Assembly (NCBI GenBank): GCA_027487515.1 | Contig: JAIYDL010000016.1 | Location: forward strand, 372,001-436,000 | Source of the DNA: Pseudomonadota bacterium | Lineage (GTDB): Bacteria; Bdellovibrionota; Bacteriovoracia; Bacteriovoracales; Bacteriovoracaceae | Reading direction: 5' to 3' | DNA: 64,000 nt | Part shown: piece after piece, positions 1-64,000 of the stretch | How positions within the stretch are numbered: position 1 is the stretch's first letter | Layout of the letters: the number at the start of each line of letters is the position of its first letter | Program-made: the position numbers and the translations under genes | The notes under the pieces: generated by a model | Told to the model about the DNA's origin: nothing | The model's input: only the letters and a program-made list of their open reading frames with translations | The model's database searches: none

Positions 1-55
1 GGAAGTGGTAAAGGAACTGGAGGCAGAACTCTCGGGCCTCGCGCTTAGTGCTCAC
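1..55 (-). CDS. nusB: NusB transcription antitermination factor, N-terminal fragment
   Basis: Only the first 18 codons lie in the window; the rest runs off the left edge. Read on the minus strand from a GTG at 55, the peptide begins MSTKREAREFCLQFLYHF. The pattern of a basic stretch, then ARE, hydrophobic residues and LY is typical of the first helix of NusB, which joins the rRNA antitermination complex with NusE. The GTG lies inside the last codons of nrdR, giving an 11-base overlap in another frame, so the two genes are probably co-transcribed. nrdR next to nusB is a common bacterial arrangement. The call rests on a short peptide. Confidence 0.6.
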   Translation of the reverse strand, partial: MSTKREAREFCLQFLYHF

Positions 56-545
56 GGCTGTCGTCCTTCGGTTGTACGGGCATTATTTTATACTGGGTGT
101 ACTCATCGTGCTTGAGCTCATTAACGAATTCGTCGACGTCTTGGAACTTGCGGTAAACCGCCGCAAAGCGGATGTAGGCGACCGGATCCAGATGCCGAAG
201 GTACATCATCACGAGATTACCGATTTCCTTACTCTGAAGTTCTTTGTCAGAAATATCCAGGATGGCTTTTTCGATGTTACTGATGACTCGCTCTATCTGA
301 AGGGCAGAGATGGGTCTCTTCTCAACGGCCTTCTCAATTCCCTTGAGGATCTTGTCTTGCTGATAGGGTTCACGCCTGCCGTCGCGCTTGATGACCATTG
401 GCATGGCGAGTTCTACGGTTTCAAAGGTTGTGAAGCGTTTTTGGCAGCTCTCGCATTTCCTACGGCGTCTTATGACGCAGCCTTCTTCGAGGTTCCTCGA
501 ATCCAAAACTTTCGTATCCGGGGCCGAGCAATAGGGACACTTCAT
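45..545 (-). CDS. nrdR: NrdR transcriptional repressor of ribonucleotide reductase genes
   Basis: The protein has 166 residues, close to the family's usual 150-160. The N-terminus is a zinc ribbon with Cys3, Cys6, Cys31 and Cys34, followed by the RKCESC and KRFTTFE segments typical of NrdR. An ATP-cone domain fills about residues 48-138 (VIKRDGRREPY at its start). NrdR binds ATP or dATP and represses nrd genes at NrdR boxes. A box-like palindrome lies just upstream of the ATG at 557-572, which suggests autoregulation. The gene overlaps the start of nusB. A weak AGGT precedes the start by about seven bases. Confidence 0.96.
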   Translation of the reverse strand: MKCPYCSAPDTKVLDSRNLEEGCVIRRRRKCESCQKRFTTFETVELAMPMVIKRDGRREPYQQDKILKGIEKAVEKRPISALQIERVISNIEKAILDISDKELQSKEIGNLVMMYLRHLDPVAYIRFAAVYRKFQDVDEFVNELKHDEYTQYKIMPVQPKDDSREH

Positions 546-556
546 AATGCAGACCT

Positions 557-572
557 ATACTATATCTAGTGG
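557..572. promoter_or_regulatory. NrdR-box-like palindrome upstream of nrdR
   Basis: The plus-strand sequence atactatatctagtgg matches the known NrdR-box consensus acaCwAtATaTwGtgt at 13 of 16 positions, including all strongly conserved core bases. It ends 12 bases upstream of the nrdR start codon, where bound repressor would block transcription. NrdR boxes usually occur as pairs about 31-32 bases apart centre to centre. Only a poor half-match (gcactata at 591-598) lies further upstream, so this is either a single box or a degenerate pair. Confidence 0.45.
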
Positions 573-638
573 TTAACCCTCACAGTTTTAGCACTATACC
601 CTCAAGATAGGAAGCTAAATGACCGATTTTGGGCATCT

Positions 639-669
639 CTGAGGAGAGGGAATTAACCCCTCTCCTCAG
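639..669 (-). terminator. Perfect 12-bp hairpin downstream of the Kazal lipoprotein gene
   Basis: The arms ctgaggagaggg (639-650) and ccctctcctcag (658-669) pair perfectly around a seven-base loop. The hairpin starts 15 bases after the stop of the minus-strand lipoprotein gene and lies upstream of nrdR, so it probably ends the glyA-lipoprotein transcript. There is no clear T-tract on either strand, so it may be a Rho-assisted or 3'-end-protecting hairpin and not a classical intrinsic terminator. Confidence 0.5.
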
Positions 670-684
670 GAATTCAAACCTCTG

Positions 685-939
685 TTATCGTTGCGTTTTT
701 TCGCACTGACCTTCGATCCAAGTTTTGTGCCCATGGCATTCAGCTTCGCAGGAGTTTCCAAAACTTTGCCCGTTAGCGCACACAGGTCTAAAGATCTTCA
801 TGCAGTAACAGGGCTGCACAGTGTAGGGACTCACTGGTTTGGCGTCACTTTCTCCGGCAGCCTCTATGGGATCTGCGGCCTTCTCTTTGGTCATGGACCC
901 ACAAGAACTCAGGAGGGCCAGGAGGAGGAAATACTTCAT
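685..939 (-). CDS. Small lipoprotein with a Kazal-type protease inhibitor domain
   Basis: This 84-residue protein starts with a lipoprotein signal (lipobox LSSC, lipidated Cys13). A short Lys/Glu/Pro-rich linker leads to one Kazal-like domain at residues 44-79. Its six cysteines (44, 46, 54, 64, 68, 79) and the segments PVCANGQSFGNSCEAEC match the Kazal pattern. The family inhibits serine proteases, so a protein on the outer membrane could protect the cell from secreted proteases, its own or another organism's; that role is inference. The start is supported by AAGGA six bases upstream of ATG. It lies nine bases after glyA and is probably co-transcribed with it. Confidence 0.8.
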   Translation of the reverse strand: MKYFLLLALLSSCGSMTKEKAADPIEAAGESDAKPVSPYTVQPCYCMKIFRPVCANGQSFGNSCEAECHGHKTWIEGQCEKTQR

Positions 940-948
940 CGGTGATCC

Positions 949-2187
949 TTATTTGTAGACCGGAAATTTTCTGCAGAGCTCGTGGACCGCACCTTTAACG
1001 TCTCGAAGGACTCCCTCGTTCTGCGGATTTCTCAAGGCCCGGACGATCAATTCTGCCATGAGCTTTGTTTCCTGTTCCCGGAACCCGCGGGTGGTCACTG
1101 CCGGAGTACCGAGGCGGATGCCGGACGTGACGAACGGTGACCGCTTATCATTCGGCACCATGTTCTTGTTGCAGGTGATGTCCACGCGCTCGAGCACTTC
1201 GCCCGCTTCTTTCCCGGACATGTTCACCGAGTCGGTTTTCACGAGGAGTAAGTGGTTATCGGTGCCTCCAGAGACGAGGTCGATCCCGTGCTCCAGCAGC
1301 GTATTTGCCAGAGTCTTTGCGTTCCGTACAACCTGCTCTTGGTAGCTCCGGAACTCCGGAGCAAGCGCCTCCTTGAAAGCGACGGCCTTCCCAGCGATGA
1401 CGTGCTCGAGCGGACCGCCTTGGATGCCCGGGAAGATGAGCGAGTTGAACTTTTTCCCAAGCTCTTCACTATTGGTGAGGATGATCCCCCCCCGCGGGCC
1501 CCGGAGTGTCTTATGAGTCGTAGACGTCACCACATCCGCGTATCCCATGGGCGTCGGATGGACCCCTGCCGCGATGAGGCCCGCGATGTGGGCCATGTCG
1601 ACCATGAAGATAGCGTCGATGGACTTTGCGATCGCTGAGAATTTTTCAAAGTCGATGATCCGCGGGTACGCCGAAGCCCCAGCGATGATCATCCGAGGTC
1701 GCTCTTTGCGGGCGATCTCTTCTAGACGGTTGTAGTCGATGGTTTCAGTCTTGGGGTCAAGCCCGTAATGGAGCGCGCGGAAAAGCTTTCCAGAGAAGTT
1801 CACCGGGGACCCGTGGGTGAGGTGTCCGCCCTGGGCCAGGTCCATTCCTAGGAACGTATCCCCCGGGGACATGGTGGCAAGGTAGACGGCCATGTTCGCC
1901 TGTGAACCGGAGTGTGGCTGGACGTTGGCGAAACCGGCGTTGAAGATTTTTTTGAGCCGTTCGATGGCGAGAGTCTCGATCTCGTCGACGAACTCACATC
2001 CGTTGTAGTAGCGCTTCTTGGGGTAGCCCTCAGCGTACTTGTTGGTAAGGCAAGACCCTTGCGCCTCCATCACTGCAGGGGAGCAGTAGTTCTCACTCGC
2101 GATGAGCTCGAGGCCCAACTCTTGGCGGTTCTGTTCTTGTTTAATAAACGAGGCGACTTCTGGATCGACGGATTCGATGTGCTTCAT
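949..2187 (-). CDS. glyA: Serine hydroxymethyltransferase
   Basis: GlyA interconverts serine and glycine with tetrahydrofolate and feeds one-carbon metabolism in the cytoplasm. The 412-residue length is typical. The N-terminal ELIASEN and [16 protein letters not shown] segments and the pyridoxal-phosphate site [13 protein letters not shown] (Lys226) are unmistakable. I chose the ATG at 2187 because AGGAG lies seven bases upstream and the protein then starts close to the family norm ([10 protein letters not shown]); an in-frame start at 2211 would add eight residues without an obvious ribosome site. It is the first gene of a two-gene unit with the Kazal lipoprotein. Confidence 0.97.
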
Positions 2188-2308
2188 GGGGGTGCTCCTG
2201 GATGGACTCATTTTATGAAAAATGGGCAGGGGTGCCTAGTGATTTCAAGGACTTTTCTAAAATGGTAACTCTTACCTAAGCTCTTGATTAGAAAAGAACT
2301 GGAGGGTT

Positions 2309-3049
2309 ATGATTTGCTGCATTATGGAAGTCTATTTCCTGATTCTCTTTCTCTCTGTGGTGCAGTCGCTTTTTGGAGTGGGCCTACTTCTGTTTGGGAC
2401 TCCGCTCCTTCTTCTTTTAGGGCATGACTACACTGATGCACTCTTTTCTCTGCTGCCGGCCTCTGCGGCCTTGAGCTGGAGTCAGGTCGCGGACCACCGG
2501 GGTGAACGACTCAACGGCGGGTACCGCAAACGATTCTTCCTCATTTGCCTCCCGGCCCTCATCATCGGGATGCTGGCCGCGACAGAGCTTGATGTGAAAT
2601 GGGAGATCCGATTCTTTGTCACCATCATGCTCGTCGTCGCCTTCGTGCTTCGGACATCCGCCCGGCTTCGTTCCGGCCTTCAAGCGTGGATGCGCTCTAA
2701 CCTCCCGGTTGCCCTCGCAGTGATGGGTCTCGTGCATGGGCTCTCGAACATGGGTGGATCTATTCTCACGCCGCTCGTTTCGAGTTTGTACAAAGAGAAG
2801 TCAAAGGTCCTCGCAGGCGTGAGCTTCGACTACGCGTTCATGGCGACACTTCAGATCCTCGTTCTCATGCTCCTCAGCGGCAAGGTTCTCGGGGCCCCCG
2901 AGGCCACAGGCGCTGCGATCTCTCTCTCGGTGCGCTACCTCTTAGGAAAGCGCGTCTTCTCCTTCGCTTCAGAGGAGAGCTACCAGCGCCTTCTGAGCGG
3001 CTTCATCCTCGCCAACGCGTTCTTACTCGGGATTCATCTTCTGGATTGA
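2309..3049 (+). CDS. TSUP (TauE/SafE) family membrane permease
   Basis: The protein has 246 residues and about seven to eight hydrophobic segments, as expected for the TSUP family of sulfite, sulfonate or organic-anion exporters. An N-terminal segment GVGLLLFGTPLLLLLG and a second-half counterpart LVHGLSNMGGSILTPLVSS form the internal repeat typical of this family (the G-x-G-G/T-P pattern appears in both). Substrate cannot be told from sequence. The start at 2309 has GGAGGG only three bases upstream; the Met codon at 2324 is an alternative. It is divergent from glyA and convergent with fabF. Confidence 0.75.
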   Translation: MICCIMEVYFLILFLSVVQSLFGVGLLLFGTPLLLLLGHDYTDALFSLLPASAALSWSQVADHRGERLNGGYRKRFFLICLPALIIGMLAATELDVKWEIRFFVTIMLVVAFVLRTSARLRSGLQAWMRSNLPVALAVMGLVHGLSNMGGSILTPLVSSLYKEKSKVLAGVSFDYAFMATLQILVLMLLSGKVLGAPEATGAAISLSVRYLLGKRVFSFASEESYQRLLSGFILANAFLLGIHLLD

Positions 3050-3050
3050 A

Positions 3051-3076
3051 GCTGGGCCCTCTGACGAGGACCCAGC
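3051..3076. terminator. Hairpin between convergent genes, probable two-way terminator
   Basis: Arms gctgggccctc and gaggacccagc pair over 11 positions with one mismatch around a four-base loop. The hairpin fills the gap between the stop codons of the TSUP gene (plus) and fabF (minus), the expected place for a shared terminator. No clear T-tract follows on either strand. Confidence 0.5.
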
Positions 3077-3079
3077 ACA

Positions 3080-4327
3080 TTAGGTGTCGGCTTTTTTGAA
3101 CAGCGTGGAAGAGTTGGTTCCACCGAATCCGAAGGAGTTGTTGAGAGCGTAGCGGATGTCCCGCCTTTCGCTCTTGTTTGGGACGTAGTACAGGTCACAC
3201 TCCGGATCCTGTTTGTCGAGATTGATGGTCGGGGGAAGCATCCCGGTTTCCAGAGCTTTGATGCAAAAAATGGATTCGAGTCCCCCGGCCGCGCCGAGGA
3301 GGTGTCCCGTCATCGATTTCGTCGAGGAAACTGCAAGTTTATAGGCGTGCTCGCCGAACACTTTTTTAATGGCACCGGTCTCCGCAACGTCTCCGAGCGG
3401 AGTTGAAGTTCCGTGGGCGTTGATGTAGCCCACTTCTTCGCGAGGGACTCTGGCCATGTCGAGAGTTTGCTGCATGCAGATCATGGCACCCAATCCCTCG
3501 GGATGCGGAGCCGTGATGTGGTTCGCATCAGAACTTCCACCGAAGCCTACGACTTCAGCAATGATCCGAGCGCCCCGGGCCTTCGCCTTCTCATAGTTCT
3601 CGAGAACGATGATCCCGGCGCCTTCTCCCATGACAAACCCATCCCGATCAACGTCATAGGGTCTCGAGGCCCGCTTCGGCTCTTCGTTCCTTTTGGAAAG
3701 CGCCTTCATGGAGGCGAAGCCAGCGATCGTGAAGGGGGTGATAACGCCCTCGGTGCCACCTGTGATCATGGCGTCCTGACGACCAAGCATGATCTCCGTG
3801 GCTGCAAGGCCTAGCGCATGGGCACTTGAAGCGCAGGCGGATGCGATCGCGAAGTTAATCCCCCGGAAGCCCCATTTGATTGAAATGAGCCCCTCCGGCA
3901 TGTTCGGGATTACAGACGGGATGAAGAACGGAGAAACCCGCCGAGCACCCTTCTCTAAAAAAACTTTATGGTTAGATTCGATGTGCGGGAACCCGCCCAG
4001 GCCCGTTCCGAAAATGATCCCAATCTTCTCCGAAGCGTAGCCGGCCTCGAGGAGCTTGGACTGGCGCAGGGCCTCGTCCGTAGAATGGAGAGCATAGTGA
4101 TTAAAGAGATCGAAACGATCCTGGTCTTTGAGGTCCATCAATTCCGGTGAGAGTTTAAAGTTTTTGACCTCACCGCCGAACGTCACTGGCCACCCTTCGG
4201 TGTTTTGCCGTTCCAGAGTCGAGATGCCGGACTTTCCAGCGAGCGCATTGGCCCAGACTTCATCAAGGGAGTTCCCCAATCCACAGATCGCGCCCATTCC
4301 TGTGACTGCTACACGATTTAGTTTCAT
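3080..4327 (-). CDS. fabF: 3-oxoacyl-[acyl carrier protein] synthase II
   Basis: FabF condenses malonyl-ACP with growing acyl-ACP chains during fatty acid elongation. The 415-residue protein has the thiolase-fold catalytic triad: Cys165 in SACASSAH, His305 in NAHGTSTPLGD and His342 in KSMTGHLLGAAGG. The C-terminal NNSFGFGGTN is also typical. It is the last gene of the fab cluster, separated from acpP by a hairpin that may lower its expression relative to the carrier protein. The acpP-fabF pairing is widespread. Confidence 0.97.
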   Translation of the reverse strand: MKLNRVAVTGMGAICGLGNSLDEVWANALAGKSGISTLERQNTEGWPVTFGGEVKNFKLSPELMDLKDQDRFDLFNHYALHSTDEALRQSKLLEAGYASEKIGIIFGTGLGGFPHIESNHKVFLEKGARRVSPFFIPSVIPNMPEGLISIKWGFRGINFAIASACASSAHALGLAATEIMLGRQDAMITGGTEGVITPFTIAGFASMKALSKRNEEPKRASRPYDVDRDGFVMGEGAGIIVLENYEKAKARGARIIAEVVGFGGSSDANHITAPHPEGLGAMICMQQTLDMARVPREEVGYINAHGTSTPLGDVAETGAIKKVFGEHAYKLAVSSTKSMTGHLLGAAGGLESIFCIKALETGMLPPTINLDKQDPECDLYYVPNKSERRDIRYALNNSFGFGGTNSSTLFKKADT

Positions 4328-4348
4328 AGTTTATGATCCTTAAACTAG

Positions 4349-4370
4349 AAGGCCACCTTTCGGTGGCCTT
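4349..4370 (-). terminator. Hairpin between acpP and fabF, probable attenuator
   Basis: The arms aaggccacc and ggtggcctt pair perfectly over nine bases around a four-base loop. It starts 12 bases beyond the acpP stop codon on the minus strand. No strong T-tract follows, so partial termination or 3'-end stabilisation of the acpP message is more likely than full termination. This would let acpP be made in excess over fabF; that effect is inference. Confidence 0.5.
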
Positions 4371-4381
4371 AAAAGGTCGAT

Positions 4382-4615
4382 TTAGTGTGATTTTGCTTTG
4401 AGGTAAGTCACAACGTCACCGATGGACTTAAGATTCTCCGTCTCGTCTTCTGGAATCTCTACGCCGAACTCGTCTTCCATTTTCATCATAAGCTCGACCA
4501 TATCGAGTGAGTCAAGGTTAAGATCATCAACGAAGCTCGTGCTCAGGCCGATGTTGGCAGCGTCCATCTTTGTAGCTTCAGAAACGAGCTTGATTACCTT
4601 CTCTTGTAATTCCAT
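4382..4615 (-). CDS. acpP: Acyl carrier protein
   Basis: This 77-residue acidic protein carries acyl chains on a 4'-phosphopantetheine attached to Ser36 in the DLNLDSLDMVEL motif. Length and the four-helix pattern are standard. I start it at the ATG at 4615: GGAGG lies eight bases upstream, and an upstream TTG at 4630 overlaps that ribosome site and is unlikely to be used. It sits between fabG and fabF in the fatty acid synthesis cluster. Confidence 0.97.
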   Translation of the reverse strand: MELQEKVIKLVSEATKMDAANIGLSTSFVDDLNLDSLDMVELMMKMEDEFGVEIPEDETENLKSIGDVVTYLKAKSH

Positions 4616-4653
4616 TAAAATATCCTCCAAAATGTGAGATGCCGGCTAATTTA

Positions 4654-5412
4654 TTAAATGTACAATCCGCCGTCAATTTTAATCACTTCACCGGTGATGT
4701 AGCTTGACGCACGGCTCAAGAGAAAACACGTGAGATTGGCCACTTCCTGGGTACTTCCAAATCGAGCGAGCGGAATCGATTTGGAATATTCTTCCTTGGC
4801 CTTGTCGTTTAGTGCATCAGTCATGTCTGTTTGGATAAAGCCGGGACAGATAACGTTACAGCGCACATTCCGGGAAGCAAGCTCCTTCGCAACGGACTTC
4901 GAAAAGCCGATGAGTCCGGCCTTCGAGGCCGCGTAAGCGGCCTGAGAAGGATTCCCCATGAGCCCAACGATCGAACTCATGTTCACGATAGACACGTGCT
5001 CGGCCTTGAGGAAGTTCCGCGAGAGGGCCTGGGTGACCATCATCGAACCCTTCAGGTTGGTATCTATGATCGAGGAGATTTCCTCAGGCTTGAGTCGGAG
5101 GAGGAGGGTGTCTTTGGAGATTCCTGCGTTATTCACAAGACCGGAGATGGGACCCACTGTCTTCGTGAACTCATCGATGGCCTTGGTCATCGCCGGATAG
5201 TCTGTGACGTCGAACTTTAGTCCCGTCGCGCGGCCTCCGGCCCGCTCAAGCTCCTCTTTGAGTTCCATCGCCTTGCTCTCATCCCCACGGTAGTTAAAGA
5301 CGACATGGGCCCCTTGGGCCGCGAGCGCAAGAGAGATGTCCTTCCCGATCCCGCGGCCAGCGCCGGTGATGAGGATCACTTTATCTTTTAAGTCAGCGAA
5401 GGTTGCGATCAT
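4654..5412 (-). CDS. fabG: 3-oxoacyl-[acyl carrier protein] reductase
   Basis: FabG reduces 3-oxoacyl-ACP with NADPH in each elongation round. The 252-residue short-chain dehydrogenase has the TGAGRGIG dinucleotide site (16-23), NNAG at 94-97, and the catalytic Ser147, Tyr160 and Lys164 (YAASK). The C-terminal YITGEVIKIDGG is typical of FabG. Its ATG overlaps the fabD stop codon by four bases (ATGA), so translation of the two is probably coupled. Confidence 0.96.
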   Translation of the reverse strand: MIATFADLKDKVILITGAGRGIGKDISLALAAQGAHVVFNYRGDESKAMELKEELERAGGRATGLKFDVTDYPAMTKAIDEFTKTVGPISGLVNNAGISKDTLLLRLKPEEISSIIDTNLKGSMMVTQALSRNFLKAEHVSIVNMSSIVGLMGNPSQAAYAASKAGLIGFSKSVAKELASRNVRCNVICPGFIQTDMTDALNDKAKEEYSKSIPLARFGSTQEVANLTCFLLSRASSYITGEVIKIDGGLYI

Positions 5413-6341
5413 AGGGCCTCGACTTCAGAAAATCCGGTCTCCGTATCGAGGGAGATGACTTTCAGGTTAGGGTTTATTTTTTTGATGAGGCCCGCGAGGA
5501 CTTTCCCCGGACCACACTCGATGATGACAGTATCGTCTGCAAGCGCTCGGATGCTCTGAGTCCAGAGAACAGAGCCACAGACTTGCTTCAGGAGGTTCTC
5601 CTTGAGGATCTCCGGGGCCGTGCCTGGAGCGTACTCGCGGGCGTCGACATTCGCGACGTAGGCCTTCGAGGGTGGCTTGAAGTTGATTCCCTCGAGGACG
5701 GGCCTCAGTTTCAGTTCCGCGGGCTTCATGAGCGCGCAGTGGAAGGGTGCCGAGACTTGAAGCTCGATCGCTTTGACCCGATCTCCGGTCTTCTCTTCCA
5801 TAAGACGGATGGCCCTTTGGCAGGCGTTCTTGTCACCGGAAATCACGATCTGAGAGGGTTCGTTGAAGTTCGCCGGAGAGACTTCCTCGAGCTCGCTCGA
5901 AGCTCCGACACAGGCTTCGCGGATCGTGGCTTCGTCCTGTTTAAGGATGGCGTACATCGTGCCCTTTCCTGCCGGAACGGCCTCCTGCATGTACTTCCCA
6001 CGGAAGTGCACGGCGCGCACGGCCTCCTCGAAGGTCATGGCACCGGCAGCGGCGAGGGCTGCGTACTCGCCGACGGAATGGCCGAGGACTCTGGCGACGG
6101 TGATGTTCTTATTCTGCAGCAACTCCCTGAGCCGCTCGAACAGCATGAGGGAGTGCGCAACGATCGCTGGTTGTGTGTTCTGCGTGAGCTTAAGGTCTTC
6201 CGCCGGGCCCTCCAGCATGAGTCTCGTGAGGTCAAGGCCAGTGGCGCGGTTGGCCCGCGCAAAGAACTCGAGGCCCGCGAATGCTTTTCCCATGCCCACG
6301 TACTGGGTTCCCTGTCCAGGGAAGACGACTGTGACGTTCAT
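5409..6341 (-). CDS. fabD: Malonyl-CoA:ACP transacylase
   Basis: FabD moves malonyl groups from CoA to acyl carrier protein. The 310-residue protein opens with VVFPGQGTQYVGMG and has the nucleophile motif GHSVGEY (Ser89) and a catalytic His201 in SAPFHCALM. The reading frame is open further upstream, but the ATG at 6341 has GGAG six bases before it and starts exactly at the conserved N-terminus, so the longer form overlapping fabH is rejected. It overlaps fabG by four bases. Confidence 0.97.
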   Translation of the reverse strand: MNVTVVFPGQGTQYVGMGKAFAGLEFFARANRATGLDLTRLMLEGPAEDLKLTQNTQPAIVAHSLMLFERLRELLQNKNITVARVLGHSVGEYAALAAAGAMTFEEAVRAVHFRGKYMQEAVPAGKGTMYAILKQDEATIREACVGASSELEEVSPANFNEPSQIVISGDKNACQRAIRLMEEKTGDRVKAIELQVSAPFHCALMKPAELKLRPVLEGINFKPPSKAYVANVDAREYAPGTAPEILKENLLKQVCGSVLWTQSIRALADDTVIIECGPGKVLAGLIKKINPNLKVISLDTETGFSEVEAL

Positions 6342-6360
6342 GAAATCTCCAAAAGAAGGG

Positions 6361-7362
6361 TTAGTATTTAAGGCAGATGGCGCCGGCGGTGAGCCCTGCT
6401 CCGAAAGCCGCCATGAGAAGGTTGTCACCGCGCTTGATCCGACCGTCTCGAATCGCCTCATCTAGCGCCACAGGGACAGAAGCCGAGGAAGTGTTCGCGA
6501 ACCGATCGACGTTCACGATGACCTTCGAGGCCGGAATGTTGAAGCGAGTTCCGACTGCCTCAATGATCCGAAGGTTCGCCTGGTGCGGAATGAACCAGTC
6601 GATCTGATCGAGGGTCAGCTCGGCTTCCCGGGCCACTCGCTCAGCGTGGGCGGCCATGGTGGTGACCGCAGCTTTGAAGATCTGTTGCCCGTTCATGGTC
6701 ATCCACTGTTCGTTCTTGTCGAGCACCTCGTGCGTGATCCGCTTATTGGCCCCGCCGGCCATGAGTGTGAGGTGGTCTTTCTTCGTTGAGTCACAGGTCA
6801 GGATTGAGCTGTAGATGCGAGAGTCTTCGTTCTCAGAGGCGCGGCCCAGAACAGCGGCACCGCAGGCGTCACCGAAGAGGATGCAGGTGTTGCGGTCGTC
6901 CCAGTTGTTAAAGGAGGAGAGCATCTCTGAGCCCACGATCAGGATGTGCTTGTAGAGGCCCGTCTTGATCATCGCATCTGCCATCGGAACAAGGTAGATC
7001 CAGCCGGAGCAGGCCGCATTGACGTCGAGCGTGGGGCAGAGATTGGTGATGCCAAGCTTCTCTTGGAGGACGGACGCGGTGTTGGGCATGCTCTGGTCTG
7101 GCATCGTCGCGGAGACGAGGATGAGGTCAATGTCGTTGGGAGTTAGGTTCGCTGCTTCGATCGCCTTGAGGGACGCTTCTTTCGCCATGCCACTCGGATT
7201 TTCTCCCTTAGAGAGGTCTGCAACTCGGCGCTGATGGATTCCCGTTCTCTCGACGATCCAATCGTGGCTCGTGTCGATGCGCTCAGAGAGGTCTTTATTC
7301 GTGACGATGCGTTCTGGGAGGTAGCTTCCCGTACCTAGGATTTTCGTGTTGAAGAGTCTCAT
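6361..7362 (-). CDS. fabH: 3-oxoacyl-[acyl carrier protein] synthase III
   Basis: FabH starts fatty acid synthesis by condensing an acyl-CoA primer with malonyl-ACP. The 333-residue protein has the catalytic Cys118 in VNAACSGWIY, the His in WFIPHQANLRI and the Asn in RFANTSSASVP. The start at 7362 is supported by AGGTGGG a few bases upstream and gives the usual N-terminus (ILGTGSYLPERIV). A strong terminator separates it from rpmF, so fabH probably has its own promoter in the roughly 50-base gap. The plsX gene usually found between rpmF and fabH is absent here. Confidence 0.97.
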   Translation of the reverse strand: MRLFNTKILGTGSYLPERIVTNKDLSERIDTSHDWIVERTGIHQRRVADLSKGENPSGMAKEASLKAIEAANLTPNDIDLILVSATMPDQSMPNTASVLQEKLGITNLCPTLDVNAACSGWIYLVPMADAMIKTGLYKHILIVGSEMLSSFNNWDDRNTCILFGDACGAAVLGRASENEDSRIYSSILTCDSTKKDHLTLMAGGANKRITHEVLDKNEQWMTMNGQQIFKAAVTTMAAHAERVAREAELTLDQIDWFIPHQANLRIIEAVGTRFNIPASKVIVNVDRFANTSSASVPVALDEAIRDGRIKRGDNLLMAAFGAGLTAGAICLKY

Positions 7363-7414
7363 TTGATCCCACCTTTTACGTCCCCACTTATCCGTAAGTC
7401 GAGACCGTTGATCC

Positions 7415-7446
7415 AAAAAAAAAGCCTTCTTTCGAAGGCTTTTTTT
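7415..7446 (-). terminator. Intrinsic terminator after rpmF
   Basis: A seven-base stem (agccttc / gaaggct) with a four-base loop is flanked on both sides by A/T runs. Read on the minus strand it is followed by nine Ts (As at 7415-7423), a classical intrinsic terminator just downstream of rpmF. The other strand also has a T run, so it could work in both directions. Confidence 0.9.
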
Positions 7447-7466
7447 GTAAGAAATTTCTTTCTAAG

Positions 7467-7679
7467 TTAAGCTTGGGCCGGAGCTTCGTCAGCTTTAACT
7501 TTGACTTCGAAGACTTGCTTACCCTTGTAGTGACCGCAAGACGGGCAAACGTGGTGAGGGAGAACAGAGTCACCGCAGTTCGGGCAGGCCTGAGGAAATT
7601 TTCTGTAAAGTTTATGATGTTGACCAGCTCGTCTTAAACCTTTCCGGGAAACGCTGGTTCTCTTCTTAGGTACTGCCAC
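7467..7679 (-). CDS. rpmF: 50S ribosomal protein L32
   Basis: The 70-residue basic protein begins AVPKKRTSVSRKGLRRA, the signature of L32, and has a zinc-ribbon with two cysteine pairs (CPNC and CPSC). L32 is a small component of the large ribosomal subunit. A GTG start is used, with GGAGG six bases upstream. It follows yceD, the usual partner, and is closed by an intrinsic terminator. The C-terminus carries a short acidic/alanine tail. Confidence 0.97.
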   Translation of the reverse strand: MAVPKKRTSVSRKGLRRAGQHHKLYRKFPQACPNCGDSVLPHHVCPSCGHYKGKQVFEVKVKADEAPAQA

Positions 7680-7798
7680 AAATGCCTCCGATAATATTAA
7701 CTCTTATACTTAATTGAGCTTTTTAAAAATGAGGTTCTATTTCTAATACAACTTCCACCCGTTGCCAAGCCCAATCTTGACCGGTTTGTCGGTGCCCT

Positions 7799-8341
7799 TT
7801 AGGCCAGATCCTCTGAATCCACGCCTTCCAACTTAGCATCCGCGTCAAGAACAGGGTATTGGTTGTAATTGAGGAAGATCTGTTCGTGGAGCATGTCTTG
7901 GAAATCGACCGTCCGCTTGGAATAAAAGTAGATCTCATAGACGTCATTCTCGACGTAGGTCTCATCGATTTCAGCAAATAATTCAGTACTTGCGAGTGCC
8001 TCGTCAACGAAGACAATCTTGAACGGCACATCGAGCTGAACAGTCATGGGCTTGAGCGTCCGGACGCACTCCGTAACGTAGTCGGCTTCGATCGTGCCTT
8101 TGACGAGGAGAAATTCTCCCATGTCTGTTTTATTTTTCTTCTCCAGTTCGCCGGAGATAAAAATGGATGTGTCGTCGAGGTAAGCCTCTGGCGACTTCTC
8201 GGTTGCGTTCTCGTTCATCTCCAAAAGAAAGCTCCGGACCCAGTCCGTTTCTTGATCGAGCTCGAACGAGAAGGGGCTGTTTGCTGGGAGCTTGATCAGA
8301 TTGATCTTTGCGGCAACGTGCTTATTGTCTATCTTATTCAT
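7799..8341 (-). CDS. yceD: YceD family (DUF177) protein
   Basis: The 180-residue protein has the layout of DUF177, a family linked to 23S rRNA or ribosome assembly and nearly always placed before rpmF, as here. The segment TIEADYVTECVRTL matches the family's CxRCL region, but only the first cysteine remains; the second is replaced. The later acidic stretch and DMLHEQIFLNYNQYPV are also family-like. The start at 8341 gives MNKIDNKH. The role of the family is not fully established. Confidence 0.75.
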   Translation of the reverse strand: MNKIDNKHVAAKINLIKLPANSPFSFELDQETDWVRSFLLEMNENATEKSPEAYLDDTSIFISGELEKKNKTDMGEFLLVKGTIEADYVTECVRTLKPMTVQLDVPFKIVFVDEALASTELFAEIDETYVENDVYEIYFYSKRTVDFQDMLHEQIFLNYNQYPVLDADAKLEGVDSEDLA

Positions 8342-8403
8342 GGAGGGCCTTTTTTTTATTGCCCTAGCTTCTATAAAAATATTCGGACAAAGAGAAGGGC
8401 CAC

Positions 8404-8937
8404 ATGGCTAAATGCGAAAAAATTTTGATAGCTGGCTTCTCTGGCGCTGGGAAAACGAGCCTCGTGCGTGCGCTTCAGGCGAGCGCTCCCGAGGGGTGGG
8501 AGCTTTTCGACGACCTCGATCAGCTCGTTTTCAAAACCGCTGGGAAGGGGTACGCCCGGTTAGCCGACCTCATCGAGGGAATCGGCTGGGAGCGCTTCCG
8601 CGTCCTCGAACGGCAGCAGTTCGAGGCGTGGCTCAAGGAAGAAGAAAAGGGCGTGCTGGCCCTCGGTGGCGGAACGCTCTCCCCGTTGCTTTGGGAGCTC
8701 TACCGGCGTGGTCCGCGGTTACGCTTCGTCCACCTGGACGTGCCCTTCGCTGTAGCGTGGGAGCGACTCCGTTTAGATGTCGAGACGCCGCGGCCGCTGG
8801 TGGCCCGCGGAGCGGTGGAGCTCGAGAAGATCTACGACGAGCGCCGACGGCTCTTCCTCGAGCTTCCCGTTACCCTCGACGGTGTTCTTCCCTCCGAAGA
8901 CCTCGCTCGGGAGCTGTGGAAGTCCCTCGGAAGCTAG
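8404..8937 (+). CDS. Shikimate-kinase-like P-loop kinase
   Basis: The 177-residue protein has a P-loop GFSGAGKTS (11-19), an acidic DDLDQ segment in the place of the shikimate kinase Asp pair, a GWERFRVLERQQFE segment resembling the family's FR..E motif, the LALGGGTL glycine motif, and PRPLVARG resembling the RPLL lid motif. Shikimate kinase phosphorylates shikimate in aromatic amino acid synthesis. Length fits AroK (about 170). No other aro gene is nearby, so a related small kinase cannot be excluded. It is divergent from yceD, and an AGAAGGG precedes the ATG. Confidence 0.65.
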   Translation: MAKCEKILIAGFSGAGKTSLVRALQASAPEGWELFDDLDQLVFKTAGKGYARLADLIEGIGWERFRVLERQQFEAWLKEEEKGVLALGGGTLSPLLWELYRRGPRLRFVHLDVPFAVAWERLRLDVETPRPLVARGAVELEKIYDERRRLFLELPVTLDGVLPSEDLARELWKSLGS

Positions 8938-9069
8938 CCCCACGGGGCCCCGACGGCGTCGTTCGCTCCGGAGTAAAAAGCTCGGGGTAATTCGCCCGGC
9001 GCGATCCTTTACATGGTTTCTCGTCCTACGATACCATGGATCAATGCTTTCATCTGGTCGGGAGGACCT

Positions 9070-10506
9070 ATGCAAACCACGCTTCAAGGATCTGATTTAA
9101 CAGTGGCAATTCTCATGGATGACCTCGCCTGTGCGAAGGACATCGCGGGGGCCCTCCGGCAGCAGAACATCCTCGCGCACTTGTACCAGAGCCTCGATGA
9201 ATTCTGGGTCGCCAGCACGGTTCAGACTCCCGACCTTGCGATCGTCGATGTGACGAAGATGAGCCAAGGCAGCATCCAGTTTCGAAGCCACCCGAAAGTC
9301 GTCGATAAATCTCTGTGCTATGCTTTTTTCTCGAAAGAATCGACGAAGATTCTCCTGCAGTCGACGCTGAGCCTTTCCCCCGCTGGTTACCTCCACCACG
9401 ACTCCTCTTTGACGGCCCAGGTTCTGGCGCTGGTGGGACAACGGACTCGTGAGCTGCGGCAGGACCGGGAACGGAGTGACCTCGAGGTCCGGGTCCAGCG
9501 GCTCCAGGCCAGATCCCAGAGACTCCTCTCGGAGCGGTCGGGAGCAGAAGAGTTCCGGGCCAACTTTGAATTCATCCGGACCCTCTGCGCGGAGATCGAA
9601 GCCGACTCCACCAGACAGGACTTCACTCATTCCTTGATCGCAAAACTTGAGAAGTGGGAGGCGATCGACGGATACGGCATCCTCGAACTCAACCCCTCCG
9701 GCCAGAAACTCATAGGCCCCGACCTGGTTCGGAAGAAGTACCATCCGTTTCCATCGCTCTGGCTTGGCCAGGCGAACCTCCAAGGCATCGAACCATTCGC
9801 CCAGGAGATGGGCACGCAGGTTGCCCGGGACCTCTTTGAGACCGGGCCCGTCCTCGTGAAGATTTCTTCCGGTGCGACGAATCCGGACTTCCTCCTCTAC
9901 GTCTCCTTTCACGAAGAACGAATGGCGGATTTCCCCTGGGACGTCCTCGAGGCGATGCTCAGTTCGAGCTTACGGAAACTCCGACTCTACCAGCAGCTCC
10001 CGCACTACGCGTCGCATTTCTTACCCATGTGGGAGGCCCTCGACGACATGGACCGGATGCAGAAAGCGAGCTTCGACGCTGACGTGCGGATCGTTTCCCT
10101 GAGCCTCATTCCTCTCACCGACGTGGCCAAGCGCCGGCCGATGAACAAGTTCTTTTGGTCTTCGTTTTTCAACGACTTTTTCATCCAGCTTTCTGGGCGC
10201 CTTCAGAAGAGCACGAAGCTCTCTCTCTTCGGCCCATGGCACGTGATGTTTTTCATCCCGAAAGAGTCGGTGGAAGCGGAGACCCAGATGCTCCAGTCCT
10301 TCGTGAAGCAGTTCAGTTACTGGAAGTTCTTCGAAGACACCGCCCAGGTTCTCTCGGAAGAGATGCTACCGGTTCTGAAGCTGGTGCCGCCGTCGTCGGC
10401 CCATTACCTTCGGCTTTTCGAGAAGGAGTTCAGCGAACTCTCTTTGAGAGACGAGGAAAAGCGGCTCCTCATCAACCGGCCTAGTTCCAAAAGAATCACT
10501 GTCTGA
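9070..10506 (+). CDS. Pseudo-receiver domain protein of unknown function
   Basis: The 478-residue protein starts at the ATG at 9070, preceded by GGGAGG. Residues about 10-120 resemble a response-regulator receiver: an acidic pair at Asp17/Asp18, a potential phosphoacceptor Asp60 in DLAIVDVTK, and a CYAFFS strand. The conserved Lys expected near GYLHHD is absent, so this may be a non-phosphorylated receiver. A predicted coiled coil follows at about 130-165, then a long region I do not recognise. It overlaps alr by one base and could be co-transcribed with it, though a functional link is not evident. No output domain such as HTH or GGDEF is visible. Confidence 0.55.
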   Translation: MQTTLQGSDLTVAILMDDLACAKDIAGALRQQNILAHLYQSLDEFWVASTVQTPDLAIVDVTKMSQGSIQFRSHPKVVDKSLCYAFFSKESTKILLQSTLSLSPAGYLHHDSSLTAQVLALVGQRTRELRQDRERSDLEVRVQRLQARSQRLLSERSGAEEFRANFEFIRTLCAEIEADSTRQDFTHSLIAKLEKWEAIDGYGILELNPSGQKLIGPDLVRKKYHPFPSLWLGQANLQGIEPFAQEMGTQVARDLFETGPVLVKISSGATNPDFLLYVSFHEERMADFPWDVLEAMLSSSLRKLRLYQQLPHYASHFLPMWEALDDMDRMQKASFDADVRIVSLSLIPLTDVAKRRPMNKFFWSSFFNDFFIQLSGRLQKSTKLSLFGPWHVMFFIPKESVEAETQMLQSFVKQFSYWKFFEDTAQVLSEEMLPVLKLVPPSSAHYLRLFEKEFSELSLRDEEKRLLINRPSSKRITV

Positions 10507-11618
10507 TGCGCTACCACACCTACCTCGAAGTTAACCTTGGCCACCTGGCCGGGAACCTTGCCCTGATCCAGCGCCTCGCTCCCCAGGCGCAGGTTCTACC
10601 CATGGTGAAAGCGGACGCGTACGGAAACGGAATGGTTCCTGTGGCCCAGTTCCTCGTCCGTGAGTGCGGGGTCCGAGACCTCGGCTGTGCCACTCTCTGC
10701 GAAGCGCTGAAGCTTCTGGAAGAGTGTCCGGATCTGGGGGCTCGAGTGTTCATTTTTTCTGACTCCGAACTCGAGGATGAGAAGCTCTCGGACGCCTACC
10801 TGAACTTCAACTTCGTTCCCGTGCTTCACAACCGTCGGGACCTAGAGCTCGTTCTGACTCACGCCAAGTTCCGGAGCCTCCCGCTTGTGCTGAAGCTCAA
10901 CACCGGCATGAACCGGTTAGGCTTAACTGAAGCCGACCTCATCGCGACTCGCTCCCGGTTGAAGAGCCGAGGCGTCAAGCACTTGATGACTCACTTCGCA
11001 CGTGCCTCGATTCCGGTCGAGACGGATGACCTTTGTTGGCGGCAGCAGGCGGAGTTTCATCGCCTGCGGAAGGTCTTGACCGATGCCGGCGTCGCCATCG
11101 AAGAGACCTCGATCTCAAACTCCGGGGCCATCGAGCAGCAACTCGGCGTTGACCAGACCTTCGTCCGACCAGGGCTCGCGCTCTACGGTCCACCGAGTGT
11201 CGTGGATCCGGTTCGGTGGACGGGGAAGCAAGCCTCCCGCTGGGTCACCCGGGTTCTGTCGACCTTCGAGGTCAAACAGGGCACCCCGGTCGGCTACGGT
11301 ATGAACGTGGCCGACCGGGATTCGTTTTTTGCCGTCCTTCCGGTCGGCTACGGTGACGGCTTCCTGACCTTCTATTCGGGGGTACAGCTCACGCTCAATG
11401 GCCTCCGCGGCCGGGTCTTCGGCCGAGTGAACATGGACATGACCTACATTCAATTTGAGCCTGGTCAACGGGACCAGCTCAAGGTCAATGACGTCGTGGA
11501 GATCTGGGGCCATGACGGGCGTGGTGTCACCGACCTGGCACAGCAAGCGAACACTCACGCCTACCAAGTCATGTGTGCTGTAACGAACCGGATCCCACGG
11601 GTCTACAAGGTGAGCTAA
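10506..11618 (+). CDS. alr: Alanine racemase
   Basis: Alr makes D-alanine for peptidoglycan. The 370-residue, fold-type III enzyme has the pyridoxal-phosphate Lys35 in MVKADAYGNG. The second-domain catalytic Tyr lies in TPVGYGMNV, and the C-terminal region has GRVNMDMTYI and the VGYGDG segment. Length is typical. Its ATG overlaps the stop of the preceding gene (TGATG), suggesting coupled translation. mlaE follows two bases after its stop. Confidence 0.96.
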   Translation: MRYHTYLEVNLGHLAGNLALIQRLAPQAQVLPMVKADAYGNGMVPVAQFLVRECGVRDLGCATLCEALKLLEECPDLGARVFIFSDSELEDEKLSDAYLNFNFVPVLHNRRDLELVLTHAKFRSLPLVLKLNTGMNRLGLTEADLIATRSRLKSRGVKHLMTHFARASIPVETDDLCWRQQAEFHRLRKVLTDAGVAIEETSISNSGAIEQQLGVDQTFVRPGLALYGPPSVVDPVRWTGKQASRWVTRVLSTFEVKQGTPVGYGMNVADRDSFFAVLPVGYGDGFLTFYSGVQLTLNGLRGRVFGRVNMDMTYIQFEPGQRDQLKVNDVVEIWGHDGRGVTDLAQQANTHAYQVMCAVTNRIPRVYKVS

Positions 11619-11620
11619 CG

Positions 11621-12418
11621 ATGAATCTCAAAGCAATCGCAGAGGCAAGGGTCACGGATCTCGGGGAGAACATCCTGAAGCACCTTCAGGGGTTAGGAGA
11701 CTTCACCAATTTCACGTTCCGGACGATGTTCTGGACCTTCAAGCCACCGATCCGGATGCGACTCTTGTTTGATCAGATCTATTTCATGGGAAATAAATCG
11801 CTCTTCATCATCTTTCTCACGTCCATTTTCACGGGCGCGGTCTTCGCCTTCCAGATTTATCTCGGCTTCAAGGCGATCAACGCGGACTCGTTCATCGGAC
11901 CCATCGTGACCATCGCCCTGGCCAAGGAGCTCGCACCGGTGCTTTCGGGCCTCGTGGTCGCGGGCCGTTGCGGCGCCGCCATGGCGGCCCAGATCGGAAG
12001 CATGAAAGTGACCGAACAAATTGACGCCCTCGAGGTCATGGGGATCAATAGCTACCAGTACCTCGCGGTTCCACGCATCGTCGGTGCGACCTTGGCGATG
12101 CCACTTCTCTCGGCGATCTTCCTCCTGATCGGTTACTGGGGTTCTTGGCTCATCGGGGTGCGGGTGCTTCAGATCGACGAGATCCTCTACACCCAGAAGA
12201 TCAGCGACTTCATGCGCCTCGGGATGGTCGCCGAGGGCCTCATCAAGGCAACCGTGTTTGGCTACCTCATCGGCATCATCGGAACGTACCATGGCTTCAC
12301 CGTCACCGGCGGCGCCGAGGGCGTTGGCCGCGGGACAAACATGGCCGTGGTCTGGGGCATGATCACCGTCTTGGTCGTCGACTTCTTTCTCACGAGCTTC
12401 CTGGCGAGGATCCTGTGA
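11621..12418 (+). CDS. mlaE: MlaE-type ABC transporter permease
   Basis: The 265-residue inner-membrane permease has about five to six membrane segments and the family's EQIDALEVMGI coupling motif preceded by GRCGAAMAAQIGSMKVT. In Mla/MCE systems it works with MlaF and MlaD to move phospholipids between the inner and outer membranes. I use the ATG at 11621, preceded by AGGTGAG; an upstream in-frame start would lie inside alr. The stop overlaps the GTG start of mlaF by four bases (GTGA). Confidence 0.93.
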   Translation: MNLKAIAEARVTDLGENILKHLQGLGDFTNFTFRTMFWTFKPPIRMRLLFDQIYFMGNKSLFIIFLTSIFTGAVFAFQIYLGFKAINADSFIGPIVTIALAKELAPVLSGLVVAGRCGAAMAAQIGSMKVTEQIDALEVMGINSYQYLAVPRIVGATLAMPLLSAIFLLIGYWGSWLIGVRVLQIDEILYTQKISDFMRLGMVAEGLIKATVFGYLIGIIGTYHGFTVTGGAEGVGRGTNMAVVWGMITVLVVDFFLTSFLARIL

Positions 12419-13161
12419 CCAGTGAGTTCGCGGTTGAGTTCCGGAATGTCTCCAAGACCTTCGGCGATTCGGTGATCCTCCGGGAGCTGAACTTCGGCAT
12501 CCGGCGCGGGAAGATCACCACGATCCTCGGATTCTCCGGCGCCGGGAAGACCACGCTCATGAAGCACATCCTGGGCCTCGTGATGCCGACGACCGGCGAC
12601 GTCATCGTCCTCGACCAAACCGTGAATCAGCTGGGAGAGCTGGCGCTCAGAGAATTCCGAACTAATTTCGGCATGGTCTTCCAGTACGCGGCACTCTTTG
12701 ACTTCCTGAGCTCCTTCGAGAACGTGGCGTTCCCCCTCCGAGAATTCACCAAGCTCTCAGAGGAGGAGATTCGGACGAAGGTCATGGCCCTGCTCGACTC
12801 CGTGGGAATTCAACCAGAGGCGGCCAAGCGCCTCCCATCGGAGCTCTCGGGAGGGATGCGCAAGCGCGTGGGCCTCGCCCGGGGCCTTGCTCTGGATCCG
12901 CACATCATGCTCTACGATGAGCCCACCTCGGGCCTTGATCCGATCACCACGCACACTGTTTACGATCTCATGCGGGACACGCACCGGCGCAACGAGCACA
13001 GAGGGTTCACGTCGATCATCATCTCCCACGACATCCATGCCACACTCAAATACTCGGACTACATCGTCTTCATGGAGAAGGGGAGGGTAGTTGAGCATTT
13101 GGATGTGGATCGGTTCAAGCAGTCGGAAAATCCTGTCATCCGGAGATTCCTTGAGTTATAG
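12415..13161 (+). CDS. mlaF: MlaF-type ABC transporter ATP-binding protein
   Basis: The 248-residue ATPase has a Walker A GFSGAGKTT (39-47), signature LSGGMRKR, Walker B IMLYDEPTSGLD and a switch His in IIISHD. It powers lipid transfer with the MlaE permease. The start is the GTG at 12415, overlapping the mlaE stop and preceded by GAGG five bases upstream. The open frame continues upstream through mlaE, but that portion is an out-of-frame shadow. The 67-base gap to mlaD is compatible with one operon. Confidence 0.95.
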   Translation: MTSEFAVEFRNVSKTFGDSVILRELNFGIRRGKITTILGFSGAGKTTLMKHILGLVMPTTGDVIVLDQTVNQLGELALREFRTNFGMVFQYAALFDFLSSFENVAFPLREFTKLSEEEIRTKVMALLDSVGIQPEAAKRLPSELSGGMRKRVGLARGLALDPHIMLYDEPTSGLDPITTHTVYDLMRDTHRRNEHRGFTSIIISHDIHATLKYSDYIVFMEKGRVVEHLDVDRFKQSENPVIRRFLEL

Positions 13162-13228
13162 CCGGAATCGATTATCATCAAGTTTATAACCGATGGTTGT
13201 AATATTGATTTTTACGGAGTGAGATTCA

Positions 13229-14608
13229 TTGAACCCTCTGAAGGTCGGACTCTTAACACTGGTGGCGCTCGCCAGCGTGGTGGTGATGTCGCTCAAGATC
13301 ACCCAGAACCAATCCGGTTTCGGACAGCACGTCCGCTATAAAACCATTCTCGAGGATGCGTCCGGTATTTTCGAAAAGACGCCGATCAAGGTCGCCGGGA
13401 TCAACGCGGGCCGGATCAAGAAGATCGAGCTCGAAGGTAACAAGGCGCTCCTGACTTTCGAAATGCTCGAGGCGATTAAGATTACCCCCTCGGCGAAGCT
13501 CAAGATTAAATCCGTGGGCCTCCTCGGCGATAAGTTCATCGACCTCGACCTCGGAGATCAGAAGGGCGACCGACTTCCGGAAGGAACGCTCATCCTCACG
13601 GAACCGGGGGAAGGATTTGACAGTCTGGCCAAGGACGCTTCAGCGGTCCTCAAGGACGTCAAGGAGATCACCGGGAACATCAAGGCCGCGCTCCGAGACG
13701 ACCAGGGCCGGAACATGATTAAAGAAATCGTCGAGAACATCAGCGAGGTCACCCGGAGTCTGCGCCGGATCACTGATGGGAACGAAGAGAAAGTGAACCG
13801 GATCATCGACGACGTGGAGGCGCTCACGTCTCAGCTCGCCCACGAAACGGACCGGCACCAGAAAGACTCCCTCATGGGTGACCTCTCAAAGATCGGTCCG
13901 ATTTTGGACAAAGTCGATGCCACGGTCAATGATCTTAAGATCATCGTCGCTGATGTGAAAGAAGGGAAGGGGACAGTCGGTAAGCTCCTCCGTGATGACG
14001 CAGTCGTCGACCAGGTCTCCCAGACCCTCTCTTCCGTCAACCGCCTCGTCAACCGGATCAACAACATCGAAGCGGATATCGGTCTTTCTACCGGAGCGAA
14101 CACGCGGATCGGTTCGGACACGCGCTTTGAGCTGGACATCTACCCAGCGCCGGAGCGCTTCTTCCGCCTCGGGGTTGTCACGAACGACTTCGGGCCTCAA
14201 ACGGAGACCGAAACTGACACCTACACCACCGTCGACGGAGGTGAGGAGAGCAAGAAATCCGTTCGGAAGATCAACAAAACGAACTTCAAGTTCAATTTCC
14301 AAATCGGCCGAAGGATCCAGCGTTTCGCCCTCCGTGCTGGCCTCATCGAATCCACCGGTGGCGTCGGACTCGATTACTTCGTGCCGGACTTCGGCATCCG
14401 AACTGGCCTCGAGCTCTTCGACTACCAAAAGGACGCGGGCCCGAACCTGAGATGGTACTCGGAGATCAAGATCTGGAACGTGATGTTCACGCGGCTCGCG
14501 GGTGAAGATCTTATTTCCAAAGACGGCAAAACAAGTGCTACAATTTCTCTGGGGCTCCGGTTCACCGATCAGGACTTGGCCGCCCTCATTGGACTCTTCG
14601 CTCGGTGA
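13229..14608 (+). CDS. mlaD: MlaD-type MCE domain protein with a beta-strand-rich C-terminal domain
   Basis: The 459-residue protein uses a TTG start (GGAG about ten bases upstream). One N-terminal membrane anchor (about 5-24) is followed by one MCE domain (about 38-115; IFEKTPIKVAGINAGRIKKI), which forms the periplasmic lipid-binding ring. A long helical, coiled-coil-prone region (about 125-285) follows. The last 170 residues alternate polar and hydrophobic residues like beta strands (FRLGVVTNDFG, FALRAGLIES, TISLGLRF). E. coli MlaD is only about 180 residues, so this is an extended form. The C-terminal part may contact or enter the outer membrane, which is inference. Confidence 0.85.
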   Translation: MNPLKVGLLTLVALASVVVMSLKITQNQSGFGQHVRYKTILEDASGIFEKTPIKVAGINAGRIKKIELEGNKALLTFEMLEAIKITPSAKLKIKSVGLLGDKFIDLDLGDQKGDRLPEGTLILTEPGEGFDSLAKDASAVLKDVKEITGNIKAALRDDQGRNMIKEIVENISEVTRSLRRITDGNEEKVNRIIDDVEALTSQLAHETDRHQKDSLMGDLSKIGPILDKVDATVNDLKIIVADVKEGKGTVGKLLRDDAVVDQVSQTLSSVNRLVNRINNIEADIGLSTGANTRIGSDTRFELDIYPAPERFFRLGVVTNDFGPQTETETDTYTTVDGGEESKKSVRKINKTNFKFNFQIGRRIQRFALRAGLIESTGGVGLDYFVPDFGIRTGLELFDYQKDAGPNLRWYSEIKIWNVMFTRLAGEDLISKDGKTSATISLGLRFTDQDLAALIGLFAR

Positions 14609-14610
14609 TT

Positions 14611-15354
14611 ATGGATAAAAACTGGCTCATTCGGACACGCTCAAATCACATCCTCGGTCCCATCTCTAAGGAGAAGGTCCTGGAACTTTATCACAACGGA
14701 TCAATTAAATCCGACGACGAAGTGTGCTCCGGTAACGGGTACTGGTTCTACCTGCGCGAGGACGACCTCGTTGAGCGCTTCCTCATCGGAGAGGAAACTC
14801 AGAGTTTCAATCCGATAAGTGAAGCGAAGGACGTTCTGACGTCCTCGGGCACCAAGCACGCCTCGAGTCCCGCGAGCGATCACATCACCCACGTCGGACA
14901 GATAGATCTTTCGGGCCTCAAGGAGCCTCCTCCGGTAGCACAAACAACCGGTGAGGTCTCACCACCTCCACGGCCCGAGGCCCAGCCTCCTCGGATTCCA
15001 GATGCCGCCACCGCCACGAGTGGTGAGAAAAAAAAAAGTAGACCGGCCTTAAAGCCGAAGAAGGCCAGCCCCCCAGCTGAGTCGGTGCAGCTGAAGAAGC
15101 AGCGCTGGTTGGTCTACATCGGGGCCCTGGGGTTCGTCATGCTCTTCCTCATGATTTACTTCAGGAAAAGTATCATCCAGCGCATCTTCCAAGTGGATCT
15201 CACTCTGGGCCCGGTAGCTCTCGTCAGCGTGGTGCAAGCCCAGGACCTCCCGGTCGAAAAAAAAAAAGCTCTTAGAGAGTGCCGTCACCCTCGAAAAGTT
15301 AACCCTGAGGCCCGTCGCAGGTCTCGAGGGGTTCAGGGTTCTCAGTTCGTTTAA
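14611..15354 (+). CDS. GYF-like domain membrane protein, N-terminal part of a frameshifted gene
   Basis: The first 60 residues look like a bacterial GYF_2-type domain (WLIRTRSNHILGPISKEKVLEL, then YWFYLREDD). A Pro/Ser-rich linker, a Lys-rich segment coded partly by an A10 run, and one membrane segment (WLVYIGALGFVMLFLMIYF, about residue 170) follow. The frame then reads off after an A11 run and stops at 15352. The next frame carries clearly coding sequence directly after the run, so with ten As the gene would continue to 16396 as one 594-residue protein. The ATG at 14611 is preferred to a GTG at 14605, which overlaps the mlaD stop. Placement after mlaD suggests an envelope role. Confidence 0.6.
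   Translation: MDKNWLIRTRSNHILGPISKEKVLELYHNGSIKSDDEVCSGNGYWFYLREDDLVERFLIGEETQSFNPISEAKDVLTSSGTKHASSPASDHITHVGQIDLSGLKEPPPVAQTTGEVSPPPRPEAQPPRIPDAATATSGEKKKSRPALKPKKASPPAESVQLKKQRWLVYIGALGFVMLFLMIYFRKSIIQRIFQVDLTLGPVALVSVVQAQDLPVEKKKALRECRHPRKVNPEARRRSRGVQGSQFV
15257..15267 (+). other. A11 homopolymer at the frame break of the GYF-domain gene
   Basis: Eleven As run from 15257 to 15267. Upstream coding is in one frame (ending LPVEKKK); downstream coding continues in the +1 frame (KLLESAVTLEKLTLRP). A run of ten As would join them exactly. Such tracts are known sites of RNA-polymerase slippage and of sequencing indels. Confidence 0.8.
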
Positions 15355-15406
15355 CATTGACGAAGTAACCTGCGCCGACTTCGCCACAGATCTTTATCAG
15401 CTGGCC

Positions 15407-16396
15407 GTGCTGCTCCATCCGCCGGAAGTGATCAACGAGAAGTTCCTCATCCGCCTCCGAGACTGCGTCGTCAAGCTCCCGGAGGGCCATGCGCTAAAAC
15501 GCTGGCTGCGGTGGATCGGCTCTCTCCAAGCACAGGGGAGGACTCTTGAGGAGCAGACGGGATCCCGCTTCCTAACGGAGATCATCAATTCTCAGTTCAA
15601 CCTCATCACGGATCTCCAGGTTAAGAATCGGATCATCGACGCGCTCAGTGAAATCCCGGACGAGACCTTGCCCGAGCTCCTCCTGCGTTCTTACCTGTAC
15701 CTGATGATCGGAAACGTCTCACGATCGGATGCGATCCTGCGCGACTTTATCACGACGGCGCCGAGAGTGAACTGGGAGAGGTCAGCGTTCCGGGCAAGTC
15801 GGTACCATCGCATTGCCCGAGATCAGGCCCAGCAAATCCTCACGAAGCTCGCCCGCCATCCGGCGGACCGAACTATTTTTCAGCTCCTCTTGCTCTACCT
15901 GCGAAGCTACTACAATGATCCGGCCCTGCTGCGCATGGTGGATGGGATTGAAACGAGTGAGTTGGAAGCGAAGCTCGACCTCCGCTTCACTTTGGCTCTT
16001 GCTCCAGAGCTGATCCATTTCCGGCGGCTCTTGCGGCTGCCGGACATGTTCCGGGTGCGAGAACTCCGTGGGCCAAAGCTCCCCTTGCCGGAGCAGTCAT
16101 CCTGGGTCTGGCCTTTCATGGACGTGGCCCCGCTGGTCTCGGAGGCCCTTCTCCCGGAGCTCCAGCGGCTGGAGTCGAGGGATCAGCTTTGGCTTATTTA
16201 CCTTCTGGATGACGAGCGCCTCGCAGACCTGTATTCGCGCAAAGCAGGGAAGAGTTTCTTACCCGGGCGACGGAAGTTTCTGAAAGAGGGACTCGAGGCC
16301 GAGGCCTCTTTCATGCTCTGTTTGTATAAGCTGATTGAACTCGGGGACATCGATGAGGCCCTCGTGCGAAAGACGGCCGAGATCACCTTCAGGTGA
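15407..16396 (+). CDS. C-terminal part of the frameshifted GYF-domain protein
   Basis: The frame is open from the A11 run at about 15266, and the first residues after the run already look coding (SAVTLEKLTLRPVAGLEG), so the GTG at 15407 is only the first usable start codon and not a natural start. The 329 residues from that GTG are mostly helical and leucine-rich, resembling a repeat-like solenoid (LLLRSYLYLMIGNVSRSDA and similar). I recognise no domain. By position it would be the periplasmic or cytoplasmic domain behind the membrane segment of the upstream part. The stop overlaps the GTG start of the methyltransferase gene (GTGA). Confidence 0.6.
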   Translation: MLLHPPEVINEKFLIRLRDCVVKLPEGHALKRWLRWIGSLQAQGRTLEEQTGSRFLTEIINSQFNLITDLQVKNRIIDALSEIPDETLPELLLRSYLYLMIGNVSRSDAILRDFITTAPRVNWERSAFRASRYHRIARDQAQQILTKLARHPADRTIFQLLLLYLRSYYNDPALLRMVDGIETSELEAKLDLRFTLALAPELIHFRRLLRLPDMFRVRELRGPKLPLPEQSSWVWPFMDVAPLVSEALLPELQRLESRDQLWLIYLLDDERLADLYSRKAGKSFLPGRRKFLKEGLEAEASFMLCLYKLIELGDIDEALVRKTAEITFR

Positions 16397-16989
16397 GCAG
16401 GTACGCGGAGCCACCGTTCTATCGGCTCAATCAGGACTCACTCCAGCTCGTCGAGTTTGTGCTTCGTCAGCTCGGTGACCGGAGGCCTCTTCGCATCCTC
16501 GACCTCGGCGCGGGCTCTGGGGTCATTGGGATCGAGCTCGCCAACCATCTTCGGCCCACCGACCTCACGCTGGTGGAGCTCCAACCGGAATGGGAACCCT
16601 ATCTCTCACAAAACATCAGCCAAGGCTTACGGAGCACGGTTTCGGTCCGGACTCACCTGACGGCGTTCGGAGACTGGAGCCCCGATGGGGTCTACGACTT
16701 GATCGTGAGTAATCCGCCGTATTTTTTGCCAGGCCACGGGCGCCCCTCCCCGGACCCTCGGCGCGAGCTCTGCCGGACTTTCAATCGGGATGGATGGGCC
16801 GTGCTTCTTCGGACCATTCAGTGCGCTCTTGCGAGCGATGGCTTCGCGTTCATAGTCCTTCGCAACGATCCGCGTGTCCGTCGTGAACTTGACCGCCACT
16901 GGCCTCGACCGGTGGCTTCGGTGACCCACGACGGGGGACTTGCGTTCGTCACTTTGACTGGATGTAAATCGACGTCAGAATCGCCTTGA
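16393..16989 (+). CDS. TrmN6-like class I methyltransferase
   Basis: The 198-residue protein has the SAM-binding motif ILDLGAGSGVIGIELA (35-50) and the NPPY motif (107-110) of adenine- or glutamine-N-methyltransferases. It resembles TrmN6 (YfiC), which makes m6A37 in tRNA1(Val), and the N-terminal FYRLNQDSLQLVEF is similar to that family. Other NPPY enzymes such as HemK-like ones are possible. It uses a GTG start that overlaps the preceding stop. The last 41 bases overlap the 3' end of dciA on the other strand. Confidence 0.65.
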   Translation: MSRYAEPPFYRLNQDSLQLVEFVLRQLGDRRPLRILDLGAGSGVIGIELANHLRPTDLTLVELQPEWEPYLSQNISQGLRSTVSVRTHLTAFGDWSPDGVYDLIVSNPPYFLPGHGRPSPDPRRELCRTFNRDGWAVLLRTIQCALASDGFAFIVLRNDPRVRRELDRHWPRPVASVTHDGGLAFVTLTGCKSTSESP

Positions 16990-17461
16990 GTTCGGCATCC
17001 GCAACTTCCGCAAAGAGTCGGTCTGCTTCGCTTTTTAGGATTTTATACCGAGGATCTTGCGGGTGAAACCGAGGCGCCGTTGACTTCGTCGGTGGTCCCT
17101 CGCTCGTGCCCACCGCAGGTCGAAAAAAACTCTCTTGGGTTTGGAAGTTTAGGCGCTTGAGCACGGGCCTGAGTTCCGGAAACAGGACGAAGATCTTTCG
17201 CTTTAGTTCTTCCGACAAGAATGAAATATTCTGGGAGTAACTGGCGTGCTTCGAGAGAATGATCAGGGTGTCACCCTTCATCTTCAGGGGACAAGTAACG
17301 GCCGCAAGCCCCGGGCCGATGAGCTCGGGCCAGCTCTTGATCAGGTTGATGAAGTCGAAAGTTTGATAGAAGGTGTGGAGCTTCTCACGCTTCAGGTCAT
17401 GAGCGTCGAATCGGTCCAACTCATCGTAATTTAAACCCTTGAACTCAATCTTTTTAAACAT
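16949..17461 (-). CDS. dciA: DciA-like (DUF721) protein
   Basis: The 170-residue protein carries a DUF721 core (about residues 43-110): SWPELIGPGLAAVTCP, then KGDTLIILSKHASYSQNISF and a helix. DUF721 proteins include DciA, the replicative helicase loader or operator found in most bacteria without DnaC. The C-terminus is a Pro-rich linker followed by a short helix. It is convergent with the methyltransferase gene (41-base overlap) and divergent from lptE. Confidence 0.65.
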   Translation of the reverse strand: MFKKIEFKGLNYDELDRFDAHDLKREKLHTFYQTFDFINLIKSWPELIGPGLAAVTCPLKMKGDTLIILSKHASYSQNISFLSEELKRKIFVLFPELRPVLKRLNFQTQESFFRPAVGTSEGPPTKSTAPRFHPQDPRYKILKSEADRLFAEVADAELKAILTSIYIQSK

Positions 17462-17514
17462 GATTCTCTACCACTAACCTAGCCCTTGCCTCTTGTCCAT
17501 GGTATAGATTTCTC

Positions 17515-18159
17515 ATGCTTAAGTCCCTCGTTTTTCTGCTCCTCTTCGGGTGCAGTGGTTATCGCTTCTCTCAACAGGATAACCCGCTCTCACTCTACGG
17601 GATACAGACCCTCGCGGTCCCGATGTTTTACAACTACTCCAACCTTTCGGAGCTCCACACGGATTTTACCCGAGAGACTTACCGCGTTTTGACGGGCTTC
17701 AGCGGCCTCAAGCTCATCAACGGGTACAGTCCCAAAGCTGACGCTTTGCTGATCGGAATCATCAAGACTCCGGAGAAACTCATGGAGTCCGTCAGGGCCT
17801 CGAACTTACGGCTAGCACAACTTAAAGCGAAAAATGCGATTGGTACGAACCGAGAGAATTTCTACATCCCTGGAACTTCCGATGTTCAGCTCTACCTGCA
17901 GATCATCGTCATCAAGAGACCGACGGAAGAAGAACTGACCCTCCTGCGCTCCGGCCTCAGCGATCAAATCCGAGGGAACTCGAAGATCATCTTTAACGAG
18001 TACCTCCCCCTGAGATCGATCTACACCCGCGAGGTCCTCGACGACGCAGGCGTCCAGGTGGTCGGCACCCAGAATGCTGGCGTTCAGAGGAAGGTCCTGA
18101 AGAACCTCGCCGTCGATGCCGCGATCAACGTCCGGGACATGATCCTCTATGCATTCTAA
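17515..18159 (+). CDS. lptE: LptE-like LPS-assembly lipoprotein
   Basis: A lipoprotein signal with Cys13 (LLLFGCSGYRF) leads into a 200-residue protein. The start after the cysteine (GYRF) and the following LYGIQTLAVPMFYNYS resemble LptE, the outer-membrane lipoprotein that plugs LptD during LPS export. The call is strengthened by the overlap with a HolA-like gene, since lptE-holA pairs are common. Sequence similarity of LptE is weak in general. No good ribosome site precedes the ATG. Confidence 0.7.
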   Translation: MLKSLVFLLLFGCSGYRFSQQDNPLSLYGIQTLAVPMFYNYSNLSELHTDFTRETYRVLTGFSGLKLINGYSPKADALLIGIIKTPEKLMESVRASNLRLAQLKAKNAIGTNRENFYIPGTSDVQLYLQIIVIKRPTEEELTLLRSGLSDQIRGNSKIIFNEYLPLRSIYTREVLDDAGVQVVGTQNAGVQRKVLKNLAVDAAINVRDMILYAF

Positions 18160-19114
18160 GTGGCAGCTCTGGGAGTTTTTTTCGGCGCAAAACCGAGACT
18201 TGCTGAAGCAGCACGAAGGCGTTCTTGCGCTTAATACCTTCGATCCCATTTGCCTCAAACTCGCGAAGGATTTCCTTATTCGCAGCGTCGACGCTCCTTC
18301 GCTTCACTACAAGATGGCTTCCGAAGTTACCCGCGGCTGGATCGAAGAAGAGTTCTTAACCCTAAGCCTGTTTGGTAACCTCGAGAGTTTTTTCGTCCAC
18401 CAGGCGCAGGACCTCGCTCCGGATCTGCTCGACCTCCTGGCCGGGGCCGGAGTCTCCGGCCGCTTCATTTTGTTGAGCTTCGAGAACGAGCAGACGGCCT
18501 GGAAGAAACTCGTGAAGGATGGCAAAGTTCCAACGATCCTCATCGAAGCACCGAAGTTTTGGGAAACTGGCAAGCTCTTGGATTTTGTCTGCTCTCACTT
18601 GCGGCTCCCTCTCTCTCCCCCCGCGAAGACCTGGATCGTGGACTCGTTAGAAAATACTCTCGGAGAGTTCTACAACGCTGCCTGCCTCATTAAGCTCAAT
18701 CATCCGGACGCTCGGGAGATCACCCTGGCCGAGGTCCAAGAACTCTTGGTGCTCGAGCGCTTGGACCAATTCTTACTTGCCTCGCTCTTTGCCCGGAAAA
18801 AGTTCCCGGACTTCTTTGATCGGCTGGTCGCTCACGAGGGAGACTTCGAGAAGCTCCGCGGATTCTTTATGTTCCTCCAGACCCATCTGGTGAAGATGGT
18901 CGACCCCTCCTACCTAGAGCAGAAACCCCGTCTCACTCAATATGATAAAGAACTCCAGAGTACGGCGAGGCTTTGGAAAGAGGCAGACCTCATGCGCGAG
19001 GTCGATCGCTTCAGTGAGTGGGAACTCCTCTGTAAGAAGAAGGAATCTCTTCTCTGGCATTTGATCAAGGACGCCTCTCTTCGCTCTCACACCCCCGGTC
19101 TCTCGGTTCGGTAA
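18149..19114 (+). CDS. holA: DNA polymerase III delta subunit-like protein
   Basis: The 321-residue protein is the size of HolA, the clamp-loader subunit that opens the sliding clamp. It shows the expected layout: an N-terminal domain with FLTLSLFGNLESFFV (HolA usually has a P/LFG motif here), then SGRFILLSFENEQTAWKKL, a helical lid domain (LDFVCSHLRLPLSPPAKTW) and a C-terminal collar with repeated helices. It overlaps lptE by 11 bases. The identification rests on layout and neighbourhood more than on strict motifs. Confidence 0.65.
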   Translation: MHSKWQLWEFFSAQNRDLLKQHEGVLALNTFDPICLKLAKDFLIRSVDAPSLHYKMASEVTRGWIEEEFLTLSLFGNLESFFVHQAQDLAPDLLDLLAGAGVSGRFILLSFENEQTAWKKLVKDGKVPTILIEAPKFWETGKLLDFVCSHLRLPLSPPAKTWIVDSLENTLGEFYNAACLIKLNHPDAREITLAEVQELLVLERLDQFLLASLFARKKFPDFFDRLVAHEGDFEKLRGFFMFLQTHLVKMVDPSYLEQKPRLTQYDKELQSTARLWKEADLMREVDRFSEWELLCKKKESLLWHLIKDASLRSHTPGLSVR

Positions 19115-19212
19115 CCAACCGTCTGAGCACCCAAAGGTGGTGTTAACTCTTTTGACACTGGCAACGTTTTCGACACTCAGGCCTGTCTAACTTCCTCTCT
19201 GAGAGAGAAAGA

Positions 19213-19229
19213 TTGGCACTCCAGTTGCA
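19213..19229 (+). promoter_or_regulatory. Sigma-54 type -24/-12 promoter
   Basis: ttggcactccagttgca matches the RpoN consensus: TTGGCAC, five bases, then TTGCA. The GG and GC elements are exactly ten bases apart. It lies 37 bases upstream of the ATG at 19266, so transcription would begin near 19240. A near-palindrome ctctctgagagag just upstream (about 19194-19206) might bind an activator, but I cannot assign one. Confidence 0.75.
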
Positions 19230-19265
19230 GGACTCCTCCCGTACAATCCGAACGAAGGGGACCTC

Positions 19266-21044
19266 ATGTTGATCTGGAAGCTCTTACTGCTCATCTGCAT
19301 TGCCTCGTCCCAGCTCTACGCTCAAGACCAGCTGGCCGTGCGGTTCAACGAGCAGGGGATTATGAAGGTTCTCACGATGGCGGTGAGATACAACTCCGCC
19401 GGTCGCCAAGACATGGTGATCCCACAGAACCTCTATGATTTCGTTCTAAAGAAAGGGTCGGTCGATGTGAACCCTTTGATCCGAGTGCTCGGACAGATGA
19501 GAGGCATCAATCTTAATGAGGATCTACCCTTCTACCTCCAGACCTCGGACATCCGAATCACAGGAGTCGTCGACGAGCGAAGTCTCCGGACAGAGATTTC
19601 TAATTCGAGCGACAGTGGCTTCGACGTCCGCCTATCCTTGTCGCTCACTAGCGTCGTCATCCAGGGAGCTGAACTGACTCTTTGCCAGAACCGCCACGCT
19701 ACCGAGAAAGAATGTGCGAATGGAATCAAGGTCGAGATGAAAGGGCTGCGAATCGCCTCCACCAATAAGCCCATTACTCTGAGTTCCGTTCTCCGGTTCC
19801 GGAACGACGGGCGCGTGGCCCGAGTCTCGGTCCGATCGGTTGAGTCGAGCTTGTCCGGACCGGATGCTCCGGATCTGGACATCTCCTATGAATCTCTAGA
19901 AGTGCCTGCTGCGAACTTCATGGATGGGCTCGTCACTCCGATCGTCAGAAGACGTCTCCGAGAGAGCATCGTTGAGCAACAGGATTATCTTGCGGACAAA
20001 CTCATCTCCTTCGCCGCGGAGTTCTTAACCAACGACGTCGTGGAGATGATGAACGTTTACCTCGTGGACCGCGACGTTGCGACGTCCTACGTGGTCTATC
20101 AGCAAGAGAACGGAAGCATCTCGTTTGACCAGTTCGTCGCGAACCGGGCCACTCGAACGGCACCCCCGTACCGGCCAAGACCTTCTACCGCCGGCGCAGA
20201 TCCCATGGCGCGGATGCTCAACCAGATCTCCGATGTGCTGAAGAGCTCACAGGTCGCTGTGTCTCTCAATCGGATCGCCACGCCGGAGAGCAAGGACATC
20301 GAACTCTTGGGTCTCGTGGACTTCAAACTCGGAAACCGACAGATCACTACACAGAACACGCTAGGGAATTCTCGGCGTACGCTTCCTCGGCTCAACCTCT
20401 CGTCCCAGCGTCGGAATGACTTGAACCTCGTCATCTCCGAGCCACTGATCAACGCCGCCCTTGACCTGGCCAATTCTGCGGACCTGTTCCAGAAGATGCT
20501 CGAGAGTCTCGCACCCATCAAAGGATTCAAAGTGAAGAGTGTGAAGCTGCACTTCGCCGGAGACCAGGCGCTGGTCGGTGTCGTCAACGCCGAGGTGGAT
20601 CTGAAGAAGCTCGAGTCTCAGGGCGTGCGCTCCTGGCTCTCGAACCGGGTGGCCTCCTTCCTCGAACGGAATAACAACAATGGGATCATCTTTTTCCCGA
20701 TCGAGGTCTCCATGGTTCCGACGTTTCGGCGGCTCCGGAGTGGGGGCATGGGCCTCGATGTCCGGGTTGTGTCACCCTTCACGAATCGGGAGCTGCCGAA
20801 CCGGTTCAATTACCCGACGAATATTCCGCTCGCGACGGACATCGTGAAAGACGGAATCATGGGCCAGTTAAAAGAAGTTCTCGAGCCACACACAAACAAG
20901 ACCTACAGTGTGGACGTCACGAAATACTTGAACAAGTCAGGGGTGGAGTTCCTCCCGAAGTCCATCGGGATTAACCAGGGCGCTTACCTCATGCTTGGCG
21001 TCGACATCGTCGACATCAAGTTCGATGCTCAAACACCGAACTAA
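19266..21044 (+). CDS. Large secreted protein of unknown family, sigma-54 controlled
   Basis: The 592-residue protein has a clear signal peptide cleaved after about residue 19 (SSQLYAQ-DQ), no further membrane segments and few cysteines. Long stretches of amphipathic strands (SGFDVRLSLSLTSVVIQGAELTL; the second half has VKLHFAGDQALVGVVNAEVDL) suggest two similar beta-rich halves of about 250 residues with a Pro-rich linker near 300. This pattern is loosely reminiscent of lipid-binding BPI/SMP-like tubular domains, but I do not claim that fold. AAGGGG precedes the ATG. The strong sigma-54 site upstream shows it is under special control. Confidence 0.7.
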   Translation: MLIWKLLLLICIASSQLYAQDQLAVRFNEQGIMKVLTMAVRYNSAGRQDMVIPQNLYDFVLKKGSVDVNPLIRVLGQMRGINLNEDLPFYLQTSDIRITGVVDERSLRTEISNSSDSGFDVRLSLSLTSVVIQGAELTLCQNRHATEKECANGIKVEMKGLRIASTNKPITLSSVLRFRNDGRVARVSVRSVESSLSGPDAPDLDISYESLEVPAANFMDGLVTPIVRRRLRESIVEQQDYLADKLISFAAEFLTNDVVEMMNVYLVDRDVATSYVVYQQENGSISFDQFVANRATRTAPPYRPRPSTAGADPMARMLNQISDVLKSSQVAVSLNRIATPESKDIELLGLVDFKLGNRQITTQNTLGNSRRTLPRLNLSSQRRNDLNLVISEPLINAALDLANSADLFQKMLESLAPIKGFKVKSVKLHFAGDQALVGVVNAEVDLKKLESQGVRSWLSNRVASFLERNNNNGIIFFPIEVSMVPTFRRLRSGGMGLDVRVVSPFTNRELPNRFNYPTNIPLATDIVKDGIMGQLKEVLEPHTNKTYSVDVTKYLNKSGVEFLPKSIGINQGAYLMLGVDIVDIKFDAQTPN

Positions 21045-21057
21045 GTGTGGGGAGTGC

Positions 21058-21876
21058 CTAAAAATACACTTGCGCTTTGGCCTGCATGAACGAGTAGAGG
21101 AAAACCGCGTTCGGGTCATTCGAGACTCGGCCCAGATCTTCTCGCGCCTTATCGACCGTGTCTTGTGTGACGTAGTTCTCGGCCACGAGCGTATCGGCGG
21201 CCGAGAGAAGAAGGTCCGTCCAAAAAAAGATGGCCTGCTTGCGGAGCGCCGGTTGGCGGTTATCGAAGTGCCAAGTTTTCACTTCCGTTCTCACTTGGTG
21301 ATAGCCAACTTGGGTCAGTAAGTTTCCAAGCTTGGCCCCGATGAACGGATCCCCAGCGTGGGTGTGCTGATAGTCGTTGAACGCCATCCAGTACTTCCAG
21401 ACGCTCGGAGAGTAGGGGTCCAGGAAGAAGGACGAGTTCATGACCTCGGTCACGACGATCTCAGAGCCGGGCCTCAGGACTCTGCGGACCTCACTCAGAA
21501 CTTGCGCGGGGTTCGGCACGTGCTCTAAGATCCAACAGAGGTAGGCAGCATCGAAGGACTGGGCTTCGAACGAGAGGTTGTCTCCACTCATGTGGTGAAA
21601 GTCAAAACGGCCGGCGCTGCCAGGGAGGCTTCCCACAAAGGCTTTCGCCGCTTCGAGCTGCTTCTCATTTAGGTCGACACCCGTGACGTGTAACTTCGGG
21701 AAGCGCCTCAGGAGGATTTCCGTCTGTGCGCCGACTCCGCAGCCCACCTCGAGGAGCCGCTTCGAACCCGAAAAGTTTACGTTCTGGAAGATCGAGTATT
21801 CAGCGAACTCGGCTTGGGTGCGGAGGCGCTGTTGCTCAGTGGAGGAAAACCCGTGAAGGTAGGGGAACTCAGTCAC
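21058..21876 (-). CDS. Class I SAM-dependent methyltransferase
   Basis: The 272-residue protein has the motif LLEVGCGVGAQTEILL (about 41-56), an acidic TGVDLNEKQL at the end of the second strand, and WILEHVPNPAQVLSEVRRVLRPG, typical of UbiE/COQ5-like and other small-molecule methyltransferases. The substrate is not predictable. Its ATG overlaps the stop of the flavoenzyme gene by four bases, so the two are translationally coupled; a role in heme or quinone modification would fit but is inference. Confidence 0.8.
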   Translation of the reverse strand: MTEFPYLHGFSSTEQQRLRTQAEFAEYSIFQNVNFSGSKRLLEVGCGVGAQTEILLRRFPKLHVTGVDLNEKQLEAAKAFVGSLPGSAGRFDFHHMSGDNLSFEAQSFDAAYLCWILEHVPNPAQVLSEVRRVLRPGSEIVVTEVMNSSFFLDPYSPSVWKYWMAFNDYQHTHAGDPFIGAKLGNLLTQVGYHQVRTEVKTWHFDNRQPALRKQAIFFWTDLLLSAADTLVAENYVTQDTVDKAREDLGRVSNDPNAVFLYSFMQAKAQVYF

Positions 21877-23132
21877 GGAGACTCCTTGTAGTCGAGGGGA
21901 CTTAGCGCAAAGCTTCGAGCGGCACTGATCATCTCTCTAAGAGAGATTCCGGCTGCGTAGTTCCCGAAGATAGCGATGTTATCTCCGGCCTGGGCGAGCT
22001 GATGGAGTTTTTTGACACTCAGGTAGCGCTGGAGATCATAGACCGGAAGCGCCTTCTCCCAGTACGTGTTGTCGATGAAGTCCACATCCTCCGGAACGAA
22101 CTCGCCGTAGAGCGCTTTCACGTCCGCCAAGATGTCCTCGTTCGTGCACTTCTTTCTCGCGATGAACGTGTACGAGTAAACGTTCTCGTTGTTCGCCGGG
22201 AAGATGGCCTTGTTATTGATGACCCCGATGGAGTTGAACCCGGTCTCGAGGGGGATCAGGACTCCGAAGGCATGGTGAAGGGACCGGATTTCACGCTTCA
22301 AAAAGACGGTTGCGCTGGTGAGTTCCTGGTAGCGGATTCTTCTGAGCTCCGTGCTCATCTCGGGTCGGAGTTCCGAGAGGAGTTCCGCCGCTGTTCCCGC
22401 ATCCGTGCAGAGGATCGTGTTCCCCTTGATCCTGAAGGCTTCTTTGTAGTTGAGTTTGATCTCTGTTCTCAGGGTCTCACCGAGGCGGTTGATGAGCGTC
22501 TGCATCCCGCCTTCGAAGCTCACGGAACCGGCCACGTCGAGCTTCGGCTTAAGCTTCTGGTTCCGGATCATGACCTTGCTGAACTCCCAGTAAGAATCGA
22601 ACTGGGCTTGGTGAGAGAAGTCACTGAAGACGGACTTAAAGTGAAGCTGTTCAGCCGGAGAGGCATAGATGCCTCCCAGGATCGGAGAGATGAACTTGCT
22701 AATGTTCTCAGATCCGATGAGAGGACGGAAGAAGTCCGCGACGGAAAGACCTTCAGAGATGAGTGGCGGCTTCCGGTGACCGTTCAGGGTGAGCTTCGTG
22801 AGAAGAGCGAGCTGCAGGGGCCTCTTCGGCTTGCCGTTGAGAAGCAACAGCCGCCGGAGCTTTTTCGCGGCCGGCATCGGTTCGAGCCGGAGTTCCTTCA
22901 GAAGGTCCATGGCGTCGGAGTTCATGTAGAGCGCATTGGCACCGATTTCGATGGGGCCCGCAGCGGTCTTCTTCGTGCCGATCTTTCCGCCGATCTTCGC
23001 CGAGCGCTCGTAGATGGTGACGCGGTAACCTTTCTGCTTAAGGTAGTAACCGATGATGAGTCCTGAGAATCCGGCCCCCCAGATGTTCACATTCTTTTCA
23101 GTAGGGTTCAGCTTTCCGATGACTCTCTTCAT
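21873..23132 (-). CDS. Protoporphyrinogen/coproporphyrinogen oxidase-like flavoenzyme
   Basis: The 419-residue protein has an FAD-binding GAGFSGL (19-25), followed by YERSAKIGGKIGTKK, and the C-terminal FAD segment NIAIFGNYAAGISLREMISAA, resembling HemY-type oxidases. Segments such as ISPILGGIYASPAEQL also fit this family. HemY oxidises (copro)protoporphyrinogen late in heme synthesis. Related amine-oxidase-fold enzymes (phytoene-desaturase-like) are the main alternative. It sits in an operon with bolA and grxD, which handle iron-sulfur clusters, and a methyltransferase. Confidence 0.7.
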   Translation of the reverse strand: MKRVIGKLNPTEKNVNIWGAGFSGLIIGYYLKQKGYRVTIYERSAKIGGKIGTKKTAAGPIEIGANALYMNSDAMDLLKELRLEPMPAAKKLRRLLLLNGKPKRPLQLALLTKLTLNGHRKPPLISEGLSVADFFRPLIGSENISKFISPILGGIYASPAEQLHFKSVFSDFSHQAQFDSYWEFSKVMIRNQKLKPKLDVAGSVSFEGGMQTLINRLGETLRTEIKLNYKEAFRIKGNTILCTDAGTAAELLSELRPEMSTELRRIRYQELTSATVFLKREIRSLHHAFGVLIPLETGFNSIGVINNKAIFPANNENVYSYTFIARKKCTNEDILADVKALYGEFVPEDVDFIDNTYWEKALPVYDLQRYLSVKKLHQLAQAGDNIAIFGNYAAGISLREMISAARSFALSPLDYKESP

Positions 23133-23134
23133 GG

Positions 23135-23500
23135 TTAGTTATTCTTTAGGTATTCCTGGAGTTCGCCACTTTGGTACATCTCCGTGATGATGTCGTTTCC
23201 GCCGATGAGTTTGCCGTTCACGTAGAGTTGTGGGTACGTGGGCCAGTTTGAAAACTCTTTCACTCCCTGGCGAATTTCTTGATCGTTCAGGATGTTGAAC
23301 GTTTTGAACTGGACGCCGAGGTGCTTGAGGATCGCGACGGAGTTAGCGGAGAACCCACACTGGGGCATCTGAGCATTGCCTTTCATGAACAGGACGACTT
23401 TTGAGCTCTTCAGGAGCTCTTCGATCTGAGACCGGATGTCCTTCGACTTGTCGGCGTATTCGATTTCATTGATATCATTGTTGAGGACATTGAACGACAT
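23135..23500 (-). CDS. grxD: Monothiol glutaredoxin (Grx4 type)
   Basis: The 121-residue protein has the CGFS active site (Cys48 in MPQCGFS) and the family's FMKG, WPTYPQLYVNGKLIGGND segments. Monothiol Grx proteins bind a [2Fe-2S] cluster with glutathione, often with BolA. The ATG at 23500 is chosen because GGAG lies five bases upstream; a GTG six bases earlier overlaps that site. An N-terminal extension of about 20 residues precedes the domain. It starts two bases after the bolA stop codon. Confidence 0.95.
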   Translation of the reverse strand: MSFNVLNNDINEIEYADKSKDIRSQIEELLKSSKVVLFMKGNAQMPQCGFSANSVAILKHLGVQFKTFNILNDQEIRQGVKEFSNWPTYPQLYVNGKLIGGNDIITEMYQSGELQEYLKNN

Positions 23501-23502
23501 AC

Positions 23503-23754
23503 TCACTCCTTTCGTGCGGAAAATTTTTCTTTAGTAAAAGTCTGAAGCTTAACGGCGTGGATCCTGGATTTAAGCTCTTCCTTCAGAAGCGACATCAGAA
23601 CTTGGTGCTGTTCGATCAGAAGCTTTCCTTTGAACGCGTCGCTCACAACCGTGATCGCAAGGTGGTCTCTGGTTCCGGTCATATCTTCCACTACCACTTC
23701 AGCGTCTGGTAAGCCCTGCTTAATGATATCTTCAACAAACTTAAAGTCACTCAT
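23503..23754 (-). CDS. BolA family protein
   Basis: The 83-residue protein has the BolA fold signature: a short N-terminal helix, strand VVVEDMTGTRDHLAITVVSD and the segment FKGKLLIEQHQVLMSLL, with the C-terminal HAVKLQTFT. The His in EQH and the C-terminal His are typical cluster ligands in BolA-Grx pairs. It is directly followed by grxD, its known partner. It resembles the IbaG subgroup, but I do not assign a subgroup firmly. Confidence 0.92.
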   Translation of the reverse strand: MSDFKFVEDIIKQGLPDAEVVVEDMTGTRDHLAITVVSDAFKGKLLIEQHQVLMSLLKEELKSRIHAVKLQTFTKEKFSARKE

Positions 23755-23757
23755 AAA

Positions 23758-24147
23758 TTATGCCTTTGGAGCCACGGCCCAGAAGCTCGTGACGAACGTT
23801 AGGATCCGGAGGATAAAAGTCGTGTAGCCGAGGGCGCGGTGCCGCTTGCGCAGAGTATTGTCTCCGCTGAGCACTGCGCGTCCAGTGTAGAGCATGAAAC
23901 CGTAAAAAATGACCGTTGAGACTGCGATCGAAACGTGGATGTTGAGGGCGAGGGCGTTCTCCACAGCTTTCGAAGCTTTAAGGATAGCGGAGCGACTCAG
24001 TTCAATCTGGAGAATCAGGGCCACATCCCAGATCATCGCGAGGCTCATGAGTTTTACGTGAAGCTTGCGACGCTTGTGGACGAGGATCCCTACGGCCATC
24101 AGAATGACGATGCAGAAAGATTGAATCTGCATGAACAGGGCTTCCAT
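23758..24147 (-). CDS. Small four-helix membrane protein (DUF420-like)
   Basis: The 129-residue protein has four hydrophobic segments with histidines at their ends (HVKLMSLAMIWDVALI, NIHVSIAVSTVIFYG, RKRHRALGYTTF). The pattern resembles DUF420/CtaM-like proteins linked to heme-copper oxidase assembly, which would suit the heme/iron-sulfur operon it heads. I am not certain of the family. The ATG at 24147 has GAGGA upstream; an earlier in-frame start at 24186 lacks one. It is the first gene of the operon and divergent from dinG. Confidence 0.6.
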   Translation of the reverse strand: MEALFMQIQSFCIVILMAVGILVHKRRKLHVKLMSLAMIWDVALILQIELSRSAILKASKAVENALALNIHVSIAVSTVIFYGFMLYTGRAVLSGDNTLRKRHRALGYTTFILRILTFVTSFWAVAPKA

Positions 24148-24188
24148 GTTTCCTCGATGAAAAAGTACGATAATGCAACCTAGCATAA

Positions 24189-24218
24189 TTGACGAAAGTC
24201 TGCCTATTAATTTATGTT
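24189..24218 (+). promoter_or_regulatory. Candidate sigma-70 promoter for dinG
   Basis: TTGACG (24189-24194) and TATGTT (24213-24218) are separated by 18 bases, about 50 bases before the dinG ATG. The match to TTGACA/TATAAT is good at -35 and moderate at -10. No LexA-like operator was recognised nearby. Confidence 0.4.
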
Positions 24219-24267
24219 AGATCACTTGGTTGTCACTTCGCATAAACTACTCAAAAAGGGATGAGAG

Positions 24268-27123
24268 ATGGGTCTCGGTTCTTGGGCCGTCATAGACATC
24301 GAAACCACAGGCGTAAATCCCGCGACGGACGAGATCATCGACGTCGGTTTCTTGCAGTTTGATGGCACTCGCTTGGTGCGATCTTTTTCTTCGCTCGTCC
24401 GCCCGGCAAATGAGGTTTCGTCCTTCATCACCAAGTTGACCGGGATCACGAACGACCAGCTCCGGCGCGCGCCGCTCTGGCTCACGGTCGAGCCCGACCT
24501 CCTTGGCCTGGAGTCACATGCGTTGCTCGCGCACAATGCGAAGTTTGAAGAAAGCTTTCTCAAGCGCTACTTCGATCGGATTCCCTCGCCGGCCGGCAGA
24601 GAGAGTTACCATGATTCACTCTTCTACCTGGCGCTTCTTTTCCCACAGGCTTCGACGCTGAACCTTGAGTACTTCATCAATCTCCTGGGGATCGCAGAGA
24701 AAGAAGAGCACCGCGGTTTAGCCGACTCCCGTGATCTCTTAAAGACCCTCTTGCTCGCGACCTACTTGACTCACGGCGACCGGGAACTGCGGCTTAAGCT
24801 CACGGAAGTCTTTTCGAATTTTCCGGAGGACTTTTTTTACCGGCGCTTCTTTGCGTTGTCCGTCGAAGACCTCGTGGCCATCGGTGAGGCCATCGATTAC
24901 GCCGTCGGCGAGAGGGCAAAGTCCTACCAGCTCCTGACTCAGGTCGGACCGATCCATGCGGATGCGTTCGACCGATTCCAGCGCGACTTCTCAGGTCAGA
25001 ACATCCAGCGGATACTCCGGGACGAAGAGGGCGTTACCCAGATCCTTCCGCACTACCGGTACCGAGAAGCGCAGGAGCAGCTCGCGCTCCGCGTGGGGCA
25101 AGCGTTTAAGAATGGGATTCATGCCCTGATTCAGGCACCCACCGGCACCGGAAAGACGATGGGCTACCTTTTGCCCTCATTTCTTTTTTCTCTGACCTTT
25201 AAGGAAACCTGCCTCGTCGCGACCGGGACGAAAACTCTGCAGGACCAGGCCCTCGCGAAGGACGTGCCGCAGATGAAGCGGCTCTTGAACCTCGGGGACG
25301 AGGCCCGGGTAGTGAAACTCGTTGGGTCGTCGAATCACCTCTGCGAACTCCTCTTCAGAGAAGAGGACGTCGAGCGCTCCTTCATCACGCCCTTCGGGGA
25401 GACCTTCGCGCACGCGTACTTCGAGCTCCTGTTCTTTTATAACTCTCGCGTGCCCTACGAGAAAAAACTCACCCGGGAGCAGATCCCGTTTGTGCTCAAG
25501 AAGCTCTCGCCCGAGCTCGGCGAAAAAGAGGCGTCGCTCGCCGTGGATTACCGCGCCTGCGCGGGGCCCAGCTGCCCCCTGGCCAACAACTGCTCCTACA
25601 TCCAGGGCCTTCGGGAGGCCAAAGAGGCCAACGTCATCATCGGGAATCACGCCCTCATGCTCACCTGGCCTCGGAGCCTGCCGAGGCCCTCGTTCATCGT
25701 CGTGGATGAGGCCCATCGCCTCGAGCAAGAAGCGACGAAGGCCTACACGCTTGAAACCCAACACCGAAGCATCGACGCTTTCTTGAAGAATTTCCCCCAG
25801 GGCATGGGAGCGCTCATTTACCTCCTCGGAACCCTCGAGGACGAGTTCGCGGTGGATGCGGCGATCCAGTCGCTCCGGGAGCAAACTCAGTTTAACTTGA
25901 AGATGCTTCGGGATCACTTCGAGGCCCTGCCGGGAGTGGTGGAGGCCTGGTTCAAAAAGCTTCCGAACTATAGCCCGGCCTATTCCAACGAGCTCCCGTT
26001 TCCGAAGAAAGACGAGCTCAAGGACGCCCTTTCGGCCGCGATCCTAAACCACGTCGAATCTCTCGGTTACATCTTCGAGTCGCTCTACGACCTCTACTTG
26101 CCGTACCTGTCGCGCTGGGAAAATCGCGACCTCAAGGGGGAGCCACAGAAACTCAAAGCTTTCGCTGTGTTCGAGTCGAACTTCGGGAACCTCGAGCGCC
26201 TCGTGACCTGTTTTAAGCACTTCCTCGATCGACCGGTTGACTGGTGCACGATCGTCAAGTTTTCCGAACACGAGGGCTACGCGATCGAGTCCGCGCCCAT
26301 CGACGTTGGCCGCAGGATCCACGACGAACTCCTCACTCCGTCGACGGCGGTCGTTTTCACTTCCGCCACTCTCGGGAACGCGCACGGTGACTCGGGTGTT
26401 CAGGGAGTCGAGTGGATGACTGGGTACACCTATCTTCCCGCGGAAAAGCGCTTCAAAACCGGGCTCTTCTTGGATGCGGTTTACGATTACAAAACGAAGT
26501 CGAAGGTCTTCTTGTGTCCGGACACTCGGAACATCTCTGATCCCTTGTTCGTCTCCGACCTCCTGAAGGAGGTGAATCCTCTGATCAGCAAGCTCGGGGG
26601 CCGCACCCTGCTACTGTTCTCATCGAGACTGCGGTTCGAAAGAGCGACGGACGTGATCCTCCGGGAGTTCGAGGGAAAGATCCCTGTCTTCGTTCAGGGT
26701 CTTGGAAAGAACGTCGTCGAGGAGTTCAAGAAGGAGACTTCGGCGATTCTCATCGGCATGGAGAGCTTCGGGGAGGGGATCGACATCCCTGGGGAAAAGC
26801 TTTCGTTCATCGTCGTCGACAAGATTCCGGATGTGCGACAAGACCTCGTGATCCAGAAGCGGCGCGATTTTTTTGAGTCGAAATTTGGGAACGAATTCAA
26901 TGACTACTTCCTGGCCCATCGGACCCGGTCTCTGCATCAAAAGTTCGGTCGCCTCCTGCGCTCCGAGAATGACCACGGCGCCATCCTCCTCGTCGATAAC
27001 AGAGTTAAGAAGTGGAAGGGCAACACGCTGCGGACCTTTCAAAAATTGATGGAACCGTATCAGATCGTTTCCGGGAACCTGGCCGACGCCTGCAAGGACA
27101 TTGCCGCTTACTTTAACGTCTAG
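24268..27123 (+). CDS. dinG: DinG-type helicase with N-terminal DnaQ-like exonuclease domain
   Basis: The 951-residue protein has a DEDD exonuclease domain (about 5-165; IDIETTG at 9-15) fused to an XPD/DinG superfamily 2 helicase: Walker A APTGTGKT (about 290), DEAH box VVDEAHRL (about 478) and a C-terminal helicase half ending in QKFGRLLRSENDHGA. Between them, CAGPSCPLANNC (about 430-441) provides cysteines for the 4Fe-4S cluster. The fusion of exonuclease and helicase is known from Firmicutes DinG. It unwinds DNA structures during repair. It converges with the next gene, the stops overlapping by four bases at CTAG. Confidence 0.93.
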   Translation: MGLGSWAVIDIETTGVNPATDEIIDVGFLQFDGTRLVRSFSSLVRPANEVSSFITKLTGITNDQLRRAPLWLTVEPDLLGLESHALLAHNAKFEESFLKRYFDRIPSPAGRESYHDSLFYLALLFPQASTLNLEYFINLLGIAEKEEHRGLADSRDLLKTLLLATYLTHGDRELRLKLTEVFSNFPEDFFYRRFFALSVEDLVAIGEAIDYAVGERAKSYQLLTQVGPIHADAFDRFQRDFSGQNIQRILRDEEGVTQILPHYRYREAQEQLALRVGQAFKNGIHALIQAPTGTGKTMGYLLPSFLFSLTFKETCLVATGTKTLQDQALAKDVPQMKRLLNLGDEARVVKLVGSSNHLCELLFREEDVERSFITPFGETFAHAYFELLFFYNSRVPYEKKLTREQIPFVLKKLSPELGEKEASLAVDYRACAGPSCPLANNCSYIQGLREAKEANVIIGNHALMLTWPRSLPRPSFIVVDEAHRLEQEATKAYTLETQHRSIDAFLKNFPQGMGALIYLLGTLEDEFAVDAAIQSLREQTQFNLKMLRDHFEALPGVVEAWFKKLPNYSPAYSNELPFPKKDELKDALSAAILNHVESLGYIFESLYDLYLPYLSRWENRDLKGEPQKLKAFAVFESNFGNLERLVTCFKHFLDRPVDWCTIVKFSEHEGYAIESAPIDVGRRIHDELLTPSTAVVFTSATLGNAHGDSGVQGVEWMTGYTYLPAEKRFKTGLFLDAVYDYKTKSKVFLCPDTRNISDPLFVSDLLKEVNPLISKLGGRTLLLFSSRLRFERATDVILREFEGKIPVFVQGLGKNVVEEFKKETSAILIGMESFGEGIDIPGEKLSFIVVDKIPDVRQDLVIQKRRDFFESKFGNEFNDYFLAHRTRSLHQKFGRLLRSENDHGAILLVDNRVKKWKGNTLRTFQKLMEPYQIVSGNLADACKDIAAYFNV

Positions 27124-27857
27124 AGGGTATTGCGCTTGAGTTGCTTGATGACCATCTTCTGCGGTCCTTGCGTTAACTGGTAGGGGACAGAGAAGTGCTT
27201 TGAGAGGTAAAGGTCCACTCTATCTTCCAGTGCCCCATGGGCGGAATCGTGATCAAACAAGGCGACGTGAGATGCTGCCAGCGTGGCCCCGCCTAACTTA
27301 AAGTCCTCCGCGTCCCTTTGCGGCTCAGCGTAGACAATCTTTTCTATCGGTGGCCCTTTATAGCTCCAGTCATTTTCAGAGCTGATAAAGGTCACCGGAG
27401 TTCGGCCGGTTGCGTCGAATTTTTTCGAGAGCGTGAAAACTCCGGCCGTGCAGAGGGCCGGAGAGGTGAGAAAGTGCTTGGAGTTAACCGCTCTTCGAAA
27501 ATCCTGTGTTCCAGACGAGTTCTGGAAGGCGTAGTTGAGTTCGAGGTTCGCGACGTCGATTTTGTAGGTCTCTAGCGCGTAGCGACTTCCGATGGATTTT
27601 TCGATCCGAACGGAAAAGGGGTAGAAATTCATCGTCATTTCATAGCGGATAAGAATTTTTAGAAATTCACCATTTTCAAGTCGGGATAGGATTTCAGCAA
27701 AGAACGCGTAGCCCTTGGTGTCGTCGAACTGGGCCAGCTTAAAGTTCTCCTGCGAATAGTTCACGTCACTTTTAAAATACTGATACGTACCTTCGAGGAC
27801 AATTTCTGCATTCTGTGTCATGTACCTAACGGTACGGGAGAGTTGATCTTGTTTCAA
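27120..27857 (-). CDS. Hypothetical protein
   Basis: The 245-residue soluble protein has no signal peptide, no membrane segment and no motif I recognise. It is rich in Phe and Tyr (TYQYFKSDVNYSQENFK). It overlaps the dinG stop by four bases tail to tail. The listed TTG start has GGAG only two bases upstream; the ATG at 27821 (MTQNAEIVLEGTYQYF) is an equally good candidate with AGG just before it. Coding quality looks sound along the whole frame. Confidence 0.55.
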   Translation of the reverse strand: MKQDQLSRTVRYMTQNAEIVLEGTYQYFKSDVNYSQENFKLAQFDDTKGYAFFAEILSRLENGEFLKILIRYEMTMNFYPFSVRIEKSIGSRYALETYKIDVANLELNYAFQNSSGTQDFRRAVNSKHFLTSPALCTAGVFTLSKKFDATGRTPVTFISSENDWSYKGPPIEKIVYAEPQRDAEDFKLGGATLAASHVALFDHDSAHGALEDRVDLYLSKHFSVPYQLTQGPQKMVIKQLKRNTL

Positions 27858-28121
27858 GTCTCCATTCGCTTCACTGGAACTACCTGGAAGCGAGGGGTGT
27901 GGGACTAGGGGAATGGGAGCGGATGGAGATGGTATGAGAGTCTTGCAGGGCGATCCTAATCCTGAGTGTTCCGGTTGGCGAGTTTTTTTATCTCTTGCGT
28001 TAAAGCAGGCGATCCTCTGAAGGCTTGAGCTCGGCCGATGAGTTTAATCAATCCAAAATATATGCATCTAACTTTTTTCATGTTTGATGTGTCAAACTTC
28101 TTGAGCTTTTCTTGAGAAGCA
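27858..28121. other. Intergenic region upstream of the nuo operon
   Basis: About 264 bases before the nuo promoter. It is more A/T-rich than the neighbouring genes. It holds the palindrome at 28082-28097 and a cluster of cttgag-like words (28100-28127). A 70-codon open frame on the minus strand (27956-28168) has no ribosome site and runs through the nuo promoter, so I do not count it as a gene. Confidence 0.6.
28082..28097. promoter_or_regulatory. Palindrome upstream of nuoA, candidate operator
   Basis: gtttga-tgtg-tcaaac is a perfect 6+6 inverted repeat with a four-base centre, 25 bases upstream of the -35 element. It resembles a binding site for a dimeric regulator of the whole nuo operon. 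It is shorter than an FNR box (TTGAT-N4-ATCAA), which it does not match. The regulator is unknown. Confidence 0.35.
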
Positions 28122-28150
28122 TTGAGTTTGTAATTTCGGGGTGCTAGATT
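28122..28150 (+). promoter_or_regulatory. Candidate sigma-70 promoter of the nuo operon
   Basis: TTGAGT (28122-28127) and TAGATT (28145-28150) are 17 bases apart. Transcription would start near 28157, about 20 bases before the nuoA ATG. This is the only reasonable promoter pair I find directly before the operon. Confidence 0.5.
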
Positions 28151-28177
28151 AAGCCATTCATTTTCCATAGGGTGTTT

Positions 28178-28567
28178 ATGTTTCTACCGGTTGAAGGTTC
28201 GCTCGATTACTTAGCGATTTTGATTTTAATGATCATCGGCGTCGTGATCGCGACGGCCGTTATTTCGATTAACAAGATCATGGGGATTAAGCCTCGAGAG
28301 ATCACGAAGAAGAAGTACGAAACGTACGAGTGCGGCGTAGAGTACGAGGGCAACGCCCATCAGCAGTTCTCCGTGCGCTACTACTTGGTTGGTATCATCT
28401 TTCTGATTTTCGACGTCGAGGTCGTGTTCATGTACCCCTGGACGATCGTTTACCAAAACTACATTAAATCAGGCCCACTCATTCTCTTAGAGATGGGACT
28501 CTTCTTCACACTCCTTCTCGGCGGGTACTTCTACCTCCGTCTGAGAGGGGCTCTGAGCTGGGACTAG
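28178..28567 (+). CDS. nuoA: NADH-quinone oxidoreductase subunit A
   Basis: The 129-residue membrane subunit has three hydrophobic segments. The conserved loop [14 protein letters not shown], with the family Cys near the quinone site, and the second-helix segment [15 protein letters not shown] identify NuoA. The ATG at 28178 is preferred to a GTG six bases earlier because AGGG lies about five bases upstream. It is the first of fourteen nuo genes read in the standard A-N order. Confidence 0.96.
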
Positions 28568-28577
28568 GGAGAATCTT

Positions 28578-29192
28578 ATGTCTAAAGACGGAAGTTCATT
28601 TTTTTATCCAACACTCCTGACGGAAGCCGCCAAATGGGCCCAAAAGAATTCGCTCTGGCCGATGCCGTTCGGGACCTCTTGCTGCGGGATTGAGATGATG
28701 TCGACGCTCTCGTCGACCTACGACCTCTCTCGCTTCGGCGCCGAAGTTGTCCGCTTCTCTCCTCGGCAAGCAGACATGCTAATCGTCGCCGGGACAATTA
28801 CCACGAAAATGGCTCCAGTGCTGCGGACCATCTACGACCAGATGCTCGAACCCAAGTGGGTCATCGCCATGGGAGCTTGTTCATCCTCCGGTGGGATCTT
28901 CGACACCTATTCCGTTCTCCAAGGCATCGACGAGATCATGCCGGTTGATGTCTACGTCCCCGGTTGTCCACCCATCCCGGAGGGTCTCATCCACGCCATC
29001 ATTCATTTGCAGCAAAAGATCGATAAAGGGATGGATCGCAAACCCGCCGAGCGCCCAAGCTACGACGACGCCATGAACGCCATGACCTACCGGAAAGGCA
29101 TCGGCCACGATATCAAAGCTAACTTCACCGTCACCCCAGAGTACGTGAAACAGCAGCAAGACCTGAAGGTAAAAGAGGAGCGTAACTCATGA
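28578..29192 (+). CDS. nuoB: NADH-quinone oxidoreductase subunit B
   Basis: NuoB holds the terminal cluster N2 next to the quinone site. All four ligands are present: the tandem Cys35-Cys36 in [11 protein letters not shown], Cys101 in GACSSSGG and Cys130 in [10 protein letters not shown]. The 204-residue length is slightly above the norm because of a C-terminal tail of about 45 residues. It overlaps nuoC by four bases. It provides the reference for judging the degenerate NuoB-like gene at 43830. Confidence 0.97.
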
Positions 29193-29776
29193 TCTCTTCC
29201 ATTGCTCCAAATGCTGCCTACCTCAAGGATCAGCAAGCTCTCGGCAAACGCCTCACGGAGAAGTACGGCGCCGGTCGAAGAGTTGAGTTCGATAAGCTCA
29301 ACGAACCCGTGATCTGGGCGAAATCCCCGGAGGACGCAAAACTTCTGTTCCGTACCTTCATGCTCGACGAAGCCTTTCAGATGGACTTCCTCTCGGACAT
29401 CACGGCCTACGATAACAAGGATGGCGAAGACGGCGAGAAGCGGTTCGTCCTGGTGTACCAACAGTACTCTACGACCAAGCACGTCCGAGTGCGCATCAAG
29501 TGCCTTCTCGACGAGGCTGAGCCGGCGCTGACGCTCACGGACGTGTTCCTAGCCGCCAACTGGCTCGAGCGGGAAGTGTTCGACATGTACGGCATCACTT
29601 TTAAGGGTCACCCGAACCTTCGTCGGATTCTAATGGACGAGCGGTTCACGGGTCACCCTCTACGGAAGGAATACCCCATCAAACAGAGAGAGCCTTTCAA
29701 CGATAACATTGGTTTCCACCTGGGCGCGAATCCCCTGGAGATTAATACCAGTATCACCGAAGGGAGCGAGAACTAA
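29189..29776 (+). CDS. nuoC: NADH-quinone oxidoreductase subunit C
   Basis: The 195-residue 30-kDa-type subunit has the typical C-terminal segment [20 protein letters not shown] followed by [19 protein letters not shown]. It links the peripheral arm subunits D and G/I. Here nuoC and nuoD are separate genes, in contrast to the fused C-D paralogue at 44218. It overlaps nuoB by four bases. Confidence 0.96.
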
Positions 29777-29778
29777 CC

Positions 29779-30984
29779 ATGGCCGCGACAACGCAAAATA
29801 CTTCCCTCAAAGATTTCTATAACCCGAACGTTCTCATCAACCTCGGTCCCTCCCACCCGGCGATGCACGGGACCCTACGGGTCATGTGCCGAGTCAACGG
29901 CGAGACCATCGAAGACGCCAACTGTGAGATCGGCTACCTCCACCGTGCCATTGAGAAGTTGGGCGAGGATAAAACCTACCACCAGTGGATGGTCTACACG
30001 GATCGCTTGAACTACTGCTCAGCGCTGAACAACAACATCGCGTATGCCATGGCGGTCGAAAACGTCATGAACATTTCCGTCACCGAGCGCTGCATGTACA
30101 TCCGAGTGATGTGCATGGAGCTGTCTCGGATCATTGACCACATCATCTGCGTCGCGATCAATGCCCTCGACCTCGGGGCCATGACCGTCTTCTGGCTCCT
30201 CTACCACTGGCGCGAAGAAGCCTACACCATGATCGAATCCATGTGCGGCATGCGACTGACGACGACGTACGCTCGCATCGGCGGCATGAGCTACGATTTG
30301 CCTGACACTCTTCACGAGAGGCTATGGAAGTTCTGCGAAGAGTTCCCACGGGCGCTCGATGAGGTCGAGAGTCTTCTCACGTCCAACCGTATTTGGATCG
30401 ACCGGACCCGGGGCGTCGGCGTCATCTCTAAAGAAGACGCACTGAAGTTTTCCATCACCGGGCCATGCCTGCGCGCCTCCGGGATCGACCACGATCTTCG
30501 CCGGGACCGACCGTACTACATTTACCCGGACCTCGATTTCGACGTCGTGGTCGGTTCGAACGGCGACGTGTATGATCGCTACCTCGTTCGGCTTGAGGAA
30601 ATGCGCCAGTCGGTGAAGATCTTGAAACAGGTGAATGACAGAATGCCCTCCGGCCCACTTTGGACGACGGACAAACGAGTCCTCATTCCGGAGAAGCTCG
30701 ATGTCTACACCAAGATGGAAGTGCTGATTCACCACTTTAAGATCTTCATGGAAGGCATCGAAGTGCCGAAGGGTGAAGCCTTCACTTGCGTCGAGGGCCC
30801 TAACGGGGAGCTCGGCTTTTACATCGTGAGCCGGGGAGGCCCGAAGGCTTGGCGCATGCGCGTGAAGTCTCCGTCCTTCATGCTCTTTCAGGCCTTCGAA
30901 GCCTCAGTTAAAGGTGGAAAAATCCCGGACGCGGTCGCCCACCTCGGAAGCGTGAACATCATTGCCGGCGAGCTCGATCGCTAG
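29779..30984 (+). CDS. nuoD: NADH-quinone oxidoreductase subunit D
   Basis: The 401-residue 49-kDa-type subunit forms the quinone cavity with NuoB. Both headgroup-binding residues are present: His30 in GPSHPAMHGT and Tyr79 in DRLNYCSAL, with the same spacing as in the Thermus enzyme (His38, Tyr87). Other marks are GYLHRAIEKLGE, SITGPCLRASG and a C-terminus ending in GELDR. It starts two bases after nuoC. Confidence 0.97.
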   Translation: MAATTQNTSLKDFYNPNVLINLGPSHPAMHGTLRVMCRVNGETIEDANCEIGYLHRAIEKLGEDKTYHQWMVYTDRLNYCSALNNNIAYAMAVENVMNISVTERCMYIRVMCMELSRIIDHIICVAINALDLGAMTVFWLLYHWREEAYTMIESMCGMRLTTTYARIGGMSYDLPDTLHERLWKFCEEFPRALDEVESLLTSNRIWIDRTRGVGVISKEDALKFSITGPCLRASGIDHDLRRDRPYYIYPDLDFDVVVGSNGDVYDRYLVRLEEMRQSVKILKQVNDRMPSGPLWTTDKRVLIPEKLDVYTKMEVLIHHFKIFMEGIEVPKGEAFTCVEGPNGELGFYIVSRGGPKAWRMRVKSPSFMLFQAFEASVKGGKIPDAVAHLGSVNIIAGELDR

Positions 30985-30994
30985 GAGAAATACT

Positions 30995-31519
30995 ATGCTG
31001 TCAGAAACGATAAAGAGTACGATCAACGGAATCCGTCACCAGTTCCCTACGGAACAGGCCCTTCTCCTCCCGCTGCTGCACGAAATCCAAAACGTTCGCG
31101 GCTGGATTTCCCCGGAGGACATGAAGGATGCTGGAGAGTTTTTGAACCTCCCCGTATCAAAAGTGCGCGAGGTCGCGAGCTTTTATACCATGTACTATCT
31201 CAAGCCCGCCGGGAAGGTCGACGTTCAGGTCTGCACGAACATCTCCTGCTGGCTGAACGGAGCGGATAAGGTCCTTGCCTGCGCCGAGCGGAAGCTCGGA
31301 ATCCACGCTGGGGAAACCACCAAAGACGGAAGATTCACCCTGACCCAGGTCGAGTGTCTAGCTGCGTGCGGGACCGCTCCGGCGATTCAGATCAACCAAG
31401 ACTACTACGAAGAAGTTGATGAAAGAGGCATGGAGCAGCTTCTCGACCAGGCCTCACGAGACCTTGACGCTGGGAAGACCGTCGGTAAGAGCACTCAAAA
31501 AGATGGAGTATGGCCATGA
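30995..31519 (+). CDS. nuoE: NADH-quinone oxidoreductase subunit E
   Basis: The 174-residue subunit has the 24-kDa thioredoxin-fold layout with the N1a [2Fe-2S] ligands in VCTNISCWLNG and VECLAACGTAPA. The ATG at 30995 has AGGAG seven bases upstream; the longer frame starting inside nuoD is a shadow. Its last bases overlap the nuoF start. Confidence 0.95.
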   Translation: MLSETIKSTINGIRHQFPTEQALLLPLLHEIQNVRGWISPEDMKDAGEFLNLPVSKVREVASFYTMYYLKPAGKVDVQVCTNISCWLNGADKVLACAERKLGIHAGETTKDGRFTLTQVECLAACGTAPAIQINQDYYEEVDERGMEQLLDQASRDLDAGKTVGKSTQKDGVWP

Positions 31520-32856
31520 ATTATAACAACGAGCATTTCGAACCCGTCATCACCCCGAACGTAACCGTTCCTGGGTGTGAGACCCTGGCATTCTACCTCG
31601 AAAAAGAAAACGGCTACAAGGCGCTCGAAAAGGCGCTCAAAATGAAGCCGGCCGAGGTCGTCGAGGAAGTGAAGAAATCAAACCTCCGCGGCCGTGGTGG
31701 GGCGGGCTTCCCGACCGGGATGAAGTGGTCCTTCATGCCGTCCAATCCGGTGGACGCCAACGGGAACCCGAAGCCGAAGTACCTCGTGTGTAACGCTGAC
31801 GAGGGTGAGCCGGGAACGTTCAAAGACCGCCTGATCTTCACGAAAACTCCGCATCGAATGATCGAAGGTATGATCATCGGTGGTCACGCCATCGGCTCGA
31901 ACAAGGGCTTCGTTTACATCCGCGGTGAGTGGCACAAAGAAATCCGTCTGATGCAGAAGGCCCTCGACGACGCCTACGCCAAAGGGTTCCTGGGCAAAAA
32001 TATTTTCGGTTCCGGGTTCGACTTCGACCTCGTGATCTACAAAGGTGCTGGGGCCTACATCTGCGGCGAAGAAACCGCTCTGTTGAACTCCCTCGAGGGG
32101 AAGCGCGGAGAGCCGCGGCTCAAGCCGCCGTTCCCAGCACAGGTCGGGGCCTACGGCATGCCATCCTGTGTGAACAACGTTGAGACCTTCGCCGCCGTCC
32201 CCTACATCATCGACAAAGGCTGGGAACGGTACGCGAAGATGGGGCCCGAGCGCTCAGGTGGAACCCGCCTCATTTGTGTCTCTGGTCACGTGCACAAGCC
32301 CGGAGTCTATGAGCTTCCGATGAACCTTACCATCAATGAGATCATCGAGATCGCCGGCGGAACGAAGGGCGGTCGACTCAAGGCCGTGATCCCAGGCGGT
32401 GCCTCCGCACCGATGCTTCGGGCCGACGAGTGCGACGTTAAGACCGACTACGATTCGCTCATGAAAGCAGGCACCATGGCCGGCTCCGGTGGTCTCATCG
32501 TCATGAATGATACGGTCAACATCGTCGAAGCAACGTACACGCTTCTAAAGTTCTACGAGCACGAGTCCTGTGGGCAGTGTTCCCAGTGCCGGGAGGGCTC
32601 ACACTGGCTCGCCCGGATGTTCAAGCGCATCCTCGATGGCGGCGGCACGCACGATGACCTCGATTACATTTCCAAAATTTGCGCCAACATGGCGGGCCAG
32701 ACGATCTGCGCTTTCGCCGACGCTGTCACCGGTCCGGCCCTGTCTTCAGTCCGGAAATTCCGTGGTGAGTTCGAAGAACTCGTCACCCGTGGTGGGCTCA
32801 AGGGAATCGGTCGTCACGAATCTGTCTCTCACAAACTTGCAGGTGCTCATGTCTAA
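31516..32856 (+). CDS. nuoF: NADH-quinone oxidoreductase subunit F
   Basis: NuoF binds NADH, FMN and cluster N3. The 446-residue protein has RGRGGAGFPTGMKW (FMN/NADH loop), CNADEGEPGTFKDR, YICGEETALLNSLEG and the 4Fe-4S ligands in ESCGQCSQCREG plus a later Cys. I start it at the ATG at 31516, seven bases after GGAG and overlapping the nuoE stop (ATGA); an ATG two codons earlier sits on that ribosome site. Confidence 0.97.
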   Translation: MNYNNEHFEPVITPNVTVPGCETLAFYLEKENGYKALEKALKMKPAEVVEEVKKSNLRGRGGAGFPTGMKWSFMPSNPVDANGNPKPKYLVCNADEGEPGTFKDRLIFTKTPHRMIEGMIIGGHAIGSNKGFVYIRGEWHKEIRLMQKALDDAYAKGFLGKNIFGSGFDFDLVIYKGAGAYICGEETALLNSLEGKRGEPRLKPPFPAQVGAYGMPSCVNNVETFAAVPYIIDKGWERYAKMGPERSGGTRLICVSGHVHKPGVYELPMNLTINEIIEIAGGTKGGRLKAVIPGGASAPMLRADECDVKTDYDSLMKAGTMAGSGGLIVMNDTVNIVEATYTLLKFYEHESCGQCSQCREGSHWLARMFKRILDGGGTHDDLDYISKICANMAGQTICAFADAVTGPALSSVRKFRGEFEELVTRGGLKGIGRHESVSHKLAGAHV

Positions 32857-34390
32857 CCCAACCATTGAAATTAAGAAGCCCAAGGAAGACCTCAACTACA
32901 CATCAGGTTTGAGACCGGTCCACTCGGACTCGAATCCGGACGCAAAACCACTCCCAAAGATCACCATCGACGGGAAGCAGTTTGAGTTCAAACCTGGCGA
33001 CACGATCATGCAGGTCACGGAGCGGTACAAGCTCCACGAAGAAATTCCTCGCTACTGCTATCACCCAGGGATGCCGATCGCCGGCACCTGTCGGATGTGC
33101 ACCGTAGAAGTTGAGAAAGCCCCGAAGCTCATGACCTCCTGCTCGACCCCGGCCGCCGATGGCATGGTAGTGCATACGAAGTCGGAGAAGGTCATGAAGT
33201 CTCGAACCGGTGTCATGGACTTTCTTCTCACCAACCACCCCCTCGATTGCCCGGTGTGTGATAAGGCCGGGGAGTGTAAGCTCCAGGACTACAACTTTGA
33301 GTACGGGCCCTCGAAGTCAAACTTTAAAGAAGAAAAGCGCGTCTTCGAGAACGCCACGACCAAAGTGCTTTCGGATAAAGTCACGCTGAACATGAACCGC
33401 TGCGTTCACTGTGAGCGCTGTGTGCGTTTCACCGACGATGTCACCAAGACCAACGACCTCGTGATGGTGAACCGCGGGTGGCACAAAGAATTGGACGTCG
33501 CCGATGAGCGCGGTCTCCACAACGACTACCAAGGGTGTCTGACGGATTTCTGTCCGGTCGGGGCCCTCACCTGGAACGACTTCCGCTTCCAGAAGCGGTC
33601 CTGGTTCTTGGACAAGAAAGCCTCGATCTGTGACCGCTGCTCGAAGGGCTGCAACATCGAAGTCCACTCCGACAAGGACATCGTCTACCGGTACGTGCCG
33701 GTCTTCAACGAACTCGTCAACGGGCACTGGATGTGTGACGAAGGTCGCTCTTCGTTCCAGGACCTCATGAATCCGAAGCGGGTGATTTCTCCGCTCTTGA
33801 ACCACAACGGCTCTCTGACTGCGACAAGTCTTGCCACTGTGCTCGCTGAAGTCAAGAAATCAGCGGCGGCAGCGAGCTCCGTGCAGCTCATCGTCGGAAC
33901 GGACGCGACCCGAGAAGAAGCCGCGCTCCTGAAAGATAAATCTTCACTCGCCTTCGGCAGGTCGGTGACGGTCCACTTTCACAACGGCTTCATCCGAAGC
34001 TCTGGGGAAGATAAGAAGCTCGATGCGCTTCTGCGCATGGCCGATAAGACGCCGAACACCCGCGGTGTCGAAGAAGCGGGTCTGACTCCGCTGGCCAACG
34101 GTGAGGTCTCCGCGGACATTGTGATCCTCTTCAGGAACGGCCGTGCGGGCACGCCGAAGCTCTCCGCAAATCAGAAAGTGATCCTCTGGGGTGTGTGGAC
34201 GTTGGATGAAGTGAAGGCACTTCCGACGACGAACGTTCTTGCCTTGATTCCGGGGCTCGCGACCATTGAAAAAGAGGGGAGCTTTAAGAACGCCGATGGC
34301 ATCGTTCAGAAGTTCCATCCAGCGATCGAACACCGGGGAGGGGCGGTCTCTGCTCACCAGGTGATCGGTCTATTGACCGCTAACAAGTAA
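32849..34390 (+). CDS. nuoG: NADH-quinone oxidoreductase subunit G, short form
   Basis: The 513-residue protein has the [2Fe-2S] domain (Cys70, Cys81, Cys84 and one more near 98), the His-Cys3 region (LDCPVCDKAGECKLQDY), the N4/N5-type motif CVHCERCVRF and the N7-type ligands CDRCSKGC with a distant Cys in GHWMCDEGR. The molybdopterin-fold part that normally follows is cut to about 130 residues; E. coli NuoG has about 900. The ATG at 32849 overlaps nuoF by eight bases; the longer frame starting inside nuoF is rejected. Confidence 0.93.
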   Translation: MSNPTIEIKKPKEDLNYTSGLRPVHSDSNPDAKPLPKITIDGKQFEFKPGDTIMQVTERYKLHEEIPRYCYHPGMPIAGTCRMCTVEVEKAPKLMTSCSTPAADGMVVHTKSEKVMKSRTGVMDFLLTNHPLDCPVCDKAGECKLQDYNFEYGPSKSNFKEEKRVFENATTKVLSDKVTLNMNRCVHCERCVRFTDDVTKTNDLVMVNRGWHKELDVADERGLHNDYQGCLTDFCPVGALTWNDFRFQKRSWFLDKKASICDRCSKGCNIEVHSDKDIVYRYVPVFNELVNGHWMCDEGRSSFQDLMNPKRVISPLLNHNGSLTATSLATVLAEVKKSAAAASSVQLIVGTDATREEAALLKDKSSLAFGRSVTVHFHNGFIRSSGEDKKLDALLRMADKTPNTRGVEEAGLTPLANGEVSADIVILFRNGRAGTPKLSANQKVILWGVWTLDEVKALPTTNVLALIPGLATIEKEGSFKNADGIVQKFHPAIEHRGGAVSAHQVIGLLTANK

Positions 34391-34402
34391 GAAGTGAGCT
34401 AT

Positions 34403-35470
34403 ATGGAATACTTTGATTTTCTCCAGTTGATCGCGAAGATCCTCCTCGTCGTGGGAGTTTGTCTTGGGGTCGTTCCAGTGACCGTTTGGTTCGAGCGCCG
34501 AGGCGCCGCTTGGATGCAAGGTCGGGTCGGACCAAATCGGGTGGGGCCTTTCGGTCTCCTCCAGCCCCTTGCGGATGTCTTGAAGTTCATCCACAAAGAG
34601 GACTTCGTTCCGAAGAACGCCAACAAGTTCTACTACTACCTCGCACCCCTCATCGCTCTCATTGCCCCACTCTGTGCGCTGTCGGTGATCCCTTTTGGAG
34701 ATAAGGCGATCGTCGGCGGTCGAGAGGTCGTGCTGCAGATCGCTCAAATGGATTCCGGGGTGATCTTCATTCTCGCGTTCGCGGGCCTTGAGGTCTATCC
34801 TCTGATCCTTGCGGGCTGGGCCTCGAAGAACAAGTACTCGGTCCTCGGCGCGCTCCGCGGATCTTCGCAGATCGTGTCCTACGAGATTTCCATGGGGCTC
34901 TCTCTCCTCTCGATGCTGATCGTCTATGGCTCGTTCAATCCCCACGAGATGGTTTCCTGGCAGGTGGAGCACTTCTGGGGCGCGGTGGTTAATCCTTTCG
35001 GGGCCCTCGTCTTCTTGATCTCTATCTTCGCTGAGACCAACCGCCTTCCGTTCGACCTTCCTGAGGGAGAGTCGGAGATCGTGGCCGGGTATCACCTCGA
35101 GTACGGTGCGATGAAGTTCGCTCTCTTCTTCATGGCAGAGTACATTGCCATGATCATGGCCTCGGCGCTGATTTCGACCCTCTTCTTCGGCGGTTACTCT
35201 CTCTTGCCGGGGATGGATTTCCTGGTGAGCTTCATTGCGAGTTTCTTCGGCTTCGGATCTGTCGGGACGACCAACGTCACCGCCGTTTTCCAGTTCGTAT
35301 CTCTGGCCTCGAAGGTTGCTTTCTTCATGTTCCTCTTCGTCTGGATCCGCTGGACCCTGCCGCGTTTCAGGTTCGACCAGCTGATGGACCTCGGATGGAA
35401 GATCCTTTTTCCGCTCTCCCTTATTAACCTCGTCGTAGTGACCCTGGGGGTCTACTACTTCAACCGATAG
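34403..35470 (+). CDS. nuoH: NADH-quinone oxidoreductase subunit H
   Basis: The 355-residue membrane subunit forms the quinone entrance. It has eight or so hydrophobic segments, the family motif [20 protein letters not shown] near residue 35 and [25 protein letters not shown] near residue 215. I use the ATG at 34403; a GTG at 34394 is a possible alternative. A long open frame on the other strand (34370-35746) is a shadow. Confidence 0.96.
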
Positions 35471-35479
35471 AGAGGCTCC

Positions 35480-35995
35480 ATGGGAACCATCAACGTTTCT
35501 AAAAAATATACGGCGGTCGAGAAGGCATACCTTCCTGCGATCCTCATCGGGATGAAGATCACGATGAAGCGCTTCATCCAAGGCTTCCTCTTCCGGAAGA
35601 GCTGGACGATCATGTACCCGGAGAAGAGGCGCGACTACTCGGACCGGTTCCGGGGCGCGCACTTCATTTCCGTGGATCCGAAGAAGACCGAAAATTGCAC
35701 GGCCTGTTTTCTCTGCGAAACCGTCTGCCCTGCGGAGTGTATCCACATCGTCGCCGAGGAACGGGACGAAGCCGATAACAGCTACGGCGTGGCCAAGGAG
35801 AAGAAACCCGCGAGCTTCGACATCGACCTCCTCCGGTGCTGTTTCTGTGGCTTCTGTGAAGAGGCGTGTCCGAAGGATGCGATCAAGCTCTCAACCAACT
35901 ACGAGATGGCGACCTACTCCCGAGAAGACGCCATCGTCGACCTCGATCATCTCAAGCGTCCGATGAACGGCCGTCACGAGAAGAAGGATAGCTAA
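35480..35995 (+). CDS. nuoI: NADH-quinone oxidoreductase subunit I
   Basis: The 171-residue ferredoxin-like subunit carries clusters N6a and N6b. Both complete motifs are present: CTACFLCETVCPAEC and CCFCGFCEEACPKDA. An N-terminal amphipathic region contacts the membrane arm. It ends with TAATG, overlapping the nuoJ start by one base. It is the reference for the reduced NuoI-like protein at 45846. Confidence 0.96.
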   Translation: MGTINVSKKYTAVEKAYLPAILIGMKITMKRFIQGFLFRKSWTIMYPEKRRDYSDRFRGAHFISVDPKKTENCTACFLCETVCPAECIHIVAEERDEADNSYGVAKEKKPASFDIDLLRCCFCGFCEEACPKDAIKLSTNYEMATYSREDAIVDLDHLKRPMNGRHEKKDS

Positions 35996-36519
35996 TGAGC
36001 CCGGTAATCGTCATCCTTTCCGTCATCTCGGCCGTGCTGGCCCTCACGATGCTCTTCACCCGCAATGCCATCACCTCGGCGATCTGTCTTCTCGGAGTCC
36101 TCATCATGACGGCCGGAATCTACGGCCTCATCGGGGAGCACCTCATCGCGACCATCCAGCTCGTGGTCTATGCCGGGGCGATCATGGTCCTTTTCATTTT
36201 CTCGATCATGCTCTTGAACCTCAACACGGAGGAGAGGGATTACAAAGATCATCCGGGTGCCTTCGCCGGTGCCGTGGCCCTCGGGCTTGGCGTCTTTGGC
36301 TTCCTCGCCTATGCTCTCACCGAGCACTTCCGGAGCCACCGCGGTGACGTCGTCCCCGGCCCTTTCACCTCTGAGTACGTAGCGTCTCTCGGGGGCAACT
36401 CCAAGGTCCTCGCGCACTCACTTTTTACCCAGTACTACGTGTCCTTCGAAGTCATCTCTCTTGCACTTCTGATCGCCGTCGTCGCTGCTGTTGTCCTCGC
36501 TAAAAGAAAATTCGACTAA
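35995..36519 (+). CDS. nuoJ: NADH-quinone oxidoreductase subunit J
   Basis: The 174-residue protein has five membrane segments and the family's third-helix stretch TIQLVVYAGAIMVLFIFSIML, known to flip during turnover. It overlaps nuoI by one base and is followed ten bases later by nuoK. Confidence 0.94.
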   Translation: MSPVIVILSVISAVLALTMLFTRNAITSAICLLGVLIMTAGIYGLIGEHLIATIQLVVYAGAIMVLFIFSIMLLNLNTEERDYKDHPGAFAGAVALGLGVFGFLAYALTEHFRSHRGDVVPGPFTSEYVASLGGNSKVLAHSLFTQYYVSFEVISLALLIAVVAAVVLAKRKFD

Positions 36520-36528
36520 GGGTATATT

Positions 36529-36831
36529 ATGACTAACGACGTTCTTCTCCAGATCCTTGCCGCCTTTCTTTTTTGCACCGGGATGCTCGTGGTGCTCCTT
36601 CGGAGAGATACCATCATGATCCTCATGGGGATCGAGCTTCTTCTGAACGCGGCGAACCTCTCCCTCGTGGCATTTTCCAAGTCCGCCGGGATGATCGAAG
36701 GGCAGCTCCAGGTCTTCTTTGTCATCACCATTGCGGCCGCCGAATCCGCCGTTGGACTCTCGATTCTGGTTAACCTCTACCGGAACTTCGGGTCCATCAA
36801 GACTCAATCTGCAACGACACTGAAAGGATAA
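36529..36831 (+). CDS. nuoK: NADH-quinone oxidoreductase subunit K
   Basis: The 100-residue protein has three membrane helices with the conserved buried glutamates in MGIELLLNAANL and AAAESAVGLSI. It is a proton-channel subunit beside NuoJ and NuoN. Size and order are standard. Confidence 0.96.
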   Translation: MTNDVLLQILAAFLFCTGMLVVLLRRDTIMILMGIELLLNAANLSLVAFSKSAGMIEGQLQVFFVITIAAAESAVGLSILVNLYRNFGSIKTQSATTLKG

Positions 36832-36836
36832 GGACC

Positions 36837-38807
36837 GTGGAAACAATGAACTCATCCCTGCCGCTTCTCATTTTGATTTCGCCACTGATTGGTTTCTTCA
36901 TCAACGGCGTCGTTTTTCCCCTGAAGCTCAAGGGCTTTGCGAAGACGAGCGCCAACGCCGCCGGAGGAACTGCGACCTTCTTCATCGGTCTCTCCTTCTT
37001 GTTTGCCACGGTCGCCTTCGGAAAGCTCCTCGGTGGAGAGAACCCATCTCTGGTCACCTACTGCTTCGAGTGGTTTAACTTCGGGGGCCTCGAGATCCCG
37101 TTCGAACTCCGGATCGATCGCCTCTCCGGAACCCTCGTGATGATCATCACCGGAATCGGCACGCTGATCCATCTCTACTCGACGAGCTACATGCACGACG
37201 AAGAGTGCGTCGGTCGGTACTTCTCCTATTTAAACCTCTTTTGCTTCAACATGCTCCTCTTAGTCATGGGGAACAACCTGCCGCTCCTCTTCTTCGGTTG
37301 GGAAGGCGTCGGCCTTTGCTCCTACCTCCTGATTGGTTTCTGGTACACAGATACGGAGAAGGCGAACGCCGGCAAGAAAGCCTTCATCGTTAACCGGGTC
37401 GGTGACCTTGGTTTCTTGATCGGGATGTTCCTCCTGTTCCGTGAACTCGGGACCCTCTCGCTCACGGAGATCAATGCTCTCCTGGCCGACCCTGCAGTCG
37501 TCTCTCGGATCATGCCGTCGGCCACCCTTATCTGCCTTTCCCTCTTCGTCGGCGCAACTGGTAAATCGGCCCAGATTCCACTCTACGTTTGGCTCCCGGA
37601 TGCCATGAGCGGCCCAACTCCGGTATCCGCCCTCATCCATGCGGCGACCATGGTAACCGCCGGGGTCTACATGATCGCGAGACTAAACCCACTGTTCGAA
37701 CTCTCGCCGCTGGCACTTTCAGTGATCGCTCACACTGGGGCCCTCACCGCGCTTTTTGCAGGCTCGATCGCCGTCGCGCAGACCGACATCAAAAAGGTTC
37801 TGGCGTACTCGACCGTTTCTCAGCTCGGTTTCATGTTCCTTGCTTGCGGAGTCGGGGCCTATCAGACGGCCGTGTTCCACCTCATGACCCACGCATTTTT
37901 TAAAGCGCTCTTGTTCCTCGGCTCTGGGTCCGTTATCCACGCTTGCTCCGGAGAGCAGGACATGACCAAAATGGGTGGTCTTAAGAAATACCTCCCTCAC
38001 ACTCATCTCACGATGCTCATCGGGTCTCTCGCCATATCTGGAATCCCTTTCTTCTCGGGTTTCTTCTCTAAAGACGAGATCCTGTACTCCGCCATCGCTC
38101 TCCCGAACGGGGTTTCGTACCTCTTCGTGATCGGTGTCCTAACGGCGATGCTGACGGCTTTTTACACTGGTCGCATGATGTCACTCACATTCTACGGTAA
38201 GGAGAAGATGAGCGAGGAAGTTCATCACCATCTGCACGAGTCTCCGGCCCTCATGACGGGCCCGCTCTACGTGCTCGCGGGCCTCGCGGCTTTCGGTGGA
38301 TTCCTCGGGGTTCCGCACCTTCTCGGAGACTACCTCGGTCACATGCCCCACCTCTTATCTCAGTGGCTTGCGCCCATCATCCCTACCAAGGAACTTCCGC
38401 TCGTCGCCGTGAAGCTCCCGCTCCACGAAGCTGTCGTGATGTTCGGCTCCTCGGTGATTGCTGTTGTTTCTTTCTTCGCCGGTGTGGCGATGTTCAAGAG
38501 GATCGAGTTCATCTCCGATATCTTCGGTGGCTTCGCGCCGGTTCAGAAGCTCCTTGCGAACAAGTACTACGTCGACGAACTCTATCACCTCATGATCGTC
38601 ACGCCGATCAAGAAAATCGCCGCTTTCGCCGGTGACGTCATCGACAAGCTCGTCCTCGATGGTGCGGTCAATGGCGTTGGCCGTGGAGTTCGAGTCATCG
38701 GTTCCACGCTCCGTGCGGTGCAGACCGGCGATCTTCAGACTTACGGCATCCTCATGCTCGGCGGTCTCTTGGTGGCGATCTTGCTCATTTTTAAAGTACT
38801 GGTTTAA
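36837..38807 (+). CDS. nuoL: NADH-quinone oxidoreductase subunit L
   Basis: The 656-residue antiporter-like subunit has about 16 membrane segments and the long C-terminal lateral helix region. Key residues lie in FFGWEGVGLCSYLLIG, TGKSAQIPLYVWLPDAM and GPTPVSALIHAATMVTAGVY. The start is a GTG at 36837 or an ATG three codons later (36846); AAGGA fits either only moderately. It pumps protons at the tip of the membrane arm. Confidence 0.95.
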   Translation: METMNSSLPLLILISPLIGFFINGVVFPLKLKGFAKTSANAAGGTATFFIGLSFLFATVAFGKLLGGENPSLVTYCFEWFNFGGLEIPFELRIDRLSGTLVMIITGIGTLIHLYSTSYMHDEECVGRYFSYLNLFCFNMLLLVMGNNLPLLFFGWEGVGLCSYLLIGFWYTDTEKANAGKKAFIVNRVGDLGFLIGMFLLFRELGTLSLTEINALLADPAVVSRIMPSATLICLSLFVGATGKSAQIPLYVWLPDAMSGPTPVSALIHAATMVTAGVYMIARLNPLFELSPLALSVIAHTGALTALFAGSIAVAQTDIKKVLAYSTVSQLGFMFLACGVGAYQTAVFHLMTHAFFKALLFLGSGSVIHACSGEQDMTKMGGLKKYLPHTHLTMLIGSLAISGIPFFSGFFSKDEILYSAIALPNGVSYLFVIGVLTAMLTAFYTGRMMSLTFYGKEKMSEEVHHHLHESPALMTGPLYVLAGLAAFGGFLGVPHLLGDYLGHMPHLLSQWLAPIIPTKELPLVAVKLPLHEAVVMFGSSVIAVVSFFAGVAMFKRIEFISDIFGGFAPVQKLLANKYYVDELYHLMIVTPIKKIAAFAGDVIDKLVLDGAVNGVGRGVRVIGSTLRAVQTGDLQTYGILMLGGLLVAILLIFKVLV

Positions 38808-38818
38808 GGATTATTATA

Positions 38819-40363
38819 ATGGAAACATCGACTTTACTTTCCTGGATTATCTTCACACCGCTCCTCTTCGGACTCCTCGTGGTACTCCTCCCACAGCGCC
38901 TGGAGCAGCAGTTTCGCAAAGCGGCCCTTGTCCAAACTCTGGTCAACGCGCTCCTTGCGACGGTGGTCTACCTTGGCTTCGACGGTTCATCTGCCGGAGC
39001 GCAGTTCGTGCACTTGGTGGAGTGGCTCCCGGACTGGGGGATCAACTACCGCGTCGCCATCGACGGGATCAGTCTCCCTCTGGTGATGCTCACGGCCTAC
39101 GTCGCCCCGCTTGCGATCCTCGGAACCTGGCCCGACCTACATCACGGAGCTGGGCTCAAGAAAGAAAAGTTCTTCGTCTTCTGTCTGATGGCGCTCCAGA
39201 GCGGGATGTACGGAACCTTCCTGGCCGCCGATGTCTTTCTTTTTTACTTTTTCTGGGAAGTCGTCCTCATCCCGATGTTCTTCCTGATTGGAATCTGGGG
39301 AGGGAAGGAGCGCATCTACGCTACGGTGAAGTTCTTCCTTTACACCATGGTTGGCTCCCTTCTCATGCTGGTGGCGATCTTCTGGCTCTTGAAAACGGGT
39401 GCCACAGAGTTCGGAGCACCAACGGGGGAGCTAGCGGCCCTGGCCAAGCTTAACTTCGCCTTCGACGGCTCATCCCTGGGGGCGGCCCTCTCGTCTCCTC
39501 AGACCCTTCTCTTCTTGGCGTTCGCACTGGCGTTTGTGATCAAGGTTCCGATGGTTCCATTTCACACTTGGCTCCCGGACGCTCACGTCCAGGCGCCAAC
39601 CGTTGGGTCGGTCTTCCTCGCGGCCGTGCTTCTGAAAATGGGAACCTACGGCCTCATGCGGATCGCGATCCCAATGTTTCCCCAGGCCGCGCACTACTTC
39701 TCGAGTCTCTTCATTGCTCTCGGCGTGATCGGAATCATCTACGGAGCTTTCTGCGCGCTTCACCAGACGGACTTCAAGAAACTCGTGGCCTACTCCTCTG
39801 TCTCTCACATGGGCTACATCATGATCGGGCTCTTCGCTTTCCAGAAGGTTGCGATCGCAGGAGCGCTCTACCAGATGATTAACCATGGCATCTCCGCCGG
39901 TGGTCTCTTCCTCATCGTCGGTTTCCTGTACGAGCGGCTGCATACCCGGAACCTTGGTGAGTTCGGTGGTCTTGCGAAATCTGTTCCGCTGATGGCGATC
40001 GGGTTCATGATCATGACCCTTTCATCCGTGGCGCTCCCGGGGACTAACGGTTTCGTGGGAGAGTTCCCGATCCTCCTCGGCGCTTTCCAGGTTTGGCCGG
40101 TGTACGTCCTCTTCGCTGGAACGGGTGTGATCCTCGGCGCGGTGTATGCGTTGAAGGCCTACCAGCTTGTCATGCTCGGCCCGCAAACTCGGACAGACCT
40201 CGACGGTCTGACGGATCTTAATTTGAAAGAAATCGTTGCGATGAGTGTGCTCACCGTCTTCGTCTTCGGCATCGGGTTTTTCCCGAAGGCCTTCTTCTGG
40301 AAGTCCGACGCTGCCCTAGAGTCCTACGGTACCTCTCTCATTCAGAAAGTGAGTTCAAAATGA
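38819..40363 (+). CDS. nuoM: NADH-quinone oxidoreductase subunit M
   Basis: The 514-residue antiporter-like subunit has about 14 membrane segments and the motifs FFFWEVVLIPMFFLIGIWGG, VKVPMVPFHTWLPDAHVQAP and VAYSSVSHMGYI. Its stop overlaps the nuoN start by four bases (ATGA). Confidence 0.96.
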   Translation: METSTLLSWIIFTPLLFGLLVVLLPQRLEQQFRKAALVQTLVNALLATVVYLGFDGSSAGAQFVHLVEWLPDWGINYRVAIDGISLPLVMLTAYVAPLAILGTWPDLHHGAGLKKEKFFVFCLMALQSGMYGTFLAADVFLFYFFWEVVLIPMFFLIGIWGGKERIYATVKFFLYTMVGSLLMLVAIFWLLKTGATEFGAPTGELAALAKLNFAFDGSSLGAALSSPQTLLFLAFALAFVIKVPMVPFHTWLPDAHVQAPTVGSVFLAAVLLKMGTYGLMRIAIPMFPQAAHYFSSLFIALGVIGIIYGAFCALHQTDFKKLVAYSSVSHMGYIMIGLFAFQKVAIAGALYQMINHGISAGGLFLIVGFLYERLHTRNLGEFGGLAKSVPLMAIGFMIMTLSSVALPGTNGFVGEFPILLGAFQVWPVYVLFAGTGVILGAVYALKAYQLVMLGPQTRTDLDGLTDLNLKEIVAMSVLTVFVFGIGFFPKAFFWKSDAALESYGTSLIQKVSSK

Positions 40364-41838
40364 CCTTAATCGAAGTATTTCCTCTCACCGCCCTCGGTCT
40401 TACTGAGTACGTCAATCTCCTTCCGGTTCTCATGCTGGCCGGTGGTGGACTGTTGAGCCTTCTGGCCGGAACCCACAAAGAGCACGGTCATTTCCGTGCC
40501 TTCGTGGTCGCGTTCGCGGCCGTCGTCATGGCGCTGTTTCAAGGCAACGCTGTTCTTTTTTCGAGCGACGTTAGCATCTTGGGAGAAACCTTAATCTTTG
40601 GCCCGTTCACGAAGACCCTTTCGATCATGCTGCTTTCTTTTTCTGCGATCGCCGTGGTCTTGACCTACGGTCAAGATAAAAAAGAGGGGCTCCTGGCGGA
40701 GATCTACGGACTCATTCTTTTTGCGACCGCAGGCATGGTTCTGATGGTCAGTACCCAGCACCTCCTTTTCATGTTCATCTCTCTCGAGATCATGTCTCTA
40801 GCGATCTACGTGCTCGTCGCCATGCGCCGGACTAGCTCGTTTTCTGCAGAGGCCGGACTCAAGTACTTCATCCTTGGTGGCCTCGCCTCGGCCCTCTTCC
40901 TCTATGGCTCCTCGCTCGTCTTCGGAGCCACCGGGACCTTTGAACTCGGAAAGATTTCCACCTTCCTGAGCGCACACCCGAACCCATCCTTTGTTTACTA
41001 CCTTGGTCTCGGCTTAGTCCTTACCGCGATGCTGTTCAAAGTCGGAGCTGTTCCGTTTCACAGCTGGCTTCCGGATGTGTACCAAGGAGCGGCCACTAAC
41101 GTCACTGGTTTCATGGGAGCAGCGGTCAAGTTCACGGCCTTCATGGCGCTGGCCAAGATCTGTCAGCACATGGTCTTCGTTGATAACGTGGCTAAGCTCG
41201 AGTGGTTCCAGAGCTACATTTGGCTCGTCGCTGCGGCGTCGATGATCTACGGAAACTTCGTGGCCATTTCTCAGAACGAAATCAAGCGGATGCTTTCGTT
41301 TTCAACGATTGCCCACACCGGGTACCTGTTGCTCGGGCTCTACGCCATGAACCTTGGCTCGACTTCACCCCAAGACCTGATCCTTTACCTGTTCTTCTAC
41401 GCCCTTTCTAACCTGGGTGCCTTCGCAGTGATCTCTCAGTTCGAAGAACGAAACCAGAAGGACTTAACCTTGGACCAGATCGCGGGGCTCGGGATCCGGC
41501 ATCCATTCTTAGGCGCTCTCTTTACTCTTTTCCTCCTCTCCATGGCGGGCATCCCCCTGACGTCTGGCTTCATCGGGAAGTACGGTCTCTTTAGTTCTGC
41601 CGTTACTGCGGGTGAGGTTCCGCTAGTGGTCATCGCGGTCCTGACTTCCGTCGTTTCCGTCTACTACTACCTCCGGGTGATCGTTTACATGTTCATGAAG
41701 GAGAGCACCGGAGAGGCGGTAACCTACCAGGCCTTGAAAGGTGCGGGCCTTGCGGCCATGGTCTCCGCAGCGGCGACCCTGCAATTTGGTCTGTTCCCCC
41801 GAGCGGTTATCTCGTTCGTTAAAATGATTTCGAAATAA
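40360..41838 (+). CDS. nuoN: NADH-quinone oxidoreductase subunit N
   Basis: The 492-residue antiporter-like subunit has about 14 membrane segments with FISLEIMSLAIYVLVAM, KVGAVPFHSWLPDVYQGA and FSTIAHTGYLLLG. It is the last of the fourteen nuo genes. The next gene begins eight bases later, so the transcript probably continues to the terminator at 42116. Confidence 0.95.
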   Translation: MTLIEVFPLTALGLTEYVNLLPVLMLAGGGLLSLLAGTHKEHGHFRAFVVAFAAVVMALFQGNAVLFSSDVSILGETLIFGPFTKTLSIMLLSFSAIAVVLTYGQDKKEGLLAEIYGLILFATAGMVLMVSTQHLLFMFISLEIMSLAIYVLVAMRRTSSFSAEAGLKYFILGGLASALFLYGSSLVFGATGTFELGKISTFLSAHPNPSFVYYLGLGLVLTAMLFKVGAVPFHSWLPDVYQGAATNVTGFMGAAVKFTAFMALAKICQHMVFVDNVAKLEWFQSYIWLVAAASMIYGNFVAISQNEIKRMLSFSTIAHTGYLLLGLYAMNLGSTSPQDLILYLFFYALSNLGAFAVISQFEERNQKDLTLDQIAGLGIRHPFLGALFTLFLLSMAGIPLTSGFIGKYGLFSSAVTAGEVPLVVIAVLTSVVSVYYYLRVIVYMFMKESTGEAVTYQALKGAGLAAMVSAAATLQFGLFPRAVISFVKMISK

Positions 41839-41846
41839 GAGGTTCT

Positions 41847-42110
41847 ATGATTGCCAGAAAAATTATCTACCGTGGAAACTTTAACGAAGAGGTCGTTGGA
41901 ACGATGTTCGACATCACCCGAAAAAACGAAATCACCGGCGTTGTTCGCAAGATCAGCGAGCGGGAGGTTGAGCTCAACCTCGAAGGTGATCCGTCCATGA
42001 TCAAACTCATTCAGCACCAGATTGAAAGGAAGACCAAGCCTTTCATCACCGGGAAGGAGATCCAACAGATTCCTTTCCAGTATTTCGTCGGTGTCAATTT
42101 TCAAACCTAA
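41847..42110 (+). CDS. Acylphosphatase-like small protein at the end of the nuo operon
   Basis: The 87-residue protein has the length and strand-helix order of acylphosphatases, with ITGVVRKISEREVELNLEGD resembling the family's G-x-V-x-N/K...V-E...G core. The usual GxVQGVGFR loop is not conserved (GNFNEEVVGTMFD), so enzymatic activity is doubtful. It lies directly behind nuoN and before a strong terminator and is therefore expressed with complex I. Another alpha-beta sandwich fold is possible. Confidence 0.45.
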   Translation: MIARKIIYRGNFNEEVVGTMFDITRKNEITGVVRKISEREVELNLEGDPSMIKLIQHQIERKTKPFITGKEIQQIPFQYFVGVNFQT

Positions 42111-42115
42111 GTGGG

Positions 42116-42139
42116 GGGCCTTCCGAGGCCCTTTTTTTT
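42116..42139 (+). terminator. Intrinsic terminator of the nuo operon
   Basis: gggcct pairs with aggccc around a four-base loop, followed by eight Ts (42132-42139). It begins just behind the acylphosphatase-like gene and ends the nuo transcription unit. Confidence 0.9.
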
Positions 42140-42241
42140 GGTTCCCTCGAAAGAAGACTTGAACTCTCGGTCTTCGTCTTTCTGCAGATTAGCGTTTGTT
42201 TAATTTGTTGAATTGATTGTAAAATTTTAGAATGGAACTAG

Positions 42242-42328
42242 TGGTGCCCAAGACGAGACTCGAACTCGTACGGGCTGTTAACCCGAGGGATTTTAAATCC
42301 CTTGTGTCTACCATTCCACCACCCGGGC
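42242..42328 (-). tRNA. tRNA-Leu (anticodon UAA)
   Basis: On the minus strand an 87-base cloverleaf can be drawn. The acceptor stem is GCCCGGG with CTTGGGC. The anticodon arm is AGGGA-TTTAAAA-TCCCT with anticodon UAA. A long variable arm (CGGGTTAACAGCCCG) marks class II leucine tRNA, the T arm has GTTCGAGTC, and the CCA end is encoded (42242-42244). It reads the UUA codon. It lies antisense to the flanking plus-strand genes, directly before the complex I-like gene group. Confidence 0.95.
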
Positions 42329-42354
42329 GCGAAGAAAAGTAGAGTCATGATGTT

Positions 42355-43833
42355 ATGTTCTTGAGATTATGTCAATTGAAAAGCCTTCCAGCGCTCTTGG
42401 TGCTTGCCCTGTGCACTTCTTCCTGTTCGTTTCGGGACGATCGCTACTCCAAAGAGCTTCTGACGACGTACCCCAACCGATGGTTTAGTTCAAATCTCCG
42501 GCATTCGATCACCGATCATGACGGTGATCCCGTGCCCCACTTGTTCTTTGATCCGACCCCTGACTTTCAAGGCCAAGAAGTCAACGTGCTCATCCTCACT
42601 CCTCGGAAATCGCCGTATGGCTACGGACTTGATCTCCAGTCGGGCCAACGGTACTACTCTCACTCTTATTGTTCCCAGAGTGACGTCTGGGGGAAATACG
42701 GGGGAGGCCTAAACCGGCCCCCGTTCTCCGTAGGCTATATCCCGCGTGTCCTGGATCAGCTCGGAGAGCCACATAAAGTGATCCTCTGGTCCCGGCGCAA
42801 CTTTCAGTCCACCGCCGGCACGAACTTTCAGCGGGCCCGTCTCCTCGGCGCGTTCGTCGAGCAAACCTGTCCTGAAGGAAACTGCCTCGGCAAAAGTAAC
42901 TGGCTCTCTCGACTCGTCTTCGTGGCCCTCGACGCGGACGATCCGACCTACGATGCTGTGAAGACACTGGCGGAGTTCCGTCGGGAGGTGGATTGGGAAA
43001 CGGCCCACGCCTTCCTCGGCAATCTGGAGGGACGGAATGTCGTCGGAGGTACCGGGTTTCCGCACACCCGGATCGGAGAGTTGATTGAGTTTACCGAGGC
43101 CTTTGACTATTTCAAGAAGCGCTCTATTCTCATGACGGAAACCGAGCTGAAGCGGATCCAAAGAGGCTGTCACCGGCTCTACGACTCACTCTGGGAAGAG
43201 GTCGGGAAGGAGCGTCCGGAGGATAGGGCCGCGAAGACCACCGAGGAGCTCCGGAAAAAACTCGAACTCCGGCAGGAACTTAAACTGAAAGGCGTCGCCG
43301 TTGGATTCTCTGCTCGCTTCCAGCGCTTCGCCAAGAAGTACGGAAAAGAGCTCGGGACCTGCGAGAAGTTCGTCTACCACGGGAACGTGATCCGCGATCC
43401 AGAGTCCTTCTGGTTCCTGAGCTACGTCGGGATCTTCTTTCGGCTTCACCGAGAGGGGTACTACTTTGACTGCCGCTCTAAGGGTTGGCTCAAGAACTTG
43501 ATCAACGACCAAGGAACCCCCGTTTACCAGCTCCAAGAGGGTGTCGAATCTTGTCGCGACGAAGACATTGATCGCGCGATGGAGTACCTTCCGAACTTCC
43601 TCACGACCCTTAAGAATGAGCGAGATTTTTACCGGTTCATCGACTACGATAACCATACTCGAGGGACGCACCAGAAACTCTACTCTTGGGTGAGGGTCAA
43701 GGCGCCCCGCTTAGGTTGCGAGAGGGATCCGAACGCCGAACCCCTGCGGACCCTCCGTGTGTTTCCGGAAGACGCCGGCTGGAAACCGCGCAAAGTTCGA
43801 GACATCTCGGACAAAATGAAGATCATCTTGTGA
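42355..43833 (+). CDS. Secreted or lipoprotein-like protein of unknown function, first gene of the complex I-like cluster
   Basis: The 492-residue protein starts with a basic stretch, a hydrophobic core and a possible lipobox (TSSC, Cys24), so it is probably exported and may be lipidated. The rest is charged and rich in Tyr and Trp with about ten cysteines, and contains an Arg/Glu-rich helical segment near 285-310. I recognise no domain. Its TGA stop overlaps the GTG start of the NuoB-like gene by four bases (GTGA), which strongly suggests that it belongs to the same operon. No strong ribosome site precedes the ATG. Confidence 0.6.
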   Translation: MFLRLCQLKSLPALLVLALCTSSCSFRDDRYSKELLTTYPNRWFSSNLRHSITDHDGDPVPHLFFDPTPDFQGQEVNVLILTPRKSPYGYGLDLQSGQRYYSHSYCSQSDVWGKYGGGLNRPPFSVGYIPRVLDQLGEPHKVILWSRRNFQSTAGTNFQRARLLGAFVEQTCPEGNCLGKSNWLSRLVFVALDADDPTYDAVKTLAEFRREVDWETAHAFLGNLEGRNVVGGTGFPHTRIGELIEFTEAFDYFKKRSILMTETELKRIQRGCHRLYDSLWEEVGKERPEDRAAKTTEELRKKLELRQELKLKGVAVGFSARFQRFAKKYGKELGTCEKFVYHGNVIRDPESFWFLSYVGIFFRLHREGYYFDCRSKGWLKNLINDQGTPVYQLQEGVESCRDEDIDRAMEYLPNFLTTLKNERDFYRFIDYDNHTRGTHQKLYSWVRVKAPRLGCERDPNAEPLRTLRVFPEDAGWKPRKVRDISDKMKIIL

Positions 43834-44225
43834 AGAAAGAAACCCAACAACCGCTTCGACTTTTTTGCTTCTCGCACCTCTTGCTCGCAACGGAGCTTCC
43901 GGCCTTGACCGGGGATAAGTACGGGAGCGCACTCCCGTTCCCGTGGGAACTCACAACGGAGTACACGGCGGCAGACGTAGTCCTTTGGGATGGAGTGATC
44001 ACGCCTCGGAATCGCCCCATGGCAGCGCGGATCCTCGAGGACGTCCGGGGACCGAAGGTTCTCCTCCTCATCGGGGAGTCTGCGACACTCTTTCGCCAGA
44101 ACCCCCTGGTCGAGTTGGTTGATCCGCAGGCCTTCAACGCGGTAGAACTCGCCGGATGGAATGTGCTCCCGGAGGATATTCTTGAGGCAATCGCAAAGTG
44201 TCACAAACGGGTCAACCGTGTTTAG
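43830..44225 (+). CDS. NuoB-like protein without the N2 cluster ligands
   Basis: From a GTG at 43830 the 131-residue protein aligns with NuoB over the conserved core: AADVVLWDGVITPRNRPMAA matches the genuine NuoB segment [27 protein letters not shown] matches [11 protein letters not shown], and AGWNVLPEDILEAI matches [14 protein letters not shown]. All four cysteines that hold cluster N2 in NuoB are absent: the tandem pair is gone, the third is Ser84 and the fourth is Trp110. Only Cys13 and Cys124 remain. It therefore keeps the fold but cannot bind N2. It overlaps the preceding gene (4 bases) and the NuoCD-like gene (8 bases). Confidence 0.7.
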   Translation: MKKETQQPLRLFCFSHLLLATELPALTGDKYGSALPFPWELTTEYTAADVVLWDGVITPRNRPMAARILEDVRGPKVLLLIGESATLFRQNPLVELVDPQAFNAVELAGWNVLPEDILEAIAKCHKRVNRV

Positions 44226-45843
44226 CTGGAAGGAATTCGAAAAGACGAAGTCGATTCTCTCGCACCTCGGTGGAGCGCGCTACCAGGACGCGTGGGGCCA
44301 GCACCACCTCCGGCTCAGGCCCTCCGAGCTTCTCGAATGGGCCGAGTTTGTGAAAGAAGATCTGGGCTTTTTCACTCTGGACGAAATCGCTGCTCATGCG
44401 TCGGCAACTGGGGCAACGGAGCTCGTGTATAATTTCTTGAGCATGGGGACTCACCAGCGCCTCAATTTTCACATCGACGCGACGGCCGGAGAAATCATCC
44501 CGAGTCTCTCTGGCTTTTTCTCCAACGCCGATTGGTATGAGCGTGAAGAAGCCGAGATGCACGCCCTCTCCTTCGATCGAAGGTCTCGCGCACTCCTGCT
44601 CCCGGAGGGCCAGGACAACTTTCCGCTCCGGTCCTCGGCCGCGACCATGGTGTGGCCATCGGAGGTGACCCCGGGCCCTCCGGGACTAAGGTACAATCCG
44701 AATAAGTCCGAAGCCCCTTACCCAGAGGAGAGTTACCGCTGGAAGACTTTTGATCTCTTCTCGCCGGTCACCGCTGGAAATTTTGAATGGCAGGTCTGCT
44801 TTGACCCACAACGAGTCGTGACCTCTAGCGCGCGCATCGGTTTTCACCATCAAGGTCTGGAGCGGCTCTTTGCGGAAAAGGACATCTTTCAGATCCTTCA
44901 GCTCGTTGACCGAGTCAACCTCGGCGCTGCTCCCAGCTACTCCATCGCCTGGGCTAAAATCATTGAAGACGTGTTCCGCATCCGGATTCCCGAGAGGGCC
45001 CAGGCGATTCGTATCCTCATGCTTGAGCTCGCCCGAGTTGCGGATCACCTCGGTGTGATGGCCGCCACCTGCGAAGCGCTCGGATTGCAGGAAGCACGGC
45101 TCCTGATCAATGCGCGCGAGAAAATCGTCGAGCTCTTCGAAAAATCCTGCGGTTCCCGTCACGGGCAAGGGACCGCGGTCATTGGGGGAGTGAAGGATGA
45201 TCTTCCGGCCGGATGGGCCGTGGAATGCCAGGCCGCGGTTGAGGTCCTCGGCCGAAACCTTCGGATCATTCAGAACTCGCTCCTCGGCCAGTCTCAGTTT
45301 CGGAGCAACCTTGCTGGGAATCCCGTCGACGCTCAGAGTATCCTCCAGTGGGGCGTCACGGGCCCGGCGATGCGGGCCGCGGGCCTGAACTTTGATCTTC
45401 GAAAATCTCAACCTTTTTACTTCTACCGCGACATCGACTTTGACATTCCCGTGGGGATCCATGGTGCTGCGTTTGATCGCTACCTCATCCGGTACGAGGA
45501 AATCGTTCAAAGCTTCCGGATCATCACTCAGGTCATCGATAACCTTCCTCTCGGAGGGGTCATCGGAGAAGAGTTCTGTAAGAACGGCCTGGAGCTGCGG
45601 GCCTATTTTGCGACGCTTGAGGTTCCGGAGGAATGGCACTACGCTACGCTAGAGGCGCCGAGCGGTGAGGCGGGGTACCTGCTTAAACTCGAGTCTGCTG
45701 TGAAACCTCTGCGACTGAAGCTTAAGACCCCGGGCTTCACGGTCGCCCAGTCACTTGACATTTTTGTTCGGGGATTAACAGAAGACCAGTTAAGACCCGC
45801 GCTCATAAGCCTTGGTCTCTCCCGATTTGAAATGGATAGGTAA
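44218..45843 (+). CDS. Fused NuoC-NuoD-like protein without quinone-site residues
   Basis: The 541-residue protein has a NuoC-like part (about 1-145; FFSNADWYEREEAEMHALSF) joined to a NuoD-like part (about 170-541; GFHHQGLERLFAEKD, GVTGPAMRAAGLNFDLR, YRDIDFDIPVG, ending FEMDR). The two quinone-binding residues of NuoD are replaced: the His equivalent is Ala186 and the Tyr equivalent is Leu235. There is no CxxC pair for nickel at either end, so it is not a [NiFe] hydrogenase subunit. The fusion resembles HycE and E. coli NuoCD. A GTG at 44218 is used; the longer upstream frame lies in the previous gene. Confidence 0.75.
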   Translation: MFSWKEFEKTKSILSHLGGARYQDAWGQHHLRLRPSELLEWAEFVKEDLGFFTLDEIAAHASATGATELVYNFLSMGTHQRLNFHIDATAGEIIPSLSGFFSNADWYEREEAEMHALSFDRRSRALLLPEGQDNFPLRSSAATMVWPSEVTPGPPGLRYNPNKSEAPYPEESYRWKTFDLFSPVTAGNFEWQVCFDPQRVVTSSARIGFHHQGLERLFAEKDIFQILQLVDRVNLGAAPSYSIAWAKIIEDVFRIRIPERAQAIRILMLELARVADHLGVMAATCEALGLQEARLLINAREKIVELFEKSCGSRHGQGTAVIGGVKDDLPAGWAVECQAAVEVLGRNLRIIQNSLLGQSQFRSNLAGNPVDAQSILQWGVTGPAMRAAGLNFDLRKSQPFYFYRDIDFDIPVGIHGAAFDRYLIRYEEIVQSFRIITQVIDNLPLGGVIGEEFCKNGLELRAYFATLEVPEEWHYATLEAPSGEAGYLLKLESAVKPLRLKLKTPGFTVAQSLDIFVRGLTEDQLRPALISLGLSRFEMDR

Positions 45844-45845
45844 TC

Positions 45846-46223
45846 ATGATCTTGGGCCGAAATTTCTACAACAAGATCTCCTGGCTGCGCTCTCTTTGGA
45901 ACTCGCGGCAATTACGTAAGCTCCAGGGATCGAAGGTCTTCCGGGCATTTAAGCTGCACCGTACTGAACTCCCTGAGAAAATATATTTCTATTCTCCTCG
46001 GTTAAAGAGGATTCCTCGGTTCACAGGTAACCTCGAGCTTCTGACAAAGTGGAAAGACTCAAAAATGTGTGAGACACTTTGTCCGACCCAAGCGATCACA
46101 GTGACTGCAAACGCGTTCACTATCGACGATCGTGGGTGCATTGCCTGTGGTGTTTGTGTGGACGTGGCCCCTCCGGGAATCCTTTTCGTCCCCTCGGAAA
46201 TTGCTGGTGCGCACCGGTCTTGA
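45846..46223 (+). CDS. NuoI-like ferredoxin with ligands for one [4Fe-4S] cluster
   Basis: The 125-residue protein has a NuoI/ferredoxin-type C-terminal half. The first motif keeps only Cys75 and Cys79 (CETLCP); the two cysteines before them are missing. The second motif keeps Cys98, Cys101 and Cys104 (CIACGVC), but the fourth position is Ala108. Cys98/101/104 plus Cys79 can hold one [4Fe-4S] cluster; the other cluster cannot form. A basic N-terminal half might contact the membrane. It begins two bases after the NuoCD-like gene and is followed 15 bases later by the desaturase. Confidence 0.7.
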   Translation: MILGRNFYNKISWLRSLWNSRQLRKLQGSKVFRAFKLHRTELPEKIYFYSPRLKRIPRFTGNLELLTKWKDSKMCETLCPTQAITVTANAFTIDDRGCIACGVCVDVAPPGILFVPSEIAGAHRS

Positions 46224-46238
46224 TAAGGATTGTTATTC

Positions 46239-47315
46239 ATGGTTAAGCTTCTGTCAGTATTCTCTGTCTTGTACGTCCTGGCCTACTACTTCATCCGAAG
46301 TGTTTTTGGTGTGAATGGCCTCGTTGGTGACTCACTGGCGACCCATCCCGTGCTTTTTTTGAGCATCTACGTCGTCGTGATCTCGCACCTCACGATCACG
46401 GCCATGAGTCTGTCATTTCACCGGTACCATACGCATAAGGGAGTCATCATCAACCGGTGGGTCGACCTTCCCCTGCAGACTTGGCTCTGGATGGTCACCT
46501 CACTTTCCAAGGTCGATTGGGTCGCAGTCCACATCTGGCACCACGCGCACTCCGATCTCGAGCGGGATCCCCACAGCCCACTCCACAAAGGAATCTGGCA
46601 CGCGCTGTTCTTCGGGGTCTTCGATTACACGCGAGCGAAGTCCTGGCCTGAGGTCATGAAAATCAAGAAAACCATCCCTATCAACAAGCTCGAGGCCTTC
46701 TTCCATCAGAACTCGTTCACGGGACCGGTGATCCTGACCTGCATCACTCTCGTACTCTTCGGCCCGGTCTGGGGCGCTCTCGTGTCAGTCCTCAATTTCC
46801 TCGTCTCACCGATCTTCGCCATCGGCGGGGTGAATGCCCTCGCTCACTGGTGGGGCTACCGGAATCACGTGACTACGGACAACAGCCGGAACCTCGGATT
46901 CCTTCTTCCCTTGAACTTCATCATCTGCGGTGAACTTGACCACAATAATCACCACGCGCACATGAAGTCTTGCTCTTTCCGCCACCGCTGGTTCGAGTTC
47001 GACGTTGGATTTTTCTACCTCAAAATTCTGAGCTGGCTGAATCTTGCGGACCTTCGCACTGTCTACTCCCCGGCCACACTCCGGCAGGAGTTTGCCCAGA
47101 AAGTGGTCGAGCTCATCGAGAAAGACTACCGGTTTAAAAAGCGTTTCGAGGAGCTGGCAGCAGAACTCAACGTGAACTACCAGGACCTCAAGAGCCGCAT
47201 CGAAGCCTCGTACTCTGGGGAGAAGGTGAAGCTTGAGAAATCGGTCCGCGAATTCATGGCGGAGGTCCGTCGGACATACCGGGCCAACCAGCGCTTGAAA
47301 CTCAGTTACGTTTAG
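46239..47315 (+). CDS. Membrane fatty acid (acyl-CoA/acyl-lipid) desaturase
   Basis: The 358-residue membrane protein has the three histidine boxes of the di-iron desaturases: HRYHTH (61-66), HIWHHAH (98-104) and DHNNHHAH (about 236-243), between four hydrophobic segments. It introduces double bonds into acyl chains using oxygen and electrons from a redox partner. About 90 extra residues at the C-terminus form a charged helical, coiled-coil-like tail. The ATG at 46239 has AAGG ten bases upstream. It is the last gene before a terminator and follows the single-cluster ferredoxin-like gene, a plausible electron donor; that is inference. Confidence 0.85.
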   Translation: MVKLLSVFSVLYVLAYYFIRSVFGVNGLVGDSLATHPVLFLSIYVVVISHLTITAMSLSFHRYHTHKGVIINRWVDLPLQTWLWMVTSLSKVDWVAVHIWHHAHSDLERDPHSPLHKGIWHALFFGVFDYTRAKSWPEVMKIKKTIPINKLEAFFHQNSFTGPVILTCITLVLFGPVWGALVSVLNFLVSPIFAIGGVNALAHWWGYRNHVTTDNSRNLGFLLPLNFIICGELDHNNHHAHMKSCSFRHRWFEFDVGFFYLKILSWLNLADLRTVYSPATLRQEFAQKVVELIEKDYRFKKRFEELAAELNVNYQDLKSRIEASYSGEKVKLEKSVREFMAEVRRTYRANQRLKLSYV

Positions 47316-47328
47316 GAACCTCTGATGA

Positions 47329-47354
47329 AGGCCGCAAGTTGCGGCCTTTTTTTT
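47329..47354 (+). terminator. Intrinsic terminator of the complex I-like/desaturase operon
   Basis: ggccgca and tgcggcc pair around a three-base loop, extended by flanking A-T pairs and followed by eight Ts (47347-47354). It lies 14 bases behind the desaturase stop codon. Confidence 0.9.
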
Positions 47355-47405
47355 GGAGGAAAGATTGGAGTAGGGGCCCTGGGCCTTCCCGGGTTAGGAA
47401 GATGC

Positions 47406-48109
47406 CTAAGAAGAGCTCGCGAGCCACAGGCCTCTTCTGAGACTCCATTTCGTGAACCAGCCGTCCACGGGAGGAACGAGTTTCCCACCGAGGCTTTCGA
47501 CGTAGCGGTAGCACTCACGGCGTTCCTTCTTCTCTACAGACGAAGATTCTGAGATCAACCGGAGAACACTCTTTCCCTCTTGGGTGAGGAGATTTATTTT
47601 TGCTCCCTCTTTCACCAGGAACCGGATGATTTCGAGATTGCATTTTCTTGCAGCGTAGTGGATCGGCCGCATTCTTACTCGATCACCGAGAACTGCAGAT
47701 TCTTCATTGATCTTGTCGACGATGAGGTTCGTCTTTACCGCCTCGAGGTCTTCTGCGGTTATGGCCATGAGAAACTGGTAAAACTTTTTCCCATGTTGAA
47801 GCGGAAGCAGGAGATCGGCTCTCTCTGGAAGATCATCGAGAAGCGTCTGATCCGTTGACCAGTTAAAGATAAGTGGATAGAAAAATCATGGACCGGCATT
47901 CCTGAACGAAGAAGGAGTCTCGCGATCTCAATCTGATTTCCGTGAATCGCGGCCTCGAGGAGATAGGCGACTTCACTGTCCCAGTGGATGCCATTCTCGA
48001 TCGCTGCTTTAATGACGTCGACGCGACCCTCGAACGCCGCGAGCCCAAGCTCGGAAGTTTCGATCTCTACACGCGAATGGATTTTGGATACGAAATACTG
48101 GTGCGGCAT
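47406..48109 (-). pseudogene. Ankyrin-repeat protein with a frameshift
   Basis: Two overlapping frames together encode a protein of about 234 residues. The N-terminal part (48109 down to about 47885) has ankyrin-like helices (AAIHGNQIEIARLLLRSGMPV), and the C-terminal part has RPIHYAARKCNLEIIRFLV. The break lies at five Ts (As at 47881-47885 on the plus strand): one more T would join ...VHDF to FYPLIFNWSTDQ, and this second frame is open well upstream of its ATG at 47768. It is a recent mutation or a read error. GAGGAG precedes the start. It follows aat by 21 bases and is probably the last gene of that operon. Confidence 0.65.
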
Positions 48110-48130
48110 GAGTCTCCTCGCTTCGTTATG

Positions 48131-48814
48131 TTATGAGGGAAAGATCGTCATGCGAGGCCTTTCCCAGTCGCAGGCCTCGAGCCGCTTAAGAAACTGCCGC
48201 CGGGGAACGTAGTCACCTCCAAACTGACGGACTACCTCTGTCACCATTTGGGTATCGAGCCAGGTGATCCCTCTCTCCTGGAGGTGATGGACGAGAGCGT
48301 AGAGGCCCTGCTTTGAAGCGTTATCTCGGTGGGTGAACATGGATTCGCCGGAGAGGAAATTACCGATGACCACTCCGTAGAGCCCAGCTACCAGACGGTC
48401 CTCTTCCCAGACGTCGACCGAGTAGGCATGGCCACTTTCGAAGAAGTTCACATAGGCACTCATGATCGCCGGGGTAATCCAAGTCCCGGCCCGGTCTCTT
48501 CGAGGAGTTCGAGCGCACTGGGAGATGACCTCTCTGAAGGCTTGGTTAAACGTGACGCGAAATGGTGTGTGACGGAGGAACTTCAAAAACGAGCGGGGAG
48601 CATGGAGGTTTGGGAAATCGAGGAGACCTCGCGGATCCGGAGAAAACCAAGTGTGGGGAACGCCCGCGGTTGAAGGGTGAGGAGAGATGGGCCATGGAAA
48701 GATGCCTCGGCGGTAAGCCTCCAGGAGTGTGTCGGCCTCGAGGTCTCCGCCGACGGCCACAAGCCCGTCACCATCCGCCGTCTCGACTGAAGGGAAGACG
48801 ATTTTTCTCCTCAT
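48131..48814 (-). CDS. aat: Leucyl/phenylalanyl-tRNA--protein transferase
   Basis: Aat adds Leu or Phe to proteins with N-terminal Arg or Lys and marks them for ClpAP. The 227-residue protein has the conserved segments GLVAVGGDLEADTLLEAYRRGIFPW, WFSPDPRG, TWITPAIMSAY, GLYGVVIGNFLSGESMF and a C-terminal DTQMVTEVVRQFGG. The ATG at 48814 overlaps the preceding stop (ATGA); an in-frame extension to 48982 lies within the neighbouring gene and is rejected. Confidence 0.95.
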   Translation of the reverse strand: MRRKIVFPSVETADGDGLVAVGGDLEADTLLEAYRRGIFPWPISPHPSTAGVPHTWFSPDPRGLLDFPNLHAPRSFLKFLRHTPFRVTFNQAFREVISQCARTPRRDRAGTWITPAIMSAYVNFFESGHAYSVDVWEEDRLVAGLYGVVIGNFLSGESMFTHRDNASKQGLYALVHHLQERGITWLDTQMVTEVVRQFGGDYVPRRQFLKRLEACDWERPRMTIFPS

Positions 48815-49884
48815 GGTTTCAGGCATTCCAGGAGGAGCCGGGCAATGTCTCCGGCCACCGAAAGTGAGGCGGCCTGATCTCTTGGCGCTACGCCCTCCGG
48901 AAGGACATAGGGCGCAACTTCCATGAGGTCTGCCCCCGTCACTTCGAAGTCCTCCGAGAGCTTTCGAATGATGACAGCACAATCCGTAGGCAGGAGGCCT
49001 TCCTTCTCTGGTGTTCCCGTGGCCGCGGCGTACTTCTCATCGAGGGCGTCGATGTCAAAGCTGACGTAGATCTCCCGGATCCCAAGTTTTAGGTAGTGAT
49101 CCCGGATCTTGTGGTAGGTCTTTTCCACGCCCCAGCGCTGAACGTCTTTTGCCCAGATCTGTTCGACACCGAGCGTGTCCTTCCAGTGCTTCTTGGTTTT
49201 CCCGGAGGAGCGGATCCCGACTTGAAGAATGTGGTCGCGGGACCTGAGGTCGTCGAGGATGTGGAAGGTCCACGTTCCAAAGCACAGGTCTATCCCAAGC
49301 CGCCGATCGAGGAGGTCCGTGTGGGCGTCGAAGTGTAAAACCGCTGCTGCCCCGAGCTCTTTTCTACTTTGGAGCCAGGCCTTGACTAACGGGTAGCTGG
49401 TCGAATGATCTCCACCGAACCCGAGGATCCGGGCCTTCGGATGCTTCCGGTACAAATCTGCGGTGACCTTCTCGGCGATGGAGAGCGGTGAGACCGGGAG
49501 GCGATTGAGTTTTCCATAGAGCGCTTTCCGGCACAAACGGATGGTCTCGTCGTTAAGGTACTTATCATGAAGGAGGTGAGGAATGACCCGCACGTCTCCG
49601 AGATCAAAGAAGAGGTCCTTGGCCGGCAGAAGCTCCTGGCGCAGCACCAAGGGACCCCAGTTGGCCCCTCGCTGGATCCCCCCTCCGTTGTCTGAGGGAA
49701 CCCCGAGCACCCAGGGGATCTCGGGGGAGAGTTCTTCGAACGTCTTGAGCCACTTCTTCCGTGCCTTCTCTGGATCTTTCGTTCCGTAGTAGGCCTGGGT
49801 GAGGCGCTCTTTTTTTTCTCTTCCGGTGTTGACGGTGAAGACTCCGCTTCCGGGGAGAGTGAGGAGGTGAGGAAGGTCTTTCAA
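48811..49884 (-). CDS. Arginase/agmatinase family hydrolase
   Basis: The 357-residue protein has the binuclear manganese ligands of the ureohydrolase family: GGDHSTS, HFDAHTDL and SFDIDALD. The N-terminal extension of about 70 residues and the sequence around the active site differ from the agmatinase at 54606, so the substrate (arginine, agmatine, formimidoylglutamate or another guanidino compound) is open. The start is a TTG at 49884, seven bases after AGGAG and overlapping the previous stop (TTGA); a GTG at 49905 overlaps the ribosome site. Translation appears coupled through the whole operon. Confidence 0.85.
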   Translation of the reverse strand: MKDLPHLLTLPGSGVFTVNTGREKKERLTQAYYGTKDPEKARKKWLKTFEELSPEIPWVLGVPSDNGGGIQRGANWGPLVLRQELLPAKDLFFDLGDVRVIPHLLHDKYLNDETIRLCRKALYGKLNRLPVSPLSIAEKVTADLYRKHPKARILGFGGDHSTSYPLVKAWLQSRKELGAAAVLHFDAHTDLLDRRLGIDLCFGTWTFHILDDLRSRDHILQVGIRSSGKTKKHWKDTLGVEQIWAKDVQRWGVEKTYHKIRDHYLKLGIREIYVSFDIDALDEKYAAATGTPEKEGLLPTDCAVIIRKLSEDFEVTGADLMEVAPYVLPEGVAPRDQAASLSVAGDIARLLLECLKP

Positions 49885-50849
49885 ATCAATTCTCCTTTGA
49901 TCCACTTATTCTGCAAGAGCTCCCGGGCGTGCTTCTTCGCGAAGGCGTCAGGAGGCAATCCTAGGAAGTCCTTCAGGACCTCCGTCTCGAACTGAAGGAT
50001 CTTCTGATCTAGTTGTTTCTCGACCCCGGCAATGTGACTCGTCTTCCACACCTGAGGAACACCGAGCCACTCATCTCCGAAGGGTTCCCGGTCAAAGACA
50101 TCGAGGAAAGCGAAAGAGCGAGGGCAAGAGGCGAGGTAAGCCTTGAGCGCGGTCTCATCGATGTGTCCCCCGCGCGCTCCGTTGACGAGGAGGACTTCGT
50201 CTCCAAGGGCGCCGAAGAAGTCCGCGTTCCAGAGGTGTCGGCTCGTACGATTGAGACTCATCGCCGAAACGACCACTCTTGCCTTCCGAAGGTCACCGTC
50301 CCTCCAGTCGGCCAGGCGCCGGTGAGGGCAGTGAGTGACGAAAGGATCCACGACGGTCACAGAAAGGCCTAGGGTTGCGAGCGCAGCTGCGACCACCGAA
50401 CCGATGTGGCCATGGCCAAAGACCCAAGCTTCAGATCCGGCCAGGAGAGTCCGTTCCCAGTTCCGATTCCGGTCCCAAGCAAGGTGCCGGGGAATGGTCA
50501 CCAGGCCCTCGAAGATCGCTCCGAGGGTGTACTCTGCCACCGCCTGAGCACGGATGCGATGGCCAATCACCAAGGGGATATTCTTCCAGAGATCGTGTTC
50601 CGATGCGAAGTGGTCGTAGCCCGAGTTAGGATGGATGATTAACTCGGTCTTACCGAGGACCTTCGCTGGAATGTTTCGCAGTTGGGTGTGCGTATTGGTG
50701 AGCAAGATGACCGGCGCAGGACCGAGGTCTTCGAGGGACCTGTAGGAGAGCCCCGGGATCTCCTCGACCCTTTCCTTTTCAATTCTTTGGAAGTCGTTTC
50801 TTTGGTAGGGCGAGACGTGCGTGCGAGCGACCTGGTAGGTTTTAATCAT
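49881..50849 (-). CDS. D-isomer specific 2-hydroxyacid dehydrogenase
   Basis: The 322-residue protein has the NAD-binding VFGHGHIGSVV near residue 145 and the catalytic Arg in LVNGARGGHIDE, Glu in DVFDREPF and His in TSHIAG. The family interconverts 2-hydroxy and 2-oxo acids. The N-terminal half is divergent (LLTNTHTQLRNIPAKVLGK). It is the first gene of an operon with an arginase-family enzyme and aat. Substrate unknown. Confidence 0.85.
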   Translation of the reverse strand: MIKTYQVARTHVSPYQRNDFQRIEKERVEEIPGLSYRSLEDLGPAPVILLTNTHTQLRNIPAKVLGKTELIIHPNSGYDHFASEHDLWKNIPLVIGHRIRAQAVAEYTLGAIFEGLVTIPRHLAWDRNRNWERTLLAGSEAWVFGHGHIGSVVAAALATLGLSVTVVDPFVTHCPHRRLADWRDGDLRKARVVVSAMSLNRTSRHLWNADFFGALGDEVLLVNGARGGHIDETALKAYLASCPRSFAFLDVFDREPFGDEWLGVPQVWKTSHIAGVEKQLDQKILQFETEVLKDFLGLPPDAFAKKHARELLQNKWIKGELI

Positions 50850-50896
50850 CCATTCAAACTAGCTTAAATCGGGGCAAAAGTGTATAAGGGAGCCCT

Positions 50897-51682
50897 ATGA
50901 TAACGATCAAATCAGCACGCGAAATTGAGATCATGAGGGAAGCCTGTAAAATGGCCGCTAAGACTCTTCATTTCCTGGGTCAGAACCTTAAGATCGGAAT
51001 GAGTACCGAAGAGATTAACGCTATGTGCCATGAGTACACCATAAAGCGTGGTGGAACACCTGCTACCCTGGGCTATCATGGTTTTACGAAATCGCTTTGT
51101 ACCTCCCGGAACGAGGTCATTTGTCATGGAATCCCTTCAGAGCATGAGTTCCTGAAAGACGGAGACATTGTGAATCTCGATGTGACCACCATCTGGAAGG
51201 GGTTTCACGGTGACACAAATCACACCTTCTTGGTTGGAAACGTTAAGCCGGAGGTCAGGAAGCTCGCGGATGTCGCTTACGATTGCATGATGGCCGGTAT
51301 CTCCGTTTGTAAACCCGGGGCCCGGATCGGGGACATCGGGGCGATCATTGAAGAGATGGCCCTGGACCTCGGGTACTCAGTGGTTCACGAATACTGTGGC
51401 CACGGGATCGGCCGAAAGTTCCACGAGGAGCCACAGGTCGTGCACGTTGGGAAACGTGGAACCGGTGCAGAGATGAGGCCCGGGATGACGTTTACCATCG
51501 AACCCATGATCAACCTCGGGAAGCGCCACTGCAAGCTTCTCGATGACGGCTGGACAGTGGTCACGAAGGATAAGTCTTGGTCGGCTCAGTTCGAGCATAC
51601 GATCCTCATCACGGAAGATGGGCATGAGATCCTCACTCAGTTCGCACCCGAAGAGTGGAGCGCGGATGATGAAAAGATTTAA
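50897..51682 (+). CDS. map: Methionine aminopeptidase, type I
   Basis: Map removes the initiator Met from new proteins. The 261-residue pita-bread enzyme has all metal ligands: the Asp in VNLDVT, the Asp in HGDTNHTF, the His in CGHGIGRKFHEEP, the Glu in TIEPM and the Glu in QFEHTIL. AAGGGAG precedes the ATG. The next gene starts within its last codons (overlap 17 bases). Confidence 0.97.
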   Translation: MITIKSAREIEIMREACKMAAKTLHFLGQNLKIGMSTEEINAMCHEYTIKRGGTPATLGYHGFTKSLCTSRNEVICHGIPSEHEFLKDGDIVNLDVTTIWKGFHGDTNHTFLVGNVKPEVRKLADVAYDCMMAGISVCKPGARIGDIGAIIEEMALDLGYSVVHEYCGHGIGRKFHEEPQVVHVGKRGTGAEMRPGMTFTIEPMINLGKRHCKLLDDGWTVVTKDKSWSAQFEHTILITEDGHEILTQFAPEEWSADDEKI

Positions 51683-52700
51683 TCAGCTTCTCGGAGAAAG
51701 GGCCCACAACCGATCCCTCGAGGCTTCGGCCGTCAGCGCTCAACTGGGCACGCAGGAGCTTTTTCTACGGTTCGATTCGAAGGATGTGCTGATCGAGGCC
51801 AGCTACACCGGTTCTCCGGACCCATGGCTCGGTTCCTTGTGTGAGCTCATCGACGGAAAAACGCTCTCCGAACTCCTCCACTTATCCTGGGGAGCGTGGG
51901 AGTCAGCCTATAAAGATGACCAATCATTTTGGGAGTTCAGGCAAGAGGCCGGTGACAAGTTCTTCTTTCCTGCCCTGGAACTCCTGCGGGCGTCTCTCGA
52001 CATCTACCGCGGCCGTGAGTACCTCTACCAGGAGTCAAGTCCGCTCGTCTGTCGCTGCTTCGGGACTCGAGAGGCCGATGTGGTTGCTCACCGTGAAGCC
52101 GAGGTCAGTCCGACGCTCACGACCTTGGCCGGGGCCTCGAGAGCAGGACTTGGGTGCCGGTCCTGCGTCCCTCAGCTTAAGCACATCCTGGCCCTTCCGA
52201 AGACCGGCCTCCTAGCGGTAGACAAGAATCAACAGGCTTCAGCGGATCCCGGGGCGAACCCGGTGGTTTGTCGCTGCTCCGGAGTCCGAGAGTCCGACAT
52301 CAAGGCCCACCTGCAATCACAGGCCAACCCCACCCTGGAGACTTTGGCGAAAGTCACGAAGGCAGGGATTGGGTGTCGCTCTTGTGTTCCGGAGCTTAAA
52401 CGCTGGCTAGCAACGCCCGCGGCTAAAGCTCCGCTCCGCTACTATAAGAATAGGCCCGTCGCTGACTGGCTCCTGGACATCGACTACCTTCTTTCTTGTT
52501 TTCCTAAGGCGTTCGAGTGGAAGATGGAGCTGGCGAGCTTCCGAGGTAAGCAAGTGGTGATCTCGTTTGACAAGGATGTCTCTCAGCGCGAGGAGGAAGC
52601 CACCGGGAAAGAGCTTCAGGATTTCTTAGGCGCGGCCGGTGACGCGGACTTAGCTTTTTTCCTGAGACGGGCCCGGCACTTATCGAAAGCGAGGGGGTAG
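51666..52700 (+). CDS. Protein with two tandem Bfd-type [2Fe-2S] domains
   Basis: The 344-residue protein has two near-identical domains like bacterioferritin-associated ferredoxin (Bfd), each with CxC-x32-CxxC: Cys129/131/164/167 and Cys202/204/237/240. The second cysteine pair sits in GLGCRSCVPQL and GIGCRSCVPEL. Each should bind one [2Fe-2S] cluster. The N-terminal 120 residues look like a degenerate NifU/IscU-like scaffold (LIEASYTGSPDPWLGSLCELIDGKTLSEL); the C-terminal 85 residues carry no recognised motif. Single Bfd domains normally release iron from bacterioferritin or occur within NifU, nitrite reductases or NasB. ATG at 51666 has GGAG five bases upstream. It overlaps the next gene by 85 bases tail to tail. 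Confidence 0.8.
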   Translation: MMKRFNQLLGERAHNRSLEASAVSAQLGTQELFLRFDSKDVLIEASYTGSPDPWLGSLCELIDGKTLSELLHLSWGAWESAYKDDQSFWEFRQEAGDKFFFPALELLRASLDIYRGREYLYQESSPLVCRCFGTREADVVAHREAEVSPTLTTLAGASRAGLGCRSCVPQLKHILALPKTGLLAVDKNQQASADPGANPVVCRCSGVRESDIKAHLQSQANPTLETLAKVTKAGIGCRSCVPELKRWLATPAAKAPLRYYKNRPVADWLLDIDYLLSCFPKAFEWKMELASFRGKQVVISFDKDVSQREEEATGKELQDFLGAAGDADLAFFLRRARHLSKARG

Positions 52701-53254
52701 TTCTTCAAGTGTTCGAAGATCTTCAAGTCTTTTCCTTGGAAGAGCTGCTGCATCGGAACGTCTTCTTGCAGATACTTTATTTCCGTCAAGAACTGATCGA
52801 GCTGCGGGATCTCTTCTCTTAGGCAGGTGGCGCTAGGTGCCTGGGCCTGAATCTGAGAGAGGAACGAGAGAAGGATTTCTCGGGTAGCATCAACGTATTC
52901 TTCGATCATTCCCTCGGTCACGCTTTTCTGCATCCCGCTCACGTCGCCGGGGATGACAAACAGGGCCTTCCCTTTTCGGATCGATAGCTCGAGGAGTTTC
53001 CAGGATTCGGAAAACTTCTCTCGAGAGCAGATCGCCCGGTGGTCTTCGGGCGTCACATCCACTCTCGGGATCTGGACGAGCTCGGCGATCAATCGTTGGT
53101 TAAGATCGTAGACCGGTCCGGTTTTCTTCGTCTGATGAAACCGCCGCTCTTCCTGGCCTAGGCACTTGATGATCTGTCGATCGTCCCTGGGACTCGCCGA
53201 AGAAGCCGTGGCAATGCAGACGTGGAGGAGGGCGAGAAGGTGAGCGAGCTTCAT
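52616..53254 (-). CDS. Secreted hypothetical protein
   Basis: The 212-residue protein has a signal peptide (cleavage near residue 20, ATASSASP) and a helical, charged mature part with four cysteines and a Lys/Ala-rich tail. I recognise no family. Its 3' end overlaps the tandem Bfd gene by 85 bases on the opposite strand, which is unusually long for convergent genes; both frames look coding, so the tail of one may be dispensable. It is divergent from tatC. Confidence 0.6.
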   Translation of the reverse strand: MKLAHLLALLHVCIATASSASPRDDRQIIKCLGQEERRFHQTKKTGPVYDLNQRLIAELVQIPRVDVTPEDHRAICSREKFSESWKLLELSIRKGKALFVIPGDVSGMQKSVTEGMIEEYVDATREILLSFLSQIQAQAPSATCLREEIPQLDQFLTEIKYLQEDVPMQQLFQGKDLKIFEHLKNYPLAFDKCRARLRKKAKSASPAAPKKS

Positions 53255-53321
53255 GCCTCAAATTGTACCTCAAAAAGAGAAAAGATAAGACAGAAAATCA
53301 CACCGACGATATCATGGCGCC

Positions 53322-54092
53322 ATGAGAGAAATGAGTTTCATGGAGCACCTCGAAGAACTTCGCAGTCGGCTGATCCGAGTGCTTATCATTCTCGTGGTCT
53401 CCTTCGGGGTCTGTTACTTTTATTCTACTGCGATCCAGGAGTTCCTTCTAGCGCCGCTGCGCGAGGCCATCGGGACCAACGGCCGAGTCGTCTTCACGGG
53501 CCTCCTCGACAAGGTCCTGGCCGAGCTCCAGATCGCCTTCTGGTCCTGCGTCTTCCTGGCAAGCCCTCTGTGGTTTCGAGAGGCTTGGCTCTTCATCAAG
53601 CCGGGCCTGTACGAAGCAGAGGTTCGTGCCATCCGGCCCTTCATCGTTGTGGGTTTCTTGCTTTTTATTTCCGGGGTTGCGTTTGGTTACTACGTGATCT
53701 TTCCGTTCACTTTCAAGACTCTCATCACGGCCGGTGTGGCCGACGTCGAGGCGATGCTTAATCTGCAGGACTACCTGCTTCTCTCATCCAAGGTCCTGGT
53801 GTTTTTAGGTCTTCTTTTCCAACTTCCCAATGTGATCGTGATTCTGGGGTTCATGGGACTGGTCACCAAGTACTCGCTGCGAGAGATGCGGCGCTACCTT
53901 GCCGTGGCCTTCGCCGTTGCCGCCGCGGTGATCACACCGACGCCGGACATCTTATCGATGATGTGTGTCTGGATTCCGATGATGGTTCTCTACGAGATCG
54001 GGATCCTCGCCGTGGCCTTGATCGTTCACCCGTATCTTCGCCGTCGCTACATGGGCGACGACGCTAGCTTGCCTCCGAGTCAAAATCCGTAG
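53322..54092 (+). CDS. tatC: Twin-arginine translocase subunit TatC
   Basis: TatC binds twin-arginine signal peptides in the inner membrane. The 256-residue protein has six hydrophobic segments, the N-terminal MEHLEELRSRLIR and the segment FWSCVFLASPLWFREAWLFIKPGLY with the conserved FxKPGL. No tatA or tatB lies nearby. The ATG at 53322 or at 53331 could serve; neither has a strong ribosome site. It overlaps the next gene tail to tail by 29 bases. Confidence 0.96.
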   Translation: MREMSFMEHLEELRSRLIRVLIILVVSFGVCYFYSTAIQEFLLAPLREAIGTNGRVVFTGLLDKVLAELQIAFWSCVFLASPLWFREAWLFIKPGLYEAEVRAIRPFIVVGFLLFISGVAFGYYVIFPFTFKTLITAGVADVEAMLNLQDYLLLSSKVLVFLGLLFQLPNVIVILGFMGLVTKYSLREMRRYLAVAFAVAAAVITPTPDILSMMCVWIPMMVLYEIGILAVALIVHPYLRRRYMGDDASLPPSQNP

Positions 54093-54414
54093 CTGAATTC
54101 TCTATAAGAAGAACTGAGTCCTCTTCGTTATCAGATTTTGTTCGGTCACCCAGGAAGGTGATGTGCTCGGTGCTGAAGTTCCAGTTGTCGAAATCTCCGG
54201 TCACCGAGTACCCCGGGAGGAGCCGCTGGAATTCTTGAATCATGCTTTCGATCTGCGGGATGTTGTAGTCGCTGTTGTCGAACTTACAGAGCCAGCCCGT
54301 GAGTCTAATCTCCAGGCCCGCCACGCTATATTGGCAGTAGCTTAAGTCTGCGTAGTGGCGATTGAGCACCCGTCTTACTTCTTTGTTTGCTTCCATCCGA
54401 CTGAGCTTACGCAT
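54064..54414 (-). CDS. Small hypothetical protein, BON-like pattern
   Basis: The 116-residue acidic protein begins with a helix (NKEVRRVLNRHYADLS) followed by a strand GLEIRLTGWL and a second helix, an order loosely like the BON domain. The evidence for that is weak. The tail is Asp/Glu/Ser-rich. The start at 54414 has AGGAG four bases upstream; it converges with tatC. Confidence 0.5.
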   Translation of the reverse strand: MRKLSRMEANKEVRRVLNRHYADLSYCQYSVAGLEIRLTGWLCKFDNSDYNIPQIESMIQEFQRLLPGYSVTGDFDNWNFSTEHITFLGDRTKSDNEEDSVLLIENSATDFDSEAS

Positions 54415-54605
54415 GGGACTCCTTGGTCTGGAGCAATCTTATCGGAGTTTTGTCGGGGGGAGCTTAACTTTATCTCGGGGCAATGATTTCAAATGGTTCC
54501 GCGGGTGGGGAGACGTGGATTTTGAGGCCGGGCATTTTTTTGGCAGAACTTTATGGCAGGCGGGAGTCAGAGCGCGAGGGGCCGCTCGAACTCCCGATGA
54601 CAGAC

Positions 54606-55505
54606 TTAGTTGTTCATAGCGAGGATGACTTCTCTGGTAATCTTCGAGGCGAAACAGGAAGAGTTATTGCTCGAGTCAAGCATCGGAGCGAGCTCCACGA
54701 CGTCGGCCCCCACTAAATTTTTTCGGTTGAGGATCTTGAGAATTTTCATGAAGCCATGAAAGTCCTCTCCGCCGGCCTCCGGCGTCCCTGTGCCAGGGAA
54801 GCAGCCCGGGTCAAAGAAGTCCAGGTCGAGGGTGAGGTAGATCGGGCGCTCCTCTGGGATCGCCTCAAGCCAGTCGCAGCACTCTCTGAGCGACGTCGCG
54901 AGAGTCTTATGCTCTTTCATCCACTGGAACTCGCTTCTCGGTCCAGACCGGATTCCGTACTGGATGAGCCGATTCTTGTCCGTGAAATGATCCAGGACCC
55001 GACGGATGATCGAGGCATGGGAGTACTTTTCCTCGAGGTAGCCGTCGCGCAGGTCGGTGTGGGCGTCGAGGTGGAGAAGGACCAGGTCCGGGTAGTTTTT
55101 GAGGTACGTGACGATGGGCCCGTAAGAGATCGAGTGCTCACCCCCGAGTGTGACGAACTTGATCTGGTCCCGTTTCAGGTCAAGGTCCTTGGTCATCTCC
55201 ATGAAGAAGTCGTTCGTGATGTGCCACTTCGATGGGTAAACGGGTAAGTCACCCATGGTGATGATGTTGTAGTCCTGGGTGTCTTTGTCGAGGTACGGGG
55301 AATAATCCTCGAGCCCGTAGGAGGCCTCCCGAATGGCCCCTGGTGCGAACCGGGCCCCGGGACGGAACGAGGTCGTGCCGTCGAAGCAAAACCCGATGAT
55401 GTGAGTTGAGTGGGAGAAGATCGCTTCCGCGTACTGCGTCCCGATGAACGCCCGAGCGTGCTCGAGACCTTCGACTTCTTTGATGAGGCGTGGTTCGTTA
55501 TTCAT
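54606..55505 (-). CDS. speB: Agmatinase
   Basis: SpeB hydrolyses agmatine to putrescine and urea. The 299-residue protein has the manganese ligands in GGEHSISYG, HLDAHTDLRDG and LTLDLDFFDP, and the TGTPEAGG segment of agmatinases. Its ATG at 55505 has AGGAG upstream and lies one base after the speE stop, so the two genes form a putrescine-to-spermidine operon. No arginine decarboxylase or AdoMet decarboxylase gene is in the window. Confidence 0.9.
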   Translation of the reverse strand: MNNEPRLIKEVEGLEHARAFIGTQYAEAIFSHSTHIIGFCFDGTTSFRPGARFAPGAIREASYGLEDYSPYLDKDTQDYNIITMGDLPVYPSKWHITNDFFMEMTKDLDLKRDQIKFVTLGGEHSISYGPIVTYLKNYPDLVLLHLDAHTDLRDGYLEEKYSHASIIRRVLDHFTDKNRLIQYGIRSGPRSEFQWMKEHKTLATSLRECCDWLEAIPEERPIYLTLDLDFFDPGCFPGTGTPEAGGEDFHGFMKILKILNRKNLVGADVVELAPMLDSSNNSSCFASKITREVILAMNN

Positions 55506-55506
55506 A

Positions 55507-56364
55507 CTACTCCTGTCCAATCATGTGCTTGTGGAAGTTTGAAAGAGCGAAGGCACCTTGGTGCCACTTCGTGTTGTACCACTTAAGGCTTCGTTCGAGG
55601 GAGTTCATTCGGCCAAGCTTCGCCGGATTCAGGTCGGTAGGCCGGTACTTCTTGGAGGAGAACCCGAAGGTCCAGAAGACTCCCGGGTAAATCAGCATCG
55701 GAGCTGTGAAGCTCTGGACGATCGGGAAGACCTTCCGCATGTTCCCGTAGATGTTCTTGACGCCGAACTCATCGAGGAACGGGTTTTCGGTCTGGTTCAT
55801 CATGATCCCGTCTTCCGTAAGAGCGGCGTAGACGTCGGAATAGAATTCATCGGTAAAGAGGCCCGACGCGAAATCCACCGGATCCGTCGAGTCTACGACG
55901 ATGATGTCGTACTCAGCTTTCGCGCGCTTGATGAACGCGAATCCGTCCTCCGGGAGCACCCGCACTCGAGGATCCGAAAGGCCCGAGGTGCAGTCTGGGA
56001 AGTAGATCTTAGACACCTCAATGACTCGCTCGTCGATCTCGACCAGGTCGATGCGCTCGATGTCGGTGTGTTTCACGAACTCTCGCACCACGCCGCCGTC
56101 GCCGCCGCCGATGATAAGGACCTTCTTGCAGCTCCGGGAGACCATGTACGGAATGTGGGAGACCACCTCGTGGTACACGAATTCATCTTTATCCGACACC
56201 ATGGTCTTTCCGTCCAAGAGGAGCAGGCGGCCCACGGCCTCGGTGTCGAAGACGTCGATCTGCTGGAACGTCGACTTCTCTGAGTGAAGGTGCGCTTTCA
56301 CCTTAAAACCTGTGGCGAAAGTGTTACGGAAAAACTCTTCGATCATCCAACCGCTGACGTTCAT
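55507..56364 (-). CDS. speE: Spermidine synthase
   Basis: SpeE transfers aminopropyl groups from decarboxylated SAM to putrescine. The 285-residue protein has the binding motif LIIGGGDGGVVREF, acidic LVEIDERVIEVS, PEDGFAFIK and the catalytic Asp in IIVVDSTDPVDFA. It is the first gene of the speE-speB unit and is divergent from hldD. Confidence 0.95.
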   Translation of the reverse strand: MNVSGWMIEEFFRNTFATGFKVKAHLHSEKSTFQQIDVFDTEAVGRLLLLDGKTMVSDKDEFVYHEVVSHIPYMVSRSCKKVLIIGGGDGGVVREFVKHTDIERIDLVEIDERVIEVSKIYFPDCTSGLSDPRVRVLPEDGFAFIKRAKAEYDIIVVDSTDPVDFASGLFTDEFYSDVYAALTEDGIMMNQTENPFLDEFGVKNIYGNMRKVFPIVQSFTAPMLIYPGVFWTFGFSSKKYRPTDLNPAKLGRMNSLERSLKWYNTKWHQGAFALSNFHKHMIGQE

Positions 56365-56452
56365 AAGGCCCCTTGAAATGGTTGAGGGTTTTTAACCCAA
56401 AACCGAGGGATTTCCAAGTTCTAATTGACACACAGCTGCCTTAATCCTGCGG

Positions 56453-56481
56453 ATGACTAACTTCGGCCTTCTGAGTATGAT
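56453..56481 (+). promoter_or_regulatory. Candidate promoter for hldD
   Basis: ATGACT (56453-56458) and TATGAT (56476-56481) are 17 bases apart, about 30 bases upstream of the hldD ATG. A second -35-like TTGACA at 56425-56430 has no matching -10 box. Support is moderate. Confidence 0.35.
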
Positions 56482-56510
56482 CAAAGGGTCAACTTTTAGA
56501 AGGAATTTCA

Positions 56511-57509
56511 ATGATTTTAGTCACCGGGGCGGCGGGTTTTATCGGGAGTGCTATCGTCAAGCAGCTCAATGACCAAGGGGTCTTTGATATTCTCGTTTGT
56601 GACCACTTCGAAAGCGGTGACAAATGGAAGAACTTGCGGGGCCTGAAATTTTCCGCGCTCGTCCCCGTCGCAGAGCTCTTCGAGCACGGGTGTTGGAAAA
56701 AACCGGGTGCGTTGAAGGCGATCTACCACATGGGTGCGTGCTCTGATACGACGGAGCTCGACATGGACTTTCTCTACCGCAATAACACCCTGTACACGAA
56801 CCGTCTTCTGGCCCTGGCAGCAGCGAAGAATGTCCCGATCGCTTACGCTTCAAGTGCGGCCACCTACGGGGCCGGTGAACAGGGGTACTCCGACGCCCAC
56901 GCCGGCATCACGAAGCTCGTGCCTCTCAACAAGTATGGCTACTCGAAGCAGCTCACCGACGAATGGATTCTACGGCAGAAGCTCAAACCCAAGGTTTGGT
57001 TCGGCGTCAAATTCTTCAATGTCTTCGGCCCCAACGAGTACCACAAAGGGAAGATGAGCTCCGTCGTGCTTCAGTCTTTCAAGCAGATCACGGAGGTCGG
57101 TGAGGTGAAACTCTTCCGGTCCCATCGGCCAGACTTCAAAGACGGTGAACAGCTCCGGGACTTCGTCTACGTCAAGGACGTCGTGCGCGCGATGATTGAG
57201 CTCATCGCCGCCGGCAAGAAGAGGCCCGCTCTCTCGGGGATCTACAATCTCGGGACCGGCGAAGCGAGGAGCTTTCACGATCTCGTGCAAGCGACGTTTC
57301 GCGCCATGGATCGGAAGCCGAAGATCCAGTTCATTGACATGCCAGTCGAGCTCCGGAACCAGTACCAGTACTTCACCCAGGCCGAGATGCAGAAACTCCG
57401 CAAGGCCTTGCCGCGCTTCGAGTTCACGAAGCTCGAGGCCGCGGTAGAGGATTACGTCCGCGGGCATTTGGCGACGCCCGATCCGTACCTCCGGAGTTTG
57501 AATGAATAA
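56511..57509 (+). CDS. hldD: ADP-L-glycero-D-manno-heptose 6-epimerase
   Basis: HldD makes ADP-L-glycero-D-manno-heptose for the LPS inner core. The 332-residue extended short-chain dehydrogenase has GAAGFIG (6-12), the family-specific HMGACSDTTELDMDF, the catalytic Tyr and Lys in YGYSK, and FFNVFGPNEYHKGKMSSV. AAGGAA precedes the ATG. Its last codons overlap the FliG-like gene by eight bases. Confidence 0.95.
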   Translation: MILVTGAAGFIGSAIVKQLNDQGVFDILVCDHFESGDKWKNLRGLKFSALVPVAELFEHGCWKKPGALKAIYHMGACSDTTELDMDFLYRNNTLYTNRLLALAAAKNVPIAYASSAATYGAGEQGYSDAHAGITKLVPLNKYGYSKQLTDEWILRQKLKPKVWFGVKFFNVFGPNEYHKGKMSSVVLQSFKQITEVGEVKLFRSHRPDFKDGEQLRDFVYVKDVVRAMIELIAAGKKRPALSGIYNLGTGEARSFHDLVQATFRAMDRKPKIQFIDMPVELRNQYQYFTQAEMQKLRKALPRFEFTKLEAAVEDYVRGHLATPDPYLRSLNE

Positions 57510-57933
57510 GAGGATTGACGGCTTCAAGCAGGCCGTGGAGATGCTCCAGGGCCTGGACCTGGCCTCCCAAGAGTCTTTGATCGCTGAAATCGCTCGGCGG
57601 GATCCGGAGATGGCCGTTCGGCTCAAACAGCACGTCGTGACGTTCGATGACCTCCAGTACATCACCGTGAGCATGATGAAGCGTCTCCTGCAGGACATCG
57701 ACCTTCAGGTGCTGGGACTTGCCCTCCGAGGTGCCAACCGCCAGACCGTTGATCACCTCCTGAGCATGTTTTCGACCAACATGCGGCGTGACATCGAAGA
57801 GATCTTAAAGGGGAAGCTCCGCTCTCTCTCTGAGGTGCTCGAAGCGCAACGGAAGATCATGGAGGTCGTTCTCAAGCTGCGGGATAAAGGGGAGATCGTT
57901 CTGTCGAAGGAGAAGTCGGAGCGGTTAGTGTGA
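57502..57933 (+). CDS. Stand-alone FliG C-terminal-domain-like protein
   Basis: The 143-residue protein matches the C-terminal part of the flagellar switch protein FliG: VTFDDLQYITVSMMKRLLQD, LALRGANRQTVDHLLSMFSTNMRRDIEEIL and a C-terminal EVLEAQRKIMEVVLKLRDKGEI. Full FliG is about 330 residues and has N-terminal and middle domains that are missing here. The motor-contact helix carries charged residues typical of the family. It lies between hldD (8-base overlap) and a membrane-anchored protein (GTGA overlap), with no other flagellar genes around. Confidence 0.75.
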   Translation: MNKRIDGFKQAVEMLQGLDLASQESLIAEIARRDPEMAVRLKQHVVTFDDLQYITVSMMKRLLQDIDLQVLGLALRGANRQTVDHLLSMFSTNMRRDIEEILKGKLRSLSEVLEAQRKIMEVVLKLRDKGEIVLSKEKSERLV

Positions 57934-58649
57934 AGTCGCTCCTCTGGGGCGTGCTGGGCGCGCTCCTGGGCTATCAGATGTACCCGATGCTTCATCCCCC
58001 CCGAACGCTAACTCCGGAGGAGAAAAGCACTGGTGAGTCGTCGAAGGGACCACCCCAAGAATTGACACCTGCTCGCGTGACGAAAGCATCGACTTCTCCT
58101 CCTGCGAAAGAGACTCCTTCTTCGAACATTCACGACCAGGAGCTCTCAGGCTCTCTTGAGGTGGTGCCCGAGCTCGCGGTCTCAGAGGATTCGAGGGAAG
58201 CCGTTGTGAAGTCAAAGACGTCTTCTAAGAAACCCATCGTGGAAACTCCAGACTCTCGGTGGATGACCTTCATGCAGAGGCCCTACCTCGAAGGCTTCTC
58301 CGGAGCCGACCGGCGCATCCTCGGCCGCTTCGAGGGCACCCTCACACGGACCGACGGCAATCTTGATTCGGTCTTGCTCCGGTTTTTCTTCCGAGAACGG
58401 GAGAAGGTCTTGGAGGGTGGCTCTGTTGTGTCCCTGGTTGACTCCAACGGGAAGGAATACGCTCGGCACGCCGACCGCGGAGGCAACCGCACGGTTAAGG
58501 CCGGTCCCTCAGAGAACTCCTACTTCGTTGAAGTGAGTCCGAGCTCTTACCTGGTCCTTTCGTTTAAGCACTACCCGCAGCTGGCGGGGACGTACTTTGA
58601 GCGGGGAAGACCGGCCGGAACGGTTGAGCTCCGGAAGATCGACCCCTGA
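57930..58649 (+). CDS. Membrane-anchored hypothetical protein
   Basis: From a GTG at 57930 (overlapping the FliG-like stop) the 239-residue protein has one N-terminal hydrophobic segment, a long Ser/Pro/Thr/Lys-rich linker (about 25-105) and a compact C-terminal domain (about 107-239; FMQRPYLEGFSGADRRILGRFEG and strands LLRFFFRER, GGSVVSLVDSNGKEY). I recognise no family. Coupling to the FliG-like gene suggests a joint role at the inner membrane. Confidence 0.6.
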   Translation: MKSLLWGVLGALLGYQMYPMLHPPRTLTPEEKSTGESSKGPPQELTPARVTKASTSPPAKETPSSNIHDQELSGSLEVVPELAVSEDSREAVVKSKTSSKKPIVETPDSRWMTFMQRPYLEGFSGADRRILGRFEGTLTRTDGNLDSVLLRFFFREREKVLEGGSVVSLVDSNGKEYARHADRGGNRTVKAGPSENSYFVEVSPSSYLVLSFKHYPQLAGTYFERGRPAGTVELRKIDP

Positions 58650-58661
58650 CTCAAGTTAGAG

Positions 58662-59285
58662 TTACTTTTCTTCCACGACGAAGACGTCGCGCTTGTAGAA
58701 GAGGACCTTTTTCTGACGGATCTTGTAGTCTCTGACGGTGCTCAAAGTGCTGAGGTCGTAGATGGCCTTTCTGCTGTCGTACTCTTTCTGGCGGGCCACG
58801 ACCGTGAAGCTGTCACTCTCGGAGTCTCCGAGGGCCGGCAGGTCTTTGAACTGGATCTTCATCTCGTCGCGCATCCACGAGTCGGCCGTTCCGTACTGGG
58901 CACAGTAGGTTTCTGGAACGGGGCAGGTGCGCTCCCGCTGCACTCTCTCTATCCGGTAGGTTTCCTCAAACCGGAGGCACTCATTGTTGTGGGGATTGGT
59001 TCTCGCACAGACCCTCCCGGCCGGGACCCTGCGCTCAATGAGATCGTAGCCGCAGTGAATGCCCGAGGTCCGCACAACGACGCGAGTTTCGTGGCGCTCG
59101 CAAACGGAGACTTTCAGTGGAATGCTAAACGACAGCTCCACGGTCTCGGGGGTCTTATTCGTCCGAAGGATCGTGGCCCGGTCTCCTCTGACTTCGATCT
59201 TTTCTGCGTTGAGCTCGATGGGCGCTGTTTGCGCCAGGGCCGCGAGAGAAAGACTGAGGGTGGCAATAGTGAGTAGACGTTTCAT
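58662..59285 (-). CDS. Secreted cysteine-containing hypothetical protein
   Basis: The 207-residue protein has a signal peptide (MKRLLTIATLSLSLAALAQT, cleaved near residue 19) and six cysteines in its middle part (VCERHETR, IHCGYDLI, VCARTNPHNNEC, TCPVPETYC), likely forming disulfides. The rest is strand-rich. No family recognised. It converges with the preceding gene. Confidence 0.65.
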   Translation of the reverse strand: MKRLLTIATLSLSLAALAQTAPIELNAEKIEVRGDRATILRTNKTPETVELSFSIPLKVSVCERHETRVVVRTSGIHCGYDLIERRVPAGRVCARTNPHNNECLRFEETYRIERVQRERTCPVPETYCAQYGTADSWMRDEMKIQFKDLPALGDSESDSFTVVARQKEYDSRKAIYDLSTLSTVRDYKIRQKKVLFYKRDVFVVEEK

Positions 59286-59712
59286 CCGAAGCCTCCTTTG
59301 ACTTGACCGGACCCCCTTATACCACTTCTGAGAGCACGCACTTCACAGGCGGTAGAACTTACACATCCTTTCAGACGGAGCTTGTCTGAAAAAAGCCTGA
59401 GCTGGTGCTAAGGGTCTAAGTGACCCCGAGCACGGAGCTATTTTGGCCACCGGCCTTGGCCTAAATGCCCCTGCGATCGGTACGGCATTTTTGGCACCCC
59501 TCGGTAACCTCCTGTTATCCATCGGTTCGTTTACTTGGCATGGTTCATGCTCAATGGATTTCCAAGAGACGGGGGCACACTCACGGATGAGTGGTCAGGA
59601 AACGGACTTTCACCCTTGTTCTCCAATGGAACACCAGGGAATGGCAGTTCGGTTTAAGAAGGATTTTAGACCGAAGCACACTCAAGGATGACTACTTTTT
59701 AAGGAGAGCTTT
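59286..59712. other. Intergenic region upstream of the DksA-like gene
   Basis: About 430 bases without a credible gene. An 82-codon open frame (59443-59691) lacks a ribosome site and covers a sigma-54-like element, so I treat it as chance. A gc-rich imperfect repeat (ccggccttggcc at 59451-59462) and a sigma-54-like site (59535-59551) are the only structures noticed. A long untranslated leader of the DksA-like gene would fall in its second half. Confidence 0.6.
59535..59551 (+). promoter_or_regulatory. Sigma-54-like promoter upstream of the DksA-like gene
   Basis: ttggcatggttcatgct has the GG and GC elements exactly ten bases apart, with TTGGCAT at -24 and ATGC at -12. It matches the RpoN consensus less well than the site at 19213 (T for C and A for T). 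Transcription would start near 59562 and give a leader of about 150 bases. Confidence 0.45.
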
Positions 59713-60189
59713 ATGGAAAAAGCAACGATCGAACACTTCAAGAACCTATTCCTCGAGATCTTGTCGGAAGAAGAGATCTTCGAAGGAAAACTCTTACCAG
59801 TGACGCTGGAAGGAGACGAAGTGGATATCGTTTCCGTGGAGAAGGAGAACCAGATGGATTTCCGGCTGAGAGCGCGGAATGCGATCTACCTGAAGAAAGT
59901 CCGCAAGTCCCTCCAGAAAATCGAAGACGGCAGCTTCGGTGAGTGCGAAGACTGCAGCGCGGAGATTTCTCATAACCGGCTCCTCGCGAGACCCACCGCT
60001 GACCTCTGCATCCATTGCAAAGAGGTCGAAGAAAAAGAAGAGAATCAAATGGTTCACCGGAACCGGAATTCGGTGAAGAATGGTCGGGTCCTACCGATCG
60101 AACACCTCGACCGGACCTACAGGGCCGATGAAACCGGCACCTCGAACTTCCAGGTGAGCCACATGGACTACCAGGACATCGTGAGCTAG
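59713..60189 (+). CDS. DksA/TraR-type zinc-finger protein
   Basis: The 158-residue protein has the DksA/TraR four-cysteine zinc finger: Cys78, Cys81, Cys99 and Cys102 (GECEDCSAEISHNRLLARPTADLC-x2-C in outline), preceded by a helical segment with KKVRKSLQKIEDGSFG. These proteins act on RNA polymerase's secondary channel and can mediate the stringent response. The coiled-coil is shorter than in E. coli DksA and lacks a clear DxxDxA tip, and about 50 residues follow the finger, so its effect on transcription is open. AAGGAGAG precedes the ATG. Confidence 0.8.
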   Translation: MEKATIEHFKNLFLEILSEEEIFEGKLLPVTLEGDEVDIVSVEKENQMDFRLRARNAIYLKKVRKSLQKIEDGSFGECEDCSAEISHNRLLARPTADLCIHCKEVEEKEENQMVHRNRNSVKNGRVLPIEHLDRTYRADETGTSNFQVSHMDYQDIVS

Positions 60190-60210
60190 GTCGTTTTGAA
60201 CACAATTTAT

Positions 60211-60241
60211 GGTCGAGGCCCTCGGACTGAGGGCCTCGACC
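60211..60241. terminator. Strong 13-bp hairpin between convergent genes
   Basis: ggtcgaggccctc and gagggcctcgacc pair perfectly around a five-base loop. It fills the gap between the stop codons of the DksA-like gene and htpG, so it probably serves both. There is no T-tract. Confidence 0.65.
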
Positions 60242-60244
60242 AGT

Positions 60245-62122
60245 TTAGACGATGAACTGTGAGAGCTCCTGAACGAGCGCCTGGGATCGGGCCACGAACC
60301 GCTCTCTCTCCTCCGAGCTGAGGCCCTCGGAAGACAGGGAGGCGAGATCTTGCACGTGGTGACAGATCTTTTCCGCGAGCTCTTTCTTCTCCCCCTTCTC
60401 CCAAATCCTCAGAGCATTTTGCACGAGAGTGTTCCGAGGATTCACGATGAGCGTCTTCTTAAGAGGAGCGGCAAAGGCCGATTGTCCCATGGACTTGGTC
60501 ATCTGCTGGAAGCGCTTCATCGTCTCGTCGACCTTAAAGTACGCACTCGAGGACGAAGCCTTAAGGCTTTTCACTTCGACGTCGAGCCGTCCCTCGATGG
60601 TCTTGTCTTCGCCTACGAGGACCTGCTTGAAGAAGTCCTTGATCCGGACATCGTCGGCCGTGGTATCCCCGACCTCGAGGAGCGTTTCCGCCGCAGCGTC
60701 GATCGCGGTGAACTTGAAACTCGTCTCCCCCTGTTTCTTGTACTCACAGTGTTGCATGAAGTGTGGGTCGATGTATTGATCTGTTTCAAGCACCTGGATC
60801 CCTTCGGCCAGGAGCTGTCTTCGGAGGGCCTCGTCGGACATGTTCTTCTCGAAGTAGACGTACTTCTCCTTGAGCTTCTCTTTGGCCGACTCCGGAACCG
60901 AGGCCTGGTACTCCTCGAGCGTCACGAGCTTTTCCGAGCTATTCTTAAAGAGGACGAATCTTCGCATGATTTCATCGAACTTCTCATCTTGCATGCATCC
61001 GTATTTGACGAAGAGGCCGATGTCCTCCCAGGCCTTCTCGAAGCGCTCCCGGTCACTGTTGAAGAGCTTCTTCAAGGACTCCGCAACTTTCTTGATGATG
61101 TAGTTCGAGATTTTTTTTATGTTCGGGTCTCCCTGGAGGGCGGACCGCGATACGTTGAGCGGAATGTCGACGGAGTCGATGGCACCCTTCAACAGGCCCA
61201 GGAAGTCCGGAACGACGTTTTTCACGTTATCCGACACGAAGACTTGCTTACAGTAGAGCTTGATCCCGTTATCCTGCACAGGCTTGTTCGGGTTGAGCTT
61301 CGGGAAGAAGAGGATGCCTTGGAGCGTGAACGGGTGGTCCACATTTAAGTGAAGCCAGAAGAGGGGCTCCTGCTCCATGGGGAAGAGTTTCCGGTAAAAT
61401 GTTTTATAGTCTTCGTCTGTGAGAGACGTCGGATCTTTTCTCCAAAGAGGCCGGGTTTCGTTGACGATCTCCTCGCTTGCGTCCTTGGCCGTGACGTCCA
61501 AGAGCGCGATCGGGTGTGGCATGAAATCGCAGTAGCGCGTCAGAGTTTCGTGGAGCTTCCATCGATCCAGGAACTCCTCTCCATCCGGGCCGACCGTGAG
61601 TGTGATCTTCGTTCCAACGTCACTCCTCGTCGAGCTGCCAAACTCGTAGTCCGTGTCGCCATGGCAGGTCCAGAGTGTCGGGGCGGCGCCGGGAGTCATC
61701 GAAAGAGTTTCGACTTCTACCTTTTCTGCCACCATGAACGCGGAGTAGAAACCGAGACCAAATTTCCCAATGATCTCATCCTTCGCACTCGCGTTCCCTA
61801 CATCTTTCATCTTCTGAACAAACTCTTCGGCCCCGGAGAAGGCGAGCTGGGCGATGTACTTTTCAACCTCGGCCTCGGTCATCCCGATGCCGTTGTCCTC
61901 AATCGTAATGGTTTTGTTTTCCTTGTTAACCTCGAGTCTGACTTTCCCCTCCGGAACTTCGTGGCCTTGGGACCGAGCGATGGTGTGGCGCTTCGTAATC
62001 GCGTCCGACGCGTTCGAGACAAGTTCTCGGACGAAAATGTCGTGCTCTGAGTAAAGCCATTTCTTAATGATCGGGAAGATGTCATTCGTCTTAACAGAAA
62101 TCGAACCTTTGCGGGCAGTCAT
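60245..62122 (-). CDS. htpG: Chaperone HtpG (Hsp90)
   Basis: HtpG is the bacterial Hsp90 chaperone. The 625-residue protein has the GHKL ATPase domain (NDIFPIIKKWLYSEHDIFVREL with the catalytic Glu, SNASDA, DNGIGM, GKFGLGFYSAFMV), the middle domain (LLKGAIDSVDIPLNVSRSALQG) and a C-terminal dimerisation domain. The ATG at 62122 has GGAGG four bases upstream; a start 12 codons earlier would run into the ribosome site region. Confidence 0.97.
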   Translation of the reverse strand: MTARKGSISVKTNDIFPIIKKWLYSEHDIFVRELVSNASDAITKRHTIARSQGHEVPEGKVRLEVNKENKTITIEDNGIGMTEAEVEKYIAQLAFSGAEEFVQKMKDVGNASAKDEIIGKFGLGFYSAFMVAEKVEVETLSMTPGAAPTLWTCHGDTDYEFGSSTRSDVGTKITLTVGPDGEEFLDRWKLHETLTRYCDFMPHPIALLDVTAKDASEEIVNETRPLWRKDPTSLTDEDYKTFYRKLFPMEQEPLFWLHLNVDHPFTLQGILFFPKLNPNKPVQDNGIKLYCKQVFVSDNVKNVVPDFLGLLKGAIDSVDIPLNVSRSALQGDPNIKKISNYIIKKVAESLKKLFNSDRERFEKAWEDIGLFVKYGCMQDEKFDEIMRRFVLFKNSSEKLVTLEEYQASVPESAKEKLKEKYVYFEKNMSDEALRRQLLAEGIQVLETDQYIDPHFMQHCEYKKQGETSFKFTAIDAAAETLLEVGDTTADDVRIKDFFKQVLVGEDKTIEGRLDVEVKSLKASSSSAYFKVDETMKRFQQMTKSMGQSAFAAPLKKTLIVNPRNTLVQNALRIWEKGEKKELAEKICHHVQDLASLSSEGLSSEERERFVARSQALVQELSQFIV

Positions 62123-62179
62123 AGTTCCTCCAATGGGCCTGAATTGTCGTCTTGTCATTTAGCGTAATAATCCTTACAA

Positions 62180-62207
62180 AAGATAAGAACACTTTCATGA
62201 ACGTCAA
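62180..62207 (-). promoter_or_regulatory. Candidate promoter for htpG
   Basis: On the minus strand TTGACG (62207-62202) and TATCTT (62185-62180) are 16 bases apart, about 60 bases before the htpG ATG. This fits a sigma-70 promoter; no heat-shock (sigma-32) element was recognised. Confidence 0.4.
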
Positions 62208-62222
62208 GGGTAAGTCCAGCGC

Positions 62223-62744
62223 ATGGCCAACGAAATAGTTTCCCTTTGTGTCCTCGCGACCGGTGGCACCATCGAGAAAATCTACGATGAGCTCGAGGGG
62301 TCCCTTCAGAACCGCGACACCATCGTCAAGAACAAGATCCTGCAGAAGCTCCGGCTTCCGTACACGGACATTTCGGTGAAACAAATCATGTCCAAGGATT
62401 CCCTCACCATGGATGACGCCGACCGGGCCTTCATCTTGAGCTCTCTCCGGACCCATGAGAGTGGTGGCCATCCGATCGTCATTCTCCATGGCACCGATAC
62501 CATGGACCTCACTTCCAAATACTGCTTTGACCACTACCCTCAGGTTACGGTTCCGGTTGTCTTCACGGGTGCCATGAAACCGCTGGGGTTTGACGATTCG
62601 GATGCGGCCCAGAATGTGATCGAGGCGATCTTCGCCGCCCGGATCATGCCTCCGGGGTACTACGTGACGTTTCACGGGAAGCTCTTTCGAGTGCCCAACT
62701 TCCGAAAAAATAAAGAGCGCGGAACTTTTGAGGAGATCGAATGA
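62223..62744 (+). CDS. Short asparaginase-domain protein
   Basis: The 173-residue protein covers only the N-terminal domain of bacterial type L-asparaginases: TGGTIEKIYD (catalytic Thr), HGTDTMDLTS (second Thr-Asp pair) and FTGAMKPLGFDDSDAAQN (catalytic Lys). The C-terminal domain (about 150 residues) is absent, and the protein ends cleanly, so it is a known kind of short relative and not an obvious truncation. Substrate unknown. Its stop overlaps the nuclease start (ATGA). Confidence 0.75.
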   Translation: MANEIVSLCVLATGGTIEKIYDELEGSLQNRDTIVKNKILQKLRLPYTDISVKQIMSKDSLTMDDADRAFILSSLRTHESGGHPIVILHGTDTMDLTSKYCFDHYPQVTVPVVFTGAMKPLGFDDSDAAQNVIEAIFAARIMPPGYYVTFHGKLFRVPNFRKNKERGTFEEIE

Positions 62745-63574
62745 TGAAACTACTGTCGACTTTTTTTTTCTTGGTATTCTCCGTCAAGGTGCTCGCTTGG
62801 GGGCCGACCGGACATCGCGTCGTAGGCCTTGTTGCAGAGAAAAACCTTAACCGGGCCGTGCGAGAGAAAGTGACCCGAATCCTGGGAGGTCATTCTTTGT
62901 CGCGAGTCTCGAACTGGCCCGATGAAATCAAATCGGAGCCCGGGACTTTTGGACACACCTACAACTGGCACTACACTGATTGGAAAGATCAAGACCAGGC
63001 CCACGACGAGTCGAACTCCTCGGGGCGCTTAATCGGGGCCATCAACGAGCAGCTCGCGGTGATCAAAGACTCGAAGGCGACCGCAGAGAAGAAGGCATTC
63101 GCCTTAAAGTTTTTAGTCCATTTGGTCGGGGATCTCCACCAGCCTCTCCATGTCGGGAATGGCCTTGATCGCGGGGGAAACACCTGCAAAGTTCAGTTCC
63201 ATGGCCAGCCCACGAACCTCCATGCCCTGTGGGATGAGGGGCTCATTGACTTCACGAAGCTCAGTTTCACAGAGCTCGCCGATTTTGTTTCCAAGGGCCA
63301 CGCGCCGCAACTGGTGGCAGCTTGGAAGGCGGGGGAGCCAGTGGCCTGGGCGAAAGAGTCAAAGGAACTTCGGAACGAGGTCTATCCGCTGGACGTGACT
63401 CCGAGTAAGACTGCCGGGGAGCGGAAGTACTGCCAGGTTAGCGGAACTCTGTCCCCTGAAGACACTCCCAAGCTCGCGTACGAATACAGTTACAAGTTTG
63501 TTCCGGTGATCGAACGCCGGCTCTACCAGGCGGGTCTGCGGTTAGCGTCTCTCCTTAATCAGGCCGTAAAGTAG
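62741..63574 (+). CDS. Secreted S1/P1-type nuclease
   Basis: The 277-residue protein has a signal peptide cleaved before Trp20, so the mature protein begins WGPTGHR, as in S1/P1 nucleases where the N-terminal Trp binds zinc. Further zinc ligands lie in the WPDE, HYTDW, FLVHLVGDLHQPLH and NLHALWDEGL segments. The family cuts single-stranded DNA and RNA and has 3'-nucleotidase activity. Export implies use of external or periplasmic nucleic acids, as food or during predation. GAGGAG precedes the ATG. Confidence 0.9.
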   Translation: MMKLLSTFFFLVFSVKVLAWGPTGHRVVGLVAEKNLNRAVREKVTRILGGHSLSRVSNWPDEIKSEPGTFGHTYNWHYTDWKDQDQAHDESNSSGRLIGAINEQLAVIKDSKATAEKKAFALKFLVHLVGDLHQPLHVGNGLDRGGNTCKVQFHGQPTNLHALWDEGLIDFTKLSFTELADFVSKGHAPQLVAAWKAGEPVAWAKESKELRNEVYPLDVTPSKTAGERKYCQVSGTLSPEDTPKLAYEYSYKFVPVIERRLYQAGLRLASLLNQAVK

Positions 63575-63742
63575 CCTCAGAATTAGGGCAACTGATTTCG
63601 TCAGATATGGTCAGGTCTCGATCCTAACCCTGCGGTAGGAGAGTGACTCTTTATTCCGGGATGACCTGGGTGGCCTTCCCAGGGATAATCACTTTAAGAA
63701 TGTGGGGGAATTTGACCGATAGGTCTCTTGAGGTCTGTGACC

Positions 63743-64000
63743 ATGGATAATTTTAACTTCGGGAAGCAACTTCTAAGTCAACTCCTGGTGGGGGTGCTCA
63801 TCCTCTCGGGTTGCACACCCGCGGACATGCCCTCGAGGACAAACCTAAGTGAAACGGGAAACATCGCCTGTCCGGTGGGAACGACCTGCGCCGGCGGCGG
63901 TGAGAACACGACCATCGGGGGGGGGACCACACTTCCTCCCAAGGTCGAGCTCCGGCATCTCATCGAGCCGAACCTATCCACCGACACGAGCTACTCAACG
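63743..64000 (+). CDS. Lipoprotein, N-terminal fragment
   Basis: The frame is open to the right edge (86 codons) from an ATG at 63743, with GAGGT eight bases upstream. The N-terminus is a lipoprotein signal (VLILSGC, Cys24). A low-complexity Thr/Gly-rich part (GGGTTLPP) with two more cysteines follows. The remaining gene lies outside the window, so no family can be given. Confidence 0.65.
   Translation, partial: MDNFNFGKQLLSQLLVGVLILSGCTPADMPSRTNLSETGNIACPVGTTCAGGGENTTIGGGTTLPPKVELRHLIEPNLSTDTSYST

Follow-up and report, generated by a model that had tools for sequence, protein, structure and literature searches.

A five-gene operon built around a putatively repurposed remnant of respiratory complex I

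The window, a stretch of 64,000 nucleotides of bacterial DNA, contains a plus-strand five-gene operon (42355-47315) centred on descendants of NuoB, NuoCD and NuoI, termed B', CD' and I'. Sequence comparison suggests that these are a remnant of complex I at a late stage of dismantling, probably repurposed for a non-respiratory role as a scaffold. The first gene, an ORF serving as family marker, encodes a lipoprotein (42355..43833) and is followed by B' (131 aa, GTG start, 43830..44225), CD' (a NuoC-NuoD fusion homologue of 541 aa, GTG start, 44218..45843), I' (125 aa, 45846..46223) and a DesA-like membrane fatty acid desaturase (46239..47315). Successive genes are separated by a 4-base overlap (lipoprotein/B'), an 8-base overlap (B'/CD'), a 2-base gap (CD'/I') and a 15-base gap (I'/desaturase). 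The original prediction had given the same coordinates and spacings, and its reading as a single transcription unit is backed by the gene spacing. A terminator-like hairpin 3' of the desaturase gene (47327..47349, plus strand) is a consensus match only, the terminator scan overall yielding 5 such sites against a mean of 8.0 in shuffles, i.e. no excess. A tRNA-Leu gene is located on the minus strand (42242-42328), and a full nuoA-N operon, as predicted, lies just upstream and ends at 41838. The order B'-CD'-I'-desaturase is found in 20 genomes of the genus, the window's own included, so that the predicted gene composition is conserved; the lipoprotein gene precedes these four genes in 19 of the 20 (internally shortened in G001), and was not found in front of the module in G020.

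Homologues of NuoB, NuoC/D and NuoI are joined in one operon, as in respiratory complex I, and the predicted derivation from a complex I Q-module agrees with the profiles of CD' and the model of B'. CD' matches Complex1_49kDa (1.9e-49) and Complex1_30kDa (1.1e-13). The sequence of B' matches Oxidored_q6 below threshold (E 0.097); complex I structures head the PDB matches to its AlphaFold model, and the modelled fold is of the NuoB type. The redox ligands, as had also been claimed, are largely gone. B' possesses none of the four N2 cysteines, and no cysteine occurs at any of these positions in the 24 rows of the window genus. Of 21 further rows of the operon from the family, 12 have all four (8 have lost at least one, 1 is cut), and so do all 9 rows with B from the peripheral operons of other families (L008 and L028 were dropped from the ligand alignments and the CD tree as duplicates of L081 and L080). 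In the alignment of CD' with NuoD, the His-His pair and the Tyr of the quinone site are both substituted, the Tyr column being read from the DRLNY stretch. For one 4Fe-4S cluster, I' retains all four cysteines (C79, C98, C101, C104) besides a stray C75; the last ligand position of the second cluster is A108. Among 23 sequences of the genus, 22 keep the cluster cysteines and the other (L009) is frameshifted. With I' frameshifted in G011 (L009/L037), and with a ferredoxin motif missing from the 103-104 aa I remnants of three other genera, no cluster is indispensable throughout the family. NuoE, NuoF and NuoG, the NADH module, are absent beside the window operon.

What is retained is concentrated in the NuoD core. 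Of 102 conserved NuoD columns, 43 are retained by 70% or more of 24 reduced proteins; retention is worst in NuoD 1-40, which includes the quinone loop (mean identity 0.25), and best in 161-280 (0.77-0.89), and many core residues are invariant in all 24. Codons 61-105 of I' (46026..46160, plus strand) show synonymous conservation above that of most of the remaining operon across the genus; for RNA structure in these codons, RNAalifold finds only a weak hairpin (-3.23 kcal/mol over 21 sequences), on which we base no claim of an RNA element.

Elsewhere in the phylum, a peripheral operon B-CD-E-F-G-I occurs with the membrane half at another locus. A first impression of a free-standing peripheral arm in these relatives was dropped when a membrane arm was found at a second locus; the NuoH profile search gave no match in two genomes, G072 and G081. 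Operon comparison and the CD tree show, as far as sequence can tell, that the ancestor was such a peripheral operon B-CD-E-F-G-I, with the membrane arm A-H-J-K-L-M-N encoded elsewhere. In the CD tree (77 rows), the window protein falls in a group of 45 rows, all reduced proteins of the family, which joins the intact proteins of the family and then the peripheral-arm proteins of the phylum; the NuoD proteins of the full operon and the type-2 module branch apart from these. The predicted isolation of the module holds for the window genus, but not historically, as its ancestor was the peripheral operon of a complex I encoded in two places.

The family comprises relatives of Bacteriovorax. Gene contents across the family form a graded series at one operon, with the gene of a pseudo-pyrophosphatase lipoprotein at its 5' end, and dismantling is recurrent, involving the NADH module, the quinone site, proton-path charges, N2 and clusters. 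The RpoB tree requires at least 8 changes of N2 state, where G041 (3 of 4 cysteines) and all genomes lacking a recognisable B were scored as lost; RpoB had no match in G004, G055, G018, G003, G054 and G026, and G045 was dropped for the counts. In the state coding, a 426 aa ORF at the position of G, unlabelled by the Nuo search, was taken as G in G051, and a 131 aa ORF at the position of B, unrecognised by the profiles, as B in G034.

The claim that no membrane antiporter subunits accompany the module is correct for the window genus, where the membrane-arm slot is empty in all 6 genomes read and B'CD'I' are kept, but not for the rest of the family, where an arm is encoded at another locus. Among the genomes read outside the genus, an arm occurs with CD in 26 of 26, and 4 of 4 others have neither. 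These arms are mostly barely recognisable "ghosts" without the conserved membrane-arm charges: L and M ghosts give no profile match, against canonical arms only H and N matched, and the ghost NuoH alignment (A8) has a mean column identity of 24%. The NuoH profile (A6) recovers only the full-operon and type-2 NuoH in G000 and G015, but it also misses the most diverged ghosts, so that a very diverged arm may still exist elsewhere. The CD profile (A9) detects only separate C and D genes in G018, G028, G031 and G056, and no C or D genes in G043. G033 was left out of the arm table, its contig ending before the slot, and G036 entered it on the finding of its CD gene. G050 (two ORFs before the contig end) and G029 (four ORFs assigned by position) were scored as arm-bearing and stand outside the profile comparison. 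The right-hand neighbour of the slot was found as 24 ORFs, several from overlapping stretches, and was not reached in every stretch. Co-retention of arm and CD involves few independent events: 2 independent pairs on well-supported branches and 3 in all (sign test p 0.5).

The first gene had been called lipoprotein-like, which is correct as to the lipoprotein; Foldseek, profiles and alignment add a degenerate domain, about residues 58-222, resembling family I inorganic pyrophosphatases and devoid of the metal aspartates. The DGDPxD motif is replaced by LGEPHK (residues 136-141), and Asp occupies the three positions of the metal-binding Asp-x-Asp-Pro-x-Asp motif in 0, 2 and 0 of 27 members. A Foldseek search with the lipoprotein model gives only pyrophosphatases among the 50 matches shown; with a mean pLDDT of only 57.5, this result was counted only jointly with the profile evidence. 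The hhalign comparison with two family pyrophosphatases reaches 5.2e-8, five controls 0.013 or worse; all four PDB profile hits are pyrophosphatases, weak on their own (E 0.063-1.3). Pfam PF00719 matches 3 of 27 members (best 0.0085), and by Pfam alone the window lipoprotein has no PF00719 match. The lipobox Cys is aligned in 26 of 27 members, the exception (L040) lacking its start; the window box, TSSC, is atypical, its signal being read from the alignment. The C-terminal part is a long extension containing Cys/Trp, with no assigned fold. A family-wide "ghost complex I" is conceivable, with somewhat less than an even chance in our estimate: a membrane assembly without NADH oxidation, quinone reduction or proton pumping would serve a structural or signalling role with the dead-pyrophosphatase lipoprotein, and the window genus would have shed the arm, leaving only the soluble Q-module, recruited beside a lipid desaturase.

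Within the genus, CD' is present in 25 of 26 genomes, by which a sequencing artefact is rejected; it is open in 24 of the 26 and, as far as the gene is covered, in a 25th, and G018 has lost both operon and arm. In the sole unsaturated pair (dS 0.18-0.19), dN/dS is 0.074 for B and 0.071 for CD, and it lies between 0.06 and 0.11 for B', CD' and I' where computable. Judged by these ratios, B', CD' and the one-cluster I' are under purifying selection in the window genus, and this selection, together with the wide retention, disfavours simple decay or artefact. Neutral decay still under way in a redundant complex I that retains no function would agree with the many losses on the RpoB tree, with damage that continues (the I' frameshift in L009/L037, an internal lipoprotein deletion in L017/L039) and with the loss of the whole operon in G018; its strict form is contradicted by the dN/dS values, and the open CD' and the many NuoD core residues that never vary among the 24 reduced proteins also stand against it, leaving it only a very slight chance. 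The original prediction had counted homologues with intact ligands in the same operon of close relatives as refuting it, being a sign of decay or sequencing artefact; such homologues do occur in other genera of the family, but selection and retention weigh against that reading.

The desaturase matches NF049918 (DesA-like) at 2e-59 with 201.7 bits against a cut-off of 400, and its three His boxes are intact by eye. PF00487 is not reported for it or for L035, and is reported for the G034 homologue, L104. The gene lies directly 3' of I' in 20 of 20 window-genus genomes having it, and behind I also in G029 (L049) and G034 (L104), the I of G034 having both cysteine motifs complete. An electron-delivery complex dedicated to this enzyme, in which CD'/B' would dock a reductase and the di-iron desaturase would draw its electrons from the single I' cluster, would suit this adjacency, the cysteines kept in 22 of 23 sequences and the requirement of membrane desaturases for an external electron donor. 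We consider it unlikely: at a cut-off of 1e-20 this desaturase was not found in G003, G004, G009 and G011, all of which keep B' and CD', nor in most family genomes with the module, and in G046 and G059 it is unlinked from a reduced operon whose I remnant lacks a ferredoxin motif. The desaturase is, by its distribution, a late and dispensable addition to the operon. Since it joined late and was not found in four genus members with B' and CD', desaturation cannot be the original function of the module, which corrects the role in lipid desaturation that the original prediction had offered as one possibility.

It is quite improbable that the operon acts in the assembly, maturation or regulation of a genuine complex I in its own cell, either the adjacent nuoA-N complex or the type-2 one. 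In favour of such a role, both the window and G012 have the full nuo operon just upstream of the module, genes for a type-2 complex I are present as well, and B' and CD' could mimic assembly intermediates. G034 (96% complete), however, possesses the lipoprotein, the 131 aa ORF at B, CD, I and the desaturase with no recognisable NuoH, its own slot holding only a ghost arm, and G003 and G004 keep the module with a type-2 NuoH only. As a general role, assembly of another complex I is rejected on G034.

By sequence, the NADH module, the quinone site, the conserved membrane-arm charges and N2 were lost stepwise and repeatedly, yet remnant and ghost arm occur together outside the window genus, inside which the slot is empty and a desaturase gene has been added at the 3' end. 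In the favoured reading of a repurposed remnant, B'CD'I' would remain assembled as a compact Q-module, of which the NuoD core is the retained part, and may serve at the membrane as a scaffold that binds proteins. In the genus, the remaining I' cluster may also relay electrons, a role that is possible but unproven, the co-transcribed desaturase being the most obvious, equally unproven acceptor.

A literature search found no description of such a system, in agreement with the original prediction. Complex I is usually viewed as kept whole or lost; in this single family many intermediate stages are seen, differing in individual genes and ligands, with subunits retained under selection after redox and pumping chemistry are gone. 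Non-respiratory abilities of Nuo subunits, the dismantling order of a large machine and its rebirth as a scaffold hereby become testable, and annotation of NuoB, CD or I in the family need not imply respiration.

Among known systems, the Q-module NuoB-NuoCD-NuoI of respiratory complex I (NDH-1) shares with the window operon homologous subunits, the B-CD-I order, the NuoB fold, the NuoD core and the ligands of one NuoI cluster. The window operon differs in lacking the N2 ligands, the quinone His/Tyr and E/F/G, in its empty membrane-arm slot, and in the joined lipoprotein and desaturase. Energy-converting hydrogenase-related (Ehr) complexes and group 4 [NiFe] hydrogenases are relatives of complex I that keep the N2-type cluster and membrane subunits; Ehr has also lost the catalytic metal ligands of its large subunit. 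CD' is nearer to NuoD (1.9e-49) than to NiFe hydrogenases (0.0086) and carries a fused NuoC domain. It contains no CxxC, so that the two NiFe-ligand motifs of group 4 [NiFe] hydrogenase / FHL are absent (C-terminus ...FEMDR), and a group 4 hydrogenase identity is rejected. Family I soluble inorganic pyrophosphatases (PF00719) share predicted fold and profile match with the N-terminal domain of the lipoprotein, which differs by its lipoprotein signal, the vanished metal aspartates and the long C-terminal extension. DesA-type desaturases (NF049918, PF00487) share family match and the three His boxes with the window protein, which scores under the curated cut-off and whose gene lies 3' of a complex I remnant.

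The operon at 42355-47315 (plus strand) comprises genes for a lipoprotein, B' (NuoB-like), CD' (fused NuoC-NuoD-like), I' (NuoI-like) and a desaturase. On re-reading, the original prediction's description of the five ORFs, of how they overlap or are spaced and of the terminator-like hairpin is confirmed, and the complex I homology it assigned to the three middle genes is upheld by profile matches and by a NuoB-type model for B'. CD' matches Complex1_49kDa (1.9e-49) and Complex1_30kDa (1.1e-13), and ferredoxin models match I'. The best profile match of B' is Oxidored_q6, with E = 0.097 only; an iterative profile seeded with B' leads to full-length NuoB proteins. The first 36 PDB matches of its AlphaFold2 model (mean pLDDT 75.9, pTM 0.73) are complex I or relatives (formate hydrogenlyase, MBS), the best with E 1.7e-4 and a TM-score of about 0.6, the NuoB-type identity of the matched chains being taken from their labels. 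Despite the weak sequence match, B' is, by the iterative profile and the model, a protein of the NuoB kind. Close homologues (52-81% identity) occur in nine named records, seven of them Bacteriovoracaceae or Bacteriovorax stolpii (phylum Bdellovibrionota). The 98 genomes searched include 60 of the family, 26 of these in the window's genus. Two minus-strand ORFs, ankyrin-like by eye (47406-48109), separate the operon from an aat-like gene; at several other family loci the operon leads directly to the aat-like gene.

Alignments document the predicted loss of the N2 ligands, the quinone His and Tyr and one ferredoxin cluster. With NuoB of the full nuoA-N operon in the same window as reference, the N2 cysteine positions of B' are L, L, S and W, and none of 24 genus rows has Cys at any of the four. 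The histidines and tyrosine of the NuoD quinone site are substituted in CD'. I' keeps C79, C98, C101 and C104, which make up the ligands of one 4Fe-4S cluster; of the other cluster's ligands, the first two and the last are gone.

Other families of the phylum possess a homologous operon, B-CD-E-F-G-I (loci L064-L074, L083; no B labelled in L073, L074 and L083), with all four N2 Cys in 9/9 rows with B and both quinone His in 12/12. No membrane genes stand beside it, and a membrane operon A-H-J-K-L-M-N is present elsewhere in the six genomes examined (L084-L089). B-CD-E-F-G-I represents the peripheral half of a complex I that is split over two loci. The ancestry of the module is documented by the CD tree, in which the window protein lies inside a set of 45 reduced family rows, its position there being unsure because of long branches; the set branches first with the intact proteins of the family and next with the peripheral-arm proteins of the phylum, apart from the NuoD proteins encoded by the full operon and by type-2. 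The latter is a second split complex which the window genome (G000) possesses in addition to nuoA-N, with a membrane arm including a 737 aa NuoL (L090 8823-16499, G000:C3) and a four-gene B-C-D-I module without E/F/G (L091, G000:C2), seen also in L101, L109, L128, L129 and L202. Genomes G072 and G081 (reported 99% and 90% complete) contain the peripheral B-CD-E-F-G-I, and NuoH was not matched in either by genome search, possibly reflecting a soluble peripheral arm or an assembly gap. L082 (G044) carries A-B-CD-H-I-J-K-L-M-N without E, F and G between, which adds another variant of complex I to this family.

Within the family the operon is found in successive states of reduction: lipoprotein-B-CD-E-F-G-I (L046, L047), CD-133 aa ORF-F-G-I (L057), CD-F-426 aa ORF-I (L050), CD-G-I (L060), CD-I (L044, L048, L053, L054, L055, L058, L061, L062, L063, L075), CD with a 103-104 aa I remnant that lacks a ferredoxin motif and bears two CxxC pairs (L045, L052, L056), lipoprotein-CD (L120, L122, L123, L124) and the lipoprotein gene with no Nuo gene (L118, L125, L121; in L119 a contig end cuts the stretch short). 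Exceptions are B-CD without recognised lipoprotein or I (L059, G050), a 456 aa CD apart from the lipoprotein (L216, G036) and a cluster with lipoprotein, B and CD all barely recognisable (L217 7098-9950, G026), which had escaped the family-wide lipoprotein search. The I remnants (L045 6298-6609, L052 7938-8249, L056 7744-8058) keep the N-terminal MIL...Y segment, the ferredoxin domain being replaced by the CxxC pairs, zinc-ribbon or rubredoxin-like by eye. Homologues with intact ligands in the same operon of relatives, which the original prediction had named as speaking against it, do occur: of the 21 rows from family members other than the genus, 12 have all four N2 Cys, eight have lost at least one and one row is cut. 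Minimum changes on the RpoB tree, counted with regains permitted, are eight for the N2 state, five for the B gene and three each for E+F+G and the quinone site; true losses probably exceed these counts.

Tandem pairs of membrane operons occur in L094 (G039), L095/L200 (G055) and L201 (G052), the second being the likely partner of the peripheral operon. This slot lies behind type-2 nuoN, or behind mfd where the type-2 arm is gone; its far side, where the stretch reaches, is a TPR protein, followed by serS in the window genome. In other family genomes few or none of the slot ORFs are labelled by the own-nuo search; in size, order and number of transmembrane segments they agree with A, H, J, K, L, M and N, the subunits of these "ghost" arms being assigned by position. 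Profile-profile comparison of 11 ghost loci with partly diverged arms pairs A (1.2e-6), H (1.1e-10), J (5.3e-7) and N (2.7e-7) with their counterparts, K only weakly (0.009) and L and M not at all, all off-diagonal values being 0.048 or worse. When the ghosts are compared with canonical arms themselves, H (0.001) and N (1.9e-5) alone stand out; for the partly diverged arms the canonical counterpart is matched in 7/7 subunits. NuoL, M and N of partly diverged arms show a gradual loss of conserved charged residues, and N does so in ghosts as well.

Of the 36 family genomes in which the slot was read, 26 have an arm there, whether intact, ghost or partial, and all 26 possess a CD gene; the slot is empty in ten: six of the genus (G000, G015, G003, G004 and G010 with CD, G018 without) and four others, all without CD (G028, G031, G043, G056). 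Outside the genus arm and CD thus agree in 30/30; Fisher's test, which ignores relatedness (independent contrasts number only 2-3), gives 4.2e-5 outside the genus without G036, and 7.8e-4 with the genus included. The window genus is the exception, keeping B'CD'I' without the arm. The earlier statement that no membrane subunits accompany the module holds for this genus, where the slot is empty in all six genomes read, but not for the rest of the family, where the arm stands at another locus. G029, a relative of the window genus, has four ORFs in the slot (L190).

CD' is present in 25 of the 26 genus genomes (24 at 1.3e-124 or better, G007 with a piece at a contig end) and was not found in G018. 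For B and CD the pair L036/L037 yields dN/dS ratios of 0.074 and 0.071, respectively (dS 0.18-0.19); two more distant pairs give 0.06-0.11 for B, CD and I where computable, their dS being partly saturated. Of eight genes tested in the full nuo operon, seven range from 0.007 to 0.028, nuoD yielding no ratio as its dS is saturated. By these ratios the reduced genes evolve faster than those of the full operon, yet under clear constraint. Erosion inside the genus is still under way, with a large internal deletion in the lipoprotein of one species (G001, L039 202-723) and a frameshifted I' in another (G011, L037 7618-7947). I' codons 61-105 (window 46026-46160) stand out in the genus by elevated synonymous conservation (same-codon fraction 0.53-0.63; 0.3-0.5 in most other stretches), with near-invariant strings such as TGTGAGA and a weak RNA fold. 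Among 24 reduced proteins, 43/102 conserved NuoD columns are present in at least 70%; NuoD 1-40, which includes the quinone loop, is least kept and 161-280 most, and many residues are invariant in 24/24. Such a pattern would be expected if selection preserved the folding and assembly of the Q-module but not its chemistry, and B'CD'I' probably serve as a scaffold. That the module acts as a chaperone for another complex I is improbable, given that G034 carries it and has no recognisable NuoH.

The desaturase is found in 20/26 genus genomes, always directly behind I', furthermore in the operon of G029 and G034 and unlinked in G059, G046 and G028; it was not found at 1e-20 in G003, G004, G009 and G011, all of which retain B' and CD'. 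The desaturase is a partner or passenger that became attached; the module does not owe its existence to it. A relay of electrons from the I' cluster to the desaturase is possible in the window genus, at low probability. In L121 (1704-4328, G043, membrane-arm slot empty) the gene directly behind the lipoprotein is a different member of the FA_desaturase family (PF00487, 6.1e-16), without an intervening Nuo gene.

The lipoprotein gene marks the family, being present in 52/60 family genomes with one weak match among the 38 others. The lipobox Cys occurs in 26/27 aligned members, the remaining one lacking its start. All 50 Foldseek matches listed for its low-confidence model are pyrophosphatases, as are all four, weak, matches of its profile to PDB sequences (E 0.063 to 1.3); hhalign gives 5.2e-8 against two family-genome pyrophosphatases and 0.013 or worse for five controls. 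Its N-terminal domain thus looks like a family I inorganic pyrophosphatase, in which the metal motif is DGDPxD, as opposed to LGEPHK in the lipoprotein of the window. Across 27 members, one of which comes from G039 with its complex I operon intact, Asp occupies the three metal positions in 0, 2 and 0 cases. The lipoprotein is probably a pseudo-pyrophosphatase, dead already when the dismantling of complex I began.

No description of such a system was found in the literature searched, within which the original claim that none of this composition is described stands. The closest work, a survey of complex I variants (PMC12361115), in the portion of its text available sorts genomes by subunit completeness, clustering and fusion, and never uses the word Bdellovibrio. 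All parts belong to known families; their combination, and retention after loss of function, are new as far as could be found.
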